64,000 bases of DNA from Natronorubrum sediminis (GTDB taxonomy: Archaea; Halobacteriota; Halobacteria; Halobacteriales; Natrialbaceae), in assembly GCF_900108095.1 (NCBI RefSeq), contig NZ_FNWL01000002.1:788748-852747 (forward strand), given 5' to 3'. Shown here piece by piece: positions 1 to 64,000 of this stretch. The notes below the pieces were generated by a model. The model did not search any database, was not told the DNA's origin, and saw only the letters and a list, made by a program, of their open reading frames with translations. How positions within the stretch are numbered: position 1 is the stretch's first letter; the number at the start of each line of letters is the position of its first letter. A program made the position numbers and the translations under genes.

Positions 1-2
1 TC

Positions 3-731
3 TGGGGCGTTCGTCCGCTGTACGAACCGCCGGGAACGGGAACGACGGACCCAACGGACATCACGCGAGACTTCTTCCTGCTCGATCACGCCGAGCGCGA
101 CGGCGTTTCGGGCATGTCGAGCATCGTCGGCGGCAAATTCACGACCTACCGGGCGATGGCCGAGGAAATCTCGAACCACGTCTGTGCGAAACTGGGCGTC
201 AGCGCGTCGTGTGCGACCGCCGAGGAGCCACTCCCCGGGAGCGAGAACATCGAAACGCTCGAGGCCGGGATGGACCAGTTCGGGCTTCGATCACCGGTCG
301 CTCGCCGAAGCACGCAGCGACTCGGCAGTCGGGCACAGGAGGTCCTCGAGACGAACGAGGCGAACCCGGTCATCTGCCAGTGCGAGGGCGTTACGCGGGC
401 CGAGATCTGTGACGCGATCGAGCAGTCGGGTTCGGATCTGAACGCCGTTCGCATTCGCACGCGCGCCTCGATGGGGAACTGTCAGGGCGGCTTTTGCTGT
501 CAGAACATGGCGAACGAACTCCACCCCACCTACGACGAGGCGACGGTACGGGCCGCACTCGACGAACTCTTTCAGGAGCGCTGGAAGGGCGAGCGCCACG
601 CCCTCTGGGGTGAACAGCTCTCCCAGGCCATGCTCAACTACGCCCTCCACGCGACGACGATGAACCGAGACCGGGATCCCGCCGACGCATCGATTGGGGT
701 CGACTACGCCCGATTCGACGGAGGTGCCTAG
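3..731 (+). CDS. glpA: Anaerobic-type glycerol-3-phosphate dehydrogenase subunit A, 3' part
   Basis: This is the C-terminal part of the FAD subunit of GlpABC, which oxidises sn-glycerol-3-phosphate to dihydroxyacetone phosphate and passes electrons to the membrane quinone pool. The frame is open from base 3, so the start and the N-terminal FAD fold lie before the window. Visible are the end of the FAD-dependent domain (VGGKFTTYR, near base 125) and a BFD-like [2Fe-2S] domain with the cysteine groups CQCEG and CQGGFCC. The TAG stop is directly followed by the glpB ATG, so the two genes share a transcript. Haloarchaea use this route to burn glycerol. The identification is firm because glpB and glpC follow. 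Confidence 0.93.
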
Positions 732-2045
732 ATGGCCATCGAAGACGACGTCCTCGTAATCGGCGGCGGCCTCGCAGGCACGACGGCTGCGCTTGCGGCC
801 GCGGCGTCTGCGAAGGACGCTCGAGTCCGCCTCGTCACGTACAAACAGAGCACGCTGCGACACGCGAGCGGCCTGATCGATATTTTGGGCTACGCGCCGG
901 GTGACGACGCGAACGCGCCGCTCGTCGACCCCTTCGACGCACTCGAGGACCTGCCCGAGGGCCATCCCTACGAACGCGTGGGGAGTCAGGCCGTCCGCGA
1001 CGCGCTCGCCTTTTTCGACGAAATCGCGGGCGACGCCTACGCGGGTGGACACACTGACGCCAACGCGCTCGTCCCGACCCACGGTGGGACGGTCAAACCG
1101 ACCGCTCGCTATCCAGTCTCGACGGCCGAGGGGCTGGCGAGCGACCCTCGAGAGACCCTCCTCGTCGGCTTCGAGACGCTCCCGGACTTCGACGCCCCAC
1201 TCGCCGCGAGCCACCTCGAGGCCGCGGGTGCTCCCTTCGAGGCGCGCGGGGTGACGCTCTCGTTCCCCGGCATCGTCCGCGACGACGCCAAAGTGACGCG
1301 CTACGCGCACCTGCTCGATCACGACGAGACGGTATCGACGGAAAGTGGCGAGACAGGCGCGCGAACGGCGCTCGTTACTGCTGTGGAGGGTCACCTCGAG
1401 GACGAACCGCGCGTCGGGTTCCCGGCCGTGCTGGGCGACGAACACGCCGACGAGGTCCGAAACGCACTCTCGGACGAACTCGGCGTCGACGTCTTCGAGG
1501 TCCCGATGGGTCCTCCGAGTCTGCCCGGAATGCGACTCGAGGAGCGACTGTACGACGCGCTCGAGGACGCTGGTGTTCGCGTCACCTCGGGCGTACCGGT
1601 AGTCGAGTACGAGACGACAGACGGAGACGACGACAGGGGCTGGCGCATCGATCACGTCGTCGTCGACCGCCACGGAGCCGAGATTCCCCACCGAGCCGAC
1701 CAGTACGTGCTGGCCACCGGCGGACTGGTCGGGAAGGGAATCGAGTCCGACCGCGAGCAGGTGTCGGAGCCAATCTTCGACTGTCACGTTCCACACGCCG
1801 AGGACCGCTACGACTGGTTCGTCGACGACGCCTTCGGCGAACAGCCCTTCGCCGCGTTCGGTCTCTCCCCCGACCGGGAGCTTCGCCCGCTCGACCCCAA
1901 CGGCGAGCCCGAATTCGAGAATCTGCGAGCCGCTGGGTCCGTTCTGGGGGGCTACGACTACGCCGCGGAGAAATCCGGCGCGGGCGTCTCGCTCGCGACG
2001 GGCTACGTCGCCGGCACGCGGGCCGGAGAGGAGGCGACACGATGA
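732..2045 (+). CDS. glpB: Anaerobic-type glycerol-3-phosphate dehydrogenase subunit B
   Basis: The product is 437 aa, a usual length for GlpB. It begins with a Rossmann FAD-binding motif (VLVIGGGLAG, residues 8-17) and the HASGLIDILGY segment typical of GlpB. GlpB is the FMN/FAD-linked subunit that connects GlpA to the iron-sulphur subunit GlpC. The ATG follows the glpA stop with no gap. The TGA stop overlaps the ATG of a 38-codon ORF (ATGA at 2042-2045) that leads into glpC. No frameshift is seen. The call rests on the motif, the length and the gene order glpA-glpB-glpC. Confidence 0.92.
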   Translation: MAIEDDVLVIGGGLAGTTAALAAAASAKDARVRLVTYKQSTLRHASGLIDILGYAPGDDANAPLVDPFDALEDLPEGHPYERVGSQAVRDALAFFDEIAGDAYAGGHTDANALVPTHGGTVKPTARYPVSTAEGLASDPRETLLVGFETLPDFDAPLAASHLEAAGAPFEARGVTLSFPGIVRDDAKVTRYAHLLDHDETVSTESGETGARTALVTAVEGHLEDEPRVGFPAVLGDEHADEVRNALSDELGVDVFEVPMGPPSLPGMRLEERLYDALEDAGVRVTSGVPVVEYETTDGDDDRGWRIDHVVVDRHGAEIPHRADQYVLATGGLVGKGIESDREQVSEPIFDCHVPHAEDRYDWFVDDAFGEQPFAAFGLSPDRELRPLDPNGEPEFENLRAAGSVLGGYDYAAEKSGAGVSLATGYVAGTRAGEEATR

Positions 2046-2158
2046 CCGATCAAAAACCCGTATCGCGACGCGATCACAGCCAGACCCGACGCCGACGTGC
2101 CGACTCGAGCGACCGTCTCGAACGCGAGCAACCGACTGTGGTGATTTCGATCTCATGA
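2042..2158 (+). CDS. Possible 38-aa coupling ORF between glpB and glpC
   Basis: An ATG at 2042 overlaps the glpB stop (ATGA), and its own TGA (2156-2158) overlaps the glpC ATG at 2155 (again ATGA). The ORF therefore fills the whole glpB-glpC gap with start/stop overlaps at both ends. The predicted product is 38 aa and rich in arginine (a run of four Arg, RRRR, near the middle), which is unusual among acidic haloarchaeal proteins. It may be a real microprotein, a translated spacer that delivers ribosomes to glpC, or chance. I recognise no family. Conservation in relatives decides between these. Confidence 0.4.
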   Translation: MTDQKPVSRRDHSQTRRRRADSSDRLEREQPTVVISIS

Positions 2159-3501
2159 GCAACGCAGAACAACCGAGCGACGAGCAGCCAGGAAACGACG
2201 AGTTCGAACCGATTCAGGTCTTTCCGGAGGCCGAAGAGATGGACCTCCGGCCGGGCGCGGACGACTGTTACAAGTGCTCGACGTGTGACACGAACTGTCC
2301 GGTCGCGAAGGTCGACGACGAGTTCCCCGGACCGAAGTTCCAGGGGCCAGAGCAGTGGCGACTCAAGCGCCAGGACGACCACGACATCGACGACTCCGTG
2401 ATGAAGTGTTCGAACTGCATGCGCTGTGATAGCGCTTGCCCCTCCGAAGTGCCCCTCTCACAGATGCACAACACGGCTCGAGGGGAGTACGTCGAGGAGA
2501 ACATGAGCAAATTCTCTCGGGAGTACGTCCGGAACCGGATGCTCGCGAACTACCGGAGTCTCGCCCCGCTGGCGTCGATGTTCCCCCGCACGGCGAATTT
2601 CGTGATGGGGCTTTCGATCACGCAGTGGCTGGGCGAGAAGACTCTCGGCATCACGAGCGAACGGGAGTTACCGGAGTTCGCCACGGAGACGTTCCGCGAG
2701 TGGTGGGCAAAGCGAGGGGGGCCACGAGTCGAAAGCGAGGACAAGCGAATCGCGTACTTCCACGGCTGTTACTCGAACTACAACACGCCCGAGGTCGCGA
2801 AAGCCCTCGTCCGCGTCTACGAGCACTTTGGCTACGAGATCGTGGTGCCCGAACAGGACTGTTCGGGCACGCCGATGTTCGCAAACGGCATGCTCGAGGA
2901 CGCCCGTCGCGCGGCCGAGACGAACGTTCGCGAACTCGCCAGTGCCATCGAGGACGGCGCGGACGTGATCGCCTCCTGTAGCTCCTGTTCGATGTCGCTT
3001 CGCCAGGAGTATCCCGAACTGTTCGACTTCGATGGAACCGAGGACGTCGCCTCGAACACCTGGGACGCCGTCGAGTACCTCCGCGTTCACGAGGATCTAC
3101 GGGCCGAACTCGAGGGGACCTCGGTCGGCGATGAGTACGACGATTTCGCCTATCACGCACCGTGTCATTCACGTAACCAGGGACTCGATGGACAGACGAT
3201 AGCAGTGCTCGACGCGATTGACGGCATCGATGCCCACGACGTCGGCGACTCCTGTTCGGGAATCTCCGGCACGTACGGGTGGAAAGAAGAGAACTACGAG
3301 ACGTCCATGAAAATCGGCGAGGAGATGTTCGAACACATGGAGGACTCGAACGCCGAAACCGGACTCACCGAGTGCCCGACCTGCTCAATGCAGATGGGCC
3401 ACGGCACCGGTTACGAGATTAAACACACGCTCGAGGTGCTCGAGGCCGCGCTGGTGGGAACAGACAGTGATGGCCTAGAGCGCAAACGCAAGGGGAAGTA
3501 G
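2155..3501 (+). CDS. glpC: Anaerobic-type glycerol-3-phosphate dehydrogenase subunit C (Fe-S)
   Basis: The product is 448 aa and is the membrane-associated iron-sulphur subunit of GlpABC. Two ferredoxin-type clusters are visible (CSTCDTNCPV near residues 39-48, and CSNCMRCDSACPSEV near 84-98). They are followed by two cysteine-rich CCG-type domains with HGCYSNYN, DCSGTPMF, APCHSRNQG and SCSGISG. Both domains show CSG rather than the CCG seen in the related protein at 19931-23143. The start overlaps the stop of the small upstream ORF (ATGA). The next gene begins only 3 bases after the stop, so an Orc/Cdc6-like ATPase gene is physically part of the same operon. Confidence 0.92.
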   Translation: MSNAEQPSDEQPGNDEFEPIQVFPEAEEMDLRPGADDCYKCSTCDTNCPVAKVDDEFPGPKFQGPEQWRLKRQDDHDIDDSVMKCSNCMRCDSACPSEVPLSQMHNTARGEYVEENMSKFSREYVRNRMLANYRSLAPLASMFPRTANFVMGLSITQWLGEKTLGITSERELPEFATETFREWWAKRGGPRVESEDKRIAYFHGCYSNYNTPEVAKALVRVYEHFGYEIVVPEQDCSGTPMFANGMLEDARRAAETNVRELASAIEDGADVIASCSSCSMSLRQEYPELFDFDGTEDVASNTWDAVEYLRVHEDLRAELEGTSVGDEYDDFAYHAPCHSRNQGLDGQTIAVLDAIDGIDAHDVGDSCSGISGTYGWKEENYETSMKIGEEMFEHMEDSNAETGLTECPTCSMQMGHGTGYEIKHTLEVLEAALVGTDSDGLERKRKGK

Positions 3502-3504
3502 GAG

Positions 3505-4653
3505 ATGGATCTGGAGGAACGAATCGCTCGACGACGGTCGGCTCGACAGGGACGGGCTGTCGTCGTCGACCACGACCAACTGAGCCCCGTCGTCCACCGA
3601 CCGGACCCGATCGGGCGCGGCCCCGTGTTAGAACAGCTACTCGACGCACTCGAGGCAGTCTTCGACGGCGAGTTGCCACCTCCAGTCGCCGTCGTCGGCC
3701 CGTCAGGATCCGGAACGACAGCGATCGTCACGGCGCTCTTCGGTGCACTCAACGAACGCCTCGGCGAACCCACTCGAGCGATCGGCACGACGACGCGAGC
3801 CGCGAGTTCGAAGCCGGTAACGTGGTTTATCCATGTCGACGGCCGGCGCGTCGAGAGCGATTTCGCGTTCTATCGAACGGTCCTCTCCGTCGTCTCGAAC
3901 AACCACGTCCCCGAGAGCGGCGTCGGAACTGCCGATTTACGGGATCGACTCGCCGAGCGGCTCTCGCGACCGGACCGCAAAGCCATCGTCGCAATCGATC
4001 ACCACGACGAACCCCAAACCCTCTCCTACGGCCGCGTTCGCGAGTTACTCGAGCCCCTCGCCGACAGCGTCTCGACCGTCGCGGTCGGGCAGGAGCCACC
4101 AGACGAATGGACGGACGACCAGCCAATCGTCACCGTCCCAGCGTACCGACAACACGAACTCGTCGACGTGCTAACCGACCGCGTCTCGACCGGCCTCGCG
4201 GCGGGCAGCCTCGATCATCAAACGATTCGAGACGTTGCGATATGGGCGGATGGCAACGCACACGACGCGCTCGCGGTCTTGTTCAGCGCCGCCAGCCTCG
4301 CGACCGAGGAAGGCAGCGACCGAATCGAACCCGAGCACCTCGAGACGGCTCGAGCCGACGTCCCTGACGAGAGTGTCCACTTGGATCGCGTGCTCACGCT
4401 CTCGGAGACGCGCCAGCAAGTGCTCGCCGATTTCGTCACCGTCGACTCCGAAGAGCAGCCGATTCGAGCCGTCGCGACGGAGATCGCCGAGCGTTCGGAG
4501 CTGACGAGGGGAACGGTCAAACGATTCATCTACGAACTCGCCGATCAGGGAATTATCGAACGGGTGCCGTTGGAAGCGACGGGAAGCGGCCGTCGTCCCA
4601 GTGCCGTCGTTCCACGGTTTCCGACGATTGCGTTCGAAGAACTCACGGAGTAG
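3505..4653 (+). CDS. Divergent Orc1/Cdc6-like AAA ATPase with altered P-loop
   Basis: The 382-aa product has the architecture of Orc1/Cdc6-type ATPases: an AAA module (about residues 30-270) and a C-terminal winged helix (about 290-375, with SELTRGTVKRFIYELADQGII). The Walker A region reads GPSGSGTT at residues 65-72, so the invariant lysine is Thr71. The Walker B-like stretch is IVAIDHHDE. ATP binding may therefore be weak or lost. Such a protein is more likely a DNA-binding regulator or a plasmid/replicon-type relative than an active origin initiator. No obvious origin repeat cluster surrounds it. It sits 3 bases after glpC and probably shares its transcript. The fold call is moderate and the function is unknown. 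Confidence 0.65.
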   Translation: MDLEERIARRRSARQGRAVVVDHDQLSPVVHRPDPIGRGPVLEQLLDALEAVFDGELPPPVAVVGPSGSGTTAIVTALFGALNERLGEPTRAIGTTTRAASSKPVTWFIHVDGRRVESDFAFYRTVLSVVSNNHVPESGVGTADLRDRLAERLSRPDRKAIVAIDHHDEPQTLSYGRVRELLEPLADSVSTVAVGQEPPDEWTDDQPIVTVPAYRQHELVDVLTDRVSTGLAAGSLDHQTIRDVAIWADGNAHDALAVLFSAASLATEEGSDRIEPEHLETARADVPDESVHLDRVLTLSETRQQVLADFVTVDSEEQPIRAVATEIAERSELTRGTVKRFIYELADQGIIERVPLEATGSGRRPSAVVPRFPTIAFEELTE

Positions 4654-4701
4654 GGCTCACCGATTAGCCCGAAGTCACCGATTTTCTCTCAGTACTCGAG
4701 T

Positions 4702-4757
4702 GGTCCTCAGTCGTTATTGGCGATTGGCCCTCAGTCGTCGTTAGCGATTGGCCCTCA
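4702..4757. repeat. Degenerate 24-bp tandem repeat between convergent genes
   Basis: Two 24-bp units (4702-4725 and 4726-4749) and a partial third (4750-4757) share the core CCTCAGTCGTYRTTRGCGATT. The third copy runs into the stop codon of the DUF368 gene on the minus strand. The array fills much of the 101-base gap between two convergent genes. It could mark slipped-strand duplication of the gene's 3' end or act near transcription termination. Nothing else is evident in the gap. Confidence 0.7.
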
Positions 4758-5681
4758 GTATTCGAGGTCGTCGGTGTACCGATCGACGAACAGGACGGCA
4801 CCGACGCCGATTGCGGCTGCGACGATGGCGACTGCAGGCGTCCCGAGGGGTGTTTCACCGAGGTTTCCGCCCACTTCTTCGACCGGTAACCGGAGCGCGC
4901 CGACCATCAGACTCACCAGAAAGGCCAGCGTCGCGGCTCGATAGCGTTCCAGAGCGTACCCAACGATGTGTGCCATCGTGAACAGACCGATCACCGCTCC
5001 GACGCCGAAAATCGAGACGACCGTGCCGGACTCGATTACGGGGGCGAGTGCGTTCCCGGTCGCCAATCCGAGGACGCCGTCGACGAACTCGCTCAAAACG
5101 CCCGTCATGTACTCGTACTGGCCGAGAATCAGGAGGAAGAACGCCCCTGAGACGCCCGGCAACACCATCGCACAGATCGCGACCGCACCGGCGACGAACA
5201 CCATCAACGGCCCGTGAGAGACGTCTCCCGTCGTCACTCCCGTGACGAAAAAGGCGATTGCGATGGCAACGGCCGAGACGAAGATCCGCTCGCGCGTCCA
5301 GCGATCGATCTGTCTGTAGAGGACGATCGCCGACGCGGCGATCAGGCCGAAGAAAAAGCCGTACGTCGGCACCGGATACGTCGTCGCCGCGACGTGCATC
5401 ACTCGAGAGAGGACCACGATCGCCGTCGAAATACCGAGTCCCAGTGCGAGCAAGAACACGACGTCCATCCGCTCGAGTGCCGTCCGAACCTCCGCACGAG
5501 CCTCGGGATCGGTTGGATTCAACGCAGGCTGGAACGCTCTCGGGTCGATCGCCGTAATCGCCTGAATCAATCGATCGTAGATGCCGACGATCAACGCGAT
5601 CGTTGCGCCCGAGACGCCCGGAACGACGTCGGCCGTCCCCATCGAAAACCCCTTGAGATAGATGGCGAGAAGCTCCCGCAT
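4755..5681 (-). CDS. DUF368 membrane protein, polyprenyl-phosphate transporter-like
   Basis: The 308-aa polytopic membrane protein starts MRELLAIYLKGFSMGTADVVPGVSG, and the DVVPGVSGAT stretch is the DUF368 signature. A second similar loop (VLPGVSGAF) lies in the C-terminal half, giving the internal pseudo-repeat expected of the family. Bacterial DUF368 proteins (PopT) are known to return undecaprenyl phosphate across the membrane. The archaeal equivalent would be dolichyl phosphate. Its position directly downstream of aglB on the same strand (151-base gap) supports a role in lipid-carrier recycling during N-glycosylation, which is an inference. A TATA-like AAGGCTTTT box lies about 31 bases upstream of the start (5708-5716). 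Confidence 0.85.
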   Translation of the reverse strand: MRELLAIYLKGFSMGTADVVPGVSGATIALIVGIYDRLIQAITAIDPRAFQPALNPTDPEARAEVRTALERMDVVFLLALGLGISTAIVVLSRVMHVAATTYPVPTYGFFFGLIAASAIVLYRQIDRWTRERIFVSAVAIAIAFFVTGVTTGDVSHGPLMVFVAGAVAICAMVLPGVSGAFFLLILGQYEYMTGVLSEFVDGVLGLATGNALAPVIESGTVVSIFGVGAVIGLFTMAHIVGYALERYRAATLAFLVSLMVGALRLPVEEVGGNLGETPLGTPAVAIVAAAIGVGAVLFVDRYTDDLEY

Positions 5682-5707
5682 TACTCGAGGGTATTTCGGA
5701 TGCGTGC

Positions 5708-5716
5708 AAAAGCCTT
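5708..5716 (-). promoter_or_regulatory. TATA-like box of the DUF368 gene
   Basis: On the minus strand the sequence AAGGCTTTT is centred about 31 bases upstream of the ATG at 5681, a spacing consistent with a nearly leaderless transcript. It resembles the AAGGCTTATTC boxes of aglB and the divergent glycosyltransferase gene. Confidence 0.45.
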
Positions 5717-5832
5717 CTTACTTTTGTAGCAGACTGCATCGTGACAGCCACGACACCGCCGACAGTTCGGTCGCTGCCCGATGAATCAGAACCAGGTACA
5801 GAAACCGGCGAGCGGCCAAAACGTGGTAATCC

Positions 5833-8823
5833 CTACTCGGCGGGATCTTCGCCAGCACCGTCGCCATCGTCCTCGGCGTCAGCCATCTCGTCTTCGAGTT
5901 CGTCCTCATCGATCTCGAGTTCGTCTTCCATCTCGTCCTCGTCGATTTGCTCGTCGTCGACCTCGTCATCTTCTTCCGCTGGCTCCTCGAGTTCGGTCTG
6001 TTCGAAGTCCTCGAGCGTGACCGTCTCGCCGTGGACGACGGCCTCTTCTGGCACTTCGGTCTGCGTCTCGTAGCCGTCCTCTCCAAATTCGCCGACCGAG
6101 ACGTTGTAGTCGCCGGTCGCCATCACGTCGCTGTCGGTGTAGCCGTCTTCGACGCCGAGTTCGTTGTCTGTCGCGTACGGCACCGTCAGTTCGAAGGAGC
6201 CGTCGTCGTCGACGTCCACTTCTTGCGTGTACGTGAACGTCCGATCGGCGTTCGTCTCGAGGTCGACGTCGACGGTCGCCGTCGCGTTGTCGCCGAGCAG
6301 TTCGTCTTCGTCGTCGACTTCGCCGGAGAGGGTCGCACCGTCGACGCGCTCGAACGTTTGGACCGGCACGCCAGCTTGCAGGTCGACCAGTTCGTTCATC
6401 GGATCCTGCTGAATCTGAGTGATTTCGGCTTCGGTCATCGGGCCCATCGTCATCGACGGCTGACCCTCACCAGGCGGTGCGAGTTCGCCGTCATCGATGT
6501 GGATCACGTCACCGTCCGAGTATCCCATCTCCTCGAGGTCCTGGGCGGCTTCAGCCTGTGGATCGATGACCTGACTGTTGTACACCTCGGCGGTGGTGCC
6601 GAGGAGCATCGGCGGCGTCTCCTCGCTCTCGTGGACAGCGCGGTAGTGTTCCATGCCGTCCGCATCGTCGTAGTACAACTGTGCGAGCATCGTCTCGTGG
6701 AACGGTGCTTCGTCGAAGTCTTCCTGAAGGTCCTCGACGTTGAGGTGCTCATCGGTGTCGTGATCCGGCGGCGTCATGTAGTAGCCGTAGTCCGGACCAG
6801 ACCACTGTGAAATGGCGTTGAACTTGCTACTCGCCATCGCGCTGTCGATCATGACGTAGCGCATCTCCTCGTCACCGGCCTCCTCGGCGTAGGTCTCGAG
6901 TTCCTCGTCGGTGAGGTCGGTCGGGTTTTCGCCAGCGGCGATCGTATCGAGGACTAACTCACCACGATCCTCAGATTCGGCCGTCAGGAACGCCGACGAC
7001 GAGTCGGCGTGTTGCTGGAACGGGTTCGAGTGTGGCATCCGTTCACCCTGCGTCGTGATCAGATGTCCGTAGTCCCACCACGACATGACGCCGTAGGAGC
7101 CAGCCGGATAGTCGTAGTCACCGTCCTCCGGATACTCGTAGGTCCCCATGTAGTCGAGTTGGTCCGCATTCTCGTCTTCGCCCCAGTTACCCGGTTCGGG
7201 GGTATTTTCGGCGAGCCAGTGGTTCGACTCTTCCCAGGTCATCGCCTCGTGGTGTGGCCCCATGTGTTGACCCTGTTGCCAGGCGGTCGCACCGCCGGCC
7301 ATCGGCGTGAGCAGCGGAACGAACACTAACATCGCGACTAACACGAGCACGATAATCTGGTACGTCTCGACCTGGCGGAGCGAATCGACGCCGCCGCGGA
7401 TGTCGAGGTCGAAGAATCGAACGACGTCGGCGACGAAGATCGCGTTGACGACGGCAACTGCGAGCACGAGATAGTAGCTAAATCGGACCTGTGTCGCCGT
7501 CATGCTGATCAGGAACAGCGACCAGATGATGACGAGCGTGTACTCGGCACGGAACTCACGCCCCAGGAACGGCCGCGCGACGAGGAACGCGAGCCCGGCG
7601 AGCATCGTGTAAAACGCCGCACCGAACTCGCCGAAGACGTGGGCGTTGAAGTCGTCCGGCGGCTGGACTTCCGAGACGGTGAGGCCCGTGTCAGATGGAT
7701 CGAGCGGAAGGAGCCGCCCCGTGAGGTTGCCGACGAACGTATCGTAGAGATCCGGCAGTGCGAGCCACATCACGACGAATGCACCGAGGAGCAATCCGCC
7801 GATCGCCGCCGGATAGTAGCGTCGGTCGATATTCCGGTTGTTCCAGACTCGAGCGAGTCCGGCCATGAACAGACAACCGAATGCGACGAGGGCAGCAGCA
7901 ATCGGCTGCAGGAGGCCGAAACTGGTCGTACTTCCCAGCGAAACTTCCTCGATCATCACGAGCATGAAGAGCGCGGGAATCGCCATGCTGATCGCACCGA
8001 CGAACGCGAGGTGGTCGGGCGACGTTCCACGAACGTAATCGAGACAGAGCTGAACGGTGAAGAAGACGGCGAAGATACCGACGAGGACGACGCCAGGCGG
8101 CCACACCCAGAGATACAAGCTGAGTGCTACACCGGCGAGGGCGCTGTACTTCGCCGGTTCCCGGAGCGCGTCCCAGTCCTTGTCGGCGACGAGTTCGTAA
8201 ATCGGCTGTTCGCGCTCAGCGACACGGAGCGCGACCATCATCGAGAGGACAGCGAGTGCCATGAACAGCACCTCTGCAACGTGGTGTTGAAGCTGACCGA
8301 CCGTCGACCGATAGAAGAACGTCCCTGGTGCGAGCGCGAGGACTGCGATCGACACGAGCCCACCGACCGTACCGCCGAGTCGACGACCCATGTAGAAGAC
8401 CGGAATCGCGACGAGTGCCGCCATCGCCGGCACGGTGAGCAGTGCGACGGAGTAGAGCGTGCTTGAGGACGGATCACCGAGACCGACGATCATCGCGATG
8501 GTCACGATAATCTGATCGAACAAAGTCCCGAACTGACCGGCGTAGTTCCCCGTCGGAAACCCTGTCCAGATCTCGTAGGGCATCGTATTCGGGTAGTTTT
8601 CGGCCGTCCACTCGACGGTCCGCCAGTGGTACCACGAGTCGACGGCGTTCAACGCTGGCCGACCGTCGTCGGTGATGAAATTCCCGTACGACAGCACTCG
8701 TGTCACGAACATAAACAGTATCACAACGCCGATAAGCGGCAGGTGATACCAATCGCGCCACGTCTCGAGGAGGGAGGGCGAGGCCGCAGCACCCTCTTCG
8801 ACGTGTTCGGTATCCGTACTCAT
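5833..8823 (-). CDS. aglB: Dolichyl-phosphooligosaccharide-protein glycosyltransferase AglB (STT3)
   Basis: AglB transfers the lipid-linked glycan to asparagine in N-X-S/T sequons on the outer membrane face. The 996-aa protein has an N-terminal membrane domain of about a dozen helices (residues 25 to about 510). An acidic DSWYHWR motif lies in the first external loop, and the catalytic WWDYG motif is at residues 582-586. A beta-rich outer domain follows, ending in an extremely Glu/Asp-rich tail of about 60 residues. An ATG exists 24 bases further up, but the TATA-like AAGGCTTATTC box centred near 8852 fits a leaderless start at 8823 (MSTDTEH). Neighbours are the DUF368 gene downstream and a divergent glycosyltransferase gene. 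Confidence 0.95.
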   Translation of the reverse strand: MSTDTEHVEEGAAASPSLLETWRDWYHLPLIGVVILFMFVTRVLSYGNFITDDGRPALNAVDSWYHWRTVEWTAENYPNTMPYEIWTGFPTGNYAGQFGTLFDQIIVTIAMIVGLGDPSSSTLYSVALLTVPAMAALVAIPVFYMGRRLGGTVGGLVSIAVLALAPGTFFYRSTVGQLQHHVAEVLFMALAVLSMMVALRVAEREQPIYELVADKDWDALREPAKYSALAGVALSLYLWVWPPGVVLVGIFAVFFTVQLCLDYVRGTSPDHLAFVGAISMAIPALFMLVMIEEVSLGSTTSFGLLQPIAAALVAFGCLFMAGLARVWNNRNIDRRYYPAAIGGLLLGAFVVMWLALPDLYDTFVGNLTGRLLPLDPSDTGLTVSEVQPPDDFNAHVFGEFGAAFYTMLAGLAFLVARPFLGREFRAEYTLVIIWSLFLISMTATQVRFSYYLVLAVAVVNAIFVADVVRFFDLDIRGGVDSLRQVETYQIIVLVLVAMLVFVPLLTPMAGGATAWQQGQHMGPHHEAMTWEESNHWLAENTPEPGNWGEDENADQLDYMGTYEYPEDGDYDYPAGSYGVMSWWDYGHLITTQGERMPHSNPFQQHADSSSAFLTAESEDRGELVLDTIAAGENPTDLTDEELETYAEEAGDEEMRYVMIDSAMASSKFNAISQWSGPDYGYYMTPPDHDTDEHLNVEDLQEDFDEAPFHETMLAQLYYDDADGMEHYRAVHESEETPPMLLGTTAEVYNSQVIDPQAEAAQDLEEMGYSDGDVIHIDDGELAPPGEGQPSMTMGPMTEAEITQIQQDPMNELVDLQAGVPVQTFERVDGATLSGEVDDEDELLGDNATATVDVDLETNADRTFTYTQEVDVDDDGSFELTVPYATDNELGVEDGYTDSDVMATGDYNVSVGEFGEDGYETQTEVPEEAVVHGETVTLEDFEQTELEEPAEEDDEVDDEQIDEDEMEDELEIDEDELEDEMADAEDDGDGAGEDPAE

Positions 8824-8846
8824 TAGCTTCCACCAGACACAAGTCA

Positions 8847-8858
8847 AGAATAAGCCTT
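8847..8858 (-). promoter_or_regulatory. aglB promoter (BRE/TATA)
   Basis: On the minus strand AAGGCTTATTCT lies about 27-29 bases before the ATG at 8823, which predicts a leaderless mRNA. The same 11-base AAGGCTTATTC core occurs at the same distance before the divergent gene at 9021. Confidence 0.6.
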
Positions 8859-8984
8859 GTCATATGCCACTCAACTTTTGTTTGGCAGGTCGAACAACCA
8901 CCTGACGAGAACGTTCTCCAACTCGTTATCGCCTCGCTTCACTATCCGAAGACAGCTAAGAATTACCGTCGCTGGGCGAAGGAA

Positions 8985-8996
8985 AAGGCTTATTCG
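8985..8996 (+). promoter_or_regulatory. Promoter (BRE/TATA) of the GT2 gene at 9021
   Basis: AAGGCTTATTCG lies about 28 bases before the ATG at 9021 and repeats the core of the aglB promoter on the other strand. The two divergent genes probably have matched basal expression. Confidence 0.6.
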
Positions 8997-9020
8997 CCGC
9001 TCACAGTAAACGAGAGCCGA

Positions 9021-9938
9021 ATGAAGGTTTCCGTCGTCGCCTGCACGTACGCGATGGATCGATACGGCGACTTCTCGGAGTGTATCGACAGTCTCCTCTC
9101 TCAAACATACGACCAGATCGAGATTATAGTCGTCGTCGACGGAAACCGCGAGGTATTCGATCGGTTTCGATCGGACTTCGGAGACAACGCAGCCGTTTCG
9201 GCTTACTGCAACGACGAAAACAGGGGCGTCTCGTACAGTCGCACTCGAGGAGCCGAATTGGCGACGGGGGACGTTGTCGCGTTCATCGACGACGACGCTA
9301 CGGCAGTGCCGACCTGGATCGAGAAGCTGGTAAAAACATACGAGCAAACCGATGCGATCGCCGCTGGCGGAAAAATGACCGCCGATTGGATCGCCGGAAA
9401 GCCAGCGGTCCTCCCCGAAGAGTTCTACTGGCTGATCGGCGTCACGTACCCGGGATTCGCCTCGAGCGGCGACGAAATTCGAAACACGTTCGAATCAAAC
9501 ATCTCCTTTCGCCGTGACGTCTTCGTGAATCTCGGCGGGTTCGACCCCGAACTCGGTCCCGACGCCGACTCCTACAGCCACTCAGAGGGGGCCGAAATCG
9601 GCACCCGACTCCAGCGCCGCTACGGGCGCGGCGTCGTCTACAACCCCGACGCTATCGTCGCTCACAAGGTATTCGAACACCGAACGAAACTCCGCTGGCT
9701 CCTCGCTCGAGCGTTCGAACAGGGCCGATCGAAACGTCGACTCGAGCGTCGGGAGACGGGTTCGAAGGATTCAGAGACGGCGTATTTACAGCAGTTGCTC
9801 GGTGGTTTCGTTCCCCGGCGGCTTCGGTCACTAGCCATGTCCCCATCTTTGGCTGGATTCGTGCAATTCGTCATGTTGTTCGTGTTTACTGGGGCTGTGG
9901 GAAGTGGGTACGTGTACGAACTGCTTTTTGGAGAGTAA
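9021..9938 (+). CDS. Family 2 glycosyltransferase of the AglG/AglI type
   Basis: The 305-aa protein has a GT-A fold: MKVSVVACTYAMDRY at the start, VVVDGN, then the metal- and nucleotide-sugar-binding FIDDDA motif (near residue 90). A hydrophobic C-terminal segment (about 280-300) probably anchors it to the membrane. The domain order matches haloarchaeal AglG/AglI/AglE-type enzymes, which add hexuronic acids or other sugars to dolichyl phosphate. The exact sugar cannot be read from sequence. It is divergent from aglB with a matching promoter. It marks the left edge of the AT-rich insert. Confidence 0.85.
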   Translation: MKVSVVACTYAMDRYGDFSECIDSLLSQTYDQIEIIVVVDGNREVFDRFRSDFGDNAAVSAYCNDENRGVSYSRTRGAELATGDVVAFIDDDATAVPTWIEKLVKTYEQTDAIAAGGKMTADWIAGKPAVLPEEFYWLIGVTYPGFASSGDEIRNTFESNISFRRDVFVNLGGFDPELGPDADSYSHSEGAEIGTRLQRRYGRGVVYNPDAIVAHKVFEHRTKLRWLLARAFEQGRSKRRLERRETGSKDSETAYLQQLLGGFVPRRLRSLAMSPSLAGFVQFVMLFVFTGAVGSGYVYELLFGE

Positions 9939-9975
9939 CGAGATAACCGAGAAAATGCAGGACTCGACTCTAGAT

Positions 9976-10722
9976 TTAAGGGTTTTTCTTCGCACCCAAT
10001 ACGATAATTCGGCGGGAAAGACTGGGACGGAAAGACGTGATCCTATCTACTAATTCGACATACCATTTGTTCTGGTAAGGGTATATTCCAGTCACTTCGT
10101 CAACACTGAATCCATGATAATCCAATAGTTCCAAGAAAGCATCATGAGTAGGAGAGTGTACGTGATTGAGGAAATCGGTATCTGAATAGAATTCAGAGAT
10201 TCCAAACGCACGGTTTCGTGAAATTTCGACGTCCCGAGGTTGCTTCCCAAATAATAGGGCGACTCGGTTTACCCAACTTGCCAAGTTTGGAACCGAATGA
10301 AGCATATGTCCATCCTGGCTGAGGATTCGATACGATTCCTCGAGGGGGTGGTCGAAGTATCTAAGATGTTCGAAGACACCGAACGAAAGGACAAGATCCA
10401 CTTCGCCATCTTTGAATGGATATGGGTCCGATTCGAGATCGAGATTGTAAGTTTCAACGCCTCTTTTTTCTGCGACCTTGAGACGTTCTTTATCTACATC
10501 AATTCCGTGGACAGAACTACAGTTAAGAATATCAGCGAGCGCCCCACTCAATCCACCGTAGCCGACTCCAAGCTCGAGGATTGTATTAATTTCTCCTCGG
10601 TGTTTGGCTAAGGATGATACAAGTGGTGCAACTTGCTCGAGTGACTGACTCGTTGCACTTGCTGTGTAATCTGTAGAAGAAAGGTGGGAGGTGAAGTAAT
10701 CTATCACGTCCTGATCGTCCAT
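9976..10722 (-). CDS. Class I SAM-dependent methyltransferase
   Basis: The 248-aa protein carries the SAM-binding motif ILELGVGYGGLSG (about residues 48-60), an acidic motif II (HGIDVDKERL) and the post-motif LSFGVFEHLRYF, as in the Methyltransf_11 group. Substrates of such enzymes in surface-glycan loci are usually sugars or lipid-linked glycans; here that is inferred from location only. The gene is visibly AT-richer than its flanks, which suggests transfer. A TATA-like TTTAAAAA lies about 27 bases upstream of the ATG. Confidence 0.82.
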   Translation of the reverse strand: MDDQDVIDYFTSHLSSTDYTASATSQSLEQVAPLVSSLAKHRGEINTILELGVGYGGLSGALADILNCSSVHGIDVDKERLKVAEKRGVETYNLDLESDPYPFKDGEVDLVLSFGVFEHLRYFDHPLEESYRILSQDGHMLHSVPNLASWVNRVALLFGKQPRDVEISRNRAFGISEFYSDTDFLNHVHSPTHDAFLELLDYHGFSVDEVTGIYPYQNKWYVELVDRITSFRPSLSRRIIVLGAKKNP

Positions 10723-10928
10723 AATGCCACTACGTCATACAGTTTTTAAACACTATTGGTCAGCTTACGGCCACATACGTAGATATGTAGACTATTCACC
10801 ATATACACATTCGAAGTATATATTTAATCCGGAGAACATACCTGCCACACTTCTTTCCATTTATCTGATATCTGAGAGGGTCATTCTCCTTGGAAAAGGT
10901 TAATAAGTGATAAAAAGTCGTTCAGACA

Positions 10929-11942
10929 ATGAGGATACTCTGGCTTCGTCCCTCAAAAGGTGATAATATTAGCGTTCGCCGAGAGCGTATCGCTGAAAAG
11001 CTTCGAGAACGCGGATATGATATCGACATATGCGATGCAACTGGATTCGATGCTGTCAGTGCAATCAAGAAGGCTGTAACTAACGACTACGATGTGATCG
11101 CTGGAAATGTTCGTGTCGGACTCTATATTGGATATCCTCTTTCTCAAATACTCCGCAAACCATTTTTAGGAGATGTTAGTGACCCTATCTCTGATATCAA
11201 TTATCTACCCGAACCACTTTTCCGTTTTTTTGAGTGGTACGAGTGGAAAGTCCTCCAACGCGCTGATGCGACTGTGTTCGTTTACGAATCAACCCATCAA
11301 AAGGCCCTCAAACGCAATATCAACGATGCAGTCAAACTCCCAAATGCGGTTAATTACGACGCATTTGCAGACCCCGATGAAGAAGTAATCGAGAAAGCTA
11401 AAAAAATCCTAACAGAAAATACTGTTGACCCCGAAAAGCCAATAGCAATCTATATCGGGGTTCTCTCACCGAGCTATTTAATAAGGAATATTCTCGATAC
11501 AGCAGAAGTAACTCCCGACTGGGAATTCGTATTTCTTGGTGAAGGGCCACTGGAAAGCGAGGTGCAACAGCGAACAACAGATATAGAAAACGCACATTTT
11601 CCGGGGGCTTTTCCGTATCAATTGATGCCAGGCTTCCTTGACCAGGCCGACGTCGGGTTTTGCTTCAAAGACGCTGAGCAACCGCTCAAGTTGAAAGAAT
11701 ATGGCGCTGCAGGTATTCCTGCAATTGTCCGGCCGGGTGAACTTGAGCGGTGGTACAATGACGAGGAGCTTGCTTTTGTCGAGCCAGACCCAAATTCAAT
11801 CTCGGCAGAACTCAATAAACTCTCTTCGAATAGTGAAATGAGGGACACATACGGCCGTAATCTTCAGACCATTGCTAAAAAGTATAGTTGGGAAAGAGTG
11901 GCTGATGGGTACCATCAATTGTTCAAGAAAATACGTAAGTAA
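10929..11942 (+). CDS. Family 4-type (GT-B) glycosyltransferase
   Basis: The 337-aa protein looks like a GT-B glycosyltransferase. It has an N-terminal acceptor domain (MRILWLRPSKGDN, with DVIAGNVRVGLYIGYPL) and a C-terminal donor domain with IAIYIGVLSP, FLGEGPLESEV and the EYGAAGIPAIVRP segment. This matches the E-x7-E region of GT4 enzymes (KLKEYGAAGIPAI). It probably adds a sugar in the surface-glycan pathway. The DNA is AT-rich with A/T-ending codons, unlike the flanking chromosome. A TTAATAAG box lies about 30 bases upstream of the ATG. No partner-specific clue to the sugar is visible. Confidence 0.8.
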   Translation: MRILWLRPSKGDNISVRRERIAEKLRERGYDIDICDATGFDAVSAIKKAVTNDYDVIAGNVRVGLYIGYPLSQILRKPFLGDVSDPISDINYLPEPLFRFFEWYEWKVLQRADATVFVYESTHQKALKRNINDAVKLPNAVNYDAFADPDEEVIEKAKKILTENTVDPEKPIAIYIGVLSPSYLIRNILDTAEVTPDWEFVFLGEGPLESEVQQRTTDIENAHFPGAFPYQLMPGFLDQADVGFCFKDAEQPLKLKEYGAAGIPAIVRPGELERWYNDEELAFVEPDPNSISAELNKLSSNSEMRDTYGRNLQTIAKKYSWERVADGYHQLFKKIRK

Positions 11943-12019
11943 TTCAATGCGGATTGTTGGGTAGATCTCCTAGGACATCACCAACGCCAAGAATATATGT
12001 CAATCGTGTATTTCTGTGA

Positions 12020-12133
12020 GTTGAATCAATAGACACCACTTGCTCATTAGGACTCCACTGTGGATGGAGGCCACACCTATTGAAACCATCAAATCCGACC
12101 GGTTATGGAAACTCACCGGTTTTAACAGCATAA
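12020..12133 (+). pseudogene. Possible 3' scrap of a TnpB-like (IS200/IS605) gene
   Basis: A 37-codon frame without a start, ending in TAA, encodes a peptide with GLHCGWRPHLL and NPTGYGNSPVLTA. The tail seems to me like the C-terminus of haloarchaeal IS1341-type TnpB proteins, but this is recall and not a search result. The hairpin 24 bases after the stop fits the right end of such an element. Low confidence. Confidence 0.25.
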
Positions 12134-12156
12134 TCACACTCGCTGGCTAATAACTC

Positions 12157-12184
12157 ACTCGCGCGCTAGCGCTTCAGCGCGAGT
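12157..12184. repeat. 8-bp stem hairpin
   Basis: ACTCGCGC (12157-12164) pairs perfectly with GCGCGAGT (12177-12184) around a 12-base loop. It could be an element-end hairpin of an IS200/IS605-type remnant, or a structured RNA end. It is GC-rich inside AT-rich DNA. Confidence 0.6.
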
Positions 12185-12435
12185 TCCTATCCATCAACCA
12201 TCACTATAACCATAATCGGCCAAATTGAGCGCTCGATTGTCGAACGCCAGCTGAGGAGGTACCCGACTATACAGTACCGATACGACAATTACTCCCTATT
12301 CTTTACTAGAAGGCAAATTTATACCTTTGACAATCAATTATCGACACAGAGACTCGTGGTCAAGACATAATGGATTGTGATGAAATCAGATAATTCAATT
12401 TATTAAACCATAAATAGATAGTTTAGATATTATAT

Positions 12436-13218
12436 ATGTCGATGGAAATTAAAATTCGAAAGCTTGTCCGTCATCTTGACGACAAAGGAGTATTTGAAAC
12501 AGCAGGTGTAGTAGTGGATCACACTGAACGATCGGTAGCTAATCTTCTCGAGGGTTCACCTGGGTACTACCGAGGTCAAATGCTATGTCTCCGTCGGCGC
12601 TACAACACAGAGACGATTACACCCGTGTGGATTTCGCCAAAAGATATCACAGGGTTAACTGGAAAATACGAACGCCGGGAAGATGGACATCTCGATTATT
12701 TCCCCCACTTCAAACCCCGTGAGTCAGAGTGGAAGTCGGTATCATACGCTAAAGAAGTCGAATATGGCGACTCTTGTTTCGGATCGTGGGATAAAGATTC
12801 ACCTCAGTTTTCACAACTTCTTTTGTATCGTGGTGCTCACCAACACTTTGTCGATGATCAAGACTGGAAAAAAACAGTTTATTATCAACAGCTCCGTGAT
12901 CGGTTTTGTAAACGAGGATGGAATGACGAGGAAGCGGAAGAGTTGGCGATGAATAGGTGTCAGAAACTCGACTGGCTCCACGATAGAATGTCTGAACATG
13001 GCTATCGGTCTCAGCGAAAATTAAACGGTCATCCCCTCCATGAAGTTACGGTGACTGTTGGCCGTGATGGGGACGTCTTGTATAACTGCGAGGGCCGTCA
13101 TAGATTGTCGATTTCGAAGATTCTCGGTGTCGATGCAATCCCAGTTCTGGTCTTAGCTACTCACGAAAAGTTTGATGGATCACTCACCTCTATTTTTTCA
13201 AACACTTGTGAACTATGA
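12436..13218 (+). CDS. Unknown protein with ParB/sulfiredoxin-like C-terminal motif
   Basis: The product is 260 aa and I do not recognise a named family. Near the C-terminus, CEGRHRLSISKILG (from residue 218) followed by VDAIPVLVLATH matches the [DE]G-x-HR...LG...IPV pattern of ParB/sulfiredoxin-like folds. The rest is rich in Trp, Tyr, His and Arg. An ATG six bases downstream is an alternative start. The TGA stop overlaps the ATG of the next gene (ATGA at 13215-13218), so the two are translationally coupled. The gene lies in the AT-rich insert among glycan genes. A regulatory, kinase-like or glycan-related role are all possible. Confidence 0.6.
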   Translation: MSMEIKIRKLVRHLDDKGVFETAGVVVDHTERSVANLLEGSPGYYRGQMLCLRRRYNTETITPVWISPKDITGLTGKYERREDGHLDYFPHFKPRESEWKSVSYAKEVEYGDSCFGSWDKDSPQFSQLLLYRGAHQHFVDDQDWKKTVYYQQLRDRFCKRGWNDEEAEELAMNRCQKLDWLHDRMSEHGYRSQRKLNGHPLHEVTVTVGRDGDVLYNCEGRHRLSISKILGVDAIPVLVLATHEKFDGSLTSIFSNTCEL

Positions 13219-14483
13219 GCGGATACAATAGACTTGAACAAGCAGTAGGTCATTACCTCAACGACTTTCCACGAATAAAGGGAGCAGTCGAAACTACCTA
13301 TCAGCGAGCGAGTTATCTCCTGTTTGCAAATAGAGATTTTAAATATAAACTTCACGACGATGTACCCCTTCATACAGCGCCTACGTGGTTCGGGGCCGAG
13401 GACGGAACTCTCGACGAGTTCTTTGTGGGCTTCTACGATGTTTGTCCTTGGAACGAAGACCAGACCCAGTACGTTGTTCACGAACTAGATGAATCGAGTG
13501 GTACCGTCTCAATTTCCGTGCTTGGCAAGGACGGTTCCGAACGTATCGCATCGACTGATGCCTGGAACTATCAGCAGGGTGCTCGAACACGTTGGCACCC
13601 GACACAGAAAGACGCGCTCATATTCAACGATATCGAGAACGGTAACGCTGTGGCGCGGATCGTTAATACTGATGGTGAGGAACTCGATCGATATCAGCAA
13701 CCGATGCAAGCGATGAATCCGACTGGTGAGGACTTCCTATCTATCAATTACCGTCGACTGGATCACAACAGTCCTGCCTACGGCTACGGAACTGACGATG
13801 GATCTGAGTTAGCTACTCCGGCCGAAGATGGCATAGTCCGCATTGATCGTGATGGGAATACAGAGTTGATCGTTTCCTTTAGATCCTTGATCAGTGAAGT
13901 AGAAACAGCAGTCGACTCTGAGTATCATTATATTCATCATGGGCTCTACGCACCCGATGGCGATCAGTTCGCATTTCTACACAGATGGGTAGACGACGGG
14001 CAACGCCAGACGCGATTGTTAGTTTCGAATCGGTTCGGTAAGCGACGTCTCTTGTTAGAGAACGAGTACGTCTCACATTACTGTTGGCTAGATACAAAGC
14101 GATTGTTTCTCTGGGGAGGGTCCAAGGCCCACGGTCGTGGCTATCACATCGTAGATACTGAAAGTGGAGAGATCGACTACGTAGAAGGACTTTCCGGTTA
14201 CGGCGATGGTCATCCGACGTTGTCACCAGATGGCGAGTGGGTCGTCACCGATACGTATCCTGACCGAACCCGCAAACGGACGCTTTGGCTCTACAACATA
14301 TACAACAGCCGGAGTATCAAATTGGGGAATTTTTTAGCCCCATTCGAGTTTGATGGTGGGTATCGGTGTGACCTTCATCCCCGGTGGAGTCGGGATGGGA
14401 AATTTATCTCAATCGATTCAGCCCACGAGGGTGTTCGAAAGTCATATATCCTTGATGTGAGTTCGGTTTGTCAATTCGAATAG
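13215..14483 (+). CDS. Unknown TolB/WD40-like beta-propeller protein
   Basis: The 422-aa protein has repeated beta-propeller blades: HPTLSPDGEWVVTDTYPD, LHPRWSRDGKFISIDSA and YAPDGDQFAFLHRW are typical TolB/WD-type strand patterns with S/APDG or SRDG turns. There is no signal peptide or membrane helix, so it is probably cytoplasmic. It is coupled to the preceding ParB-like gene by an ATGA overlap and lies between glycosyltransferase and flippase genes. The propeller could be a lyase-like or binding scaffold acting on glycans. No catalytic motif can be assigned. The DNA is AT-rich at the start and closer to chromosomal composition toward the end. Confidence 0.65.
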   Translation: MSGYNRLEQAVGHYLNDFPRIKGAVETTYQRASYLLFANRDFKYKLHDDVPLHTAPTWFGAEDGTLDEFFVGFYDVCPWNEDQTQYVVHELDESSGTVSISVLGKDGSERIASTDAWNYQQGARTRWHPTQKDALIFNDIENGNAVARIVNTDGEELDRYQQPMQAMNPTGEDFLSINYRRLDHNSPAYGYGTDDGSELATPAEDGIVRIDRDGNTELIVSFRSLISEVETAVDSEYHYIHHGLYAPDGDQFAFLHRWVDDGQRQTRLLVSNRFGKRRLLLENEYVSHYCWLDTKRLFLWGGSKAHGRGYHIVDTESGEIDYVEGLSGYGDGHPTLSPDGEWVVTDTYPDRTRKRTLWLYNIYNSRSIKLGNFLAPFEFDGGYRCDLHPRWSRDGKFISIDSAHEGVRKSYILDVSSVCQFE

Positions 14484-14631
14484 AATGATTTTCATACCAT
14501 TTCGAGAATCAATAGCAGATATAACCGATATTAGACAATGTGTGCTATGTAGTCTAAAGTGAAGCTACAGGAATAATAGAAAAGTACCTAAATCCACACT
14601 CTAAACGTTCGTTGAATAGACACCACTGCGC

Positions 14632-16092
14632 ATGAATATTGGACAAACTTCTCTTATCGTCTTTCTCTCTAAACTCCTCGGGTCTGCCCTCGGCTTCGTC
14701 GCTACGCTCTATTTCGCTCGAGAACTCGGCGCAGAAGTTCTGGGCGTCTATACCCTGGTACTCACGGTAGTCAGTTGGCTCATTTTGGCCGGTGAGTTCG
14801 GTGTCGGTCAGGCGACGACGAAGCGGATCAGCGAAGGGCGAGAACAGGGAGCGTATCTTTCGGCCGCGCTCGTGTGGATCACCGGATTCGCCGTTTGCCT
14901 CTCTCTTGCAGTCATTGTCGCACAACCAATTCTCGAGTCCTACATCGCCGAGTTCGATCACTACGTCGCCCTCTCTGTCGTCTGGTTCGTCGTCGCGTTA
15001 CTCTTCATCAAGCTGTTTTACAGGACGATCGACAAGACGCTCAAAGGGGAACGAAAGGTCCACATCGAGGGGGTGCTCGAGCCAGTCAAAATCGGCGGCC
15101 AGAGCCTCATTCAGATCGTGCTCGTCATCGCCGGCTACGGACTCCTCGGGATGCTCGTGGGCTACGCCCTCGGTGGGATCATCGTCGGCATCGTCGGCCT
15201 GTACTGGGTCTCCACCCAACCATCGATGCCGAGTAAACGTCACTTCGTGAGCCTCTTCGACTACGCGAAGTTCTCGTGGCTCGGGTCGCTCAAGTCCCGG
15301 ACGTTCAACGAGGTCGACATCCTCCTCCTCGGCGTCTTCGCGCAGTCGGCACTCGTCGGTGTCTACTCCGTTGCGTGGTCCATCGCGAAGTTCCTCGATA
15401 TCTTCGGGGGGGCCGTGAGTTCCACGATGTTTCCCGAAATTAGCCATACTTCCGCCCAAAACGCTCGAGAAGCCGTCTCCGGCCTCGTCGAGGATTCACT
15501 CGCGTTCACCGGACTCATTGCAATTCCGGGCATCGTCGGCGGGACACTGCTCGCCGATCGTCTCCTCGAGCTATACGGTCCGGAATTCGTCGACGGGGCG
15601 ACTGTCCTCGCACTGCTCATCGTCGCGACGACACTGTACTCCTATCAGAAGCAACTAATGAACGGCCTCAACGGGATCGATCGACCCGACCTCGCGTTCC
15701 GGATCAATGCGGTCTTCATCGTACTCAACGCGGGGCTGAACGTCGTGCTCATCCCGCGATTCGGTCTCGAGGGAGCAGCGATCGCGAGTATCGCGTCGGT
15801 CGCCGTCGCGACGATTCTGGCCTATGTCACGCTCTCGAGACTGGTCGATTTCCGGACGCCGTTCGGCGAAATCGGACGCCAAATTACAGCCGCTCTGGTG
15901 ATGGGCGTCGTCGTCTACGGCGCACTCGAGACCGTCGAAACGACCGCCATCGTCGAGCACAACGCGTTCATCGTCGTATCGCTCGTCGGGTTCGGAGCGG
16001 GCGTTTACTTCCTCACGTTGCTCGCACTCTCTGCGCGATTCCGGTCGACGGTCGAGCGGAATATCCCGCTTCACGTCCCGTATCTGAGTTGA
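14632..16092 (+). CDS. Oligosaccharide flippase (Wzx/AglR-type MATE/MOP family)
   Basis: The 486-aa protein has about 14 membrane helices and begins MNIGQTSLIVFLSKLLGSALGF, the usual start of polysaccharide-biosynthesis flippases. The family moves lipid-linked glycans from the cytoplasmic to the outer face. Haloarchaeal AglR has been proposed to do this for dolichol-linked sugars, which AglB then uses. An AT-rich upstream region ends at the gene start and the body is GC-rich with normal codon use, so the gene marks the right border of the AT-rich insert. An equivalent role with aglB is inferred from position. Confidence 0.85.
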   Translation: MNIGQTSLIVFLSKLLGSALGFVATLYFARELGAEVLGVYTLVLTVVSWLILAGEFGVGQATTKRISEGREQGAYLSAALVWITGFAVCLSLAVIVAQPILESYIAEFDHYVALSVVWFVVALLFIKLFYRTIDKTLKGERKVHIEGVLEPVKIGGQSLIQIVLVIAGYGLLGMLVGYALGGIIVGIVGLYWVSTQPSMPSKRHFVSLFDYAKFSWLGSLKSRTFNEVDILLLGVFAQSALVGVYSVAWSIAKFLDIFGGAVSSTMFPEISHTSAQNAREAVSGLVEDSLAFTGLIAIPGIVGGTLLADRLLELYGPEFVDGATVLALLIVATTLYSYQKQLMNGLNGIDRPDLAFRINAVFIVLNAGLNVVLIPRFGLEGAAIASIASVAVATILAYVTLSRLVDFRTPFGEIGRQITAALVMGVVVYGALETVETTAIVEHNAFIVVSLVGFGAGVYFLTLLALSARFRSTVERNIPLHVPYLS

Positions 16093-16103
16093 GGTTCGTG
16101 GCG

Positions 16104-16649
16104 TTACCAGGGTTCGTTTTTCAAGCCGAGTTGGTAGGCGATCATGTTCGTCGTCACGTGCAGGATCGGCGTGAGCACGACGACGACCGCGATAACGTCC
16201 CACGTAAACCACGTAAAGAACCACTCGTTCGCCAGAAGCGCCGTCAGCGGAAGCGAGACGACGACGAAGTCGAGTTGGTCGAGTCCGGGGAACATCGCGC
16301 CGCGTTCGCGTCCCGATCGACGTTTGAGAAACGACGCGAGGATGTCGCCGAGCATCGCCCCGCCCGCGAGTCCGAGTGCCGCGAGCAGGGTGAATTCCGG
16401 GACGTCGACACCGAGCGCGCCACTCACGTCGTCGGCGGCGAGCGTCAGTACGCCCGCGAGTGCGAGCCCAGCAGTCGTGCCCGCTGCCGTGCCGCGCCAG
16501 GTCTTTCCGTCGCCGAGAAGTCGGCTGCCACCCATGGTCCGACCGCCGTCGATCGGTCGACCGCCACCCGCCAGGACGGCAATATTGTTCGGAACGTAGG
16601 CGGGCAACATCGCCCAGAACGCGATCACGATCGTCTCGAGTAGTGCCAT
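16104..16649 (-). CDS. carS: CDP-archaeol synthase
   Basis: CarS makes CDP-2,3-bis-O-(geranylgeranyl)-sn-glycerol from CTP and the unsaturated archaetidic acid, the last common step before polar head groups are attached. The 181-aa protein has about five membrane helices and the family pattern AMLPAYVPNNIAVL, GDGKTWRG and MLGDILASFLKRRSGRERG. It starts at MALLETIV. Upstream ATGs in frame would add about 44 residues without membrane character and are unlikely. It converges with the flippase gene (11-base gap). Confidence 0.93.
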   Translation of the reverse strand: MALLETIVIAFWAMLPAYVPNNIAVLAGGGRPIDGGRTMGGSRLLGDGKTWRGTAAGTTAGLALAGVLTLAADDVSGALGVDVPEFTLLAALGLAGGAMLGDILASFLKRRSGRERGAMFPGLDQLDFVVVSLPLTALLANEWFFTWFTWDVIAVVVVLTPILHVTTNMIAYQLGLKNEPW

Positions 16650-16775
16650 ATCCGCGCCAATGAACCCCCGTCTCTTAACGGGCGGTGTTTTGGGTTGCAG
16701 ACTGGACAGTGCGTTGCCAGACGAAAGCCGATTGCGCCCATTCGCGTCCGGCGACGTGTCGCTCACCGACAGGAT

Positions 16776-16794
16776 ATACACAGTATCTGTGAAC
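16776..16794. promoter_or_regulatory. Candidate operator upstream of the doeA-like gene
   Basis: ATACACAGTATCTGTGAAC contains the perfect inverted repeat CACAG-TAT-CTGTG (16779-16791). It matches 16 of 19 positions of the site overlapping the start of the aminotransferase gene at 29689-29707. A TATA-like AAAGTTTTAG lies 3' of it (about 16807-16816), so a bound protein would sit just upstream of the promoter. Confidence 0.55.
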
Positions 16795-16854
16795 TACGTA
16801 CACGAAAAAGTTTTAGCACTGCTGATCGATCGTTCTCGTAGAGGGCCTGTTATC

Positions 16855-18033
16855 ATGTCACGAGCTGTCTTCGACGAAGCAGCGTACGAGCGCCGACTGA
16901 GCCGAACGAGAGATCGATTGCGCGAGGAGGACCTCGACGCGATCGTCGTCGCCGATCCGGCCAATATGAACTACCTGACGGGGTACGACGGCTGGTCGTT
17001 CTACGTTCATCAGGCGGTCATCGTCACCCTCGAGCACGAGGAACCCGTCTGGGTCGGCCGACAGATGGACGCCGACGGCGCGCGGGCGACGACCACTCTC
17101 TCTGAACCGAATATCCGCGCCTACAGCGACGATCACGTTCACTCTCCGCACGACCTCCACCCGATGGACTACGTCGCCGGTGTCTTAGAAGACCTCGAGG
17201 TCGCGGACGGACGAATCGGTCTCGAGATGGACGCTTACTATTTCACCGCCAAGTCGTATACCCGTCTCCAACAAAACCTTCCCGAGGCCGAGTTCGAGGA
17301 CGCGACGCTCCTCGTCGGCTGGGTCCGGGTCAAAAAATCCGACCAGGAACTCGAGTACATGCGCCAGGCTGCCCGGATTTCGGAAAACGCCATGCAAGCG
17401 GGATTAGACGCCATCGAAGCCGGCGTTCCGGAGTACGAAGCCGCCGCTGCGATTTACGAGGCGCTGATCACCGGCACCGACGAGTACGGCGGTGACTATC
17501 CGTCGATCGTTCCGCTGATGCCCTCGGGCGAGCACACCGGAACCCCGCACCTGACCTGGACGGACCGAGAATTCGAGGACGGCGACCCGGTTATCATCGA
17601 ACTCTCGGGCTGTCGCCACCGGTATCACTCGCCGCTCGCACGGACGACGTTCGTCGGTGAGCCACCAGCAGAACTCGAGCACACCGCCGATGTCGTCGTC
17701 GAAGCCGTCGACGCCGCACTCGACGCTGCCGAGCCTGGTGTCACCTGCGAGACCGTCGAAAAGGCCTGGCGCGACACCATCGCCAAGTACGACATCGAAA
17801 AGGAGGACCGAATCGGCTACTCGATGGGACTGGGCTACCCGCCGGACTGGGGCGAACACACCGCGAGCATCCGCCCCGGCGACGAGACCGTCCTCGAGGA
17901 GAACATGACGTTCCACATGATCCCCGGCATCTGGACGGAAGACATCGGGATGGAACTGAGCGAGACGTTCCGCATCACGTCCAGTGGTGCGGAGACGCTC
18001 GCAGACTTCCCGCGAAAGCTGTTCCGCGCGTAA
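16855..18033 (+). CDS. doeA: DoeA/EutD-type ectoine hydrolase (M24 fold)
   Basis: DoeA opens the ectoine ring to N-acetyl-diaminobutyrate, the first step of ectoine use. The 392-aa protein has the creatinase/aminopeptidase P fold. Features I associate with DoeA/EutD are [12 protein letters not shown], the HPMDYV segment, [14 protein letters not shown] and YPPDWGE, and they are all present. Where M24 metalloenzymes have metal-binding aspartates, this protein has [19 protein letters not shown], which fits the metal-independent DoeA type. The start is MSRAVFDE. Upstream codons in frame run through the promoter. Glutamate dehydrogenase follows in the same direction. A related Xaa-Pro peptidase function is the main alternative. 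Confidence 0.75.
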
Positions 18034-18073
18034 CCCATCCCTAACGGACCGCTATACTGATCGCACTCCCACA

Positions 18074-19363
18074 ATGACTTCGTCAACAACACACGAGACC
18101 GAACCAACGGCAGAGAGCGACCTCGATTCAGCATTGGTTACCGCACGCCGCCAACTCGAGCGTGCGGCCGCACACGTCGACGTCGATCCTGGCGTCATCG
18201 AGCGACTCAAACACCCGACACGGGTTTCACGCGTTTCGGTTCCACTCGAGCGCGAGGACGGCTCCGTCGACGTGTTCACGGGCTATCGAGCCCAACACGA
18301 CGACGTGCGCGGGCCGTACAAGGGCGGCCTTCGCTACCACCCCGAGGTGAACGCCGAGGAGTGCATCGGCCTCTCGATGTGGATGACCTGGAAGTGCGCC
18401 GTCATGGACCTCCCATTCGGGGGCGGTAAAGGCGGTATCTCCGTCGATCCGAAATCGCTGACCGAAGGCGAGACCGAACGGCTCACGCGTCGGTTTGCCG
18501 AAGAGTTACGCGACGACGTCGGGCCCACGAAAGACGTGCCAGCACCCGATATGGGCACCGATGCCCAGACGATGGCCTGGTTCATGGACGCCTACTCGAT
18601 GCAACAGGGCGAGACCATCCCGGGTGTCGTCACCGGCAAACCACCCGTCGTCGGCGGCTCTTACGGCCGCGAGGAAGCACCCGGACGATCCACTGCGATC
18701 GCGACGCGAGAAGCTATCGACTACGAGGACCGCAACGTTTCGGACACCACCGTCGCCGTCCAGGGTTTCGGCAGCGTCGGCGCGAACGCCGCCCGCTTGC
18801 TCGAGGACTGGGGAGCGACCGTCGTCGCCGTCAGCGACGTCAACGGAGCCATCCACGATCCCGCGGGTCTCGACACCCACGACATTCCAACCCACGACGA
18901 GGAGCCGGAGGCCGTCCTCGAGCAAGACGCTCCGGAAACGATCGCCAACGAGGACGTGCTCGAACTCGATGTCGATGTATTGATCCCCGCCGCCGTCGGG
19001 AACGTGATCACCGCGGACAACGCCGACGCCATCGAGGCCGACATCGTCGTCGAGGGCGCGAACGGCCCGACGACGTTCGCCGCTGACACCATCCTCGAGG
19101 AACGCGATATTACGGTTATCCCCGACATTCTCGCCAACGCCGGCGGCGTCACCGTCAGCTACTTCGAGTGGCTTCAGGACATCAACCGTCGCCAGTGGAC
19201 GCTCGACGAGGTCAACGCCGAACTCGAGGACAAGATGCTCGCCGCCTGGGCGGACATCCGCGAGGAAGTCGAGAAACAGAATCTGACGTGGCGCGACGCC
19301 GCCTACGTCGTTGCACTGTCACGGATCGCCGAGGCGAAGGCCAAACGCGGGCTCTGGCCGTAG
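18074..19363 (+). CDS. gdhA: Glutamate dehydrogenase (Glu/Leu/Phe/Val family)
   Basis: The 429-aa protein interconverts glutamate and 2-oxoglutarate plus ammonia. It shows the catalytic-domain motif [19 protein letters not shown] and DVPAPDMGT, and then the Rossmann motif VQGFGSVG, with an Asp after the second strand (VAVSDVNGA) that suggests preference for NAD. The ATG at 18074 is chosen because the frame upstream overlaps the doeA-like gene. It lies 40 bases after that gene on the same strand. Here it could regenerate 2-oxoglutarate for the aminotransferases of the locus. Confidence 0.93.
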
Positions 19364-19433
19364 TGCGCGGTAGTCGACACATTCGATTTTCACACGTTGG
19401 GTGCACTGCCTCTCACCAACGTATTCCGATCGA

Positions 19434-19814
19434 TCAGTCGTCGTAGCGCCCGATCTCGATTAGATTTCCGTCAGGATCTCGAACGTACACCGACGTAATC
19501 GGACCGACGGCTCCCGTCCGTTCGACCGGGCCCATGACGATCTCGACGTCTCGCTCCCGAAGTCGGCGCTCGACATCCTCGATGGGCGTCTCGGTCACCA
19601 GACAGCAGTCGCCCCCGCCGGGCGTCGGTTCCCTCGCGACGATGTCAACGTCGTTGTCGATCGGGTGGAGGTTGATCTTCTGCTCGCCGAATCGGAGCGC
19701 TTTGCGATCGTCACCGAAGGTTACGATCTCAGCACCTAGGTCCTCGTAGAACGCACACGTCGCCTCGACGTCCTCCACCGTAAGCACGAAGTGATCGATC
19801 CCGGTGAGCTTCAT
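19434..19814 (-). CDS. VOC (glyoxalase/bleomycin-resistance fold) protein
   Basis: The 126-aa protein is a single vicinal-oxygen-chelate domain: GIDHFVLTVEDVEATCAFYEDLG at the start and VYVRDPDGNLIEIGRYDD at the end. The His near the N-terminus (IDHFVL) and the Glu near the C-terminus (LIEIG) are the usual metal ligands. Substrates range from methylglyoxal adducts to aromatic diols, and none can be picked here. It lies downstream of a D-lactate dehydrogenase-like gene on the same strand, so a link to methylglyoxal/lactate metabolism is conceivable but unproven. Confidence 0.85.
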   Translation of the reverse strand: MKLTGIDHFVLTVEDVEATCAFYEDLGAEIVTFGDDRKALRFGEQKINLHPIDNDVDIVAREPTPGGGDCCLVTETPIEDVERRLRERDVEIVMGPVERTGAVGPITSVYVRDPDGNLIEIGRYDD

Positions 19815-19930
19815 CGCTGTCCTCCTCGCGTCGCTGGTTGCCGTTCCATGAACTCCGCTTCGAGACCCCTCGAAAAATAACCCGACGATGGCCGGCGATC
19901 ATACTGACCGACGGAACTCAGCACCCGTCG

Positions 19931-22900
19931 TTACGCCGACAGAGCCGCGGCCACCTTCTCGATCGGATGCGGCGGGTCGTTACAACCGTCGTATTCCGCC
20001 AATTGTGACCGACAGGAGGCACCCGGGGCGACGACCGTCTCGCCGTCGCTCGAGTCCACCTGATCGAAGAGCACCTCACCGATCGCCTGACTCAGCGAGT
20101 AGTGTTCGGCCTCGTAGCCGAAGGAACCGGCCATGCCACAGCAACCCGAATCGAGCGCGTCGACTTCGTAGCCGACGGTCTCGAGCACGCTGGCCGCGTG
20201 GCCGTCGTTCTTCGTCGCTTTCTGGTGGCAGTGGCCGTGGTAGGTCAGCCGTTCGTCGAGGTCGGTGGCGTCCGCGGTTGGCAGTCCAGCCGCCAGATCG
20301 AATCGCTCGAGATACTCGAGCGCGCCGTAGGTGTTCGCCGCGAGGCGTTCCACGTCGGGACCCGAGAGGAGGTCGAGGTAGTCCGACTGGAGCATGACGG
20401 CGTCGGATGGCTCGACGAGGACGACTTCCCAGCCGTCCGCGAGTTCGGGCGCGAGGGCCTCGACGTTCGTCCGGGCGCGCTCTCGAGAGACGTCGAGAAA
20501 GCCCTTCGAGTGTGCCGGTCGGCCCGTCGAGGTCACGCCGTCGGGAATCCGAACGTGAACGCCGGCCGTCTCGAGGACCTGCACGGTCGCCTTCCCGGCC
20601 CGCGGGTGGTTGTAGTTCGTGTACGTGTCGGGAAAGAGCAGGACCTTACGGTCGGCCTCCTCGAGTGGAATTCGGGAGCCACCGCGGGCGTCGAACCAGT
20701 CTTCGAAGCTCTCGTTCGCGAACGTCGGCAGGTCGCGTTCGCGAGCGATTCCGAGCGTCTTCTCGGCGAGGAATCCCGATCCGGGGAGCGACGCCGCCCA
20801 GTTCGACAGCGGCGCGAGCGTAGAGCCGAGTGCGTTCAACCGGTTGATGTTCGCGAACACTCGAGCCCGGAGACTCGCCCCGTTTCGCTGGTGGGCGGCG
20901 TGTTCGACTTCGGCTTTGAGCTTCGCCATGTCGACTTCGCTGGGACAGTCTCGAGCGCAGCCCTTGCAGCCGATACAGAGGTCCATCACCTCGGTCAGGA
21001 ATTCCTCGTCGGTGGCGTCGGCGTCGAGTTCGCCACTCATCGCGCCCCGGAGCATGTTCGCCCGGCCGCGGGTGCTCAGGCTCTCCTCTTCTGCTGCGCG
21101 GTAGGTCGGACACATCACGCCGCCGGTCGTCTCCTGGTCGCCGCGACAGCCAGCACAGCCGTGACAGAGTTCGACCATTCCCTGGAATCCGTTCTCGTTC
21201 TCCCAGTTCAGCGCCGGCTCGAGGCCCGAATCGAAGGCGTAGTCGGGATCGAAGCGCAGGTGTTCGGTCATGGCGTGGTCGCCACAGACGTTCCCCGGAT
21301 TCAGGAGCCAATCGGGGTCGAACGCCGTCTTGAGGTCGCGAAAGAGGTCCCAGACGTCGTCGCCGTAGAGTTTGTGATTCCACTGGGTGCGAGCGCGGCC
21401 GTCCCCGTGTTCGCCCGAAACGCTGCCGCCGTACTCGACGACGAGGTCGGTGACGGCGTCCGAGAGGGCCTCGAACTCCTCGAGGCCAGCCTCCGACTTC
21501 GTGTCGACGAGCGGGCGCATGTGCATACACCCCGGCCCCGCGTGGGCGTAGAAGCTGGCGAACGTGTCGTACTCCTCGAGGACGTCCTGGAAGTCCGCCA
21601 CGTAGTCCGCGAGGTTCTCCGTCGGCACGGCCGTGTCCTCGATGAACGAGATGTGCTTCGCGTCGGAGGTTCGCGAGAGGAGGATCGGGGCCGCGCTCTT
21701 TCGCAGCTTCCAGAGTTCGGCCTTCCCGGCCTCGTCGTGGGCCTCGAGCGCGTCGAACGCCCGAACCGGATCGTCCTTGCGTCCGGATTCGGTGACGTTC
21801 CCCTCCTCGTCCGCGTCCTCGGCGTCAGCTGTCGGATCCGGAACATCTTCGTCGGGCAGTCGGTCGGCCAGCAGGTCCGCGACCTGTTCGCGGCCGTCGT
21901 CGTCGCTCTCGGCGTAGAACTCGACGAGCAACGCCGTCTCGGTTCCCGCGGGCAGTTGTTCGGCGACGGGGGCGAACTCCTCGGTGTTCTCCGCGAGGTC
22001 GATCAACACGTCGTCGATGGCTTCGATGGCCGCCGGGTCGTGCGTTCGAACGATCGTGTCCACGTCGGCCATCGCCTCGAGCAGGTCGTGGTAGGTCAAC
22101 AAGGCGACCGACGTAGTCTCCGGCACCGGCTCGAGCGAGACGGTCGCTTCCGTGACGACGCCGAGCGTTCCCTCGCTGCCCGCGAACACCCGCGCGAGGT
22201 TGACGGTCGCGTCGGGATCCGGGCCGGCGTCGGCGTCGAGTTCGATCTCATCGTCGGTGTTCTCGTCGAACGCGCTGGGCTCGCCGTAGGCCTCCGCGAC
22301 GAGTCGATCGAGATTGTATCCCGAAACGTTCCGTTTGAGCTGTGGGAACACCGCCTGAATCGACTCCGCTTCCTCGTCGATTACTCGCCGAAGGGAGTCG
22401 TAGATCCGCTCGAGGAGTCCGCCGTCCGGGTCTGCCTGTTCGCGGAGTTCGGCGACGGTGAGCTCGCCGAATTCTTCGACCGAGCCGTCGGCGAGGACGA
22501 CCTCACACGCCTCGACGTAGGCGTCGGTCTTGCCGTACTGCAGGGAGTGTGCGCCCGTCGAGTTGTTGCCGATTGCGCCGCCGATCGTGCTCCGGTTGCC
22601 CGCGGCGGGATCCGGCGCGAACTTCAGGTCGTGAGGAGCGAGTTCGTCGTTAACATTCTCGAGGACTGCGCCGGCCTGGGCCGTCGCCCGCCGCTCGTTG
22701 GGGTCGACGCTGTGCAACTCCCCCATGTGGGTCGTGAAATCGAGGACGACGGCCTCGTTCACGGCCTGTCCGGCGAGGCTGGTGCCGCCCCCGCGGGGCA
22801 AGACTGGGATCTCGTGTTCCGCACAGTAGCTGACGACGCTCGCGACGTCGTCGCTCGAGCGTGGGAGGACGACCCCGATGGGCGTCAGTTCGTAGGCGCT

Positions 22901-23143
22901 GGCGTCGGTCGCGTACAGTCGTCGCGTCTGTTCGTCGAACCTGACTTCGCCGTCGATACGTTCCCGAAGCGCCGAGACGAGCGCCGGGCGGTCGATGTCG
23001 CCGGCGACGTAATCGTATTCGGCTCGAGCGTCCGCTGCGGGGTCCTCCTCTCGTGGATCCGACGGTGGGCCGAGGTCGGTCTCCGAGGGCGTCTCCGTCT
23101 GATCGCTGTGGTCGGTCGTGGTCGGCGAATTGTCAGTGGCCAT
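19931..23143 (-). CDS. FAD-linked oxidase/Fe-S fusion, D-lactate (glycolate) dehydrogenase type
   Basis: The 1070-aa protein fuses a GlcD/Dld-like FAD domain (PRGGGTSLAGQ, NNSTGAHSLQYGKTD, SGEHGDGRART) to a GlcF/GlpC-like part. That part has cysteine groups CHGCAGC...C and CIGCKGCARDCPSEVD and CCG-type domains (HCHQK, GCCGMAGSFG). Such enzymes oxidise D-lactate or other D-2-hydroxyacids and reduce quinone. The ATG at 23143 (MATDNSP) is preferred over a TTG two codons upstream. It begins 2 bases after the stop of the D-2-hydroxyacid dehydrogenase gene, so the two form an operon. The substrate is inferred from family only. Confidence 0.87.
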   Translation of the reverse strand: MATDNSPTTTDHSDQTETPSETDLGPPSDPREEDPAADARAEYDYVAGDIDRPALVSALRERIDGEVRFDEQTRRLYATDASAYELTPIGVVLPRSSDDVASVVSYCAEHEIPVLPRGGGTSLAGQAVNEAVVLDFTTHMGELHSVDPNERRATAQAGAVLENVNDELAPHDLKFAPDPAAGNRSTIGGAIGNNSTGAHSLQYGKTDAYVEACEVVLADGSVEEFGELTVAELREQADPDGGLLERIYDSLRRVIDEEAESIQAVFPQLKRNVSGYNLDRLVAEAYGEPSAFDENTDDEIELDADAGPDPDATVNLARVFAGSEGTLGVVTEATVSLEPVPETTSVALLTYHDLLEAMADVDTIVRTHDPAAIEAIDDVLIDLAENTEEFAPVAEQLPAGTETALLVEFYAESDDDGREQVADLLADRLPDEDVPDPTADAEDADEEGNVTESGRKDDPVRAFDALEAHDEAGKAELWKLRKSAAPILLSRTSDAKHISFIEDTAVPTENLADYVADFQDVLEEYDTFASFYAHAGPGCMHMRPLVDTKSEAGLEEFEALSDAVTDLVVEYGGSVSGEHGDGRARTQWNHKLYGDDVWDLFRDLKTAFDPDWLLNPGNVCGDHAMTEHLRFDPDYAFDSGLEPALNWENENGFQGMVELCHGCAGCRGDQETTGGVMCPTYRAAEEESLSTRGRANMLRGAMSGELDADATDEEFLTEVMDLCIGCKGCARDCPSEVDMAKLKAEVEHAAHQRNGASLRARVFANINRLNALGSTLAPLSNWAASLPGSGFLAEKTLGIARERDLPTFANESFEDWFDARGGSRIPLEEADRKVLLFPDTYTNYNHPRAGKATVQVLETAGVHVRIPDGVTSTGRPAHSKGFLDVSRERARTNVEALAPELADGWEVVLVEPSDAVMLQSDYLDLLSGPDVERLAANTYGALEYLERFDLAAGLPTADATDLDERLTYHGHCHQKATKNDGHAASVLETVGYEVDALDSGCCGMAGSFGYEAEHYSLSQAIGEVLFDQVDSSDGETVVAPGASCRSQLAEYDGCNDPPHPIEKVAAALSA

Positions 23144-23145
23144 GG

Positions 23146-24120
23146 TCAAAGGTCGGGCTGGTAGACGATGTTCTCGAGGGTACTTCCATCGTCCGCCTCG
23201 AGCGCGTCGACGTTGTGCGCGACGATGTCGGCAAGTCGATCCCAGTGTTTGGGCGTGTGGCCGCCCGTGTGGGGCGTGATGAGGCAGTTCTCGAGGTCCC
23301 AGAGTTCGTGGTCGTTCGGCAGCGGTTCAGGGTCGGTGACGTCGAGGGCCGCACCGCGGATGCCGTTTACCTGCAGCGCCGAGAGGAGCGCGTCGGTGTC
23401 GACGATTCCGCCGCGGGCGGCGTTGACGAGAACGGCGTCGGTCGGCAGCGTGGCCAGCGCGTCCGCGTCGACGAGGTTCCGGGTCAAGTCGTTGAGCGGA
23501 CACGCGAGGACGACGTACTCGCTGCGCGAGAAGGCTTCGTGAATATCAGCCTCCTCGAATCCGAGCACCTCGTCGGTCGGGCCGCCCTTCTCCGGCGTGT
23601 AGCGAATGCCGATGGTCTCGACGCCAAAGCCCTCGAGTCGGGTGACGATCTCCTGGCCAATCGAGCCGAGGCCGACGACGGTGACCGTGCTGTCGGTGAA
23701 CTCCCGCGACTGGAAGTGACGCCACTCGTTGTGTTGCTTGCGTCGCCAGCCCTCGTGGAGATTGCGCGCAAATACGAGCATGTTGGCGATCGACTGCTCG
23801 GCGATGCCGGGGGCGTGGATACCGCCCGCGTTCGTGACGGTGACGCCGCGGTCTGCGAGCGCGTCCATCGGGAGGTGGTCCGTTCCGGCGAAGATACACG
23901 CGAACAACTCGAGTCGGTCGGCGGACTCGAGGAGCGATTCGTCGATCGAGATTCCGGTGACGACCTGCGCCCGCGGGACGAGTTCTCGCTCGTCGGCGGG
24001 CGTTCGTGCGAGTGCGACGGTGCGTTCTGGCAGTTGTTCCCGGAGGGTTTCGGCGTACGATTCCATCGACAGTCCTTCCGTCCCCTCTCGGAGAACGACG
24101 ATATCTGGGTTCGTGCTCAT
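23146..24120 (-). CDS. NAD-dependent D-2-hydroxyacid dehydrogenase
   Basis: The 324-aa protein reduces 2-oxoacids to D-2-hydroxyacids or the reverse. It has the NAD motif VVGLGSIGQE and the catalytic set: Arg in NAARGGIVD, Glu in DVTDPEPLP and His in TPHTGGHTP. Haloarchaeal members act on branched or small 2-oxoacids. Its stop is directly followed by the D-lactate dehydrogenase-like gene, which suggests one enzyme makes or uses the D-hydroxyacid and the other feeds electrons to the respiratory chain. The start is at MSTNPDIVV. The gene is divergent from the M20 gene at 24267. Confidence 0.9.
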   Translation of the reverse strand: MSTNPDIVVLREGTEGLSMESYAETLREQLPERTVALARTPADERELVPRAQVVTGISIDESLLESADRLELFACIFAGTDHLPMDALADRGVTVTNAGGIHAPGIAEQSIANMLVFARNLHEGWRRKQHNEWRHFQSREFTDSTVTVVGLGSIGQEIVTRLEGFGVETIGIRYTPEKGGPTDEVLGFEEADIHEAFSRSEYVVLACPLNDLTRNLVDADALATLPTDAVLVNAARGGIVDTDALLSALQVNGIRGAALDVTDPEPLPNDHELWDLENCLITPHTGGHTPKHWDRLADIVAHNVDALEADDGSTLENIVYQPDL

Positions 24121-24219
24121 AGTGCGTTCGCGCGTTACACTGGGTTATCGCCGGTGCAACGCATCTATACCCTACGGTTGTCATCGACTCTCTTATCCCT
24201 TTTTGTGTAGCCGCCGTTA

Positions 24220-24232
24220 ACACTGATTGTGT
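24220..24232. promoter_or_regulatory. Inverted repeat in the M20 gene promoter
   Basis: ACAC-TGATT-GTGT lies directly before a TATA-like ACAATTAAGG (24233-24242) that is about 29 bases upstream of the ATG at 24267. The right arm with its flank (GTGTAC) equals that of the aminotransferase operator at 29689-29707, but the spacing of the arms differs by 2 bases. The same region lies upstream of the divergent dehydrogenase gene. Confidence 0.4.
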
Positions 24233-24266
24233 ACAATTAAGGTCGTCGGACACGTCAGTTACTGAC

Positions 24267-25652
24267 ATGACCGAGCCGATACGGGACCGCCTCGTGTCCC
24301 TCCGACGGAGTTTACACCGCCACCCGGAACCCGCGTGGCGAGAGTTCACCACGACTGCCCAACTCGTCGAGGAAATCCAATCCATCGGCGTCGACGAACT
24401 GGCAGTCGGTCCGGACGCCTACGACCCCGCCGACCGAATGGCCGTCCCCGAGGGCGACCTCGAGCCGTGGATCGAGGGGGCTCGCGAGCGCGGCGCGGAC
24501 CCTGCTCTGCTCGAGTCGATGGCCGGTGGCAACACCGGAGCTATCGCCGTCCTCGAGCGCGGTGTGGGTCCAACGATCGGATTACGCGTCGACATCGATG
24601 GGCTGTTCATCGAAGAATCGACCAGCGAGGACCACGAGCCAGCCGCCGAGGGCTTTCGGTCGGAAATCGACGGCACGATGCACGCCTGTGGCCACGACGT
24701 ACACATGACCTGGGGGCTCGCCGTCCTCGAGGCAATCGCTGAGAGTGGTGACTTCTCGGGACGACTGGTGGTCTTCTTCCAGCCCGCAGAGGAGGTGAGC
24801 GGCGGAGGCTGCCCGATGGCGAAAAGCGAGTTCGCGGACGATTTGGATTACCTACTCGCCGTCCACGTCGGGCTCGATCACCCGACGGGCGAAGTCGTCG
24901 CTGGAATCGAGAAACCACTCGCGATGTGTCACGTCGACGCGACGATCCACGGCACCTCCGCACACGCCGGAAAGGAGCCCAACGAGGGCGACAACGCCAT
25001 GCACGCGATGGGGACGGCGATCGGAAACGCCTACGGGATTCCGCGCCACCGCGACGGGATGACTCGAGTCAACGTCGGCTACGCGGAGGCGGGCTCCGCG
25101 AGCAACGTCATCGCCGAACGAGCCCACATGGAGGCCGAAGCGCGTGGTGAGACGACCGAACTCATGGAATACATGAAGGACCGCCTCGAGCGGGCCGTCG
25201 AATCTGCAGCGACCATGCACGGCTGTCGGGCCGACGTCGAGGTCGTCAGCGAATCGCCTCGAGCCGACAGCGACCCCGAGTTACAGGCCCTCCTCAGCGA
25301 GGTTGCAACCGACGTGCCCGGAACCGAGTCCGTCGTGCCCGCCGCGGACTTCGGAGCCAGCGAGGACGCGACCTTCCTGATGGAGCGCGTCCAGCGCGAG
25401 GGCGGCCTCGCGACGTACCTGATCGTCGGCACCGACCACCCGACGAACCACCACACGCCGACGTTCGACGTCGACGAGGCGAGCCTCGCACACGGTGTCG
25501 ACGTGCTCGTCGAGACCATTCGAGAACTCGAGCGCCGGCATCCGGTTCCGCAGGTCGACGAGACGGAAGGCGGACGAGAGCGGAACGAGCCAGAGGGGAA
25601 CGAGCGAAATGGCAACGAACGAAACAGGAGCGAACGAGAGGACGAACGATGA
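24267..25652 (+). CDS. M20 family amidohydrolase/deacylase (paralogue A)
   Basis: The 461-aa zinc-type deacylase of the M20D (AbgB/HipO-like) group has HACGHDVH (Cys/His metal ligands), QPAEEVSGGG (catalytic Glu pair), AVHVGLDHPTG and SAHAGKEPNEG of the lid domain. It is clearly a paralogue of the gene at 32671, with long shared stretches such as the GTDHPTNHHTPTFDVDE region. In this locus it could remove the acetyl group of N-acetyl-diaminobutyrate, the role of DoeB. Classical DoeB belongs to another family, so this is an inference. The last 30 or so residues are a low-complexity Glu/Arg/Asn tail. The stop overlaps the next start (ATGA). Confidence 0.85.
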   Translation: MTEPIRDRLVSLRRSLHRHPEPAWREFTTTAQLVEEIQSIGVDELAVGPDAYDPADRMAVPEGDLEPWIEGARERGADPALLESMAGGNTGAIAVLERGVGPTIGLRVDIDGLFIEESTSEDHEPAAEGFRSEIDGTMHACGHDVHMTWGLAVLEAIAESGDFSGRLVVFFQPAEEVSGGGCPMAKSEFADDLDYLLAVHVGLDHPTGEVVAGIEKPLAMCHVDATIHGTSAHAGKEPNEGDNAMHAMGTAIGNAYGIPRHRDGMTRVNVGYAEAGSASNVIAERAHMEAEARGETTELMEYMKDRLERAVESAATMHGCRADVEVVSESPRADSDPELQALLSEVATDVPGTESVVPAADFGASEDATFLMERVQREGGLATYLIVGTDHPTNHHTPTFDVDEASLAHGVDVLVETIRELERRHPVPQVDETEGGRERNEPEGNERNGNERNRSEREDER

Positions 25653-26887
25653 GGGACCACCGAGTCACCGTCGACGATGTCGAGGCCGCACGCGATCGAA
25701 TCGACGAGGTCGTTCATCGAACACCCCTCGACACGTCCACCACGTTCGCCGACCTGAGCGGGGCCGCCTCCGTCGGGCTCAAACTCGAGAACGTCCAGCG
25801 AACGGGCTCGTTCAAGATTCGCGGCGCGTACAACACGATGGCTCAGCTCTCGCCCGCGGAGCGCGAGGTCGGCGTTATCTCCTCGAGTGCGGGCAACCAC
25901 GCACAGGGAGTCGCGCTGGCCGGCCAGTTGCTCGATATCGAGACCACCATCGTCGTGCCGGAGGTCACCCCCGCCGCCAAAATCGAAGCGACTCGGGGCT
26001 ACGGAGCCGAAGTCGTCGTCGAGGGCGACATCTACGAACGATCCTACGAGTACGCCCTCGAGCGAGCCGACGAGACGGGCGAGACGTTCGTCCACCCCTT
26101 CGACGACGAGGCCATCATCGCGGGACAGGGAACGATCGGATTCGAGTTGCTCGAGCAGTATTCCGAGATCGACACCGTCCTCGTTGCGATCGGTGGTGGC
26201 GGGCTCATCTCAGGAATCGGCACCGTGTTGAAGGCTCACGACCCCGACATTCGGGTCGTCGGGGTCCAGCCCGAGGGTGCGTTCCACGCGAAGCCGTCGC
26301 TCGAGAACGACGCGATTCACGAACTCGAGGGCGTAGACACCGTCGCGGAAGGCATCGCAGACACCCGACTACTCGAGACCACTTTCGCGAACGCTCGCGA
26401 GGTCGTCGACGACGTAGTGAGCGTCAGCGACCGCGAGATCGCCACCGCCGTCACCCTGTTGGCCGAGCGGGCGAAGACGGTCGTCGAAAGCGCTGGTGCG
26501 GCCCCGCTGGCGGCCACACTCTCGGAGTCGGCCGGGCTTGATCTCGAGGGCGAACACGTCGGTGTGATCGTCTCGGGGGGCAACGTGAACCTCACCGAAC
26601 ACGCCGAACTGACTCGAACGGGACTGCACGAACTCGAGCGCTACGTCGACGCTCGAGTGGCCGTTTCGGGCTGGCCGACCACCGTCGGTCGCGTGGTCGA
26701 GACCGTCGAATCCGAAGGGGCCGAACTCGACGTGCTCGAGCGCGCCCGTCGCGGACCCAGCGACGAGCCGAATCGGGTTCCCGTAACGCTGGGGCTCGAG
26801 GGCAGTGGGAAAGCGCATCTGGAAGGGGTGCTCGATGAACTAGACGGAACGGACGGCGTGTCGGTGCTCGAGCACTCGCTGGAGTAA
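25649..26887 (+). CDS. Threonine dehydratase-like PLP enzyme (EutB-like candidate)
   Basis: The 412-aa fold-type II PLP enzyme has the Schiff-base lysine in GSFKIRGAYN (Lys56), SSSAGNHAQG and the glycine loop IGGGGLISG. The C-terminal 80 residues look like an ACT domain, as in regulated or biodegradative threonine ammonia-lyases. The plain reading is threonine/serine deamination to 2-oxobutyrate. EutB of hydroxyectoine use belongs to the same family. Coupling by ATGA to the M20 deacylase, and the doeA-like and ridA genes nearby, make an EutB-like role worth testing. Sequence alone does not separate the two. Confidence 0.8.
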   Translation: MRDHRVTVDDVEAARDRIDEVVHRTPLDTSTTFADLSGAASVGLKLENVQRTGSFKIRGAYNTMAQLSPAEREVGVISSSAGNHAQGVALAGQLLDIETTIVVPEVTPAAKIEATRGYGAEVVVEGDIYERSYEYALERADETGETFVHPFDDEAIIAGQGTIGFELLEQYSEIDTVLVAIGGGGLISGIGTVLKAHDPDIRVVGVQPEGAFHAKPSLENDAIHELEGVDTVAEGIADTRLLETTFANAREVVDDVVSVSDREIATAVTLLAERAKTVVESAGAAPLAATLSESAGLDLEGEHVGVIVSGGNVNLTEHAELTRTGLHELERYVDARVAVSGWPTTVGRVVETVESEGAELDVLERARRGPSDEPNRVPVTLGLEGSGKAHLEGVLDELDGTDGVSVLEHSLE

Positions 26888-26961
26888 CCACCTCGAGTGC
26901 TTACTCCCCGCTGATCGAGACCATTTTGACAAAAATATTCTGGAGTGTGTGGGGATGATAT

Positions 26962-27195
26962 ATGAAACTGCAGCGTGTCAGAGAGACTATGAAACGAGCT
27001 ATCTTCCAGTCGAATTATCGGGAGGGGGACGTTTCCTGGGTAGATTGGACGCTACTGGTGATTCTCCTCTCCCTCGGAGTCGTTGGCTTCATCCGTTTGG
27101 ACAACGTCGCGCTTGGGAGCGTTGCACTGATCGCCGGGGCGAGTTTCGCCTTCTTCATCGCTGTCGTGAAGTCTGGCAAGTTGACGAATGCGTGA
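26962..27195 (+). CDS. Small two-helix membrane protein
   Basis: The 77-aa product has two hydrophobic stretches (about residues 28-43 and 50-68) after a short basic start with several Arg/Lys. I recognise no family. It starts 74 bases after the PLP enzyme gene; an AAAATATTC box about 30 bases upstream of the ATG suggests its own leaderless transcript. The downstream gap (27196-27371) has nothing notable. Confidence 0.55.
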   Translation: MKLQRVRETMKRAIFQSNYREGDVSWVDWTLLVILLSLGVVGFIRLDNVALGSVALIAGASFAFFIAVVKSGKLTNA

Positions 27196-27371
27196 GACAC
27201 TACACTGCGACTCGAGCGTCGCGTGCTCGATTTGTATCGAACGATGGGGAGATTCACACCTTGAACACTCGAGGAGCCACGGCGAGACCACACGCTCCCT
27301 CGAGTTACCAACACGGATCGATCGACGAACACACTACCCACAGCGAGATGAATTCACGTGATCGGGGTAGT

Positions 27372-28178
27372 TCACGTCATCGGATGGTGAATACCGCCCG
27401 CATCCTCCGCTTTGTCCCGGACGTCGTCCGGAATCTCCGCATCGACGTCCTCGTCGTGGTCGTCGTACTCACTTTGCATCGAGAACGTCGCGGTGTCGTC
27501 ATCCTCGCTGATCTCGCCCTCCATGTCGACGGTGAGGGGCAGATTCGTCTCCGCGTCGACTTCCTCTTCGATCGTTACGTCGTCGAACGAGGCGCTCCCC
27601 CATCCCTGAAGTCCGGAAACGTCCTCACCTGATTCTTCCACCGCGGCTTCCATCTCGTCGCCCTCGAGTTCGGTGGTAACGGAAACCGTGTCGCCGTCGT
27701 CCTCGACGGAGACGTCGCCGTAGTAATAGTGCTCCTCGGTCGCCGTCGTCTCGTTCACGTCCCAGAACTCCTCCGTGGTGTCGTCCTCGAGGTCGTCGAG
27801 TCGGAGACGTTCCCACTCGTCCTCGCCGCTGTCCATGTACATGAACACGTCGTCGAAGTACGCCTCGAAATTCGAGGGCTGACCGGGTCCAGTGGTGCCA
27901 GCCATGTCGTACTCGGCCCAGCCTTCCGTCGCCGTATCGTTGATGGCACTGTCGACGCTCATCCCGGTACTCGGTCCGTCGTCCACCGAGACGTCCATCT
28001 CCATGCTCATCGTGTGCGTCTCGAGTTCCTGTTCGGCCGCCTCGCGGTCCTCGAGAAATGCGTCGAACTCGTCTTCGGACATGTCGCCGTCCAGTTCTCC
28101 CTCCGAAGGGCCAAAACACCCCGCGAGGAGCACGACACCCAGCACGCACGCGAGGACGATCAGTTTCCGCCGACTCAT
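27372..28178 (-). CDS. Secreted acidic lipoprotein of LppX/LolA-like type
   Basis: The 268-aa protein has a signal peptide with lipobox (MSRRKLIVLACVLGVVLLAGC), so it is expected to be lipid-anchored on the outer face. The mature part is extremely acidic and alternates beta-type segments that begin with a DUF6612/LppX-like pattern (SMEMDVSV...GWAEYDMAG...FEAYFDDVFMYMDSG). Relatives bind hydrophobic ligands, but no ligand can be named. A TTATTATACT box lies about 25 bases upstream of the ATG. Its position beside the catabolic genes may be incidental. Confidence 0.75.
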   Translation of the reverse strand: MSRRKLIVLACVLGVVLLAGCFGPSEGELDGDMSEDEFDAFLEDREAAEQELETHTMSMEMDVSVDDGPSTGMSVDSAINDTATEGWAEYDMAGTTGPGQPSNFEAYFDDVFMYMDSGEDEWERLRLDDLEDDTTEEFWDVNETTATEEHYYYGDVSVEDDGDTVSVTTELEGDEMEAAVEESGEDVSGLQGWGSASFDDVTIEEEVDAETNLPLTVDMEGEISEDDDTATFSMQSEYDDHDEDVDAEIPDDVRDKAEDAGGIHHPMT

Positions 28179-28328
28179 ATCAACACAAAATAGTCAACAG
28201 TATAATAACTCCCCGTTTCGTTCGGAGGTTATTTCTCACGAACAAATCGACGTGAGGCAAATCGCGGCTGAGCAGTAACCACTTGCTCGAAGAAAACCGA
28301 ACGCCGTCGCCGTTGCTGTCGCCGTCCC

Positions 28329-29690
28329 TCAGGCCGCTTTCGCGCTCGCGCCAGCCGCTTCGATTGCCTCGAGGAAGATCCCGATCCCGAGTTCGATTTC
28401 GCGCTCGCTCGAGTCCAGCGGCGGCAGGAGGCGGATCGTCTGCTTGCCACAGCCAAGCGTCAGGAGGCCGCGCTCGAGCGATTCCTCGACGACGGCGTCT
28501 CGTCGCCCGGGCGAGTCGAACTCGACGGCGAGCATGAGGCCCTTGCCGCGCACGTCTTCGACGTACTCGGGCGAATCGTCCCGGAGCAACTCCTTCGCGT
28601 GTTCGCCCCGCGTCGTGGCGTTTTCGAGCAGGTCGTACTCCTCGATGGCCTCAAGCGTGAACGCGCCCATCATCGAGCCGAGGAGGTCGCCGCCGCCGAA
28701 GGTCGAGCCGAGTCGGTTCTTCTCGCTGGGGAAGAGGTCCGACCGGGAGATGGTGGCACCGACGCGCAGCGCCTTCGCGCTCGCGATGACGTCCGGTTCG
28801 ATGGGATAGTGATCAGACGCCCAGATTTCGCCCGTCCGGCCGACGCCTGATTGGATCTCGTCGACGACGAGCGGGATGTCGTACTCGTCGGTCACGTCCG
28901 CGATTTCCTGCATGAATGTCTCGCTCGGGAAGCGATAGCCGCCGACGCCCTGAATCGGCTCGAGGGTGAGAAACGCGATTTCGTCGGGGTTGATGTGGCC
29001 GCCTTCGGGCGAGAGCGAGTTTCGGAGTTGTGAGCCGCCGCCCGCGAAAAAGCCACAGTCACAGCTTCCGGCGTCACACGCGCGGTCGGCACAGAAAGGA
29101 ATCGTCTCGATGCCGCTGATCTCGGGGTAGTGTCGCGTGAAGACTTCCTTGGATTTGGTGATCGAGAGCGTGCCGAGCGTTCGGCCGTGAAAGCTCCCCT
29201 CGAACGAGACGCCGTACTTCGCCGGTGCCCGGTAGTCGTGCGTGACTTTCATCGCGTTCTCCATCGCCTCCGCACCGGAGTTTGAGAGGAAGACCGTGTC
29301 CATGCCGTACTGACTCGAGACCTCGATCAACTTCTCCATTAGGTGACTCGAGCCCGGAACCGACGACTCCTCGGGGGTTGGGCCGGCACCGAAGTACATG
29401 TCCTGGCCGGCGATCTTCATCGGTTCGACGAGGTCGAACTCGCGGAGTTTCTCGGTGACTTTCGGGTTGTTGTAGCCGAGGGGTGCCGCGCCGATGTGAC
29501 AGGTGAAATCGAGCAAGACGTTTCCGTCGACGTCGGCGACGAAGGGGCCGTCGGCCTCGCGAGTCACGTCCCAGACGAACTCGTGGGAGTACTCGCTGGG
29601 TGCGGCGTGTTCCCCGTGGTAGTCGACCCATTCGCGGGCGTTGGGGCCGGGGAAGGCACCCACGTCCGGTTCCGCAGTATCCCTATCCAT
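28329..29690 (-). CDS. Class III aminotransferase with a cysteine-rich insertion
   Basis: The 453-aa omega-aminotransferase of the ornithine/GABA/lysine type has its PLP lysine in IASAKALR (Lys306) and the aspartate in VVDEIQSGVGRTG. A loop reading CADRACDAGSCDCGFF gives four cysteines in a C-x4-C-x4-C-x-C arrangement that ordinary members lack and that could bind a metal. Candidate substrates are diaminobutyrate, lysine, ornithine or GABA. The site at 29689-29707 overlaps the start codon and matches the one before the doeA-like gene, so I infer the two are co-regulated. The protein would then serve the ectoine/diaminobutyrate route. Confidence 0.85.
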   Translation of the reverse strand: MDRDTAEPDVGAFPGPNAREWVDYHGEHAAPSEYSHEFVWDVTREADGPFVADVDGNVLLDFTCHIGAAPLGYNNPKVTEKLREFDLVEPMKIAGQDMYFGAGPTPEESSVPGSSHLMEKLIEVSSQYGMDTVFLSNSGAEAMENAMKVTHDYRAPAKYGVSFEGSFHGRTLGTLSITKSKEVFTRHYPEISGIETIPFCADRACDAGSCDCGFFAGGGSQLRNSLSPEGGHINPDEIAFLTLEPIQGVGGYRFPSETFMQEIADVTDEYDIPLVVDEIQSGVGRTGEIWASDHYPIEPDVIASAKALRVGATISRSDLFPSEKNRLGSTFGGGDLLGSMMGAFTLEAIEEYDLLENATTRGEHAKELLRDDSPEYVEDVRGKGLMLAVEFDSPGRRDAVVEESLERGLLTLGCGKQTIRLLPPLDSSEREIELGIGIFLEAIEAAGASAKAA

Positions 29691-29707
29691 ACACAGAATA
29701 TGTGTAC
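29689..29707. promoter_or_regulatory. Candidate operator over the aminotransferase start
   Basis: ATACACAGAATATGTGTAC carries the inverted repeat ACACA-GAATA-TGTGT and overlaps the ATG of the aminotransferase gene (minus strand, start 29690). It agrees at 16 of 19 positions with 16776-16794. A protein bound here would block transcription start or translation of a leaderless mRNA, so a repressor is likely. Inference. Confidence 0.55.
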
Positions 29708-29854
29708 GTCATCCATTAAATGTTGTTATAGATGGGCACGATAGTCGGCGACTCGGTGAGTTCCGCCCTCGCTCTGGGCCACGGTGCTCGAGAAACAGCC
29801 AAACTCGAAAATCGACGCACGAATACGAAAATCGAATACCGCCGAGGTTCGTCG

Positions 29855-31525
29855 TTAGTCGTCGTCTCCCGGTTCCGGTGACGCCGTCGGCTCGTCGTCG
29901 GTTCGCGTGGAACTCGAGCCAAAGAGCACCGTCTTCTCTTGGAGCAGGACTCGACCCTTCGTAGTGCTGAAGTCGTGGACGAGTGCGAATAAGGCGAGCA
30001 GACAGACGAACGCGAACGGTGCGCCCGTAATGACGACTGCTTGCTCGAGTGCGCCGGCTCCCTCGTCACCGCCGAGAATCATGAGGATCGCGGCGGTCAG
30101 TCCGAGGACGACGCCCCAGAAGAGGCGGTTGATCGTCGACGGTGACGCTTTACCGCCGGTGGTCATCATCGAGACGGCGAGCGTAGAGGAGTCGGCGGAG
30201 GTGACGAAGAACGACGTGACCAGGATCAGGAAGCCGATGATCAGCGCCGACCCGATCGGAATGGTTATGCCAGCGACCGAGAACGAAAGCGCGTCGAACA
30301 GGATGAATCCGGACACTTCCGCGCCTGCCTCACCTGCCAGCACCTCACCGAAGTCGGCGATGCCGTTGTGTTGTGCCCACACGGCGGTGCCGCCGACGAA
30401 CGTGAACCACGGGATGGTCGCAGCGGACGTGGCGACGATGCCCGTAAATGCGACTTCGCGAACGGTTCGGCCCTTCGAAATACGGGCGATGAACAGGCCA
30501 GCGAACGGCGACCACGAGAGCGCCCACGCCCAGTAGAAGACCGTCCAGTCTTCGACCCATCCGGTCCCACCCTCTCCGGTTCCGGCTCCAGTGTAGAGGC
30601 TCATCGAGACGAAATCGCCGATCATCCCGCCCATGGCTTGCGAGCCGAGCAAGAGGAGGAACATCGTCGGACCGACGATAAACGTGACGAGCATTAACGC
30701 GACGAACAGGATCATGTTGAAGTTCGACAGCCGACGAATCCCCTTGTCGATCCCGAGCACCATCGAGATCGTAAAGAGGATGGTCATGGTCGTGACCACG
30801 AGCAAGATGCCGGTATCGCCCATGCTGATCCCCCACTGGTAATCCAGCCCGCTGACGAACTGGCTCCCGATGAAGCCGAGCGAGGTCGCGACGCCACCGA
30901 TCGTCGCGAAGACGGCCAAAATGTCGATGACCTTCGCCGCCGGCCCGTCGAGATTCTCCTTGCCGAGGATCGGCGTGAGCGCCGAGGAGACCCGCAACGG
31001 GACCTTATCGTAGTTGTACGCGAAGTAACCGATCGCGATGCCCATGATGGTAAACACCGCGAGTTGGGGCAGCGCCCAGTGGAACAGCGTCTGTTGAATC
31101 GCGAGCGGAATCGCTTCGGCGGAGCCGCCCTCGGCTCCGAATAGCGGATTCGGGTCGTCGTAGTAGAACAACCCTTCAGTCGGACCCCAGAAGACGACGC
31201 CGGCGGCGAATCCAGCCGAGTACAACATCGCGAAAAACGAAAGGAAGCTGTACTCGGGATCCTCGTCCCCGAGTTTGATCTTCCCCCACGGGCCGACGAT
31301 CAAGAACAGTAAGAACAGGACGATCAGGAAGACGATCACCAACAGTGCCCAACTCAGGTAGCTGAGCATCTCGGCTTCCGCAGCATCGATCGCGCTCGCG
31401 ACGGCGTCTTGATCGATGAAAAACGCGGCGATCACCCCCACCGAAAGCAACGCACCGAAGACGAAGACGACGGGATCGAGTTCGTCGACGAACCGACCCA
31501 CCGCACCTCGCTCTTCACTGCTCAT
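29855..31525 (-). CDS. BCCT family compatible-solute transporter
   Basis: The 556-aa protein has 12 predicted membrane helices. The Trp-rich TM8 segment FYWAWALSWSPFAGLFIARISKG is the substrate-cage signature of betaine/carnitine/choline/ectoine carriers, and KLGDEDPEYSFLSFFAMLYSAGFAAG is the usual early helix pair. Family members import trimethylammonium solutes or ectoines with Na+ or H+. The C-terminus is a short acidic cytoplasmic tail. Substrate choice between betaine and ectoine cannot be read. The doeA-like gene and an ATACACAG element upstream (31663-31670) favour ectoine in my reading. Confidence 0.88.
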   Translation of the reverse strand: MSSEERGAVGRFVDELDPVVFVFGALLSVGVIAAFFIDQDAVASAIDAAEAEMLSYLSWALLVIVFLIVLFLLFLIVGPWGKIKLGDEDPEYSFLSFFAMLYSAGFAAGVVFWGPTEGLFYYDDPNPLFGAEGGSAEAIPLAIQQTLFHWALPQLAVFTIMGIAIGYFAYNYDKVPLRVSSALTPILGKENLDGPAAKVIDILAVFATIGGVATSLGFIGSQFVSGLDYQWGISMGDTGILLVVTTMTILFTISMVLGIDKGIRRLSNFNMILFVALMLVTFIVGPTMFLLLLGSQAMGGMIGDFVSMSLYTGAGTGEGGTGWVEDWTVFYWAWALSWSPFAGLFIARISKGRTVREVAFTGIVATSAATIPWFTFVGGTAVWAQHNGIADFGEVLAGEAGAEVSGFILFDALSFSVAGITIPIGSALIIGFLILVTSFFVTSADSSTLAVSMMTTGGKASPSTINRLFWGVVLGLTAAILMILGGDEGAGALEQAVVITGAPFAFVCLLALFALVHDFSTTKGRVLLQEKTVLFGSSSTRTDDEPTASPEPGDDD

Positions 31526-31896
31526 GACACGTCACCCCCCTCGAGTACTCCCCAATTCACTCGGTAGCTGCCCTGATCACGGTCAACAGCAACCATGCTG
31601 CGTGATGGCATACCGAAGCAAACGTGAGTCTCCCGCATAAATATTTTCTTTTTGTAACCGACATACACAGATGTCGTTTATTCAAATCCGCCACTGACAT
31701 TGACTCGATGATAGAAATAACTGGACGGTCGATTCACTGGTCGGAAAAAAGCGACCGAATACCAAAAAGTAGGTGGGTGCGTGCCGTCTTTACGATTTCA
31801 TCGGCCGTACTCGTGGCGAATTGCGGTTTTCCGAGTACGGCTCGTGGAAACGATGATCGCGGTTTTTCGAAAACAGATCCGTCTCGCCCATGCGAC
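31526..31896. other. Regulatory intergenic region of the BCCT gene
   Basis: This stretch of about 370 bases has no credible gene. A perfect 6-bp inverted repeat CGACAT-ACACAG-ATGTCG lies at 31659-31676 and includes the ATACACAG half-site found at the doeA-like and aminotransferase genes. AT-rich TAAATATTTTC (31638-31648) could be a TATA region for the BCCT gene with a long leader. The left part is the 3' flank of the gene ending at 31897. Confidence 0.5.
31659..31676. promoter_or_regulatory. Inverted repeat upstream of the BCCT gene
   Basis: CGACAT (31659-31664) and ATGTCG (31671-31676) pair perfectly around ACACAG. The site is 134 bases before the BCCT start. It contains the 8-mer ATACACAG seen in two other candidate operators of this locus. 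Confidence 0.45.
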
Positions 31897-32544
31897 TCAG
31901 TTCGTGAGTTCCTCGAGGTTCCCGTCGCGAGCGTCGGCACTCTCGTTGACCTGATTCGTGTACTCGTCGACGCGATCTTTGATCTGCTCGCGGGCCGACT
32001 CGGGGGAAAACTCCTCGGACATCGTTAGCAGCCTGACGAACGCGCGGAGTTCCTCGTCGGTGAGCTGGGCGAACTCCTCGTTCTCGAGTTTTTCGACCAC
32101 TTCGTCGACGTCGATCTGGCCGACGGGTTCGACGTTGAACTCGACGTTGACCATTCGGTAGTTCGACCCCGCCAGTCGCTGTTCGGCCTGCCCGACACCC
32201 TCCGAGAGCATGTCTTTAAAGGGCGTATGATAGCCCATCGTCCCCAGATGGAGGAAGGCGAGCATATCCGTAATCCCCTGCGTATAGGCATCTCGTTCGT
32301 CGTCGTCCGGGTCGAAGACAGTCTGTCGATCCCGTTCCTCGAGGTACTCGAAGAGGATACTGAAATCGAGAACCGCGTTGCGAACGCGCCGGCGAATGCG
32401 GTTTCGCTTTTGCTTTTTCGAGTGATCGGTGTAATCCGTCTTCCGCCCGAGAAGAAAATCACGATCGGACGGTGTGAGAATCCCACGCGGTCGATCCGCA
32501 TCGGCTGCCGTCTGCAGTGACGCCGGCACGTCATCCTGGCTCAT
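31897..32544 (-). CDS. Conserved haloarchaeal-type protein of unknown function
   Basis: The 215-aa product begins MSQDDVPASL. The pattern RGILTPSDRDFLLGRK followed by KRNRIRRRVRNAVLDFSILFEYLEERDR is one I associate with a widespread but uncharacterised haloarchaeal family. The protein is mainly helical with a basic N-terminal third and acidic C-terminal half, with no membrane helix or signal. It is on the same strand as the BCCT and M20 genes, but gaps of 371 and 126 bases suggest a separate transcript. The start at the second ATG is chosen because it lacks the short, cysteine-containing extension. Confidence 0.7.
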   Translation of the reverse strand: MSQDDVPASLQTAADADRPRGILTPSDRDFLLGRKTDYTDHSKKQKRNRIRRRVRNAVLDFSILFEYLEERDRQTVFDPDDDERDAYTQGITDMLAFLHLGTMGYHTPFKDMLSEGVGQAEQRLAGSNYRMVNVEFNVEPVGQIDVDEVVEKLENEEFAQLTDEELRAFVRLLTMSEEFSPESAREQIKDRVDEYTNQVNESADARDGNLEELTN

Positions 32545-32670
32545 ACAGGACACACGGGTATCGCGCGAATTAACGTTTCTGATCTACTGAACATGTGTTT
32601 CGATCCACATGTCTCGAGTTACTGCGAGTCACCCGCCCTTCACTCCGGTGCGTCTGTGGCACTGATCGGA

Positions 32671-33951
32671 TCACGATCGGTGGCGTTCGCACTCGAGGGC
32701 GGCCTCCGTAAGCACTGAAACGCCGATCTCGAGACTCTCCTCGTCGACGTCGAACGTCGGCGTCTGGTGGTTCGTCGGGTGGTCGGTGCCGACGAGAACG
32801 TATGTCGCGAGGCCGCCCGACTCCTGGACGCGTTCCATCAGGTACGTCGCGTCCTCGCTCGCACCCAGTTCTGCGGTATCGACGACGCGATCGACGCCGT
32901 CGGTTCGTCGCGCGACGGAGCCGACGAGGTCCCGAAGTTCGGGGTCGCTGTCGACGCTCGGCGACTCGCTGATTACGCGCGGCGTCACGTCACAGTCGTG
33001 CATCTCCGCGGCGGCGTAACAGACGCGCTCGAGTTCGGTTCGCGTGTACTCCATCAGCGCCGTCGTCTCCCCGCGAACTTCGCCTTCGAGGGTGATCTCC
33101 TCGGCGATGACGTTGCTCGCGGTGCCGCCCTCGACGGAACCGAAGTTCACGCGCGTCATGCCGTCGTTGTGTCGAGGAATCGCGTAGCCGTTTTGAATCG
33201 CCGTCGCGAGCGCCTGCATGGCGTTCGCCCCTTCGTTCGGGGCCGTGCCGGCGTGGGCACTCGCACCCTCGAACGTGGCGGTGATGTGGGCCATCGCCAG
33301 CGGTTTTTCGACGCCGGCGACGACGGTTCCCGTGGGGTGGCCCAATCCGAGGTGAACGGCGAAGAGGTCGTCGATTCCCTCGAGATAGCCGCCTTCGGCC
33401 ATCGCCTTGCCACCACCCGAAATCTCCTCGGCGGGCTGGAAGAACACCGTGAACGTTCCCTCGAAGTCGCTGTTTTTGACCGCCTCGAGCGTTCCCAATC
33501 CCATCGTGATGTGGGCGTCGTGCCCGCAGGCGTGCATGTACCCGTCGTGTTCCGACCGAAAGCCCTCGTCTGCCGGCCGGTGGCCGCCCTCCGTCGACTC
33601 CGGGATCGCCGTCGCGTCCATATCGACCCGGAGGCCGACCGAGGGGCCACCACCGCACTCGAGGACCGCGACGACGCCCGTGTGGCCGTCGGCTGTCAAC
33701 TCGAGGATCTCGTCCCGAACGCCGGCCTCGCGGGCTCGCTCGGCCCACGGCTCGATCTCTTCCTCGCCAGGAACGGCCATCCGCGCGTCGCTCGCGAGAC
33801 ACTCCCGGCCAACGGCGATCTCGTCGACGCCGATCTGCTCGAGTTCCGCGACGATTCGGTCGGTCGTCCGAAACTCGCGCCAGCCGGGTTCGGGATGGCG
33901 GTGAAACTCCCGACGGAGTTCCGACAGCCCAGTGCGTACGTCGTGGGACAT
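32671..33951 (-). CDS. M20 family amidohydrolase/deacylase (paralogue B)
   Basis: The 426-aa paralogue of the enzyme at 24267 has the same motifs: HACGHDAH metal-binding motif, QPAEEISGGG, AVHLGLGHPTG and SAHAGTAPNEG, and the same C-terminal GTDHPTNHQTPTFDVDE. It lacks the low-complexity tail. M20D enzymes hydrolyse N-acyl amino acids or aminobenzoyl-glutamate-type amides. In this locus an N-acetyl-diaminobutyrate or hydroxy-derivative is a candidate substrate. It is downstream of ridA and the second aminotransferase gene on the same strand, which suggests a functional unit. Confidence 0.85.
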   Translation of the reverse strand: MSHDVRTGLSELRREFHRHPEPGWREFRTTDRIVAELEQIGVDEIAVGRECLASDARMAVPGEEEIEPWAERAREAGVRDEILELTADGHTGVVAVLECGGGPSVGLRVDMDATAIPESTEGGHRPADEGFRSEHDGYMHACGHDAHITMGLGTLEAVKNSDFEGTFTVFFQPAEEISGGGKAMAEGGYLEGIDDLFAVHLGLGHPTGTVVAGVEKPLAMAHITATFEGASAHAGTAPNEGANAMQALATAIQNGYAIPRHNDGMTRVNFGSVEGGTASNVIAEEITLEGEVRGETTALMEYTRTELERVCYAAAEMHDCDVTPRVISESPSVDSDPELRDLVGSVARRTDGVDRVVDTAELGASEDATYLMERVQESGGLATYVLVGTDHPTNHQTPTFDVDEESLEIGVSVLTEAALECERHRS

Positions 33952-34053
33952 TCTTGGCGGTGATAGGAACGGACCCCACTTAATCGTACTCGATACTCGA
34001 ATACGCGGAGAAGACTCGGAAACGTGGAGATACCGGTGAGATCGGTGAGCGAG

Positions 34054-34443
34054 TCAGCCGAGGTACGCCGTCGCGTCCAGTTCGACACGAACGTTTTCGG
34101 GAAGCCTCGAGACCTCGACGCAGACGCGGGCAGGCGGTGCCTCGCCGAATTTCTCGCCGTAAGCCTCGTTGACCCGCTTGTAGTCCGCGAGGTCGGTCAG
34201 GTAGACGGTGACTTTGACGACGTCCGCGAGGCCGTCGCCGCCGGCTTCCTCGACCACGCTCGCGATGTTCTCGAGGACGCGGTCGGTCTGGGCCTGAATG
34301 TCCCCTTCCACGACGTCGCCCGTCTCGGGATCGGCGGGGCCGTAGCCCGAGACGTAGAGGGTGTCGCCGGCCAGTACGCCCTGGGAGTATGGGTTGTCGT
34401 TGCTCGGTGCGCCGTCAGTTTCGATGGGTTCCGTGTCGGACAT
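34054..34443 (-). CDS. ridA: RidA (YjgF/YER057c/UK114) enamine/imine deaminase
   Basis: The 129-aa protein matches RidA length and motifs: NPYSQGVLAGDTLYVSGYGP, VVKVTVYLTDLADYKRVNEAYGEKF and PPARVCVEVSRLP, with the conserved catalytic arginine in PPAR. RidA hydrolyses reactive enamines/imines released by PLP dehydratases. A threonine-dehydratase-like enzyme is encoded at 25649 and aminotransferases flank the gene. It lies 62 bases downstream of the aminotransferase gene at 34506 and upstream of M20 paralogue B. Confidence 0.92.
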   Translation of the reverse strand: MSDTEPIETDGAPSNDNPYSQGVLAGDTLYVSGYGPADPETGDVVEGDIQAQTDRVLENIASVVEEAGGDGLADVVKVTVYLTDLADYKRVNEAYGEKFGEAPPARVCVEVSRLPENVRVELDATAYLG

Positions 34444-34505
34444 GGAATTGTGATTCGCGTCTCAGTCGGCAAACGGTCGGTCGCGCGCTCGCGAGTCGTC
34501 GGTGC

Positions 34506-35879
34506 TCAGGCCTCGACTTCGACGGCGTGATCGATCGCCTCAAGGACGATATCCAGGGCCGTCTCCGCCAGATCGCGGGTGAGCACGAGGGGCGGGATGA
34601 TTCGCAGGATGTTGCCGTGACGGCCGGCCGTCCAGATGAGGACGCCGTGTTCGAAACAGTACTGTTGAATCGCGTCGACAATGTCGTCGCCCGGGTTGCC
34701 GTCGCTGTCGACGAACTCGGCCCCGATGAACAGTCCCTTTCCACGCACGTCTGCGAGGTGGTCGGTCTCGTCCGCCGCCTCGAGCAGTCGGTCCTGAATG
34801 TACTCGCCGAGGTCTCGAGCGTGCGCGAGGAGGTCGTGGTCCTGGATGTACTCGATGGCGCGAGTACCGGCACGCATGCCGACGACGTGGCCGCGGTAGG
34901 TTCCGGCGTGGTCTCCCGAACCCCAGGTGTCGAGTTCTTCTTTGTACATCGTCGCCGAGAGCGGGAAACCGACGCCGCCCAGTGCTTTCGCCGAGGTCAT
35001 CGCGTCAGGCGTGACGCCCTCCCAGTCGCTGGCCCACCACTCGCCGGTGCGCCCGAGACCGGTCTGAATCTCGTCGAAGACGAGCGTCACGTCGTTGTCG
35101 TCGGCGAGGTCGCGCAAGCCCTGCAGGAAGCCCGCCGGCGGGGTGACGATGCCGCCCTCTCCCTGAATCGGTTCGACGATGATTCCGGCCGGGTTCGCGA
35201 GGCCACCGTATGGATCCTCGAGAATAGCCTGGACCTCCTCGAGGGCGTGGTCGACCGACGCTTCGGGCGACTTCCCGTCTCGGAACGGATAGGGGTAGGG
35301 CGCGTGAACGACGTCGGAGAGCAACGGCGCGTAGTGTTTCTTCAGCTTCGTGTTCGAGGTGACGCTCATCGCACCCGTCGTCGCGCCGTGATAGGAGCCG
35401 CGGAAGGCGATGAGGCCGTCACCCTCAGAGTTGTACTTCGAGAGCTTGATCGAGGCCTCGATGGCGTCGCTGCCCGTCGGGCCACCGAAGACGACGCGGT
35501 TGTTGCCCTGTAACCCCTCCGGGGCGATTTCGTCGAGTTTCTCGATCAACTCGAGTCGCGCGTCCGTCGGGAAGTCGACCGTGTGGACGAACTTGTCGGC
35601 TTGCTCGTGGACGGCCTCGAGCACGTAGGGGTTCGAGTGGCCGACGTTGAGCACGCCGATACCGGCGAAGAGGTCGATGTAGGTGTTGCCGTCGGCGTCC
35701 CGAACGGTCGCTCCTTTGCCCTCCTCGAAGGCGATTGGAATGTCGTTGGGATAGGCAACCGCGCTACTGTCGATATCCGCCTGTTTCTCGAGTAACGCCT
35801 GCGTGTTCGGTCCCGGGACGTTGTCGACGTTCGGTGCGTCGTCGAAGTGAATCTCGTCTATCGGCGGTCCTGCCGTCAT
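34506..35879 (-). CDS. Class III aminotransferase, diaminobutyrate-type candidate
   Basis: The 457-aa PLP enzyme has its lysine in [10 protein letters not shown] (Lys298), [13 protein letters not shown] and [17 protein letters not shown]. The N-terminal [11 protein letters not shown] and [17 protein letters not shown] fit diaminobutyrate or GABA transaminases (EctB/DoeD relatives). In the ectoine route DoeD converts diaminobutyrate to aspartate semialdehyde, so this is the best candidate for that step. It is a different subgroup from the aminotransferase at 28329. The ridA and M20 B genes follow on the same strand. The upstream region has half-sites resembling the doeA operator. Confidence 0.83.
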
Positions 35880-35913
35880 ACGTGACCCGAGGTGAAACAG
35901 GCACTAATAATTT

Positions 35914-35941
35914 GTCCACAATATCCATGAAGTGTGTATAC
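35914..35941. promoter_or_regulatory. Two widely spaced half-sites upstream of the aminotransferase gene
   Basis: On the minus strand GTATACACA (35941-35933) and TGTGGAC (35920-35914) correspond to the ATACACA and TGTGnAC halves of the sites at 16776 and 29689, but are separated by 12 rather than 5 bases. They lie 35-62 bases upstream of the start at 35879, with an AAATTATTAG TATA-like box between. A weak or altered version of the same operator is possible. Confidence 0.3.
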
Positions 35942-36122
35942 GGATTTTGATTACAGGTTTGAACTCGAGCACGAGGTGGTGGCCACGAGTCTGGGTTGTA
36001 AACGAACGTCGAAGACAGTCGCCGAAGAACCGATGATTTGTGCCGAATGTAGGCGCTCGATGAACAGATCAATACACGAGACGGAACAAAATTCCTTATA
36101 ATCCGCGACCGAAGGGACGGGT

Positions 36123-36971
36123 ATGATCCCGCCGATCGCGAATCGGTTCGTCGCCGGGGAGTCCCCCGCGACGGCCCTCGAGCACGTGCGACGGCTCGAC
36201 GACCGAAACGTCCGCGCCATCGTCAACCTGCTCGGTGAACACTACGACGACCGCGCGGACGTCCGCGCCGACGTCGAGACGTATCGCACGCTGCTCGAAG
36301 ACATCGCTCGGGCCGATCTCGAGGCCTGTCTCTCCGTCAAGCCGACGCAACTCGGCCTCAGCCTTGGCGAAGAGGTCTTTCGCGACGAACTCGAGACCGT
36401 CGTCGAGGCCGCGGTCGAACACGACGGCTTCGTCTGGATCGACATGGAAGACCACACGACGACCGATACGACGCTCGATGCGTTCGAATCGCTCGCGAAC
36501 GAGTACGGCAATAACGAGAATCCCCGCCTCGGCCTCTGCGTTCAGGCGAATCTGAAACGCACCCGCGAGGACGTCGAACGCCTCGCCGACGTGCCGGGTA
36601 AGGTCCGCTTCGTCAAAGGTGCCTACGACGAACCAACGGACGTCGCCTATCAGGATTCGACGCGGGTTAACGAGGAGTACAGAAGGTTGCTCGAGTACGC
36701 CTTCGAGCACTTCGACGGCGGAATCGCCGTCGGTAGTCACGATCCGGCGATGATCGACTACGCGATTTCGCTCCACGAGGAGTATGGCACCGAGTTCGAA
36801 CTCCAGTTGCTCATGGGCGTTCGCGAAGACACTCAGGAAGAGCTTGCCCGTGAGTATCCCGTTTATCAGTACGTCCCCTTCGGAGATCGGTGGTCGTCGT
36901 ACTTCTATCGACGGGTCACGGAACGGAAGGAAAACCTCTGGTTCGCCCTCCGGGCCATTGTCGGACGCTAA
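36123..36971 (+). CDS. Proline dehydrogenase
   Basis: The 282-aa protein is the FAD-dependent (beta-alpha)8 barrel that oxidises proline to pyrroline-5-carboxylate. Family marks are IWIDMEDH-type motif (FVWIDMEDHTTTDT), QANLKRTREDV, RFVKGAYDEP, and the C-terminal YVPFGDRWSSYFYRRVTERKEN with the paired arginines that bind proline. The length equals that of stand-alone monofunctional enzymes. A TTATAAT box about 25 bases upstream of the ATG suggests a leaderless transcript. The next step (P5C dehydrogenase) is not in the window. Proline is also a compatible solute, consistent with the solute-catabolism theme. Confidence 0.92.
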   Translation: MIPPIANRFVAGESPATALEHVRRLDDRNVRAIVNLLGEHYDDRADVRADVETYRTLLEDIARADLEACLSVKPTQLGLSLGEEVFRDELETVVEAAVEHDGFVWIDMEDHTTTDTTLDAFESLANEYGNNENPRLGLCVQANLKRTREDVERLADVPGKVRFVKGAYDEPTDVAYQDSTRVNEEYRRLLEYAFEHFDGGIAVGSHDPAMIDYAISLHEEYGTEFELQLLMGVREDTQEELAREYPVYQYVPFGDRWSSYFYRRVTERKENLWFALRAIVGR

Positions 36972-37010
36972 AGGGAAGGGCTCATTAGCCCTTGGTGTGA
37001 GTCTGCGTAC

Positions 37011-37751
37011 ATGGCTTCGTGGAAGCGGGATTTCGCGAGTGGGCTGATCGTCCTCGGCCCCATTCTCGTCACCCTCTACGTTATTTACTGGCTCTACGGC
37101 TTCATCGCCGGGATTACACCCGGACTCATCCTCGAGGCAGAAGCCCTCGAGCCACTGATTCCCGGTGACTCCGGACAGGCCCAGCAGTCACGCGAGCAAC
37201 TCGCGCAGTTCCTTCGCGTCGTCGTCGCGTTGACCGTCTTTACCATCCTCACCTTTTCCGTCGGCTACCTCATGCGAACCGCCGTCGGCGGCCTCTTCGA
37301 ACGGGTCGTCGACAACGTTGCGAACCGCGTCCCTGTTATGCGAGTCGTCTACAACGCCTCGAAGATGGCCGCCGAAACTGCTTTTGGCGAACAGGAATCA
37401 CTCCAGACGCCCGTCAAACTCGAGACGTGGAACGGGCTGCGAATGACGGCGTTCAAAACCGGCAAAACGACCGACGACGGCCGCGAAGTATTGTTCTTGC
37501 CGACCTCACCGAACATCACGACGGGATTCGTCATCGAAGTCGAATCCGATCGCATCACCGTCCTCGAAGAAGACGTCGAAGACGCCCTCACACGCGTCCT
37601 GAGCGCCGGATTCGGCGACGCAAACCGAACGCGGGGAATGGAGGCCGGCGTCTCCATCGACGTCGTCGACGAAACGAACGTCGACTCACTCGAGGAATCT
37701 GCCCGACGAGAGTTCGACCGAGAGCCTACCGATAACGCTGACGACGACTGA
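37011..37751 (+). CDS. DUF502 membrane protein
   Basis: The 246-aa protein has two membrane helices (about residues 10-35 and 68-92) and the DUF502 pattern: MASWKRDFASGLIVLGPILVTLYV, then RVPVMRVVYNASKMAAETAF and a beta-rich cytoplasmic domain with PTSPNITTGFVIEV. DUF502 proteins are widespread in bacteria, archaea and plants (LCV/COV-like) and have no proven molecular function. The C-terminus is acidic. It follows proline dehydrogenase by 39 bases and converges with the PLP protein gene at 37760. Confidence 0.88.
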   Translation: MASWKRDFASGLIVLGPILVTLYVIYWLYGFIAGITPGLILEAEALEPLIPGDSGQAQQSREQLAQFLRVVVALTVFTILTFSVGYLMRTAVGGLFERVVDNVANRVPVMRVVYNASKMAAETAFGEQESLQTPVKLETWNGLRMTAFKTGKTTDDGREVLFLPTSPNITTGFVIEVESDRITVLEEDVEDALTRVLSAGFGDANRTRGMEAGVSIDVVDETNVDSLEESARREFDREPTDNADDD

Positions 37752-37759
37752 CCGCAGAA

Positions 37760-38950
37760 TTAGATTCCCTGACTCATCAGGTGACTGCGCAACACGTCGC
37801 CTTCCTTGTTTCCGGCAGTCGTGTTCACGATGACGACCGTCTCGTCGCCGTCGAACGCGCCGTTTTCGGCGAGTTGCCAGACGCCAGCGGCTGCCGTGGC
37901 CGGACTCGGTGCCATCTCGAGACCCTCGTGGGCGGCGACCTGCACGCCAGCCTCGAGAATGTCCGTGTCGTCGACGGCCACTGCGCCGCCGTCGGTTGCC
38001 GCAAGCGCCTCGAGCACGCGTGAACTCGCCGGCGGATCGGCAATCTCGAGTTCGCCACAGATCGTGTCTGGCGTCTCGACCGGTTCGTGCGTCTCGCGGT
38101 CGGCCTCGCTAGCCTCGACGATGGGTGCACAGCCCGCCGGTTGGGCGGCGTAGAGGCCCGGGAGTTCGTCGACGAGACCGAGTTCGCGGAGTTCGGTCGC
38201 GGCTTTGTACGCCCCCGTGAGACCGAGGCCGAGGCCGGTCGGATAACAGACGACGTCGGGGACCGACCACTCGAGTTGCTCGACGAGTTCGTACAGCGTC
38301 GTCTTCGCGCCCTCGTGGCGGTAGGGGTTGTCGAACGCCTGGAGAGAGTACCAGCCGTCGTGTTCGTTACACGCTTCCTCGAAGGCACCGACGGCGTCGT
38401 CGTAGCGGCCACCGACGACGTTCATGTCGCCGCCGTGGACGTTGATCATCGCCTTGTTCGAGAAACTCGAGCGCGAGGGGACGTAGGTGTGTGACTCGAG
38501 GCCGGCCCGACCGGCGTAGGCAGCGGCCGACTGTCCGCCGTTGCCCGTCGAGGCCAGTGCGACGTCGTTCGCGTCGCGACCGGCGCCAGCAGTGACGGCG
38601 AGCGATTGGCCGCGGTCCATCGTCGATCCCGTCGGATTTCGGCCCTCGTCTTTGAGGTAGACGGAGTCGACGCCCAGTTCGTCCGCGAGGGAGGGACAGG
38701 GAACGAGCGCGGTCGCCCCTTCGTTCATCGTCACCGCGGACGAACGCGAGAACGGGAGCAGTTCTTCGTAGCGCCACTGCGAGTCGAACGGTCGGGACTC
38801 GAATGTTTCGCGACTCACGTCGATGGCGTCGTAGTCGTAGGCCGGGTCGAGCGCCCCGCCGCAGTCGGGACACGCCTGCACGTCGGGGCCGTCGTGGATC
38901 GATCCACACTCGAGACACTCGAGGCCGAGAAATGCGTCCGTCAGTTCCAT
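37760..38950 (-). CDS. Threonine synthase-like protein lacking the PLP lysine
   Basis: The 396-aa protein has the N-terminal zinc-ribbon of archaeal threonine synthases (CLECGSI, then CPDCGGALDP) and a fold-type II PLP domain. The normally invariant NPTGSFKDRG motif reads NPTGSTMDRGQ, so the Schiff-base lysine is Met111. The phosphate loop (STGNGGQSAAAYAG) and glycine-rich segment (YPTGLGLGL) remain. A conventional threonine-synthase reaction is therefore unlikely unless another lysine substitutes (for instance in FSNKAMI). It may be a binding or regulatory homologue or a family with different chemistry. Fold assignment is firm; function is unknown. Confidence 0.78.
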   Translation of the reverse strand: MELTDAFLGLECLECGSIHDGPDVQACPDCGGALDPAYDYDAIDVSRETFESRPFDSQWRYEELLPFSRSSAVTMNEGATALVPCPSLADELGVDSVYLKDEGRNPTGSTMDRGQSLAVTAGAGRDANDVALASTGNGGQSAAAYAGRAGLESHTYVPSRSSFSNKAMINVHGGDMNVVGGRYDDAVGAFEEACNEHDGWYSLQAFDNPYRHEGAKTTLYELVEQLEWSVPDVVCYPTGLGLGLTGAYKAATELRELGLVDELPGLYAAQPAGCAPIVEASEADRETHEPVETPDTICGELEIADPPASSRVLEALAATDGGAVAVDDTDILEAGVQVAAHEGLEMAPSPATAAAGVWQLAENGAFDGDETVVIVNTTAGNKEGDVLRSHLMSQGI

Positions 38951-39104
38951 ACTCGAGTGTTCGCGGCGCTGAACAAATGGGTGTTCATCGACGGAAGAGA
39001 GGTGATCACCGGCGGGCGCGGGCGAGTACCGACGTGAAAGCAGGCGTCGTCACTCGAATTCACCGAAAGCAGGAGATGAAGACCGCCAAAAGCGTCAGTC
39101 GTCG

Positions 39105-39281
39105 TTAGTGGTCGCCGGTCTTCGACTGCCACTCGTACTCGCGGCGTTTGGCCGATTTGCCAAAGCCACACGACGAGCAGACCTTCTTCTTGGTGTGATA
39201 CGACTTCTCTCCGCAGCGACGGCACTTCGTATGCGTCGTCTTGTTCTTCTTTCCTTGGCTCGGGGTTCCTGCACCAGTCAT
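39105..39281 (-). CDS. rpl37e: 50S ribosomal protein L37e
   Basis: The 58-aa basic zinc-ribbon ribosomal protein starts [17 protein letters not shown] and has zinc-binding cysteines in CRRC (20-23) and CSSC (35-38), then [13 protein letters not shown]. Its ATG overlaps the lsm stop (ATGA at 39278-39281). The lsm-rpl37e pair is a well-known archaeal operon. The length is typical. Confidence 0.95.
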
Positions 39282-39505
39282 GGAGTGATCGAAACGACGT
39301 TATCGCCGCGTATAATGGTTGTGTCTTCGGCCGGCGACGTCTCGCCAGTGTCGCCCTCGAGCGGGATTGTTACGTCCTCGAGGACGAGATTCATGTGTTG
39401 ATCGTAGCCGGCGAGGTCGCCGACGTACTCGTCGCCACTCTTGAGTCGTACCGTCACACGGTCGCCGAGCGACGCCTCGAGGACGTCAAGCGGTCGTCCA
39501 CTCAT
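39278..39505 (-). CDS. lsm: LSm (Sm-like archaeal) RNA-binding protein
   Basis: The 75-aa Sm-fold protein forms heptameric rings that bind U-rich RNA. Sm1 ([31 protein letters not shown]) and Sm2 ([13 protein letters not shown]) motifs are complete. The start MSGRPLDV is chosen because the upstream frame extends through non-coding-looking sequence. It precedes rpl37e with a 4-base overlap. Confidence 0.95.
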
Positions 39506-39724
39506 ATAACAGACCGCAGGTGATGGACACTTAATCGTACCGGTCCTGCGTCCGCAACGACCGGTTTGGACGGCGGTGATCGCTCGATTTCGCCAGTGAG
39601 TAGCACACCGATAGTGGCACCCGTCTGCCACGAAGTCGTTGATTCCACGACCGATCGTCTACTGCATCGCTTCGGCGACACACCCAACCCAACGGCTAAG
39701 TGCCCGCTCGTTGAGCCCTCGCTC

Positions 39725-40039
39725 ATGGGAGAGAAGAAATTTACCCTCATCGAGTTGCATCTTGACGGAGACACCCAGTTCGGACTCGGAACGATCGATA
39801 GCGCCCTTCCGTTCGACTCGAGTGACGACGACGCAGAGGCGGAGTCGGAGTACGAGACAGCCGACGCCACGGACGAAGCTTCGGACGCCGAAGCGGAAGA
39901 CGGCTCGGGTGGAAAAGCCATTGGCGCACTGGTCGCCCTCGTCGTCCTCGTCGCGGCGGGCGTCGCCGCAAAGAAGTTCCGCGGTGACGACGAGCCAGAA
40001 CTCGAGGAAGAAGAACAGCCGGACGTTATTGTCAACTGA
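39725..40039 (+). CDS. Small acidic protein with one C-terminal membrane helix
   Basis: The 104-aa product starts MGEKKFTLIELHLDGDTQFG. A beta-type N-terminus is followed by a long Asp/Glu/Ala linker, a single membrane helix (GALVALVVLVAAGVAAKKF) and an acidic end. I take it as a haloarchaeal conserved hypothetical protein. The ATG at 39725 is preferred over an upstream start because coding-like composition begins there. No function can be given. Confidence 0.65.
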   Translation: MGEKKFTLIELHLDGDTQFGLGTIDSALPFDSSDDDAEAESEYETADATDEASDAEAEDGSGGKAIGALVALVVLVAAGVAAKKFRGDDEPELEEEEQPDVIVN

Positions 40040-40108
40040 CCCATATCACGCGCGAACCGACCCCGCTCAGCCGAACGCTTTTGCGCGTGCTTCCCGTATC
40101 CGGTATTC

Positions 40109-41071
40109 GTGAACCTCTATCGTAGCGCCCGGACCGTTGCCGGGGCATCCGGCGATGACGTCATCGATTGGGAGTCGGCCGCCGACGCCGCGAAGGCGGT
40201 GACCGACCCCGGCTCGCTCGAGCTCGAGACGGGCGAGCGCGAGGCCTACGCTCGCGACGTGCGAGAGGCGCGAGACGCCGTGCGAACGGTGGCGAACGTC
40301 GAGTTCGACGTGCCCGACACCGTCGAGATCCAGAATCGCCACCACTGGATCGACGCCAACATCGCGACCTTCGAACGCGTGATGGGAACGCTCGAGCAGC
40401 AAGTCCCTCCGGGCACGTTCCCCGGCGTCGCCCGAACGATCAACACGGGCACGATGACCGTCCTTCTGGCCTTTCTTGGCCGGAACGTTCTCGGACAGTA
40501 CGATCCGCTGCTCCTCGCAGAGACGCCCGAAGACGACCACGCGCTGTACTTCGTCAGACCGAACATCCTGAAGGCTGCCCAGAAGTTGGACGTCGACCCC
40601 GACCGATTCCGCCGCTGGATCGCCTTCCACGAAGTGACCCACGCCGCGGAGTTCGGCGCCGCGCCGTGGCTCTCCGATCACCTCGAGTCGCGGATGGAAG
40701 CCGGCATCGCGACGCTCACGGAGGGCTCGTTTGATCGCGCTGCGTTCCGGGATCTCGACGCCGCGATGACGGTCGTCGAGGGCTACGCGGAACTGCTGAT
40801 GGATCACGCCTTCGACGACGAGTACGCGGATCTGCGTCGAAAACTCGACGCGCGACGGCAGGGTCGTGGCCCGCTTCAGCAACTGTTTCGTCGACTGCTC
40901 GGGCTTGGCCTCAAAGAGCGACAGTACGAGCGCGGAAAGAACTTCTTCGAGACCGTCGTCGAGAGCGCCGACCTCGAGACGGCGAGCGTCGTCTGGGAGA
41001 GCCCAGCACAGTTACCGACGCAAACCGAACTCGACGATCCGACGCTGTGGCTCCAGCGCGTCGATCGGTGA
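40109..41071 (+). CDS. Zinc-dependent metalloprotease-like protein (DUF2342/F420-associated type)
   Basis: The 320-aa protein has HEVTH at residues 174-178 (HExxH zinc motif) within RRWIAFHEVTHAAEFGAAPWL, and a later VEGYAELLMDHAF segment with the third ligand candidates, as in the family named coenzyme F420 biosynthesis-associated zinc metalloprotease. Family function is not settled. The start is GTG at 40109. It is mainly helical and has no signal peptide. The F420-type LLM oxidoreductase at 58443 shows the organism uses F420, but nothing links the two directly. Confidence 0.82.
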   Translation: MNLYRSARTVAGASGDDVIDWESAADAAKAVTDPGSLELETGEREAYARDVREARDAVRTVANVEFDVPDTVEIQNRHHWIDANIATFERVMGTLEQQVPPGTFPGVARTINTGTMTVLLAFLGRNVLGQYDPLLLAETPEDDHALYFVRPNILKAAQKLDVDPDRFRRWIAFHEVTHAAEFGAAPWLSDHLESRMEAGIATLTEGSFDRAAFRDLDAAMTVVEGYAELLMDHAFDDEYADLRRKLDARRQGRGPLQQLFRRLLGLGLKERQYERGKNFFETVVESADLETASVVWESPAQLPTQTELDDPTLWLQRVDR

Positions 41072-41110
41072 CGACGCCGTTCGCGCTATCGGTCCTCCCT
41101 CTTTTCGGTT

Positions 41111-41281
41111 TCAGGAGTGTTCCGGTGACGTAGGAGACTCGTCCAGTTCGATCGCCTGTTCGCGATAGCGATGTGCGAGCGCCGAGACGAGGAATAGACT
41201 CGAGACGAGCAGTGCCCAGCCGAAGCCGCTGACTCCCGCGAGCGGAGCGATTCCTAGCCAGGCGAGTACGACGACCGTCAG
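41111..41281 (-). CDS. Two-helix membrane ORF without a normal start codon
   Basis: A frame of 56 codons closed by TGA encodes two hydrophobic helices (VVVLAWLGIAPLAGV and WALLVSSLFLVSALA) and an acidic tail. It opens with CTG right after an in-frame stop; no ATG, GTG or TTG is present. Coding character is plausible, so this may be a truncated or frameshifted gene or a gene with a non-standard start. Low confidence. Confidence 0.35.
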   Translation of the reverse strand: MTVVVLAWLGIAPLAGVSGFGWALLVSSLFLVSALAHRYREQAIELDESPTSPEHS

Positions 41282-41329
41282 TCAGCTATCGATCGGCTGA
41301 CTGCACACTCTACTCGAGACGGCGTTCGG

Positions 41330-41623
41330 TTAGTCAAAAATCGTCTGCAGATACCACAGTAACGCGGCTCCGGCGACGAGTCCGATGATCGTCGCCAATC
41401 CGATCGAGAGCGCGGACGCGCCTCCCTGGAGCGCCATCGTGGCACTCGAGAGCCCGACGAGCAGGACGAACGCGCCTTTGAGTCGATCGGAGAGTTGTGT
41501 CTGTGAACTCGCACGGACGCATTCGTGCTCGGCTGTGTTCCACTGGTTGTCCCCATCGACGGCGTCAGATGCAGCTGCGCGCTCTCCAGCAGTGGACTCG
41601 AGTCCGTCTGCGTCGGGCGTCAT
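41330..41623 (-). CDS. Small membrane protein with two C-terminal helices
   Basis: The 97-aa product starts MTPDADGLES, with a polar, acidic N-terminal half and two membrane helices (about residues 52-68 and 72-92). Its ATG overlaps the stop of the upstream NTF2-like gene (ATGA at 41620-41623), so the two are translationally coupled. No family recognised. Confidence 0.6.
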   Translation of the reverse strand: MTPDADGLESTAGERAAASDAVDGDNQWNTAEHECVRASSQTQLSDRLKGAFVLLVGLSSATMALQGGASALSIGLATIIGLVAGAALLWYLQTIFD

Positions 41624-42021
41624 ACGGTGTCGGCCGTGCTGACGTGCATCGTGTTGAACAGCCACTCCGGTCCCCCACTCGACTCCGCAGAAGGGTGATG
41701 GACGAGCGATCCGCTCCAGCGCGTTTCGAATCGCCGGCGTTCACCGCTTTCCGTGTCCGTCCAGGCCATCGTCACCTCGTCTGCGAACGTCGCCGCATCC
41801 GTGTGGGTCGTAACCACGAGGTGGTCGCTCTCGACGGACCACTCCGCGGTCGTCTCGGTTTGGCTTCGGAGCGCTTCGCTCACCTCCTCGTAGCCGAACA
41901 ACGCCTCGCTGATACCGAATTTGACGGTCGATTTGTCCTCCTCGAAGTACGCCTCGAGTGGGTCGCCGGTTCGAAGGGCCTCGTAATAGTCGCGGACGAC
42001 GGCCGTCGGTTCGTCGCTCAT
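41620..42021 (-). CDS. NTF2-like (SnoaL/DUF4440-type) protein
   Basis: The 133-aa cone-shaped alpha+beta fold protein is recognised by VVRDYYEALRTGDPLEAYF followed by a curved sheet with LFGYEEVSEALR and WSGSLVHHP. Such proteins bind or convert small molecules or act as structural modules. Active-site residues cannot be assigned. The start MSDEPTAV is chosen over an upstream frame that is cysteine-rich and unlike haloarchaeal proteins. It is coupled to the small membrane protein downstream. Confidence 0.72.
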   Translation of the reverse strand: MSDEPTAVVRDYYEALRTGDPLEAYFEEDKSTVKFGISEALFGYEEVSEALRSQTETTAEWSVESDHLVVTTHTDAATFADEVTMAWTDTESGERRRFETRWSGSLVHHPSAESSGGPEWLFNTMHVSTADTV

Positions 42022-42241
42022 GGCGGGAGTGACAACCTGCGGCCGCAAATGCCCACCGGACGCGTACGCAGGTCGTGCCCGCCTGACGGTTTGCTCCCCG
42101 ACCTCACGGCGAGCGTTGCACGTGCAGCCCATACATCCAATGAGCGAGTGCACCGGAGTATACGCCTACCACGGCGACGCGACGCAGTGATGCACTCCTG
42201 GCGTTTCCCACAGCCAACCTCCCCAGCGGCCACTTCGAACG

Positions 42242-43057
42242 ATGACATCCCCAACGAACACGCAGACGGACGCCCACTCGAGGAGCGACGACCGACCAGC
42301 AACCGGCACAAACCGAGGTCTCGGCCGACGAGAGCGCATCGCGAGCGCGACAGCAGGCGGCGCGCTCCTCTGGCACGGCCTCACGCGACGTTCGCTCACC
42401 AGCGCGCTCACGACTGGCGCTGGCGGACTCCTGCTCTATCGCGCCGTGACCGGGCGCAGCCGTCCGTCGCGAAGCCTCGAGCGTGAAGGAGAATCCGCAC
42501 CCGTTCACCCGGAGACGACACCGACGCACGACGAGCGGACGGCCGACCCGAGGGGGCGAGAGCCGACCGTCGAGCGCTCGATCACGGTCGGGAAACCGGC
42601 CGAGGAACTCGAGTCCTACTGGCGTGATCCCGAGCAACTGTCTCGGATCGTCGGCGCGTTCGCGGAGGTATCTCAGCCGGATGAGGAGAACAGCGACCGA
42701 CACCGCTGGCAGGTCGACGCCCCCTTCGGTCGCCGGTTCGAGTGGGACTCCCGACTCGTCGACGAACAGCCGCGGAGTCGACTGACCTGGCAATCGCTGT
42801 CGGGCGCACCGATTCCCTACGAGGCGACAGTCCGCTTTCGGTCTGCACCCGACGACCGAGGGACTGAGGTCTCCCTCGAGGTTCGGTACGACCCACCGGG
42901 AGGCCAACTCGGAAACGCCGTGATGCAGCGACTCGGCGTCGTCCCTGAATCACTTGTCGGAACGTCGCTCCGGCGGTTCAAAACGCTCGCAGAAACGGGA
43001 GACCTGCCCTCCCTCGAGACCAATCCCTCGGGTCGGGGTACGGGAGACCTGATGTAG
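42242..43057 (+). CDS. SRPBCC (START-like) domain protein with N-terminal hydrophobic helices
   Basis: The 271-aa product begins with a polar segment, a weakly hydrophobic region (ASATAGGALLWHG and LTTGAGGLLLYRA, about residues 35-70) and then a START-like cyclase/dehydrase domain: VERSITVGKPAEELESYWRDPEQLSRIV, the WDSRLVDEQPRSRLTWQS segment and a long C-terminal helix (LVGTSLRRFKTLAETGD). This layout is common in bacteria and haloarchaea as a stress-associated membrane-linked lipid- or ligand-binding protein. The stop codon lies in a 20-bp tandem repeat. Confidence 0.8.
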   Translation: MTSPTNTQTDAHSRSDDRPATGTNRGLGRRERIASATAGGALLWHGLTRRSLTSALTTGAGGLLLYRAVTGRSRPSRSLEREGESAPVHPETTPTHDERTADPRGREPTVERSITVGKPAEELESYWRDPEQLSRIVGAFAEVSQPDEENSDRHRWQVDAPFGRRFEWDSRLVDEQPRSRLTWQSLSGAPIPYEATVRFRSAPDDRGTEVSLEVRYDPPGGQLGNAVMQRLGVVPESLVGTSLRRFKTLAETGDLPSLETNPSGRGTGDLM

Positions 43058-43164
43058 TCGCGGGAACCCTGACGTAATCGTGGGAACCCAGACGTAACCG
43101 CGGGAATCCAGATATAACCCATGAACCCTCGTGTAGCCGCAGGAACCCTCGTGTAACCGCAGGA
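43046..43164. repeat. Degenerate 20-bp tandem repeat, six units
   Basis: Six consecutive units (20, 20, 20, 19, 20 and 20 bp) share the frame ACCCnnnGTAnCCGCGGGA. The first contains the stop codon of the SRPBCC gene and the last ends 14 bases before the stop of the convergent gene at 43178. The array thus fills the gap between two convergent 3' ends. Unit 4 is the most divergent. Confidence 0.85.
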
Positions 43165-43177
43165 GGCCCGGTGAAAC

Positions 43178-43729
43178 TCACATGAAGCCGCGGTCGACCT
43201 CGTCGGTCTCGATGAGGTCGTCGAGTTCCGCGTTCAGTAATTCGTCAGCCTCCTCGAAGCAGTCACCGAGTTCCTCGAGTTCGTCCGGACGGTCGTACTG
43301 ATCGTACGCCATCGGCCCGAACGCCGGGCTCTCGAGGGCGTCCATGACGTCGTCGAAGAGGTCCTGTGGCCGCGTCGGGGCGTCCGCGTGGGTCTCGAGA
43401 ACGGTCTCGAGGCGTTTCGAAACCGTCTCGGCGTGGGACTCGTCTTCGGGAGGCGACTGGACGGCAAAGCGGCCACCCGCGTCCTCCTGTGGGAGGAACG
43501 AGCCGATTTCGTCGTCAAGGCTGCGAGCGACTCGCGTTCCGACGCCCCGAACCTGATACGGGTTTTTCGCGTACGTTTTGAGGAAGAACACGCCGGCTCG
43601 AGGGTGTGCGAGATACATGTCTTCGCCGACGCCGCCGGCTCGGTCGCCCGCGACCGCCCGCCAGTGTTCGGCGTCGACGTCTCGGTCCGTGACGTCCGCA
43701 AGCACGTCTTTCCACTCGCGAATCCGCAT
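43178..43729 (-). CDS. Conserved haloarchaeal-type hypothetical protein
   Basis: The 183-aa soluble acidic protein starts MRIREWKDVLADVTDRDVDAEHWRAVAGDRAGGVGEDMYLAHPRAGVFFLKTY in type, followed by a mostly helical C-terminus rich in Asp and Glu. I recall such proteins as haloarchaeal conserved hypotheticals of unknown function. Upstream, between this start and the divergent gene at 44019, lies an array of three GAAAC-N-GTTTC palindromes that could regulate it. Confidence 0.65.
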   Translation of the reverse strand: MRIREWKDVLADVTDRDVDAEHWRAVAGDRAGGVGEDMYLAHPRAGVFFLKTYAKNPYQVRGVGTRVARSLDDEIGSFLPQEDAGGRFAVQSPPEDESHAETVSKRLETVLETHADAPTRPQDLFDDVMDALESPAFGPMAYDQYDRPDELEELGDCFEEADELLNAELDDLIETDEVDRGFM

Positions 43730-43797
43730 AGGCGGCTGTAGTATCCCGGAGCGAATGAACGTATCGGTACCGACGAACGACGCGGCCGACGGCGGAC

Positions 43798-43872
43798 GGA
43801 AACCGTTTCAGCGCCCATTCCGTCGTGTCGAAACTGTTTCACGAACGTAGTGTGGCGTGTCGGAACCGTTTC
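43798..43872. promoter_or_regulatory. Three helically phased GAAAC-N-GTTTC palindromes
   Basis: GAAAC-C-GTTTC (43799-43809), GAAAC-T-GTTTC (43830-43840) and the near-match GGAACCGTTTC (43862-43872) have centres 31-32 bp apart, about three helical turns, with related sequence between (gtGTC before copies 2 and 3). A half-site (CCGTTTC, 43876-43882) follows. They lie between the divergent genes at 43178-43729 and 44019-44282, so a cooperative regulator could bind one DNA face. Confidence 0.6.
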
Positions 43873-44018
43873 ACACCGTTTCGTCGGATAGGCGAGTCGC
43901 ATACGGTACCCGGGTCTGCGAGTTGAACGCCCTCCCCAGCGCAACGTTCCAACCGATACTTTCGAACCAAAAGGGATACATCGACGCTCTTCCCAGCACG
44001 GATAACCGACAATTGACC

Positions 44019-44282
44019 ATGTCCACCAGGCGATCATTCACGCTCGTCGAACTATTCTGGGAGACACCAGCTCAAAGCTCACTTCTCACACTCGGACCGC
44101 TGGCTCTCGCACTCGGCCAACTCGGCAATAGCTACGTCAACGGCGTCTCCCCGACCGTCTCGCTCGCCTTCGCCGTCGTGATGATCGCCTTCGCCGTCAC
44201 CGCGCTCGGACACCACGCCGCCGAGTACCGCCGTCGACGACTCGAGGCCGAACTCGAGACGGTGCGTCGCTCAGCGCGGTAA
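44019..44282 (+). CDS. Small two-helix membrane protein
   Basis: The 87-aa product starts MSTRRSFTLVELFWETPAQSS, with two membrane helices (about 22-38 and 44-64) and a basic-to-acidic coiled C-terminal tail (HHAAEYRRRRLEAELETVRR). The start at 44019 is preferred because the frame upstream lacks coding character. Converges with the SPW-repeat gene (15-base gap). No function can be given. Confidence 0.6.
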   Translation: MSTRRSFTLVELFWETPAQSSLLTLGPLALALGQLGNSYVNGVSPTVSLAFAVVMIAFAVTALGHHAAEYRRRRLEAELETVRRSAR

Positions 44283-44297
44283 GTTCGGTGTGGCTGT

Positions 44298-44894
44298 TCA
44301 GGCTCGTGGCGACTCGGATTCGGTTGCGACGCGTCGGGCGTCACGGGCGTCGTAGGCGTTGTACCCGGCTAACGCGGCGATGAGCAGACCGGAGGCGAGC
44401 GTGCTCCAGAACGGACTTTCGGTTAGCCCGAGTCCGACCGGCATCTCGAGGAGTGCGGGCGAGACGATCAGCCAGATGCCGAGCAACGCGACGAGCCCCG
44501 AGATGCCGACGCTGAGTGGGATATCGTTGACGACGCGGTAATAGTTGTACGCGCCGGCGAGAAAGACGACGCTGCCGACGAGCACGTTGTTCCAGAACGA
44601 CGCCGCCGACACGTCGTAGATGGCGATCACCGAGAGAGCGACCCAGACACCGATGGCGGCGACGAGAGCGCTGATGACCGAAACCTTGCGTCGTCGTTCT
44701 TCGTTCGCAATTTGGGTCGTCTCGTCGCGCGGGTCGCGACCGGTATCGTCACGGTCGCCGACACCCGTTCCCGAGTCGGTGTCGGAGGGAGACGGCGGCT
44801 GCTCGGGACCAGCAGTCTCGTCCCGGTGATCCGGTTCCGAACCGGCGTCTGCTGTCGGTCGAGAATCACCGTCGTCCCGATTCGAGTCACTCAT
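44298..44894 (-). CDS. SPW-repeat membrane protein
   Basis: The 198-aa product has a disordered, acidic N-terminus (about 75 residues) and then four membrane helices in two SPW-type repeats: SFWNNVLVGSVVFLAGAYNYYR and ESPFWSTLASGLLIAALAGYNAYD share the W-x3-L-x-G...YN pattern. The family is widespread and of unknown function. The start MSDSNRDD is chosen; an upstream in-frame ATG would add ten residues. The region upstream is the long gap 44895-45532. Confidence 0.8.
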   Translation of the reverse strand: MSDSNRDDGDSRPTADAGSEPDHRDETAGPEQPPSPSDTDSGTGVGDRDDTGRDPRDETTQIANEERRRKVSVISALVAAIGVWVALSVIAIYDVSAASFWNNVLVGSVVFLAGAYNYYRVVNDIPLSVGISGLVALLGIWLIVSPALLEMPVGLGLTESPFWSTLASGLLIAALAGYNAYDARDARRVATESESPRA

Positions 44895-45464
44895 GGTGGG
44901 TTCCAACTGGCGGCATGCGTGCAAAAACGTCGGCGACTGTTACGGTTCCCGTCGCCTTCCGTCTCGAGTAATCACGAATTGTTCGGCGAGTGAAACAGAG
45001 TAATGGCGCTCAATCGACGCCGATTGGGCCGACGAGAACGGAGCCACCGAACGTCAGCCGCTCGAACGTGCGCCAGCGGTGCCCGAGAAGCGACGAACCT
45101 CGTGTAGTAAAGTCATCACTCGAGGTCGCCCGACGTGCGTAAATTAACATAAAATCAGAGCTATTCGTCGGCCAGATACGCTCCCCCATATAACTTACAG
45201 ATGCATAGACAGTTTTGTGGCGTACAATCGGCGACTCGTTTCGCACTCGTTAGCCACATTTCCGTGTCGGGAACGGCAGTTATCATTCTCACGGAGAAAC
45301 TCCGGGGTTTGCACATGTTTCGAGGCTCAGGAATTGTAGCGGGAGTTGCGCATTTGCGAGAACACTCGTTTTGACTAAATTCACCGCATTCGACGATCAC
45401 TCGAGTGCTATCGAACGTATAATAATTGGCTGCTCTCACTTTCATCGAGTCATGATGGTGCTCC

Positions 45465-45481
45465 CACAGAGAACGTCTGTG
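45465..45481 (+). promoter_or_regulatory. Leader hairpin/inverted repeat before the asparagine-synthase-like gene
   Basis: CACAGA and TCTGTG pair perfectly around GAACG in what should be the 5' leader (TATA-like box at 45419, start at 45533). It may act as an operator or as an mRNA hairpin. Confidence 0.5.
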
Positions 45482-45518
45482 AAAGGGATCGACCGAACAC
45501 GTCCGTCCTACCTCGGGT

Positions 45519-45526
45519 GGAGGTGA
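45519..45526 (+). promoter_or_regulatory. Shine-Dalgarno site GGAGGTGA
   Basis: GGAGGTGA is fully complementary to the 16S rRNA 3' end. The distance from the GGAGG core to the ATG at 45533 is 9 bases. This decides the start over the in-frame GTG at 45527. Such a strong site is uncommon in this mainly leaderless genome section. Confidence 0.7.
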
Positions 45527-45532
45527 GTGAAA

Positions 45533-47461
45533 ATGGGGAACACTCACGGGGTGGTATGCGTCGACGGATCGTCACCAGCGGGCCTTCTCGAGGAGTGGCT
45601 CTCGTCCGACGCAGGCGTCCACTACGAGACCGAAGACGTCGCAATCACGACCGCGCCACAGGGGTGTCGGACGGCCAATCGATCCGTCGCAACCGGAACT
45701 GGCGACGACACGATTCGATGCTGGGTGATCGGCGACATCTACGGATACGACCGATCCGCCGCTGGGCACCACCTCGGTGGGTACGTGACTCGCCCCGAAG
45801 ACGTGACGCCCGCGGAGTTTTGCGTGTCACACTACGACCGTCGCGGGTTTGACGCGTTGAGCGGATTCAACGGGAATTTCACAGCGATCGTCTACGACGA
45901 AGCTCGTCGAGAACTCGCGCTCTGTACCGACCGGTTCGGGACGGTTCCACTCTATTGGACCCAATCGACCGACGGAACGTTCGTGTTCTCGAGTAACATC
46001 CAGTTTCTGCCCTTCCATCCGGACGTCGAGACCGAGTTCGACGCGCCGTATCTCCACGAGTACCTCGCCTTCCGGCGAACGTTCGGCGTGAAAACGCCGT
46101 TTACGGGCATCGAAAAACTCGAGCCGGGAACGGTTACGACGATTTCGCTCGAAGACGGCTCGATGCGAACCGACCAGTACTGGCGGCCGCGCTACCGGCC
46201 GCGCGACGAATCCGTCGAGTGGTTCGTCGACGAACTCGCCAGCCGATTCCAGACGATCGTCGACGAGTGGACTCGCGACAACCGCGACTACGGCGTGTTG
46301 CTCTCGGGTGGCAGCGACTCGCGACTCGTTCTGGCTGCTCTCGACGACGCGACGGCGTATCACATGAACGACTGGATGAACCGTGAGGCGCAGGTCGCCG
46401 AACGAGTCGCCCTCGAAGCGGACGTCGAATTCGAACTCCTCGAGCGCGGCGCCGAGTATCGCATCGGCTCGCTCGAGCGAAACCGGTGTGCGGGTTCGTT
46501 CAACGGCTGGTTCACCCAGCCATACACGAGCGGGTTCAACACCGAGTTGACCGGTCGGGTCGATGGGGTGCTCTCAGGGCTGTACGCCGATTCCCTCTTT
46601 GGCAACTACGGAATCCCGTCTCCAGAAGTATCACTTGGCCCGCTGGGATCGATGACGATCCCGACCGAGCGATCGGTCGAGACCATCGACGACTACATCG
46701 ACCTCTTACTCGAGGACGCCCACGACGGCCACCAAATGCCGACCGACCTTCGCTCGGTGCTCGAGGCGAACATCTACCGGGACGGCGAGACGGTCGTCCA
46801 CCACGGCGTCACCTACGACTCGCTCGAGGAACTCGTCTACTACGGCAACTGCTACCCGCTGTCGAACGACGACGATATGCGCTTTCACACTGGCCTTCGG
46901 CGAACGCTTCCCTACCGGTCACCGTTCCTCGACAATCGGTTGCTCGACCTCTCGCTGTCGGTGCCGATTCGCTACCGACTCCGCCGGGATCTCGTCGGGC
47001 AAGCGATCGAGCGCCTCGATCCGTCGCTGGCGACGATTCCACACGCGAGTACCGGCATGGCACTCTCTCAGCCGTTCGCGAAGTCGTACGTCGGCGAACA
47101 CCTGCGTGCGTTCTACCAGAAACACGTCTCTCGTCAGTCGCCGCCGGCTCCCTACCTGACGAACGGCCCGTGGCTGGACGACGCCGAATTGCTTCGCTCG
47201 TTCGACTTCGCGGGCGACGTTCTCGAGTCGAACGACGACCTGCTCGAGGAGCTGCCCGGCCTCGATCCACACGCGGTTTCCGACCTCTACCACGCCCATC
47301 AACGGGGTGAAGAGCGCGTCGGCGAACTCTATACGCTGTTGACCGTCCTGACGATGCCCGTTACGGAACACGTCCTCGAAAATCAGACGAGTGACCCAGT
47401 AGACGACTTTCACGATCAGTGCGGGCGCTGTCTCAAACCCGAGGTGGTCTCCGTTGCGTAA
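45533..47461 (+). CDS. Asparagine synthase-like ATP-dependent amide-forming protein
   Basis: The 642-aa protein has an Ntn-hydrolase-like N-terminal half without the catalytic Cys2 of true glutamine-dependent asparagine synthetases (starts MGNTHGVV), containing LCTDRFGTVPLYW. The C-terminal PP-loop ATP-pyrophosphatase domain has SGGSDSR at residues 258-264, and later HTGLRRTLPYRSPFLDNRLLDLSLSVP. It adenylates a carboxylate and forms an amide with an amine or ammonia supplied in another way. An overlapping ATP-grasp gene follows (TTG start inside its end). Modification of a glycan, lipid or small molecule fits best; L-asparagine synthesis is unlikely. Confidence 0.82.
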   Translation: MGNTHGVVCVDGSSPAGLLEEWLSSDAGVHYETEDVAITTAPQGCRTANRSVATGTGDDTIRCWVIGDIYGYDRSAAGHHLGGYVTRPEDVTPAEFCVSHYDRRGFDALSGFNGNFTAIVYDEARRELALCTDRFGTVPLYWTQSTDGTFVFSSNIQFLPFHPDVETEFDAPYLHEYLAFRRTFGVKTPFTGIEKLEPGTVTTISLEDGSMRTDQYWRPRYRPRDESVEWFVDELASRFQTIVDEWTRDNRDYGVLLSGGSDSRLVLAALDDATAYHMNDWMNREAQVAERVALEADVEFELLERGAEYRIGSLERNRCAGSFNGWFTQPYTSGFNTELTGRVDGVLSGLYADSLFGNYGIPSPEVSLGPLGSMTIPTERSVETIDDYIDLLLEDAHDGHQMPTDLRSVLEANIYRDGETVVHHGVTYDSLEELVYYGNCYPLSNDDDMRFHTGLRRTLPYRSPFLDNRLLDLSLSVPIRYRLRRDLVGQAIERLDPSLATIPHASTGMALSQPFAKSYVGEHLRAFYQKHVSRQSPPAPYLTNGPWLDDAELLRSFDFAGDVLESNDDLLEELPGLDPHAVSDLYHAHQRGEERVGELYTLLTVLTMPVTEHVLENQTSDPVDDFHDQCGRCLKPEVVSVA

Positions 47462-48653
47462 CGATCGCCCCGCCGTCGTCGTCACCGCCTCGCGCTACCC
47501 ACACGGGTACGCGTCGATCAGGTCGCTCTCCGCAAAGGGCGTTCACACCATCGCCGCGGTCGACGACCAATCGCTGAGCGTCACCGTCTCGCGCCACTGC
47601 GACGAATCGGTGCTCGTTCCGCCGCCGAGTGACATCACGGCGTACAAAGACGCCCTCTTGGGGCTCGCGGCTCGACCGGACGTTCGAACGATCGTCCCAC
47701 ACCGACCCCACGACCCCTACATCCTCTCGAAGTACGCCGATGAGTTCGAACGCCACGTCGACGTTGTCGTTCCCGACCTCGAGAAACTGCGTAACGTCCA
47801 CGACCGAAAGCGGCTCGCGGAGGCCGCAGACCGGGCAAACGTAGCGATCCCGGACACGAAACTGCTCGGCGATGTCGAAGACTGGTGCGGCGACCGAATC
47901 GTCAAATCTCGCTACAACCTGCTCACCGACGAGTACCTCGACGACTTCTCGTTTGCGGACTCGAAGATCGCCAAATCAGTCGAGCACGTCTCGGCCGGCG
48001 AAGAACCGGACGTCGACGCGCTTCGCGAGACGATGCACCACGAACCGATCGTCCAGGAGTACGTCGAGGGCGAGGAGTACCTCTTCGGGGCCCTCTACGA
48101 CCGCGGCGAGGCGGTCGGGACGTTCCAGCACAAACAGCTTCGCGGTGACTCCTACACCGGCAGCGGCGGCGTCTTCAGACAGTCAGTCGATATTCCGGCC
48201 CTCGAGGAGGCGGGTCTGGCAATTCTCGACGAACTCGAGTGGCACGGCCTCGCCTGTATCGAGTACGTCCAAGATGCGGAGACGGGCGAGTTCTCCATCG
48301 TCGAGATCAACCCGCGGATGTGGCAGTCACTCGCGTGTGCGACTCGCGCGGGTGCCGACTTCCCCGCGTGGTACTGGGACGTGGCGCTCGGCCGCCAGGA
48401 CCTGATCGAACCGGGCTACGAGACCGGCGTCGGCACGCACTACCTCTACGGCGAACTCGAGCACCTCGTGAGCGTCGTCCGCGAGGACTCCCCGCTGGTC
48501 GAACGACCCTCGCTCTCGAGTCGCGCGAGCGAAATCCTGCACTCGTGCTACGAGGTGCCGGACTTCGATTACCTCCATCTGGACGACCCACGCCCGGTCG
48601 CCCGACAGGTCCGGCGCGAACTCGAGGGTGCGGTCCGGAGACGTCTCGAGTGA
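47454..48653 (+). CDS. ATP-grasp carboxylate-amine ligase
   Basis: The 399-aa protein starts at a TTG (47454) that overlaps the end of the preceding gene by 8 bases. It shows an N-terminal Rossmann-like segment (VVVTASRYPHGYASIRSL), the ATP-grasp core with a central VQEYVEGEEYLFGALYD loop and the metal-binding end IVEINPRMWQS. Such ligases (carbamoyl-phosphate-synthetase-like L-chain, or PylC/CarB-like) join an acyl-phosphate to an amine. Coupling to the asparagine-synthase-like gene suggests the two act in sequence on the same product, a two-step amidation. No candidate substrate peptide is visible. Confidence 0.85.
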   Translation: MRNDRPAVVVTASRYPHGYASIRSLSAKGVHTIAAVDDQSLSVTVSRHCDESVLVPPPSDITAYKDALLGLAARPDVRTIVPHRPHDPYILSKYADEFERHVDVVVPDLEKLRNVHDRKRLAEAADRANVAIPDTKLLGDVEDWCGDRIVKSRYNLLTDEYLDDFSFADSKIAKSVEHVSAGEEPDVDALRETMHHEPIVQEYVEGEEYLFGALYDRGEAVGTFQHKQLRGDSYTGSGGVFRQSVDIPALEEAGLAILDELEWHGLACIEYVQDAETGEFSIVEINPRMWQSLACATRAGADFPAWYWDVALGRQDLIEPGYETGVGTHYLYGELEHLVSVVREDSPLVERPSLSSRASEILHSCYEVPDFDYLHLDDPRPVARQVRRELEGAVRRRLE

Positions 48654-48728
48654 TGACTCTCCTGTAACACCGACCCACCTCGCACGCGACCGATAGCGTT
48701 TTTGATGGCTCGGCCGTGATGACCACTC

Positions 48729-51497
48729 GTGTACGTACGCGGAACCGTCGCCGGAGAGGTCGAAGTCAGGACGGTATCGACGAGCTACGGCGAGAGCGAC
48801 CTCGCCGAAGTGCCTCTCCGACTCGAGGGTGAGGAGTCCGAAGCCGAAGCCGCGAGCGACCAGCAACCCGAGTACGAGACGACAACGGTGACGCTGTGGA
48901 ACAAGTGGACCGAGTCGGCCGAGTACGTCGAACCCGGGATGGAACTCCTCGTCACGAACGCGAAAGAAGAGGAGTACCAGGGCGAGACGCGCTACGCGAC
49001 GACCGGCGACTCCTACGTCGTCGTCGAGCCGACCTTTCTGGTGAACGTGACGGCGATTCGCAACTGGGTCGAGTGCCCCCGACTCTACTACCTGAACAAG
49101 CTCTCGGGCGTTCCGCTCAACTATCCCGTCGTCAAGGGGACGCTCGTCCACGAGGTCTTCGGCGACCTGCTTCGGGGACGGGACCTCGAGGAGTCCATCG
49201 ACGCCCGCGTCGAGGAACGCGGTCTCGAACTCGGCTTGCTCGGCGAGACGGCCGAGGGGGTCGCCGAGGACGTCCGAGAGAACGCACAGGCGATCGAAGG
49301 CTGGCTCGAGCAGGGTCGCCTCACTGAGGACGATAGCGAAGCGACGGCGGACGACGACTCGACGCGCGAGTTTTCGCCCGCGGAGAGTAGCTGGCGATCC
49401 GAGCAATTACTCATCAGTGAGACGTTCGGCATTCGCGGGCGCGCAGACGCCGTCCGGCGGGGCGCCCCCGTCGAACTCAAGACTGGCAAGAACCTGAAGA
49501 AAGAGCCCAGATTCAAGGACAAGGTGCAGGCCGCCTGCTACGCGCTCATGCTCGAAGAACACGGCGGGAACGTGGATACGGGAACCTTGCTCTACACCAA
49601 GAACTCCGCGCTCGACCGAAACGAGGAGACGGGCGACCTCACCCCCGCGAAGGACTTCTCGATGGGCGGCGGCCTCCTGAAGTTCGTCGTCCGGTTGCGA
49701 AACGAACTCGCGGCGATGGAGATTGCTGGCGACGTGCCGACGGGCTACGAGGGCTCGGCGAAGTGTGAGTACTGTTTCGAACAGGACACCTGCATGGTCG
49801 TCTCGGGGCGACTCGATCAGGAGTCCAAAGCCGGTCAGATCGGCCAGCCGATCCCCGCGGACGAACGCGAGTACTTCGAGCGATTCTACCGCGCGATCGA
49901 GGAAGAACGTCGAGAGGTCCACCACGAGTACGCCAAACTCTGGGAGCAAGACGCCCAGGAACGGGCCGACGACGACCGCGCGCTGATCGACCTCGAGTTC
50001 GTGGAAAAACGCCCGCTCGAGGAAGGTCGCTGGGAACTGCGAGCGAAGCGGACGAGCGGGGCGAACTCGAAGATCCGAGAGGGCGACTTCGTCCTCGCGA
50101 GCGACGGCCATCCGGTGCGGGGAAATTCGGAACTGGCGACGATCGAACGACTAGACGAGGAGGTCGTGCTCACGGCCGACGAACCCGTCGAGGTCACACG
50201 ACTCGACGTCTACCCCTCCGAACTCACCACCGACCGACTGCTCGCGGCGATGCACGACGCGCTCTTGAAGGGCACTGAACGTCGCAAAGACGTACTCTTC
50301 GGTCGTACCGACCCGGAGTTTGACACCGTATCCGAAATCTTCATCGACAACAACGCAGCCCAGAACGAGGCCGTCACGAAAGCCGTCGGCGCGCGAGACT
50401 GCGCGTTGATCCACGGCCCGCCGGGCACGGGGAAAACGTACACCATCGCTCGAGCGATCCGCGCGATGGTCGAACGCGGCGAACGCGTCCTGCTCTCGGC
50501 GTTCACGAACCGGGCGGTGGACAACGCCCTCGAGGCCCTCCTCGAGCAACTCGAGAATCACGGCGAGATCGACGCGGATCGTGTCGTTCGCGTCGGCAGC
50601 GAGAGCGGCGTTCGCGAGGACATGCAACCCTACCGCCTCGAGCGAGCAGGGGACCCGGAAGACCGGGTCGAGACGCTCCAGAACGCGCAGGTCGTCGCGG
50701 CGACGACGGCGACGTGTGGCTCTCGAGTGATGAAAGAGCAGGCGTTCGACGCCGCGCTGGTCGACGAGGCGGCCCAGTTGACGGAGCCGGGAACCTGCGC
50801 GGCGATCAACCTCGCCGAGCGGTTCGTCCTCGTCGGCGATCACGAGCAGTTGCCACCCGTCGTGAGAGCCGAAAACGACCTCACCGAGTCGCTGTTCGAA
50901 CGACTCGTCAACTGCCATCCGGACGCCGGCGTGATGCTCGACCGCCAGTACCGAATGAACCAGCGAATTCAGGCGTTCGCCTCGAGGGAGTTCTACGACG
51001 GGAAGCTTCGTCCCGCCGAACCGGCGGTCGCGGCGCGGACGCTCGACGACCTCGCGGGCGTGTCCCGCGACGCCCTCCCCGAGGACCTGCAGGACCCAGT
51101 CTCGTTCGTCGACGTCGACGGCGATTCCAGCCAGTACACCGACAGCGAGGAGGCAGCCCGAATCGTCGACCTGATCGAGACCTACGAAGCCGCCGGACTC
51201 GAGCGAGACGATATCGGCGTTATCGCCCCCTTCCGAGCGCAGGTGTCCGAAATCTCTTCGCACGTTCCCGACGACGTCACCGTCGACACCGTCGACCGTT
51301 TCCAGGGCTCGAGTCAGGAGATCATCATCGTCTCGTTCACCGCGACCGGCACGCTCGAGGGGCCGATCTTCGAAGATTATCGCCGGATCAACGTCGCGCT
51401 GACGCGTCCGAAACGAGCACTCGTGCTCGTCGGTGACCCGAACGCACTCGCGACGGATCCGGTCTACAGCCGATTGCTCGAGTGGGCGAACGCGTGA
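48729..51497 (+). CDS. dna2: Dna2-like nuclease-helicase
   Basis: The 922-aa fusion has an N-terminal Cas4/RecB-like PD-(D/E)XK nuclease and a C-terminal SF1B helicase. Nuclease-domain marks are ECPRLYYLN, KGTLVHEVFGDLL, PVELKTGK, and the cysteine set CEYCFEQDTC (with the first Cys in VECPR) that would hold an iron-sulphur cluster. Helicase motifs are GPPGTGKT (Walker A, residues 563-570), VDEAAQLTEP (Walker B), GDHEQLPPVV, RQYRMN, TVDRFQGSSQE and NVALTRPK. The enzyme resects ends and processes flaps. It starts with GTG at 48729. No CRISPR array or cas1/cas2 is nearby, so this is Dna2 and not a Cas4 fusion. Confidence 0.93.
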   Translation: MYVRGTVAGEVEVRTVSTSYGESDLAEVPLRLEGEESEAEAASDQQPEYETTTVTLWNKWTESAEYVEPGMELLVTNAKEEEYQGETRYATTGDSYVVVEPTFLVNVTAIRNWVECPRLYYLNKLSGVPLNYPVVKGTLVHEVFGDLLRGRDLEESIDARVEERGLELGLLGETAEGVAEDVRENAQAIEGWLEQGRLTEDDSEATADDDSTREFSPAESSWRSEQLLISETFGIRGRADAVRRGAPVELKTGKNLKKEPRFKDKVQAACYALMLEEHGGNVDTGTLLYTKNSALDRNEETGDLTPAKDFSMGGGLLKFVVRLRNELAAMEIAGDVPTGYEGSAKCEYCFEQDTCMVVSGRLDQESKAGQIGQPIPADEREYFERFYRAIEEERREVHHEYAKLWEQDAQERADDDRALIDLEFVEKRPLEEGRWELRAKRTSGANSKIREGDFVLASDGHPVRGNSELATIERLDEEVVLTADEPVEVTRLDVYPSELTTDRLLAAMHDALLKGTERRKDVLFGRTDPEFDTVSEIFIDNNAAQNEAVTKAVGARDCALIHGPPGTGKTYTIARAIRAMVERGERVLLSAFTNRAVDNALEALLEQLENHGEIDADRVVRVGSESGVREDMQPYRLERAGDPEDRVETLQNAQVVAATTATCGSRVMKEQAFDAALVDEAAQLTEPGTCAAINLAERFVLVGDHEQLPPVVRAENDLTESLFERLVNCHPDAGVMLDRQYRMNQRIQAFASREFYDGKLRPAEPAVAARTLDDLAGVSRDALPEDLQDPVSFVDVDGDSSQYTDSEEAARIVDLIETYEAAGLERDDIGVIAPFRAQVSEISSHVPDDVTVDTVDRFQGSSQEIIIVSFTATGTLEGPIFEDYRRINVALTRPKRALVLVGDPNALATDPVYSRLLEWANA

Positions 51498-51561
51498 GGG
51501 TGGTCGGACGAATAGTTCGACTATCAGAACATTCATTTTATCTTGAGTGTATCTTCGAACA

Positions 51562-52455
51562 ATGAGCGAACAGACGAGACGACGCCTCCTGCTCGCAACC
51601 GGATGTGCGACGGTCGGGACGCTCGCGGGCTGTCTCGACGAATTATCCGCCTCGAGTGACGACACCGGGGACGATGATTCCGATTCGGGCGGTAGCGACT
51701 CCGAACGAGCTGGTGCCGTCACCGACGACGGAACGGTCGACTATCCGGCGTTCGTCGACGACGATATCACCGTCGACGAAGACGAGCAACGAATCGAATA
51801 TCCTGATCCCGACGTCGAATTCGTCCTCGAGGTCGAGTTGTCTGGTGAAGAAGACGTCTCCATTACTCGTGAGTTGGCGACCGACGCGCGTGCCGTCTAC
51901 GTCGCACCGGCGTACGACGACGGGTTTACCCACCACGTCTTCGCGAACGAGGCGTTCGTGGCGGACGAAGCGTGGAACGCGTTTACGTCCGAAGACGGCG
52001 AAGAAATCGACGAGCAATCGTTCTCGTTCGACGAACTCGAGGAGGGTATCTTCCACGACACCGTCTCACTGTCGACAGCGAGTGAGAGAGCGATCGTCGC
52101 CGATGCCGACCTCGAGAGGGTCGAGCGTGGCGAGGACGACGTAACGGCAGTCGCTATCGGCGAATCGCTCGGTGGGGAGAACGAAATAAGCACGCCAGAA
52201 GTCTATTTCGATAGTTCCCACGAGAGCGACGGGGAGGGGACGTACACCGTCGAATTCGCCCACGAGGGTGGCGACGAACTCGAGACGGACTCGCTCACCG
52301 CCATTGTCGGCGGCGACACGCACGACGTTTCGTTCGAGACGGACTCGATAACAGTCGGCGACGTCGTCACCATCGAAGACGTTCCCGAGGGAGAAACGCT
52401 GTCGCTCGTGTTCGACGACGAAGCCGTGATCGCCGAGATAGCAGTCGACGACTGA
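51562..52455 (+). CDS. Tat-exported lipoprotein of unknown function
   Basis: The 297-aa protein has a twin-arginine signal (MSEQTRRRLLLATGCATVGTLAGC) with a lipobox, followed by a Ser/Asp-rich linker and a beta-rich acidic domain with an ISTPEVYFDSS segment near the C-terminus. Haloarchaea send many lipoproteins by the Tat route. The start at 51562 is chosen because the signal begins there. A TTTTATCTT box precedes it. No ligand or enzyme function can be read. Confidence 0.78.
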   Translation: MSEQTRRRLLLATGCATVGTLAGCLDELSASSDDTGDDDSDSGGSDSERAGAVTDDGTVDYPAFVDDDITVDEDEQRIEYPDPDVEFVLEVELSGEEDVSITRELATDARAVYVAPAYDDGFTHHVFANEAFVADEAWNAFTSEDGEEIDEQSFSFDELEEGIFHDTVSLSTASERAIVADADLERVERGEDDVTAVAIGESLGGENEISTPEVYFDSSHESDGEGTYTVEFAHEGGDELETDSLTAIVGGDTHDVSFETDSITVGDVVTIEDVPEGETLSLVFDDEAVIAEIAVDD

Positions 52456-52475
52456 CCGCGACGGCCGTTCACAGC

Positions 52476-52555
52476 TTCGTGTGTCGATGCCAATCCCTTC
52501 GCGTGACGAGTTCCGTCTCTTCGTGTGTCGAGGTCGCATCTTTTCGCGTGGCGGC
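52476..52555. repeat. Degenerate 22-bp tandem repeat, four units
   Basis: Four units starting TTCGYGTGnCGA (at 52476, 52498, 52520 and 52543) follow the lipoprotein stop by about 20 bases. Units 1 and 3, and 2 and 4, are most alike (TTCGTGTGTCGA against TTCGCGTGRCGR), so a 44-bp unit may have doubled. A third 3'-end minisatellite in this window. Confidence 0.6.
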
Positions 52556-52643
52556 CGCCCACGCTCTCACCGTCCGTGACGCCGTCACTCGCACCTCCGC
52601 CGTAACCTAGATATATGTATCTCGAGCGACCAGTCCTCACGTA

Positions 52644-53498
52644 ATGCGTCTCGAGGACGAGAGTGCGCTGATCCGCGAGGAGGTTCCGTCGTCGTACGCG
52701 GATCTCGTCGTCGCGATCACCGAACTCGGGAGCCCGACTCCGTTGTTGATTGTCCTCGCCATCGTGTTCTGGTGGGGCAACCGCCGCCGGAGCGCACTCG
52801 TCATCAGCTACGGCGTCGCCGGCCTCGGCTTCATCCTGACCCTCGAGACGGTACTCGGAATCCCCCGCCCGCCCGAAGATATCATGCTCACCTCTCTCGA
52901 GGTCGAGGGATACGGCTTCCCGAGCGGGCACGCCTTCGCGTCGATGGTCGTCTACGGGGGTCTCGCCGTCGCCTACGACCGTCTGCGTGATCCGTGGATC
53001 GTCCTCGGCGTCGTCACGCTCGTCGTCGCCGTCTCGCTTTCACGAGTCGTGTTGGGCGTCCACTACCTCGGCGACGTGATCGTCGGTGCGATACTCGGCA
53101 TCGCCTTCATCGTCGCGATGAACCGAATTAGTCGCGGCATTCCGACGGTCGGCTTCGGCCTCGCCGTCGTCCTCTCGGCACCTGCCGTTTACGTCACTGA
53201 CGCGAGTCCCTACGCCGTTCTCGCACTCGGCAGTGCTATCGGCGGCCTGCTCGCGACGTGCTGGATCGACCGACTGCCGCGGCTTCACTCGCGACTCGAG
53301 GGCGTCGCACTCGTCGCCGTCGGCGGCGGGGTCGCCCTCGTCTTCCTCATCGTCGAATCGCTGGTAACGTTCACGCCGGGACTCGTCGTCCTCTACGCGG
53401 CGCTCGTCGGCTGGATCGTCGTCGCTCCGGCCGTCGTCGGTCGACTTTCGACGCTGCTTTTCGGGTCGACTCGAGGCGGCGTCGCTGACGGATCCTGA
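52644..53498 (+). CDS. PAP2 (PAP2-type lipid phosphatase) membrane protein
   Basis: The 284-aa polytopic protein has the three PAP2 phosphatase motifs in order: LGIPRPPED (motif 1 region), YGFPSGHAF (motif 2, with the catalytic His) and SRVVLGVHYLGDV (motif 3, with nucleophile His and Asp). The extra helices after motif 3 are typical of archaeal forms. Substrates could be lipid phosphates such as dolichyl pyrophosphate. No clue fixes the substrate. A TATA-like TATATGTAT is about 30 bases upstream of the ATG. Confidence 0.88.
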   Translation: MRLEDESALIREEVPSSYADLVVAITELGSPTPLLIVLAIVFWWGNRRRSALVISYGVAGLGFILTLETVLGIPRPPEDIMLTSLEVEGYGFPSGHAFASMVVYGGLAVAYDRLRDPWIVLGVVTLVVAVSLSRVVLGVHYLGDVIVGAILGIAFIVAMNRISRGIPTVGFGLAVVLSAPAVYVTDASPYAVLALGSAIGGLLATCWIDRLPRLHSRLEGVALVAVGGGVALVFLIVESLVTFTPGLVVLYAALVGWIVVAPAVVGRLSTLLFGSTRGGVADGS

Positions 53499-53581
53499 GG
53501 TGCACGTTCGTCGAAGTCGACACAGCGGACCGCTGTCCCGAATCGTTTCGCTACAGCAGATGGTGTGACGCCAACCCGTTT

Positions 53582-55501
53582 TTAGCCGTCTGGCTCGACC
53601 GCAGGCAGCGTCACCGAAAACGTCGACCCAGCCCCTGGCTCCGAGTCGACCCAGATTTCCCCGTCGTGTCGTTCGACGATCCGACGGCAGATCGCCAGTC
53701 CGATACCGGTTCCAGGGTGCTCCTCGTGGCTGTGGAGCCGTTCGAACACTTCGAAGACGCGCTCAAGATCGTCGGGGTCGATTCCGATTCCCTGATCGCG
53801 GACCGCAACCGTCCACGTCGCCCCCGTTCGCTCTGCGCTGACGTGGACGCGTGGTCGCTCCGGGCCAGCGTACGTCAACGCGTTCCCCACCAAATTCTGA
53901 AAGACCTGGCGCAACTGACTGGCGTCCCCGGATACGCGGGGTAACTGCCCCGTCGTGATCTCGGCGTCCGTCTCCTCGATTTGTACGGACAGATCTTCGA
54001 GGACGTCGCCGAGTAAACACTCGAGAGCCACCGGTTCGAACGGGTTGCCACGTGTTTCGACGCGCGAGTACTCGAGTAAGCCATCGATCATCTCACGCAT
54101 TCGATCCGAGCCGTTTATCGCGTACTCGATGAACTCCTCGCCGTCGTCGTCGAGTTCGTCGGCGTAGCGACTCTCGACGAGTTGGAGGTAACTCGAGACC
54201 ATCCGCAACGGTTCCTGGAGGTCGTGTGAGGCAGCGTAGGCGAACTGCTCGAGTCGCTCGTTCGAGGCCTCGAGTTCCCGTTGGCGCTCGCGACGTTCGG
54301 TGATGTCTCGGGCGATTCCGATCATGTACGGCTGGTCCAATTCGACGTGTGCGATGTTGACCTCCGCGGGGTACGTTGTCCCGTCCTTTCGGACGTGTTC
54401 ACCGGTGATCGTCATCGATCCATCTGCTTTGACGTCGCTGACGTGGGATTGCCAGTCGTCGATATCCTCGAATAGGTGTTCCATCTCCGGCACCGTCATC
54501 TCGAGGAGTTCGTCTCGATCGTAGCCGAGTCGTCGACAGGCCGTCTCGTTGACGTCGAGGAATCGGGCCGTCTGCGGATCGATGACGAGCAGGCCGTCGT
54601 TCGAGTAATCGAGAAGTGTCCGAAACAGTTCACGCTCTCGCTCACGACGCTTTCGCTCGGAGATGTCGCGAAAGTAGACGGAGATGCCGGTGTCTGAGGG
54701 GTACGCACGAATCTCGAACCATCGCTCGAGCGGGGCAGGGTAGTAGCCCTCGAAAGAGACGGTCTCTTGCTCGTACATCGCTCGCTCGAAGTGTTCGGTG
54801 AACTGGCTGGCGATGGCGTCGGGAACGGCCGCACACACTGACCGACCGACGAGCGTGCGATCCTCGGGATTGATCAACTGGTTGGCGCGGTCGTTGAGGT
54901 AGGTGAACGTCCACTCCTCGTCGATTGCGAGGAATCCGTCGGAGATGCGCCCGTAGCTCTCCTCGAGTTCACGTCGCGTATGTTCGGTTTCGATGGCCGT
55001 CCCGATGACGTTCGCGACGCTCTGGAGGAAGTTCGCGTCGTGTTCGGTGAACTCACACGTGTCGTCGGTGTAGACGCCGAGAACGCCCCACGGAGAGTCG
55101 ATCGATCCGATAATTACGCTCACGCCGGCGGAAACGTCGTGGTCTGCGAGTAACGCCGGTTCGGAAAATCGATCCTCAGCCTGCAAATCGTCGACGATAA
55201 TCGGATGTTCGGAGAGCAGCGTATACCCCGCTTGCGAGTCGACACCGGTAGGAATACTCGCACCGACGTCGAAACCATCCCACCCGTACCCGCTGTGAAG
55301 GACTAACGCGTCGTTCTCCGGGCGAAACTCGAGAATCTCCCCATAGTCCGTCTCGAGTGTCTCGGTCACTGCACGCAACGTTTCCGATAGCAACTGGTCG
55401 ATATCGCGCGTCTCGAGTGCCTGCTGTCCAAGTTCGGCGACGACTTCCTGCTGGCGAATGCGTGTACGGAGTTCTGCAGTCGCGTTGGAAGTCGATTCCA
55501 T
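53582..55501 (-). CDS. GAF-PAS-PAS sensor histidine kinase
   Basis: The 639-aa soluble sensor has a GAF domain (about residues 25-175), two PAS/PAC domains (about 185-300, with YFRDISERKR, and 310-410, with GIARDITERRER), the HisKA domain with phospho-acceptor His426 in AYAASHDLQEPLR, and HATPase_c with NLVGNALTYA, DQGIGI and GTGIGLAICRRIVE. No membrane helix is seen, so it senses a cytoplasmic signal. No response regulator is adjacent. The ATG at 55501 (MESTSNATAE) fits the domain start; an earlier in-frame start would add 17 unlikely residues. Confidence 0.92.
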   Translation of the reverse strand: MESTSNATAELRTRIRQQEVVAELGQQALETRDIDQLLSETLRAVTETLETDYGEILEFRPENDALVLHSGYGWDGFDVGASIPTGVDSQAGYTLLSEHPIIVDDLQAEDRFSEPALLADHDVSAGVSVIIGSIDSPWGVLGVYTDDTCEFTEHDANFLQSVANVIGTAIETEHTRRELEESYGRISDGFLAIDEEWTFTYLNDRANQLINPEDRTLVGRSVCAAVPDAIASQFTEHFERAMYEQETVSFEGYYPAPLERWFEIRAYPSDTGISVYFRDISERKRRERERELFRTLLDYSNDGLLVIDPQTARFLDVNETACRRLGYDRDELLEMTVPEMEHLFEDIDDWQSHVSDVKADGSMTITGEHVRKDGTTYPAEVNIAHVELDQPYMIGIARDITERRERQRELEASNERLEQFAYAASHDLQEPLRMVSSYLQLVESRYADELDDDGEEFIEYAINGSDRMREMIDGLLEYSRVETRGNPFEPVALECLLGDVLEDLSVQIEETDAEITTGQLPRVSGDASQLRQVFQNLVGNALTYAGPERPRVHVSAERTGATWTVAVRDQGIGIDPDDLERVFEVFERLHSHEEHPGTGIGLAICRRIVERHDGEIWVDSEPGAGSTFSVTLPAVEPDG

Positions 55502-55696
55502 TCTATTCAGAATATATTCGAACGACGTGTAAATGCTTCCATATATTGTCACTTTAGTTGAAAATTCTCTCGTTTAGAGAAATTTGACCGTCACGGATTG
55601 GTGAAGTAGAGCATTCCTGTGGATAGCACTCGTATGCCCATTCACGGAAAACGGAGTCCCACCCCGTCTACGAAATCGACGACCGTCGCCCGAGCG

Positions 55697-56683
55697 CTAT
55701 TCGTCGGTGTCTGCTCGCTCCCAGAGCGGATAGAGATCGTCCTGGATCGGCTCAGTGATCGTCTCCTCGCCGAGTTCGAGGGCTGGCTGGCCGTCCCGAA
55801 CCGTACCGATTGCCGCGCCGTCGATCCCTCGCTCGGCGAGCGCCTCGAGGCAGTCGTCGACCGCAGCGTCCGGAACGGTTGCGAGTAAGGCACCCGATCC
55901 GAAAATTCGCAGTGGGTCGACGTCGGCTGCTGCACACAATTGCTGGGTTTCCTCCCGAATCGGGACGGCGTCTCGATCGATCTCGAGGCGCACGTCCGAC
56001 GCGCGGGCGACCTCGAGCAAGCCGGCAGCGACGCCGCCTTCGGTCGGGTCGTGCATCGCGCTCGTCCACGCTCGAATCGCTCGCGAATCGGGGAGGACGC
56101 TGATCTCCTCGACGAACGTGGCTGCGCTGTCGACGACGCCCTCATCGACCGCGAGTTCGTCGCCGAAGTCGGTCGCGAGAATTGCTGTCCCTTCGATTCC
56201 CGCCGCCTTCGTGATGAGGACCGTGTCGCCGGGTTCAGCCCCACCAGTCGGGACGAACGAGTCGGCCGTACCGATCGCCGTCAGCGAGACGAGCGGGCGC
56301 TCGAGTTGGTCGACGTACTCCGAGTGGCCGCCGACGATCGAGGCCCCAACCTCCGTTGCGGCGCTATCGAGATCTCGCGTGATGGCCTCGAGCGACTCGT
56401 TCTCGCCGGGAAGCATGATAACGGCCGTGAGCCACCGAGGGTCGGCCCCGGAGGCGGCGACATCGTTCGACGCCACCGGAACCGCCAGCGTACCGACGCT
56501 CTCCGCTGCGAGCGAAATCGGATCCGAACTGACGACGAGCGTCTCGTCGCACTCTGGCAGTGCAATCGCCGCAGCGTCTTCCCCGTCTGCGGGTCCCTGA
56601 AGCACCGTCTCGTCGTCTCGTGCAGTCCCCGTGCGCTCGAAGACGTGCGCGAGTAGATCGTCCGGACTCACCTTGCCGGGCAT
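55697..56683 (-). CDS. AIR synthase-related (PurM/HypE/SelD-like) ATP-dependent protein
   Basis: The 328-aa protein starts MPGKVSPDDLLAHVF and has the two-domain PurM-like architecture: DDETVLQGPADGEDAAAIALPE, VSSDPISL, PRWLTAVIMLPG, ASIVGGHSEY, then HDPTEGGVAAGLLEVARAS and RIFGSGALLATVP. Such proteins dephosphorylate or activate substrates with ATP (HypE, SelD, thiamine-monophosphate kinase, AIR synthetase). No hyp or purine genes are nearby, so the branch cannot be assigned. The GGHSEY motif and length fit a HypE-like haloarchaeal branch. The start was chosen at the first ATG that begins the domain. Confidence 0.83.
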   Translation of the reverse strand: MPGKVSPDDLLAHVFERTGTARDDETVLQGPADGEDAAAIALPECDETLVVSSDPISLAAESVGTLAVPVASNDVAASGADPRWLTAVIMLPGENESLEAITRDLDSAATEVGASIVGGHSEYVDQLERPLVSLTAIGTADSFVPTGGAEPGDTVLITKAAGIEGTAILATDFGDELAVDEGVVDSAATFVEEISVLPDSRAIRAWTSAMHDPTEGGVAAGLLEVARASDVRLEIDRDAVPIREETQQLCAAADVDPLRIFGSGALLATVPDAAVDDCLEALAERGIDGAAIGTVRDGQPALELGEETITEPIQDDLYPLWERADTDE

Positions 56684-56796
56684 AGCGGTACTGGGACGAT
56701 CTGGGGTTTGTAGTTGTCGGGTTCGGCTGTCCCTCGTGGGCACTGAGCGACTTGAGCGCCTACCCGACGAAAAACAGTACGGAAAAACGGCGCACC

Positions 56797-57750
56797 CTAC
56801 GCGCTCGTCACGCCGAGTGGCACCAACACGTCGTCTCGAGTCAGGACGACGTGTGGCAAGACGATGACGCCGCCGAAGACGACGCCGGCCCATAGCATCG
56901 AGACGAGCGGATGCGTGATCGACAGGTGAATCGCGTACGTCAGGCCGACGATGGCTAGTACGCCCGCGAACGAACCGACGGTACCGAGACGTGAAGTCGA
57001 AAACCGCCACCTCGAGCGTTCTCCCCACTGCCAGGCGAGGAGTCCGCCGACTGCCCCACCGAAGGCGAGCACGCGGTTGGATCCCTGAATCCCCTCCCAC
57101 GTTGGGACGCCCGTCCCGCCGCTTCGGAGCCAGACGCTGGCGAGCGCGAGGACGATCGCGAGCGTGAACACCGCCGTCACGTCGTTCTCGAGGTGGCGAC
57201 GACAGCACAGGACGACGCCGAGCACGGCGAGTCCCAACGCGATGCCGCCGACGACGTCGATCGGGTAGTGAACGCCGAGTCCGAGACGGGTGAAACCGAC
57301 GAAGGCGATTGCGAAGCCGCCGACGAGTGCCCGACGCGGGAGTGTACTGATGCGAAGGTCGACGATCATCAACCCGATGATCACCGCCGGAACCATCGCG
57401 TTACCACTCGGAAAACTCGTCGAGGAGATCGCCGTCGCGTGGCCGTACCAGGTCGAGAAGATGGCCGGAAACAGTTCTGGCCCGACGGCCGGGTCGATGT
57501 CCGGTCGGGTTGCTGAGTTAAGTGACTTGATGCTCGCCATTAGCCCGTAGTACGCGAAGAACGCGGGGATCCAGACACCGAACCGATCCGGCGCCCACCA
57601 GTATGCAAGAATTATCAGCGGTACGATGACGAAGACGCTCCCGATGTACGTCGTCGGGACGAGCAAGACCCCGAGCCACGCCGGTATCGACTCGACGATC
57701 GCCTCGAGAATCTCGGGATCGAGCACGGGATGTTGTTGCCCACTGAACAT
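56797..57750 (-). CDS. PAP2-like membrane protein with altered motif 2
   Basis: The 317-aa protein from ATG 57750 (MFSGQQHPVLDPEI) has about nine membrane helices and PAP2 motif 3 (RLGLGVHYPIDVVGG). Motif 2 reads TSFPSGNAM, so the usual PSGH histidine is Asn117. Catalysis may be reduced, or the role may be transport or binding. A TTG 51 bases upstream is an alternative start, but AT-rich sequence between (ATACACTAAAG, about 30 bases upstream of 57750) looks like a promoter. It is a second, diverged relative of the 52644 protein. Confidence 0.78.
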   Translation of the reverse strand: MFSGQQHPVLDPEILEAIVESIPAWLGVLLVPTTYIGSVFVIVPLIILAYWWAPDRFGVWIPAFFAYYGLMASIKSLNSATRPDIDPAVGPELFPAIFSTWYGHATAISSTSFPSGNAMVPAVIIGLMIVDLRISTLPRRALVGGFAIAFVGFTRLGLGVHYPIDVVGGIALGLAVLGVVLCCRRHLENDVTAVFTLAIVLALASVWLRSGGTGVPTWEGIQGSNRVLAFGGAVGGLLAWQWGERSRWRFSTSRLGTVGSFAGVLAIVGLTYAIHLSITHPLVSMLWAGVVFGGVIVLPHVVLTRDDVLVPLGVTSA

Positions 57751-57854
57751 GTTCTGTGTCGACTCGAGAACTGTTAGTTTCTTTAGTGTATCGAATACCA
57801 ATTCTGCGTTCGTCAGTTCGATTCATCGACTCGGGAGGTCGAATACAAATACAG

Positions 57855-58268
57855 TTAGAACGTCCGCGAGACGGTCGGCGTTTCGACGACGCGAATCGCG
57901 ACCGGGTACTCCCAGTGGTCGCCACGGATCGCCGTGATCGCTGCGACGACACAGAACAGGAGGTTGCCACCGAGGACGACCACCGCGAGGACGGAACTCC
58001 AGAGCACAGGAGTCGAATCGCCGGTGACGACCGTGAGGGCGACGAGCGCCGCCGCGAGGTATCCGACGATGCCGACGGTCAGTTGCCAGTTGAGGGCGTC
58101 TTTTGCGTGTTCGCTGACGTACTCGCTTCGCGAGAGCCACATGACGATCAGCGGCCCGACGATCCACGTCACGAGCGCGAGAAGGTGCGTCATCGCCGCG
58201 ATCGAACGCGTTAGCGTCGTACTCGAGGTCGTGTGCCGTGTCGGTGTCGTCGTGGACGTCGCTGTCAT
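57855..58268 (-). CDS. DUF4870 membrane protein
   Basis: The 137-aa protein has a Thr-rich N-terminus and three to four membrane helices with the DUF4870 pattern: AMTHLLALVTWIVGPLIVMWLSR, SEYVSEHAKDALNWQLTVGI and FCVVAAITAIRGDHWEYPVAIRVV. The family is widespread (Tic20-like fold relatives) and of unknown function. Starts at MTATSTTT; no conserved partner is adjacent. Confidence 0.85.
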   Translation of the reverse strand: MTATSTTTPTRHTTSSTTLTRSIAAMTHLLALVTWIVGPLIVMWLSRSEYVSEHAKDALNWQLTVGIVGYLAAALVALTVVTGDSTPVLWSSVLAVVVLGGNLLFCVVAAITAIRGDHWEYPVAIRVVETPTVSRTF

Positions 58269-58442
58269 TCGTCCGTGATCCTCACACCCACGTGTTTTGA
58301 TTCTGTCGGAAATACTGATAACTCGAGATCAGACGTCACTGCAGACTGAGGAACTACGGGCACGCACAGTGGAAAAACAACGAGGTGACGGCCGCGATGC
58401 GCTCGAGGCCACGACGACTCGGCCAGCAAACGCTGCGTACAG

Positions 58443-59453
58443 TTAGGACGCGTTCGGCGCGACGGCGTCCATCGTCTCGGAGATCTGGTCTTCGTCTGCA
58501 CCGCGCGGGAAACTCACGGCGACGGCGTCGATTCCGTCGACGGCTTCGTAGCGCTCGAGTTGCTCGCGCACGGTTTCAGGACTCCCCGCTGCACAGAGGT
58601 CGTCGAGCAGGTCGTCGCCGAGTAACTCGAGGGCGCGCTCGCGTTCGCCCGCCTGCCAGGCGTCGTGGATGTCGACGGCCTCGTCGTAGCCCTGGCGCTC
58701 GAGGGCGTCTCGGTAGAACGTTCCCATTCCGCCGACGTAGAAGGCGACGTGCTGGCGGGTGAGTTCGCGGGCCTGTTCGGCGTCGTCTAGGGCACAGCAG
58801 GTGACGCCGGCGGTGACGTGCACGTCGTCGGGATCGCGGTCGCCCAGTTTCGCGCCCCGTTCGATGTCCTCGATTCGCTCTGCGGTCCCCTCGGGCGTGA
58901 GCATGATGCCGTGCCAGCCGTCGGCGAACCGGCCGGCGAGTTCGACGGCTTTGGGACCCATTCCGGTGACTTCGATCGGCGGGGCGGGGTCCGGCGCCTC
59001 ACAGCGCAGGCGAAAGCCCGACAGTTGGAACTCGTCGCCGTCGTAGTCGACCGGTTCGCCGGAGAGCACCTCTCGGACGATGTCGACGGTTTCGCGGGTT
59101 CGACGGAGCGGATTGCCGTACTCGACACCGTGCCAGTTTTCGATGACGACGGGGCCACTCGGACCGAGTCCGAGTCGGAATCTCCCGTCTGAAGCCTCCT
59201 GTAAGGTCGCCGCAGTCTGACCCAACAGCGCCGGCGTACGCGAATAGGTGTTGAGGATGCTCGGGCCGATGTCGATCGTCTCGGTTCGCTCGGCCATCGC
59301 GGTTAGGACGGTAACGGCGTCTCGTCCCCACGTTTCGGGAAGCCACGCACAGTCGTATCCGCCATCCTCTGCGCGCTGGGTGTATTCGACGATCGAGTCG
59401 ACCGTCGGCTGAGCGGCCACGGGCAAGTGGACATCTCTGTCAGTCATCATCAC
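58443..59453 (-). CDS. F420-type LLM class oxidoreductase
   Basis: The 336-aa (beta-alpha)8 barrel of the luciferase-like monooxygenase fold resembles F420-dependent enzymes such as Mer: PTVDSIVEYTQRAEDGGYDCAWLPETWGRD, IDIGPSILNTYSRTPALLGQTAATLQE, GRFRLGLGPSGPVVIENWHG and GRFADGWHGIMLTPEG. Haloarchaea possess F420, so the cofactor assignment is likely. The substrate is unknown. The N-terminus has three consecutive ATGs, so the exact start is uncertain by six bases. Confidence 0.86.
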   Translation of the reverse strand: MMMTDRDVHLPVAAQPTVDSIVEYTQRAEDGGYDCAWLPETWGRDAVTVLTAMAERTETIDIGPSILNTYSRTPALLGQTAATLQEASDGRFRLGLGPSGPVVIENWHGVEYGNPLRRTRETVDIVREVLSGEPVDYDGDEFQLSGFRLRCEAPDPAPPIEVTGMGPKAVELAGRFADGWHGIMLTPEGTAERIEDIERGAKLGDRDPDDVHVTAGVTCCALDDAEQARELTRQHVAFYVGGMGTFYRDALERQGYDEAVDIHDAWQAGERERALELLGDDLLDDLCAAGSPETVREQLERYEAVDGIDAVAVSFPRGADEDQISETMDAVAPNAS

Positions 59454-59556
59454 TCACAGATGAGCCGCCCCCTTTTGGCTGTATGGGAATTGCCGACGAC
59501 AGAATTGGAGTTGTCTCGCCTCGAGTCAGCCGAGCGAGACCCACCCGCTCCGTGGC

Positions 59557-60333
59557 TCAGACGTCGCGCTCTTCGCTGATCTGTGGGACGCCCTGGACGG
59601 TAATCGTCTCGCCGACGATGTACGACGAGGCGGGGCTCGCGAGGAACTGCGTGACGTCGGCGACTTCCTCGACGGTGCCGATTCGGCGAGCGACCTCCTC
59701 GCGGTCGATGTTGTCGGCGGAGACACCCATCTGACTCTCGACGCCGGGCGTCGCGACGAAACCGGGGGCGATACAGTTGACGCGGACGTCGTCGTCGGCC
59801 CACTCGTAGGAGAGCGTCGTCGTCATGTTAACGACCCCCGCCTTGGACGCGCCGTAGGGACTCATCAGGGGCGAACCGCGCTGGCCGGCGACGCTCGCGA
59901 AGTTGATGACCGAGCCGCCCTCGTCTTTGAGGTGTTCCGCCGCCGCGTGCGTGCAGTTGTACGTTCCGTTGAGGTTGATGTCGACGATGGTCTTCCAGCC
60001 GTTCTCGGAAATGTCGTCGAAGTCGGCCATGAACGACGCACCGGCGTTGTTGACCAGAATGTCGATGCCGCCGAACTCCTCGACGGTCGTCTCGACGAGC
60101 GCGTCGACAGCCTCGCGCTCGGTCACGTCACACTCGAGTGCCAGCGCCGTTCCGGGGCGTTCGCTCTCGTTGATCGCCTCGGCGACGGGGTCGACGTTCT
60201 CCTGTTCGCGCGAACAGACGACGACGTCGACGCCGTCGGCAGCGAAGCGTTCGGCGATTCCCTTCCCGATTCCGCTCGAAGAACCGGTGATAATGGCGAC
60301 GTCGCCGTCGACGCTGAACTGTGCGGTACTCAC
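59557..60333 (-). CDS. Short-chain dehydrogenase/reductase
   Basis: The 258-aa classical SDR has the cofactor motif TGSSSGIGKGIAER, the NNAG motif (ILVNNAGAS) and the catalytic Ser-Tyr-Lys with YGASK in SPYGASKAG, and a PG motif (IAPGFVATPG). The arginine pattern after the second strand (VVVCSREQENV) suggests NADP preference. The substrate cannot be read. It neighbours the LLM oxidoreductase on the same strand with a 103-base gap and is divergent from the hydroxyacid oxidase gene at 60531. Confidence 0.9.
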   Translation of the reverse strand: MSTAQFSVDGDVAIITGSSSGIGKGIAERFAADGVDVVVCSREQENVDPVAEAINESERPGTALALECDVTEREAVDALVETTVEEFGGIDILVNNAGASFMADFDDISENGWKTIVDINLNGTYNCTHAAAEHLKDEGGSVINFASVAGQRGSPLMSPYGASKAGVVNMTTTLSYEWADDDVRVNCIAPGFVATPGVESQMGVSADNIDREEVARRIGTVEEVADVTQFLASPASSYIVGETITVQGVPQISEERDV

Positions 60334-60530
60334 GCGTGGTCACCCGCGAACTGCAGCCAGTTTGTTACCATTGTTAGATGCGGCCGAGTATATGGAGACA
60401 CTGTTAATAAAGATGGGCATCACTACCGAAGAGCGTAGGATTAAGTGAGTGGCAATCGCTGGCACAGACGCACGGACGGCGACGGGCTCGCGCCGACTCT
60501 CGGCGTCGACGATCCGTCGCCGAGGGATCC

Positions 60531-61748
60531 ATGACAGACGATAATCCATCAGAGACCCCACAGTACGGACCGAAGCGCCAACAGGATGTCTACCGGAAGG
60601 GAATGCTCGAGGCTCGGACCCCCGAGTTCCCGGTCGCCTACGAAGACCTCGTCGAGCGCGCCCGCGAGGAACTGAGCGACGAGGCGTTCGCCTACGTCGC
60701 CGGGGGCGCGGGATCGGAGTCGACGGTGCGGGCCAACGACCGGGCGTTCGACGAGTGGCAGATCGTTCCCCGAATGATGCGCGACGTCTCGAGTCGCGAC
60801 CTCTCGGTCGAACTCTTCGGGCGCGAGTATCCCGCTCCGGTCATGCTCGCGCCCATCGGCGTGCAGGGAATCCTCCACGACGAGGCCGAACTCGCCGTCG
60901 CCCGCGCGGCGAGCGAGTTCGAGATCCCGATGATCCTGAGCTCCGTCTCCTCTTTCACGTTCGAGGAGGTGGCGGACGAACTCGGCGACAGTCCGGGCTG
61001 GTTCCAGCTCTACTGGAGTTCCGACCGGTCGGTTGCGGCCAGCTTCCTCGAGCGAGCCGAAGCGGCGGGCTACGAGGCCGTCGTCGCCACGCTCGACACG
61101 CCGAAGATGGGGTGGCGCGAGCGCGACATCGAACTCGGCTACCTCCCCTTCCTGCAGGGCCTGGGACTGAAGAACTACTTCGAAGATCCCGCCTTTCGCG
61201 ACCGACTCGAGGCCGACGATCCGTGGGCCGACCCGGAGGCGTCCATCGAGTCCTGGAGCGAGTGTTTCGGCGACGCCTCGCTCACCTGGGACGACCTCGA
61301 GTGGCTGGACGAACAGACGGACCTCCCGGTCCTCGTCAAAGGCCTCCTCCATCCCGAGGACGCCCGCGAGGCCGTCGAGCGCGGCGTCGACGGCCTGATC
61401 GTCTCGAACCACGGCGGCCGACAGGTCGACGGAGCGATTCCCGCGCTCGATGCGCTTCCGGACGTGGTCGACGCCGTCGAGGACGCGACCGACGACGGCG
61501 AGGACGTCCCCGTCCTGTTCGACAGCGGCATTCGTCGGGGGAGTGACGTCTTCCAAGCCGTCGCGCTCGGTGCCGACGCGGTGTTGCTCGGTCGACCCTA
61601 CGCGCTGGGGCTCGGTATCGGCGGCGAGGACGGCGTTCGAGCGGTCCTCGAGAACCTGCTGGCTGACGTCGACCTGACGGTCGGCCTCTCGGGCTGTGCG
61701 AGCGTCGACGAGGTCGATCGCTCGAAGGTACGGAGGGCAGAGCGATGA
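60531..61748 (+). CDS. FMN-dependent L-2-hydroxyacid oxidase/lactate 2-monooxygenase type
   Basis: The 405-aa FMN barrel of the L-lactate dehydrogenase family has AYVAGGAGSESTVRAN, VMLAPIGVQGI, the catalytic His in SNHGGRQVDG, the following Asp/Arg in FDSGIRRGSDVFQAVALGAD and GRPYALGL at the end. Its length and N-terminus (YGPKRQQDVYRKGM) match lactate 2-monooxygenase relatives. It would oxidise L-lactate or another L-2-hydroxyacid. With the D-specific enzymes at 19.9-24.1 kb the window covers both stereoisomers. It is coupled to a HAD hydrolase by ATGA at 61745-61748. Confidence 0.85.
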   Translation: MTDDNPSETPQYGPKRQQDVYRKGMLEARTPEFPVAYEDLVERAREELSDEAFAYVAGGAGSESTVRANDRAFDEWQIVPRMMRDVSSRDLSVELFGREYPAPVMLAPIGVQGILHDEAELAVARAASEFEIPMILSSVSSFTFEEVADELGDSPGWFQLYWSSDRSVAASFLERAEAAGYEAVVATLDTPKMGWRERDIELGYLPFLQGLGLKNYFEDPAFRDRLEADDPWADPEASIESWSECFGDASLTWDDLEWLDEQTDLPVLVKGLLHPEDAREAVERGVDGLIVSNHGGRQVDGAIPALDALPDVVDAVEDATDDGEDVPVLFDSGIRRGSDVFQAVALGADAVLLGRPYALGLGIGGEDGVRAVLENLLADVDLTVGLSGCASVDEVDRSKVRRAER

Positions 61749-62497
61749 GTGGCGACGGATTCGCCGACGACGGCGACAGCAGCGGCGCATCCGGCACTGA
61801 CGCGACCGAGTGGGACGCCGTCTTCTGGGACATCGGCGGCGTCATCCTCGACCTCGAGTCCGTCCAGGGCGCACACGCCGCGTTCGTCGCGGAACTCGTC
61901 GAAGAACACGACCTCGAGATGGTGGTCGAGGACGCCGTCGACGCGTGGCGGACGGCCGTCGGAAATCAGTTCCGCGAGCGCGAGGGGACCGAGTTTCAGT
62001 CGGCCCGCGAGGCCTACGCGACGGGCGTCGACGCCCTCGTCGACGAGGATATCCCGCGCGAGCGCTGGGAACCCGCGTTCGACGAGCACGTCGCGTCCTC
62101 GATCGAACCGATTCCGGGCGCTGTCGAGACGATTCACGAACTCGCTCGACGCGACGTCCACGTCGGGGTTCTGAGCGACGTCGACGACGACGCCGGCAAG
62201 CAAATGCTCGAGCGCTTCGGCGTTCGCGAGTCGTTCGACTCGATCACGACCTCCGAGGAGGTCGGCCGGACGAAACCCGATCCCGCGATGTTCGAGACGG
62301 CACTCGAGAAGGCCGGAGCGGTTCCGGAACGGTCGCTCATGATCGGTGATCGCTACGATCACGACGTGAAAGGGGCCGCCGACGTTGGCATCAACGGGAT
62401 CGCGTTCGGTGCCGAAGACGGGCCGGCCGTCTCCTATCGGATCGACGACCTCACTGCGGTCCTCGAGATCGTCGAGGATACTGAGCCGGGCGTCTAA
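61745..62497 (+). CDS. HAD superfamily hydrolase
   Basis: The 250-aa phosphatase-like protein has motif I in FWDIGGVILD (Asp nucleophile; the second Asp of the typical DxD is Gly, as in several HAD groups), motif II in VLSDVDDD, the Lys of motif III (RTKPDPAMFE) and motif IV GDRYDHDVKGA. The substrate is unknown. The gene overlaps the hydroxyacid oxidase stop by four bases and probably processes a related metabolite (such as 2-phosphoglycolate, inferred from context only). Confidence 0.85.
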   Translation: MSGDGFADDGDSSGASGTDATEWDAVFWDIGGVILDLESVQGAHAAFVAELVEEHDLEMVVEDAVDAWRTAVGNQFREREGTEFQSAREAYATGVDALVDEDIPRERWEPAFDEHVASSIEPIPGAVETIHELARRDVHVGVLSDVDDDAGKQMLERFGVRESFDSITTSEEVGRTKPDPAMFETALEKAGAVPERSLMIGDRYDHDVKGAADVGINGIAFGAEDGPAVSYRIDDLTAVLEIVEDTEPGV

Positions 62498-62657
62498 CAT
62501 CGAGAACGACGGGACGGACAGCTACCGTCGAGGCCGACGGGCCGAGCATCTACGGAACGCGTCGTCACTCCCGAGGTCGGTACCGGCTGCGGAGGTGAGT
62601 GCCCGTACGGCCGATACCCAAACGCTTTTTGGGATATTTTGCGACGAACGAACTAAT

Positions 62658-63314
62658 ATGGGGGCAAACAGCGACGACCCGCCCGTCGACACCGAGGAGG
62701 CGATCATGCGGGCGACCTATCGAGCGCTGTGCAATCACGGCTACGCCAACCTGACGATGCAGGCCATCGCCGACGAGTTCGACAAGACGAAAGGGGTCTT
62801 ACACTACCACTACGACACCAAACAGGATCTGCTCGTCTCGTTTCTCGAGTACCTACTCTCGGCGTTTCAAGAGAACATCGCCGTCGACGGCGCGGATCCG
62901 GCGGAACGACTCGAGGCGCTGATCGAGACGCTGCTGTTCGGGCCGCCAGAACGCGGCAGATTCGACCACTGGGAACTCACGACGGCGATGCTCGAGATTC
63001 GCTCGGAAGCGCCACACAACGAGGAGTTCCGCCGCCAATTGAGCCGAAACCACGAAACCGTCAAAGCGACCGTCGTCGCCATCGTCGAAGCGGGAATCGA
63101 ACAGGGAATCTTTCGCGACGTCGATCCGGAGCAGGTCGCGACGCTGTTGCTCGCGAGCATCAACGGCGCGCGGATCTACCAGGTTACCCTCGAGCGAGAC
63201 GACGTCGCGGAAGTGACGCGCTCGAGTCTCGACGCGATTCTCGAACACTGGCTCTACTGTCCGGACGAACTCGATTCCGGGTCCAAAGCGGACGGAAACG
63301 CCGGCGAGGATTAA
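62658..63314 (+). CDS. TetR/AcrR family transcriptional regulator
   Basis: The 218-aa repressor has an N-terminal helix-turn-helix: AIMRATYRALCNHGYANLTMQAIADEFDKTKGVLHYHYDTKQDLL. The C-terminal helical domain senses a ligand. The start MGANSDDP is chosen because the DNA-binding domain begins there and an AT-rich promoter-like TATTTTGCG is about 25 bases upstream. The MFS gene converges at 63341, so it is probably the target drug/solute exporter. No operator palindrome was identified. Confidence 0.9.
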   Translation: MGANSDDPPVDTEEAIMRATYRALCNHGYANLTMQAIADEFDKTKGVLHYHYDTKQDLLVSFLEYLLSAFQENIAVDGADPAERLEALIETLLFGPPERGRFDHWELTTAMLEIRSEAPHNEEFRRQLSRNHETVKATVVAIVEAGIEQGIFRDVDPEQVATLLLASINGARIYQVTLERDDVAEVTRSSLDAILEHWLYCPDELDSGSKADGNAGED

Positions 63315-63340
63315 CGGAGAGCGTCGGTGTACTCGGATTC

Positions 63341-64000
63341 TCAGTCGGCATGATCCGACGCTGAGCCCGGCGCGCACGAATCATCGCGGAGGTCGACTCG
63401 TGGCATGTACTGTCCAGTCTCTCGGTGGACGCCCGCGAGGAGGATCACACTCGCGAGGAGTGGGAGGACGGCGCAGACGACGTAGATCGGCAGGAAGCCG
63501 AACTGTTCGACGAGCGGGAGCGAGACGATCGGACCGAGTCCGCCGCCGATGTCGCCAAGGACGTTGTTCGTTCCGACAGCCCGTCCCATTCGCTCGTCGG
63601 GCGTGAGGTCGGCGAGGAGCGCCATGAGCGGACCACTCGTTCCACCCTGTCCGGCACCGATGAGGAGACAGGCGACCGTCAACGTCACGATCGAGTCGGC
63701 CAGCGCGAGCATGATGAAGCCGACGAACGTCGTCCCGAGGAAAAACAGGAGCGTCGGAACCCGCGACTCGGTCCGGTCGCTAACGTGGCCGCCAACGAAC
63801 ATGAACAGGCCCGCAGCGACGACCGTGATCGCCATAAAGATCCCCGACGAGCCCTGCGCGTCGAACCCGAACACGCCGAGATTGTTGTGGTCCAAAAAGA
63901 GCACGAGCGTCGCGAACAACGCGCCGATGTAGGCGAACAAGACGGCGAAGTTCACGAAGCCAACCGTCAGCGAGGGAAGGGTGGTATCGATGTCCGTCAG
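63341..64000 (-). CDS. MFS transporter, C-terminal part
   Basis: The open frame runs off the right end of the window, so the N-terminus is missing. The visible 219 residues hold about six membrane helices of the major facilitator C-terminal half, with the internal loop GGHVSDRTESRVP (the repeat of the inter-helix 2-3 motif) and GRAVGTNNVLGDIGGGLGP. A convergent TetR gene suggests efflux of a toxic compound; the substrate is unknown. Confidence 0.85.
   Translation of the reverse strand: MTDIDTTLPSLTVGFVNFAVLFAYIGALFATLVLFLDHNNLGVFGFDAQGSSGIFMAITVVAAGLFMFVGGHVSDRTESRVPTLLFFLGTTFVGFIMLALADSIVTLTVACLLIGAGQGGTSGPLMALLADLTPDERMGRAVGTNNVLGDIGGGLGPIVSLPLVEQFGFLPIYVVCAVLPLLASVILLAGVHRETGQYMPRVDLRDDSCAPGSASDHAD

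Follow-up and report, generated by a model that had tools for sequence, protein, structure and literature searches.

The window (the whole stretch of 64,000 nucleotides that was analysed) encodes on its minus strand a threonine synthase (ThrC)-like protein of 396 aa, read in an uninterrupted frame from an ATG start (37760-38950), in which methionine occupies the position of the Schiff-base lysine. The gene, its neighbours and the features of its product are as follows:

37011..37751, plus strand: DUF502 gene, the convergent neighbour, also found at the loci of lysine-bearing orthologues
37760..38950, minus strand: gene for the lysine-less ThrC-like protein of 396 aa, a probable pseudoenzyme (from the open reading frame, PF00291, PRK08197.1, an AlphaFold2 model and structure matches)
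38609..38638, minus strand: motif NPTGSTMDRG, residues 105-114, whose normal form is NPTGS/T-F-K-DRG (translation and alignment)
38618..38620, minus strand: codon 111, ATG (Met; the plus strand reads cat), at the Schiff-base lysine position; AAG or AAA in 100 orthologues
38861..38917, minus strand: zinc-ribbon cysteines C12, C15, C27 and C30, intact in 75/81 lysine-less and 84/84 lysine-bearing orthologues
38540..38542, minus strand: N137, from alignment with ThrC; kept in 78% of lysine-less and 100% of lysine-bearing proteins
38222..38236, minus strand: PLP-phosphate-type loop GLGLG, residues 239-243, from alignment; partly decayed in lysine-less proteins (G243 in 68%, G240 in 1%)
38405..38443, minus strand: N170-R182 segment (N170, R182), putative second-function set, lost in 12/12 lysine copies of family f4
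38045..38071, minus strand: P294-E302 segment (P294, I297, G299, E302), putative second-function set, from comparison with the f4 lysine copies
37766..37777, minus strand: C-terminal M392-G395, putative second-function set from the f4 comparison, close to where the alignment with bacterial ThrCs ends
39278..39631, minus strand: LSm-domain gene, upstream, with an unsettled start of its reading frame; a syntenic marker at lysine and lysine-less loci
40109..41071, plus strand: Zincin_2 metallopeptidase-like gene with the motif HEVTHAAEFG, beside the LSm gene; a syntenic marker, about 80% identical across the family

By its modelled fold, the protein is a member of the PALP/fold-type II PLP superfamily: it matches PF00291 at 210 bits (5e-62), and the AlphaFold2 model (70 aligned sequences; pLDDT 96, pTM 0.94) finds its closest solved structure in Arabidopsis threonine synthase (2c2b, Z 50.1 over 390 aligned residues), with the Thermus thermophilus enzyme 1v7c at Z 48.0. 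Its standing as a threonine synthase is less secure. The score against PRK08197.1 (NCBIfam NF006050, threonine synthase), a name that is an annotation label and no tested activity, is barely above the cut-off (306.6 versus 303 bits), and that against the TIGR00260 thrC equivalog falls below it (147.5 versus 167.1 bits). For comparison, a lysine-bearing orthologue from the same genus (L021) reaches 390 bits with PRK08197.1, and a lysine-less protein of family f4 (L213) only 256.7, under the cut-off. The preliminary description, made from the letters of this stretch, had pointed to Met111 in lieu of the PLP lysine and to the preservation of the zinc ribbon and phosphate loop; the translation and the ATG codon bear out the former, and all four cysteines and the GLGLG loop are indeed in place. 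The remaining PLP-site residues recognised by alignment with Mycobacterium tuberculosis ThrC, namely N137, the 239-243 loop and T377, which we take to be the PLP contacts of solved ThrCs, are likewise all present. The Schiff-base lysine itself is missing, and we concur that PLP catalysis of the normal type is very unlikely without it. With these residues kept, non-covalent PLP binding or a weak activity could be possible in this particular protein.

Sequencing error or chance can be dismissed as the source of the missing lysine: the nearest relative, from another genome and 96% identical (L006), has threonine (ACG) at the same position, and the residue is absent from 81 of 181 orthologues, a set drawn from the class Halobacteria at more than 48.5% identity. 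Close homologues occur in 121/121 genomes sampled from the window's family and in almost every one of 145 taken from the class. Lys111 is retained in 100 of the 181 orthologues; the other 81 have T (29), A (22), L (11), R (8), G, V and Y (two each), and M, D, E, I and F (one each), and within the window's own family 52/120 distinct sequences lack it. The entropy of the position is 0 where the lysine is kept; in the lysine-less proteins it ranks 16th among the 396 columns. Hence, methionine is not a fixed replacement, as position 111 drifts freely and Met is found there solely in the window's genome among the 181 orthologues, and this same variability counts against a new chemistry centred on that residue. 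The loss of the lysine is real, and it is class-wide and repeated instead of being a single-strain property. Searches of the accessible literature returned no known lysine-less threonine synthase.

Lysine is the ancestral state, as outgroup paralogues carry it, and the orthologous group appears class-specific, since the best matches outside Halobacteria are just 34-40% identical. A separate group of 40-47% paralogues (L128-L131 from genera g5 and g16, and L132 from g29) has NPTNTFKDRG, with Asn for Gly, and lies on large plasmids (megaplasmids) in Natribaculum; a ThrC homologue of 38% identity, found in a different class of the phylum (G229:C7:11776-12894), has one in-frame TGA. Some haloarchaea are without a close orthologue (G122, and G121 with nothing nearer than 46%), and any second role of the protein is thus not essential everywhere. 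The presence of the lysine is itself not a safe mark of activity, and we dropped that equation on account of four proteins of genus g8 (L024, L028, L048, L056), which combine Lys in the motif NxTGTSKDRG with the pocket residues of lysine-less proteins. These are probably cases of a drifting codon (ACG/AAG) or intermediates; a reversion from ACG to AAG, or a lysine without function, is possible.

The first explanation to be weighed is that of a decaying pseudogene, to which the missing catalytic residue and the faster evolution of the lysine-less branches would point. However, every lysine-less orthologue found is full-length and devoid of internal stops, dN/dS across 21 independent lysine-less pairs is 0.06-0.23 (median 0.121, about 0.12; 0.096 for the window protein and its sister L006) against a median of 0.102 in 44 lysine-bearing pairs, and 42 columns are invariant across the 81 diverse sequences, including D112, R113, R160, K166, H172, R182, R211, D385 and R388. 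For the group as a whole, decay is therefore refuted, and we regard it as having next to no chance of being correct. These proteins have lost their catalytic residue and remain under purifying selection across lineages, as expected of a functional pseudoenzyme.

The lysine-bearing and lysine-less genes are positional orthologues. In the window's family (f1) both are flanked alike, with DUF502 and PRODH on one side and LSm, ORF39566 and Zincin_2 on the other, even inside one genus (L021 with Lys and L001 with Met, both g1). More broadly, an FAD amine-oxidase-like gene is divergent to the ThrC-like gene at 44 loci spread over families f1-f4 and f6-f9, and lysine-less loci with this arrangement occur in f1, f2, f3, f4 and f7. 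At loci L159-L219 the upstream, divergently paired FAD protein resembles phytoene desaturase/protoporphyrinogen oxidase and spans many haloarchaeal families. Beyond establishing position, the neighbours form no coherent set (LSm, DUF502, PRODH, FAD amine oxidase, a DtxR-like regulator, a LysE-like protein), and we abandoned gene context as a guide to function. A few kilobases from the ThrC-like gene, the window also carries a RidA-family gene (34054-34443, minus strand) beside a class-III aminotransferase gene (34506-35879, minus strand); RidA proteins act on the enamine/imine products of PLP enzymes.

How often the lysine was lost depends on the tree that is consulted. Mapped on a species tree from the single gene rpoA1 (87 genomes), the trait requires 20 state changes, with 16 independent contrasts on well-supported branches, and a one-off loss finds no support there. 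The gene's own tree from all columns needs only five changes and places nearly all lysine-less proteins in one clade. Taken with the many co-changing columns, this topology is what one would expect if all lysine-less proteins went back to one ancient lineage that spread through homologous replacement or differential loss of two old paralogues; the protein would still be a pseudoenzyme in that case. Against this stand the occurrence of both kinds at the same locus in five families, with one copy per genome in f1, and the behaviour of the residual columns: upon removal of the 116 most state-linked ones, the gene tree shows 16-17 changes, its topology follows taxonomy and the AU test rejects the grouping of the lysine-less proteins in one clade (p 0.00016, dlnL 181). 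Lysine-less proteins then fall with lysine-bearing proteins of their own genus or family, for example, L091 (Ala) with L052 (Lys), both g17, L172 (Arg) with L166 (Lys), and L103 and L106 near g16 and g21. Removal of random columns leaves 4-5 changes, and simulations of a true single clade stripped of 112 columns yield 6-8, versus 16 in the real data; as the columns were chosen by state the count is inflated, and these controls cover part of that inflation, with simulations stripped of about 180 columns reaching 8-14. Concordance of splits with the rpoA1 tree improves only from 19 to 23 of 83 after column removal. Convergence at many columns is the best explanation for the conflict between the gene and species trees. 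Hence, the sequence comparisons favour many parallel losses, fewer losses combined with allele replacement or recombination at the locus being possible, and we consider a single ancient lineage unlikely.

The loss of the lysine is accompanied by parallel changes in about 20 further columns, among them F110, A135, I183, T205, K215, M218, G240, M247, G300 and G307. They differ in mostly around 11-15 of the 16 independent contrasts with none in the opposite sense, and some have a preferred direction: A135 to Thr/Pro, I183 to Tyr/Phe, K215 to Ala and G300 to Glu. Could the protein be a lysine-independent enzyme, one that holds PLP with no Schiff base or uses a different side chain for a new chemistry in the cleft? 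The window protein retains N137, the glycine-rich loop and T377, the cleft residues D112, R113, R160, K166, H172 and R211 are invariant, and tryptophan synthase K87T has been solved with bound ligands (2tys). Yet the residue at 111 varies freely, and a comparison of columns found no gained conserved lysine in the 81 lysine-less proteins: the candidates for a substitute Schiff-base lysine (columns 100, 166, 216, 249 and 382) were rejected because they are lysines already present alongside Lys111. Further, six PLP-site residues are all intact in 88/88 lysine-bearing proteins and in just 41/81 lysine-less ones, at least one being lost in the other 40; the PLP site is thus not fully kept in about half of the latter, which leaves no single conserved PLP chemistry common to all. 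We hold such an enzyme to be quite improbable. In the lysine-less proteins as a group, these features rather suggest an absence of PLP catalysis.

Family f4 (Haloferacaceae-like) offers a view of the converse loss. In a sample of about 27 copies, 12 bear the lysine, and three of the genomes concerned also yielded a lysine-less copy. The ancestral neighbour adjoins just one of the 12 (L200); most have been relocated, and no common context was found among the relocated lysine copies. Eight residues (N170, R182, P294, I297, G299, E302, M392 and G395) that are 96-100% conserved in the 88 other lysine-bearing and the 81 lysine-less orthologues are changed in all or nearly all of these 12 copies. 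The simplest reading seems to be subfunctionalisation of an ancestral protein that had, besides a lysine-dependent role, a second one relying on these residues, a duplication having split the two between the lysine copy and the lysine-less copy, a pattern drawn from 12 related copies in one family and perhaps from one event.

The same genomes raise the prospect of a partner subunit, in which the lysine-less protein would activate or stabilise a lysine-bearing paralogue in a heteromer. In its favour are the coexistence of lysine and lysine-less copies of the same family in the three f4 genomes, the presence of at least one lysine-bearing ThrC paralogue in every genome tested and the fixation of the eight residues outside the lysine motif. 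On the other hand, these residues are equally fixed in single-copy lysine-bearing orthologues, and most sampled lysine-less genomes from families f1-f3 are single-copy at the orthologue level, which leaves only paralogues of 33-37% identity as partners, and the locus shows no linkage to any of these. On balance, we think this arrangement doubtful, if somewhat less so than a single ancient lineage.

The paralogues bear on a further point. Three additional ThrC-like genes with intact GSFKDRG (L002, L003, L004) are encoded in the window genome, the best of which lies on contig C3 and reaches 278 bits with TIGR00260 (cut-off 167), and homoserine kinase is encoded as well; the separate canonical ThrC that the preliminary description proposed to look for is accordingly present, and, given these genes, the window gene is not the sole ThrC of a prototroph, a circumstance that had been set against its reading. 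A strong separate ThrC above the same cut-off was found in 30/30 genomes tested, 27 of which are lysine-less at the locus. With such a gene and homoserine kinase at hand, the window gene is probably not the threonine synthase of its genome. In Haloferax volcanii, an insertion in thrC3 (HVO_2969), one of several paralogues, causes a growth defect that is rescued by the combination of threonine, glycine and serine (PMC4300041).

We therefore propose, with fair assurance, that this is a functional pseudoenzyme derived from an ancestral protein with two functions, of which PLP catalysis was repeatedly lost and a second, lysine-independent role was kept. The ancestor of Halobacteria would have possessed a PLP protein of the ThrC fold with the lysine in place, which was not the canonical ThrC and performed both a PLP reaction and a role independent of the lysine; the former would have been lost in place in many lineages and the latter would maintain purifying selection. 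This second role might operate via the old ligand cleft, where R211, K216, R160, K166, H172, D112 and R113 are nearly or fully invariant, and/or via the conserved segments 170-182, 294-302 and 385-396. In the alignment, R211 corresponds to the arginine of the ThrC motif NPxR, which binds the phosphate of the substrate, and since R211 and the neighbouring charged residues are invariant, the cleft may have remained a binding site for an anionic ligand. In its simplest form, the protein would bind a ligand or partner and act as a switch, with the opening and closing movement of ThrC but without turnover; a role as sensor or partner subunit is possible. A bolder version, which we advance tentatively and with the balance tilting against it, is that a bifunctional PLP protein dropped catalysis in parallel at least 16 times in one archaeal class, with the same pocket changes following each time; its hidden function would then be new to the fold, in signalling or ligand sensing, or would be that of a lysine-free enzyme.

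On our best reading, then, these proteins constitute a new group of pseudoenzymes built on a known fold, in which the same catalytic lysine was lost repeatedly from the same gene and locus, with the rest preserved, in some 80 sampled genomes. Sister species with and without the lysine open the non-catalytic roles of metabolic enzymes to experiment, through allele swaps in transformable haloarchaea. There is also a warning for annotation: of the members of this orthologous group that are called threonine synthase, about half are probably unable to act as one.

Measured against ThrC proper (EC 4.2.3.1; M. tuberculosis 2d1f, 1v7c and 2c2b), the window protein shares a near full-length fold (Z 44-50), a zinc ribbon before the PALP domain and most PLP-site residues. 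It differs in lacking the Schiff-base lysine, in having A-F in place of the ThrC N-S beside NPxR, in E302 at the position of the R of the TIATAIRIG motif, and in the separate ThrC encoded by its genome. Pseudoenzymes usually comprise one dead paralogue, and serine palmitoyltransferase includes such a catalytically dead paralogue in LCB1/SPTLC1, which activates or stabilises its partner. SAM acts as a switch on the threonine synthase of Arabidopsis (PMC3174156), which shows that the fold lends itself to allosteric switching. Catalytically dead paralogues support active partners in trypanosomatid deoxyhypusine synthase (PMC3663545) and, in the case of PDX1.2, in the synthesis of vitamin B6 (cited in PMC6522883). 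The haloarchaeal proteins resemble these two in being catalysis-deficient members conserved by selection; in contrast to the one fixed paralogue of those systems, the loss here recurs in single-copy positional orthologues.
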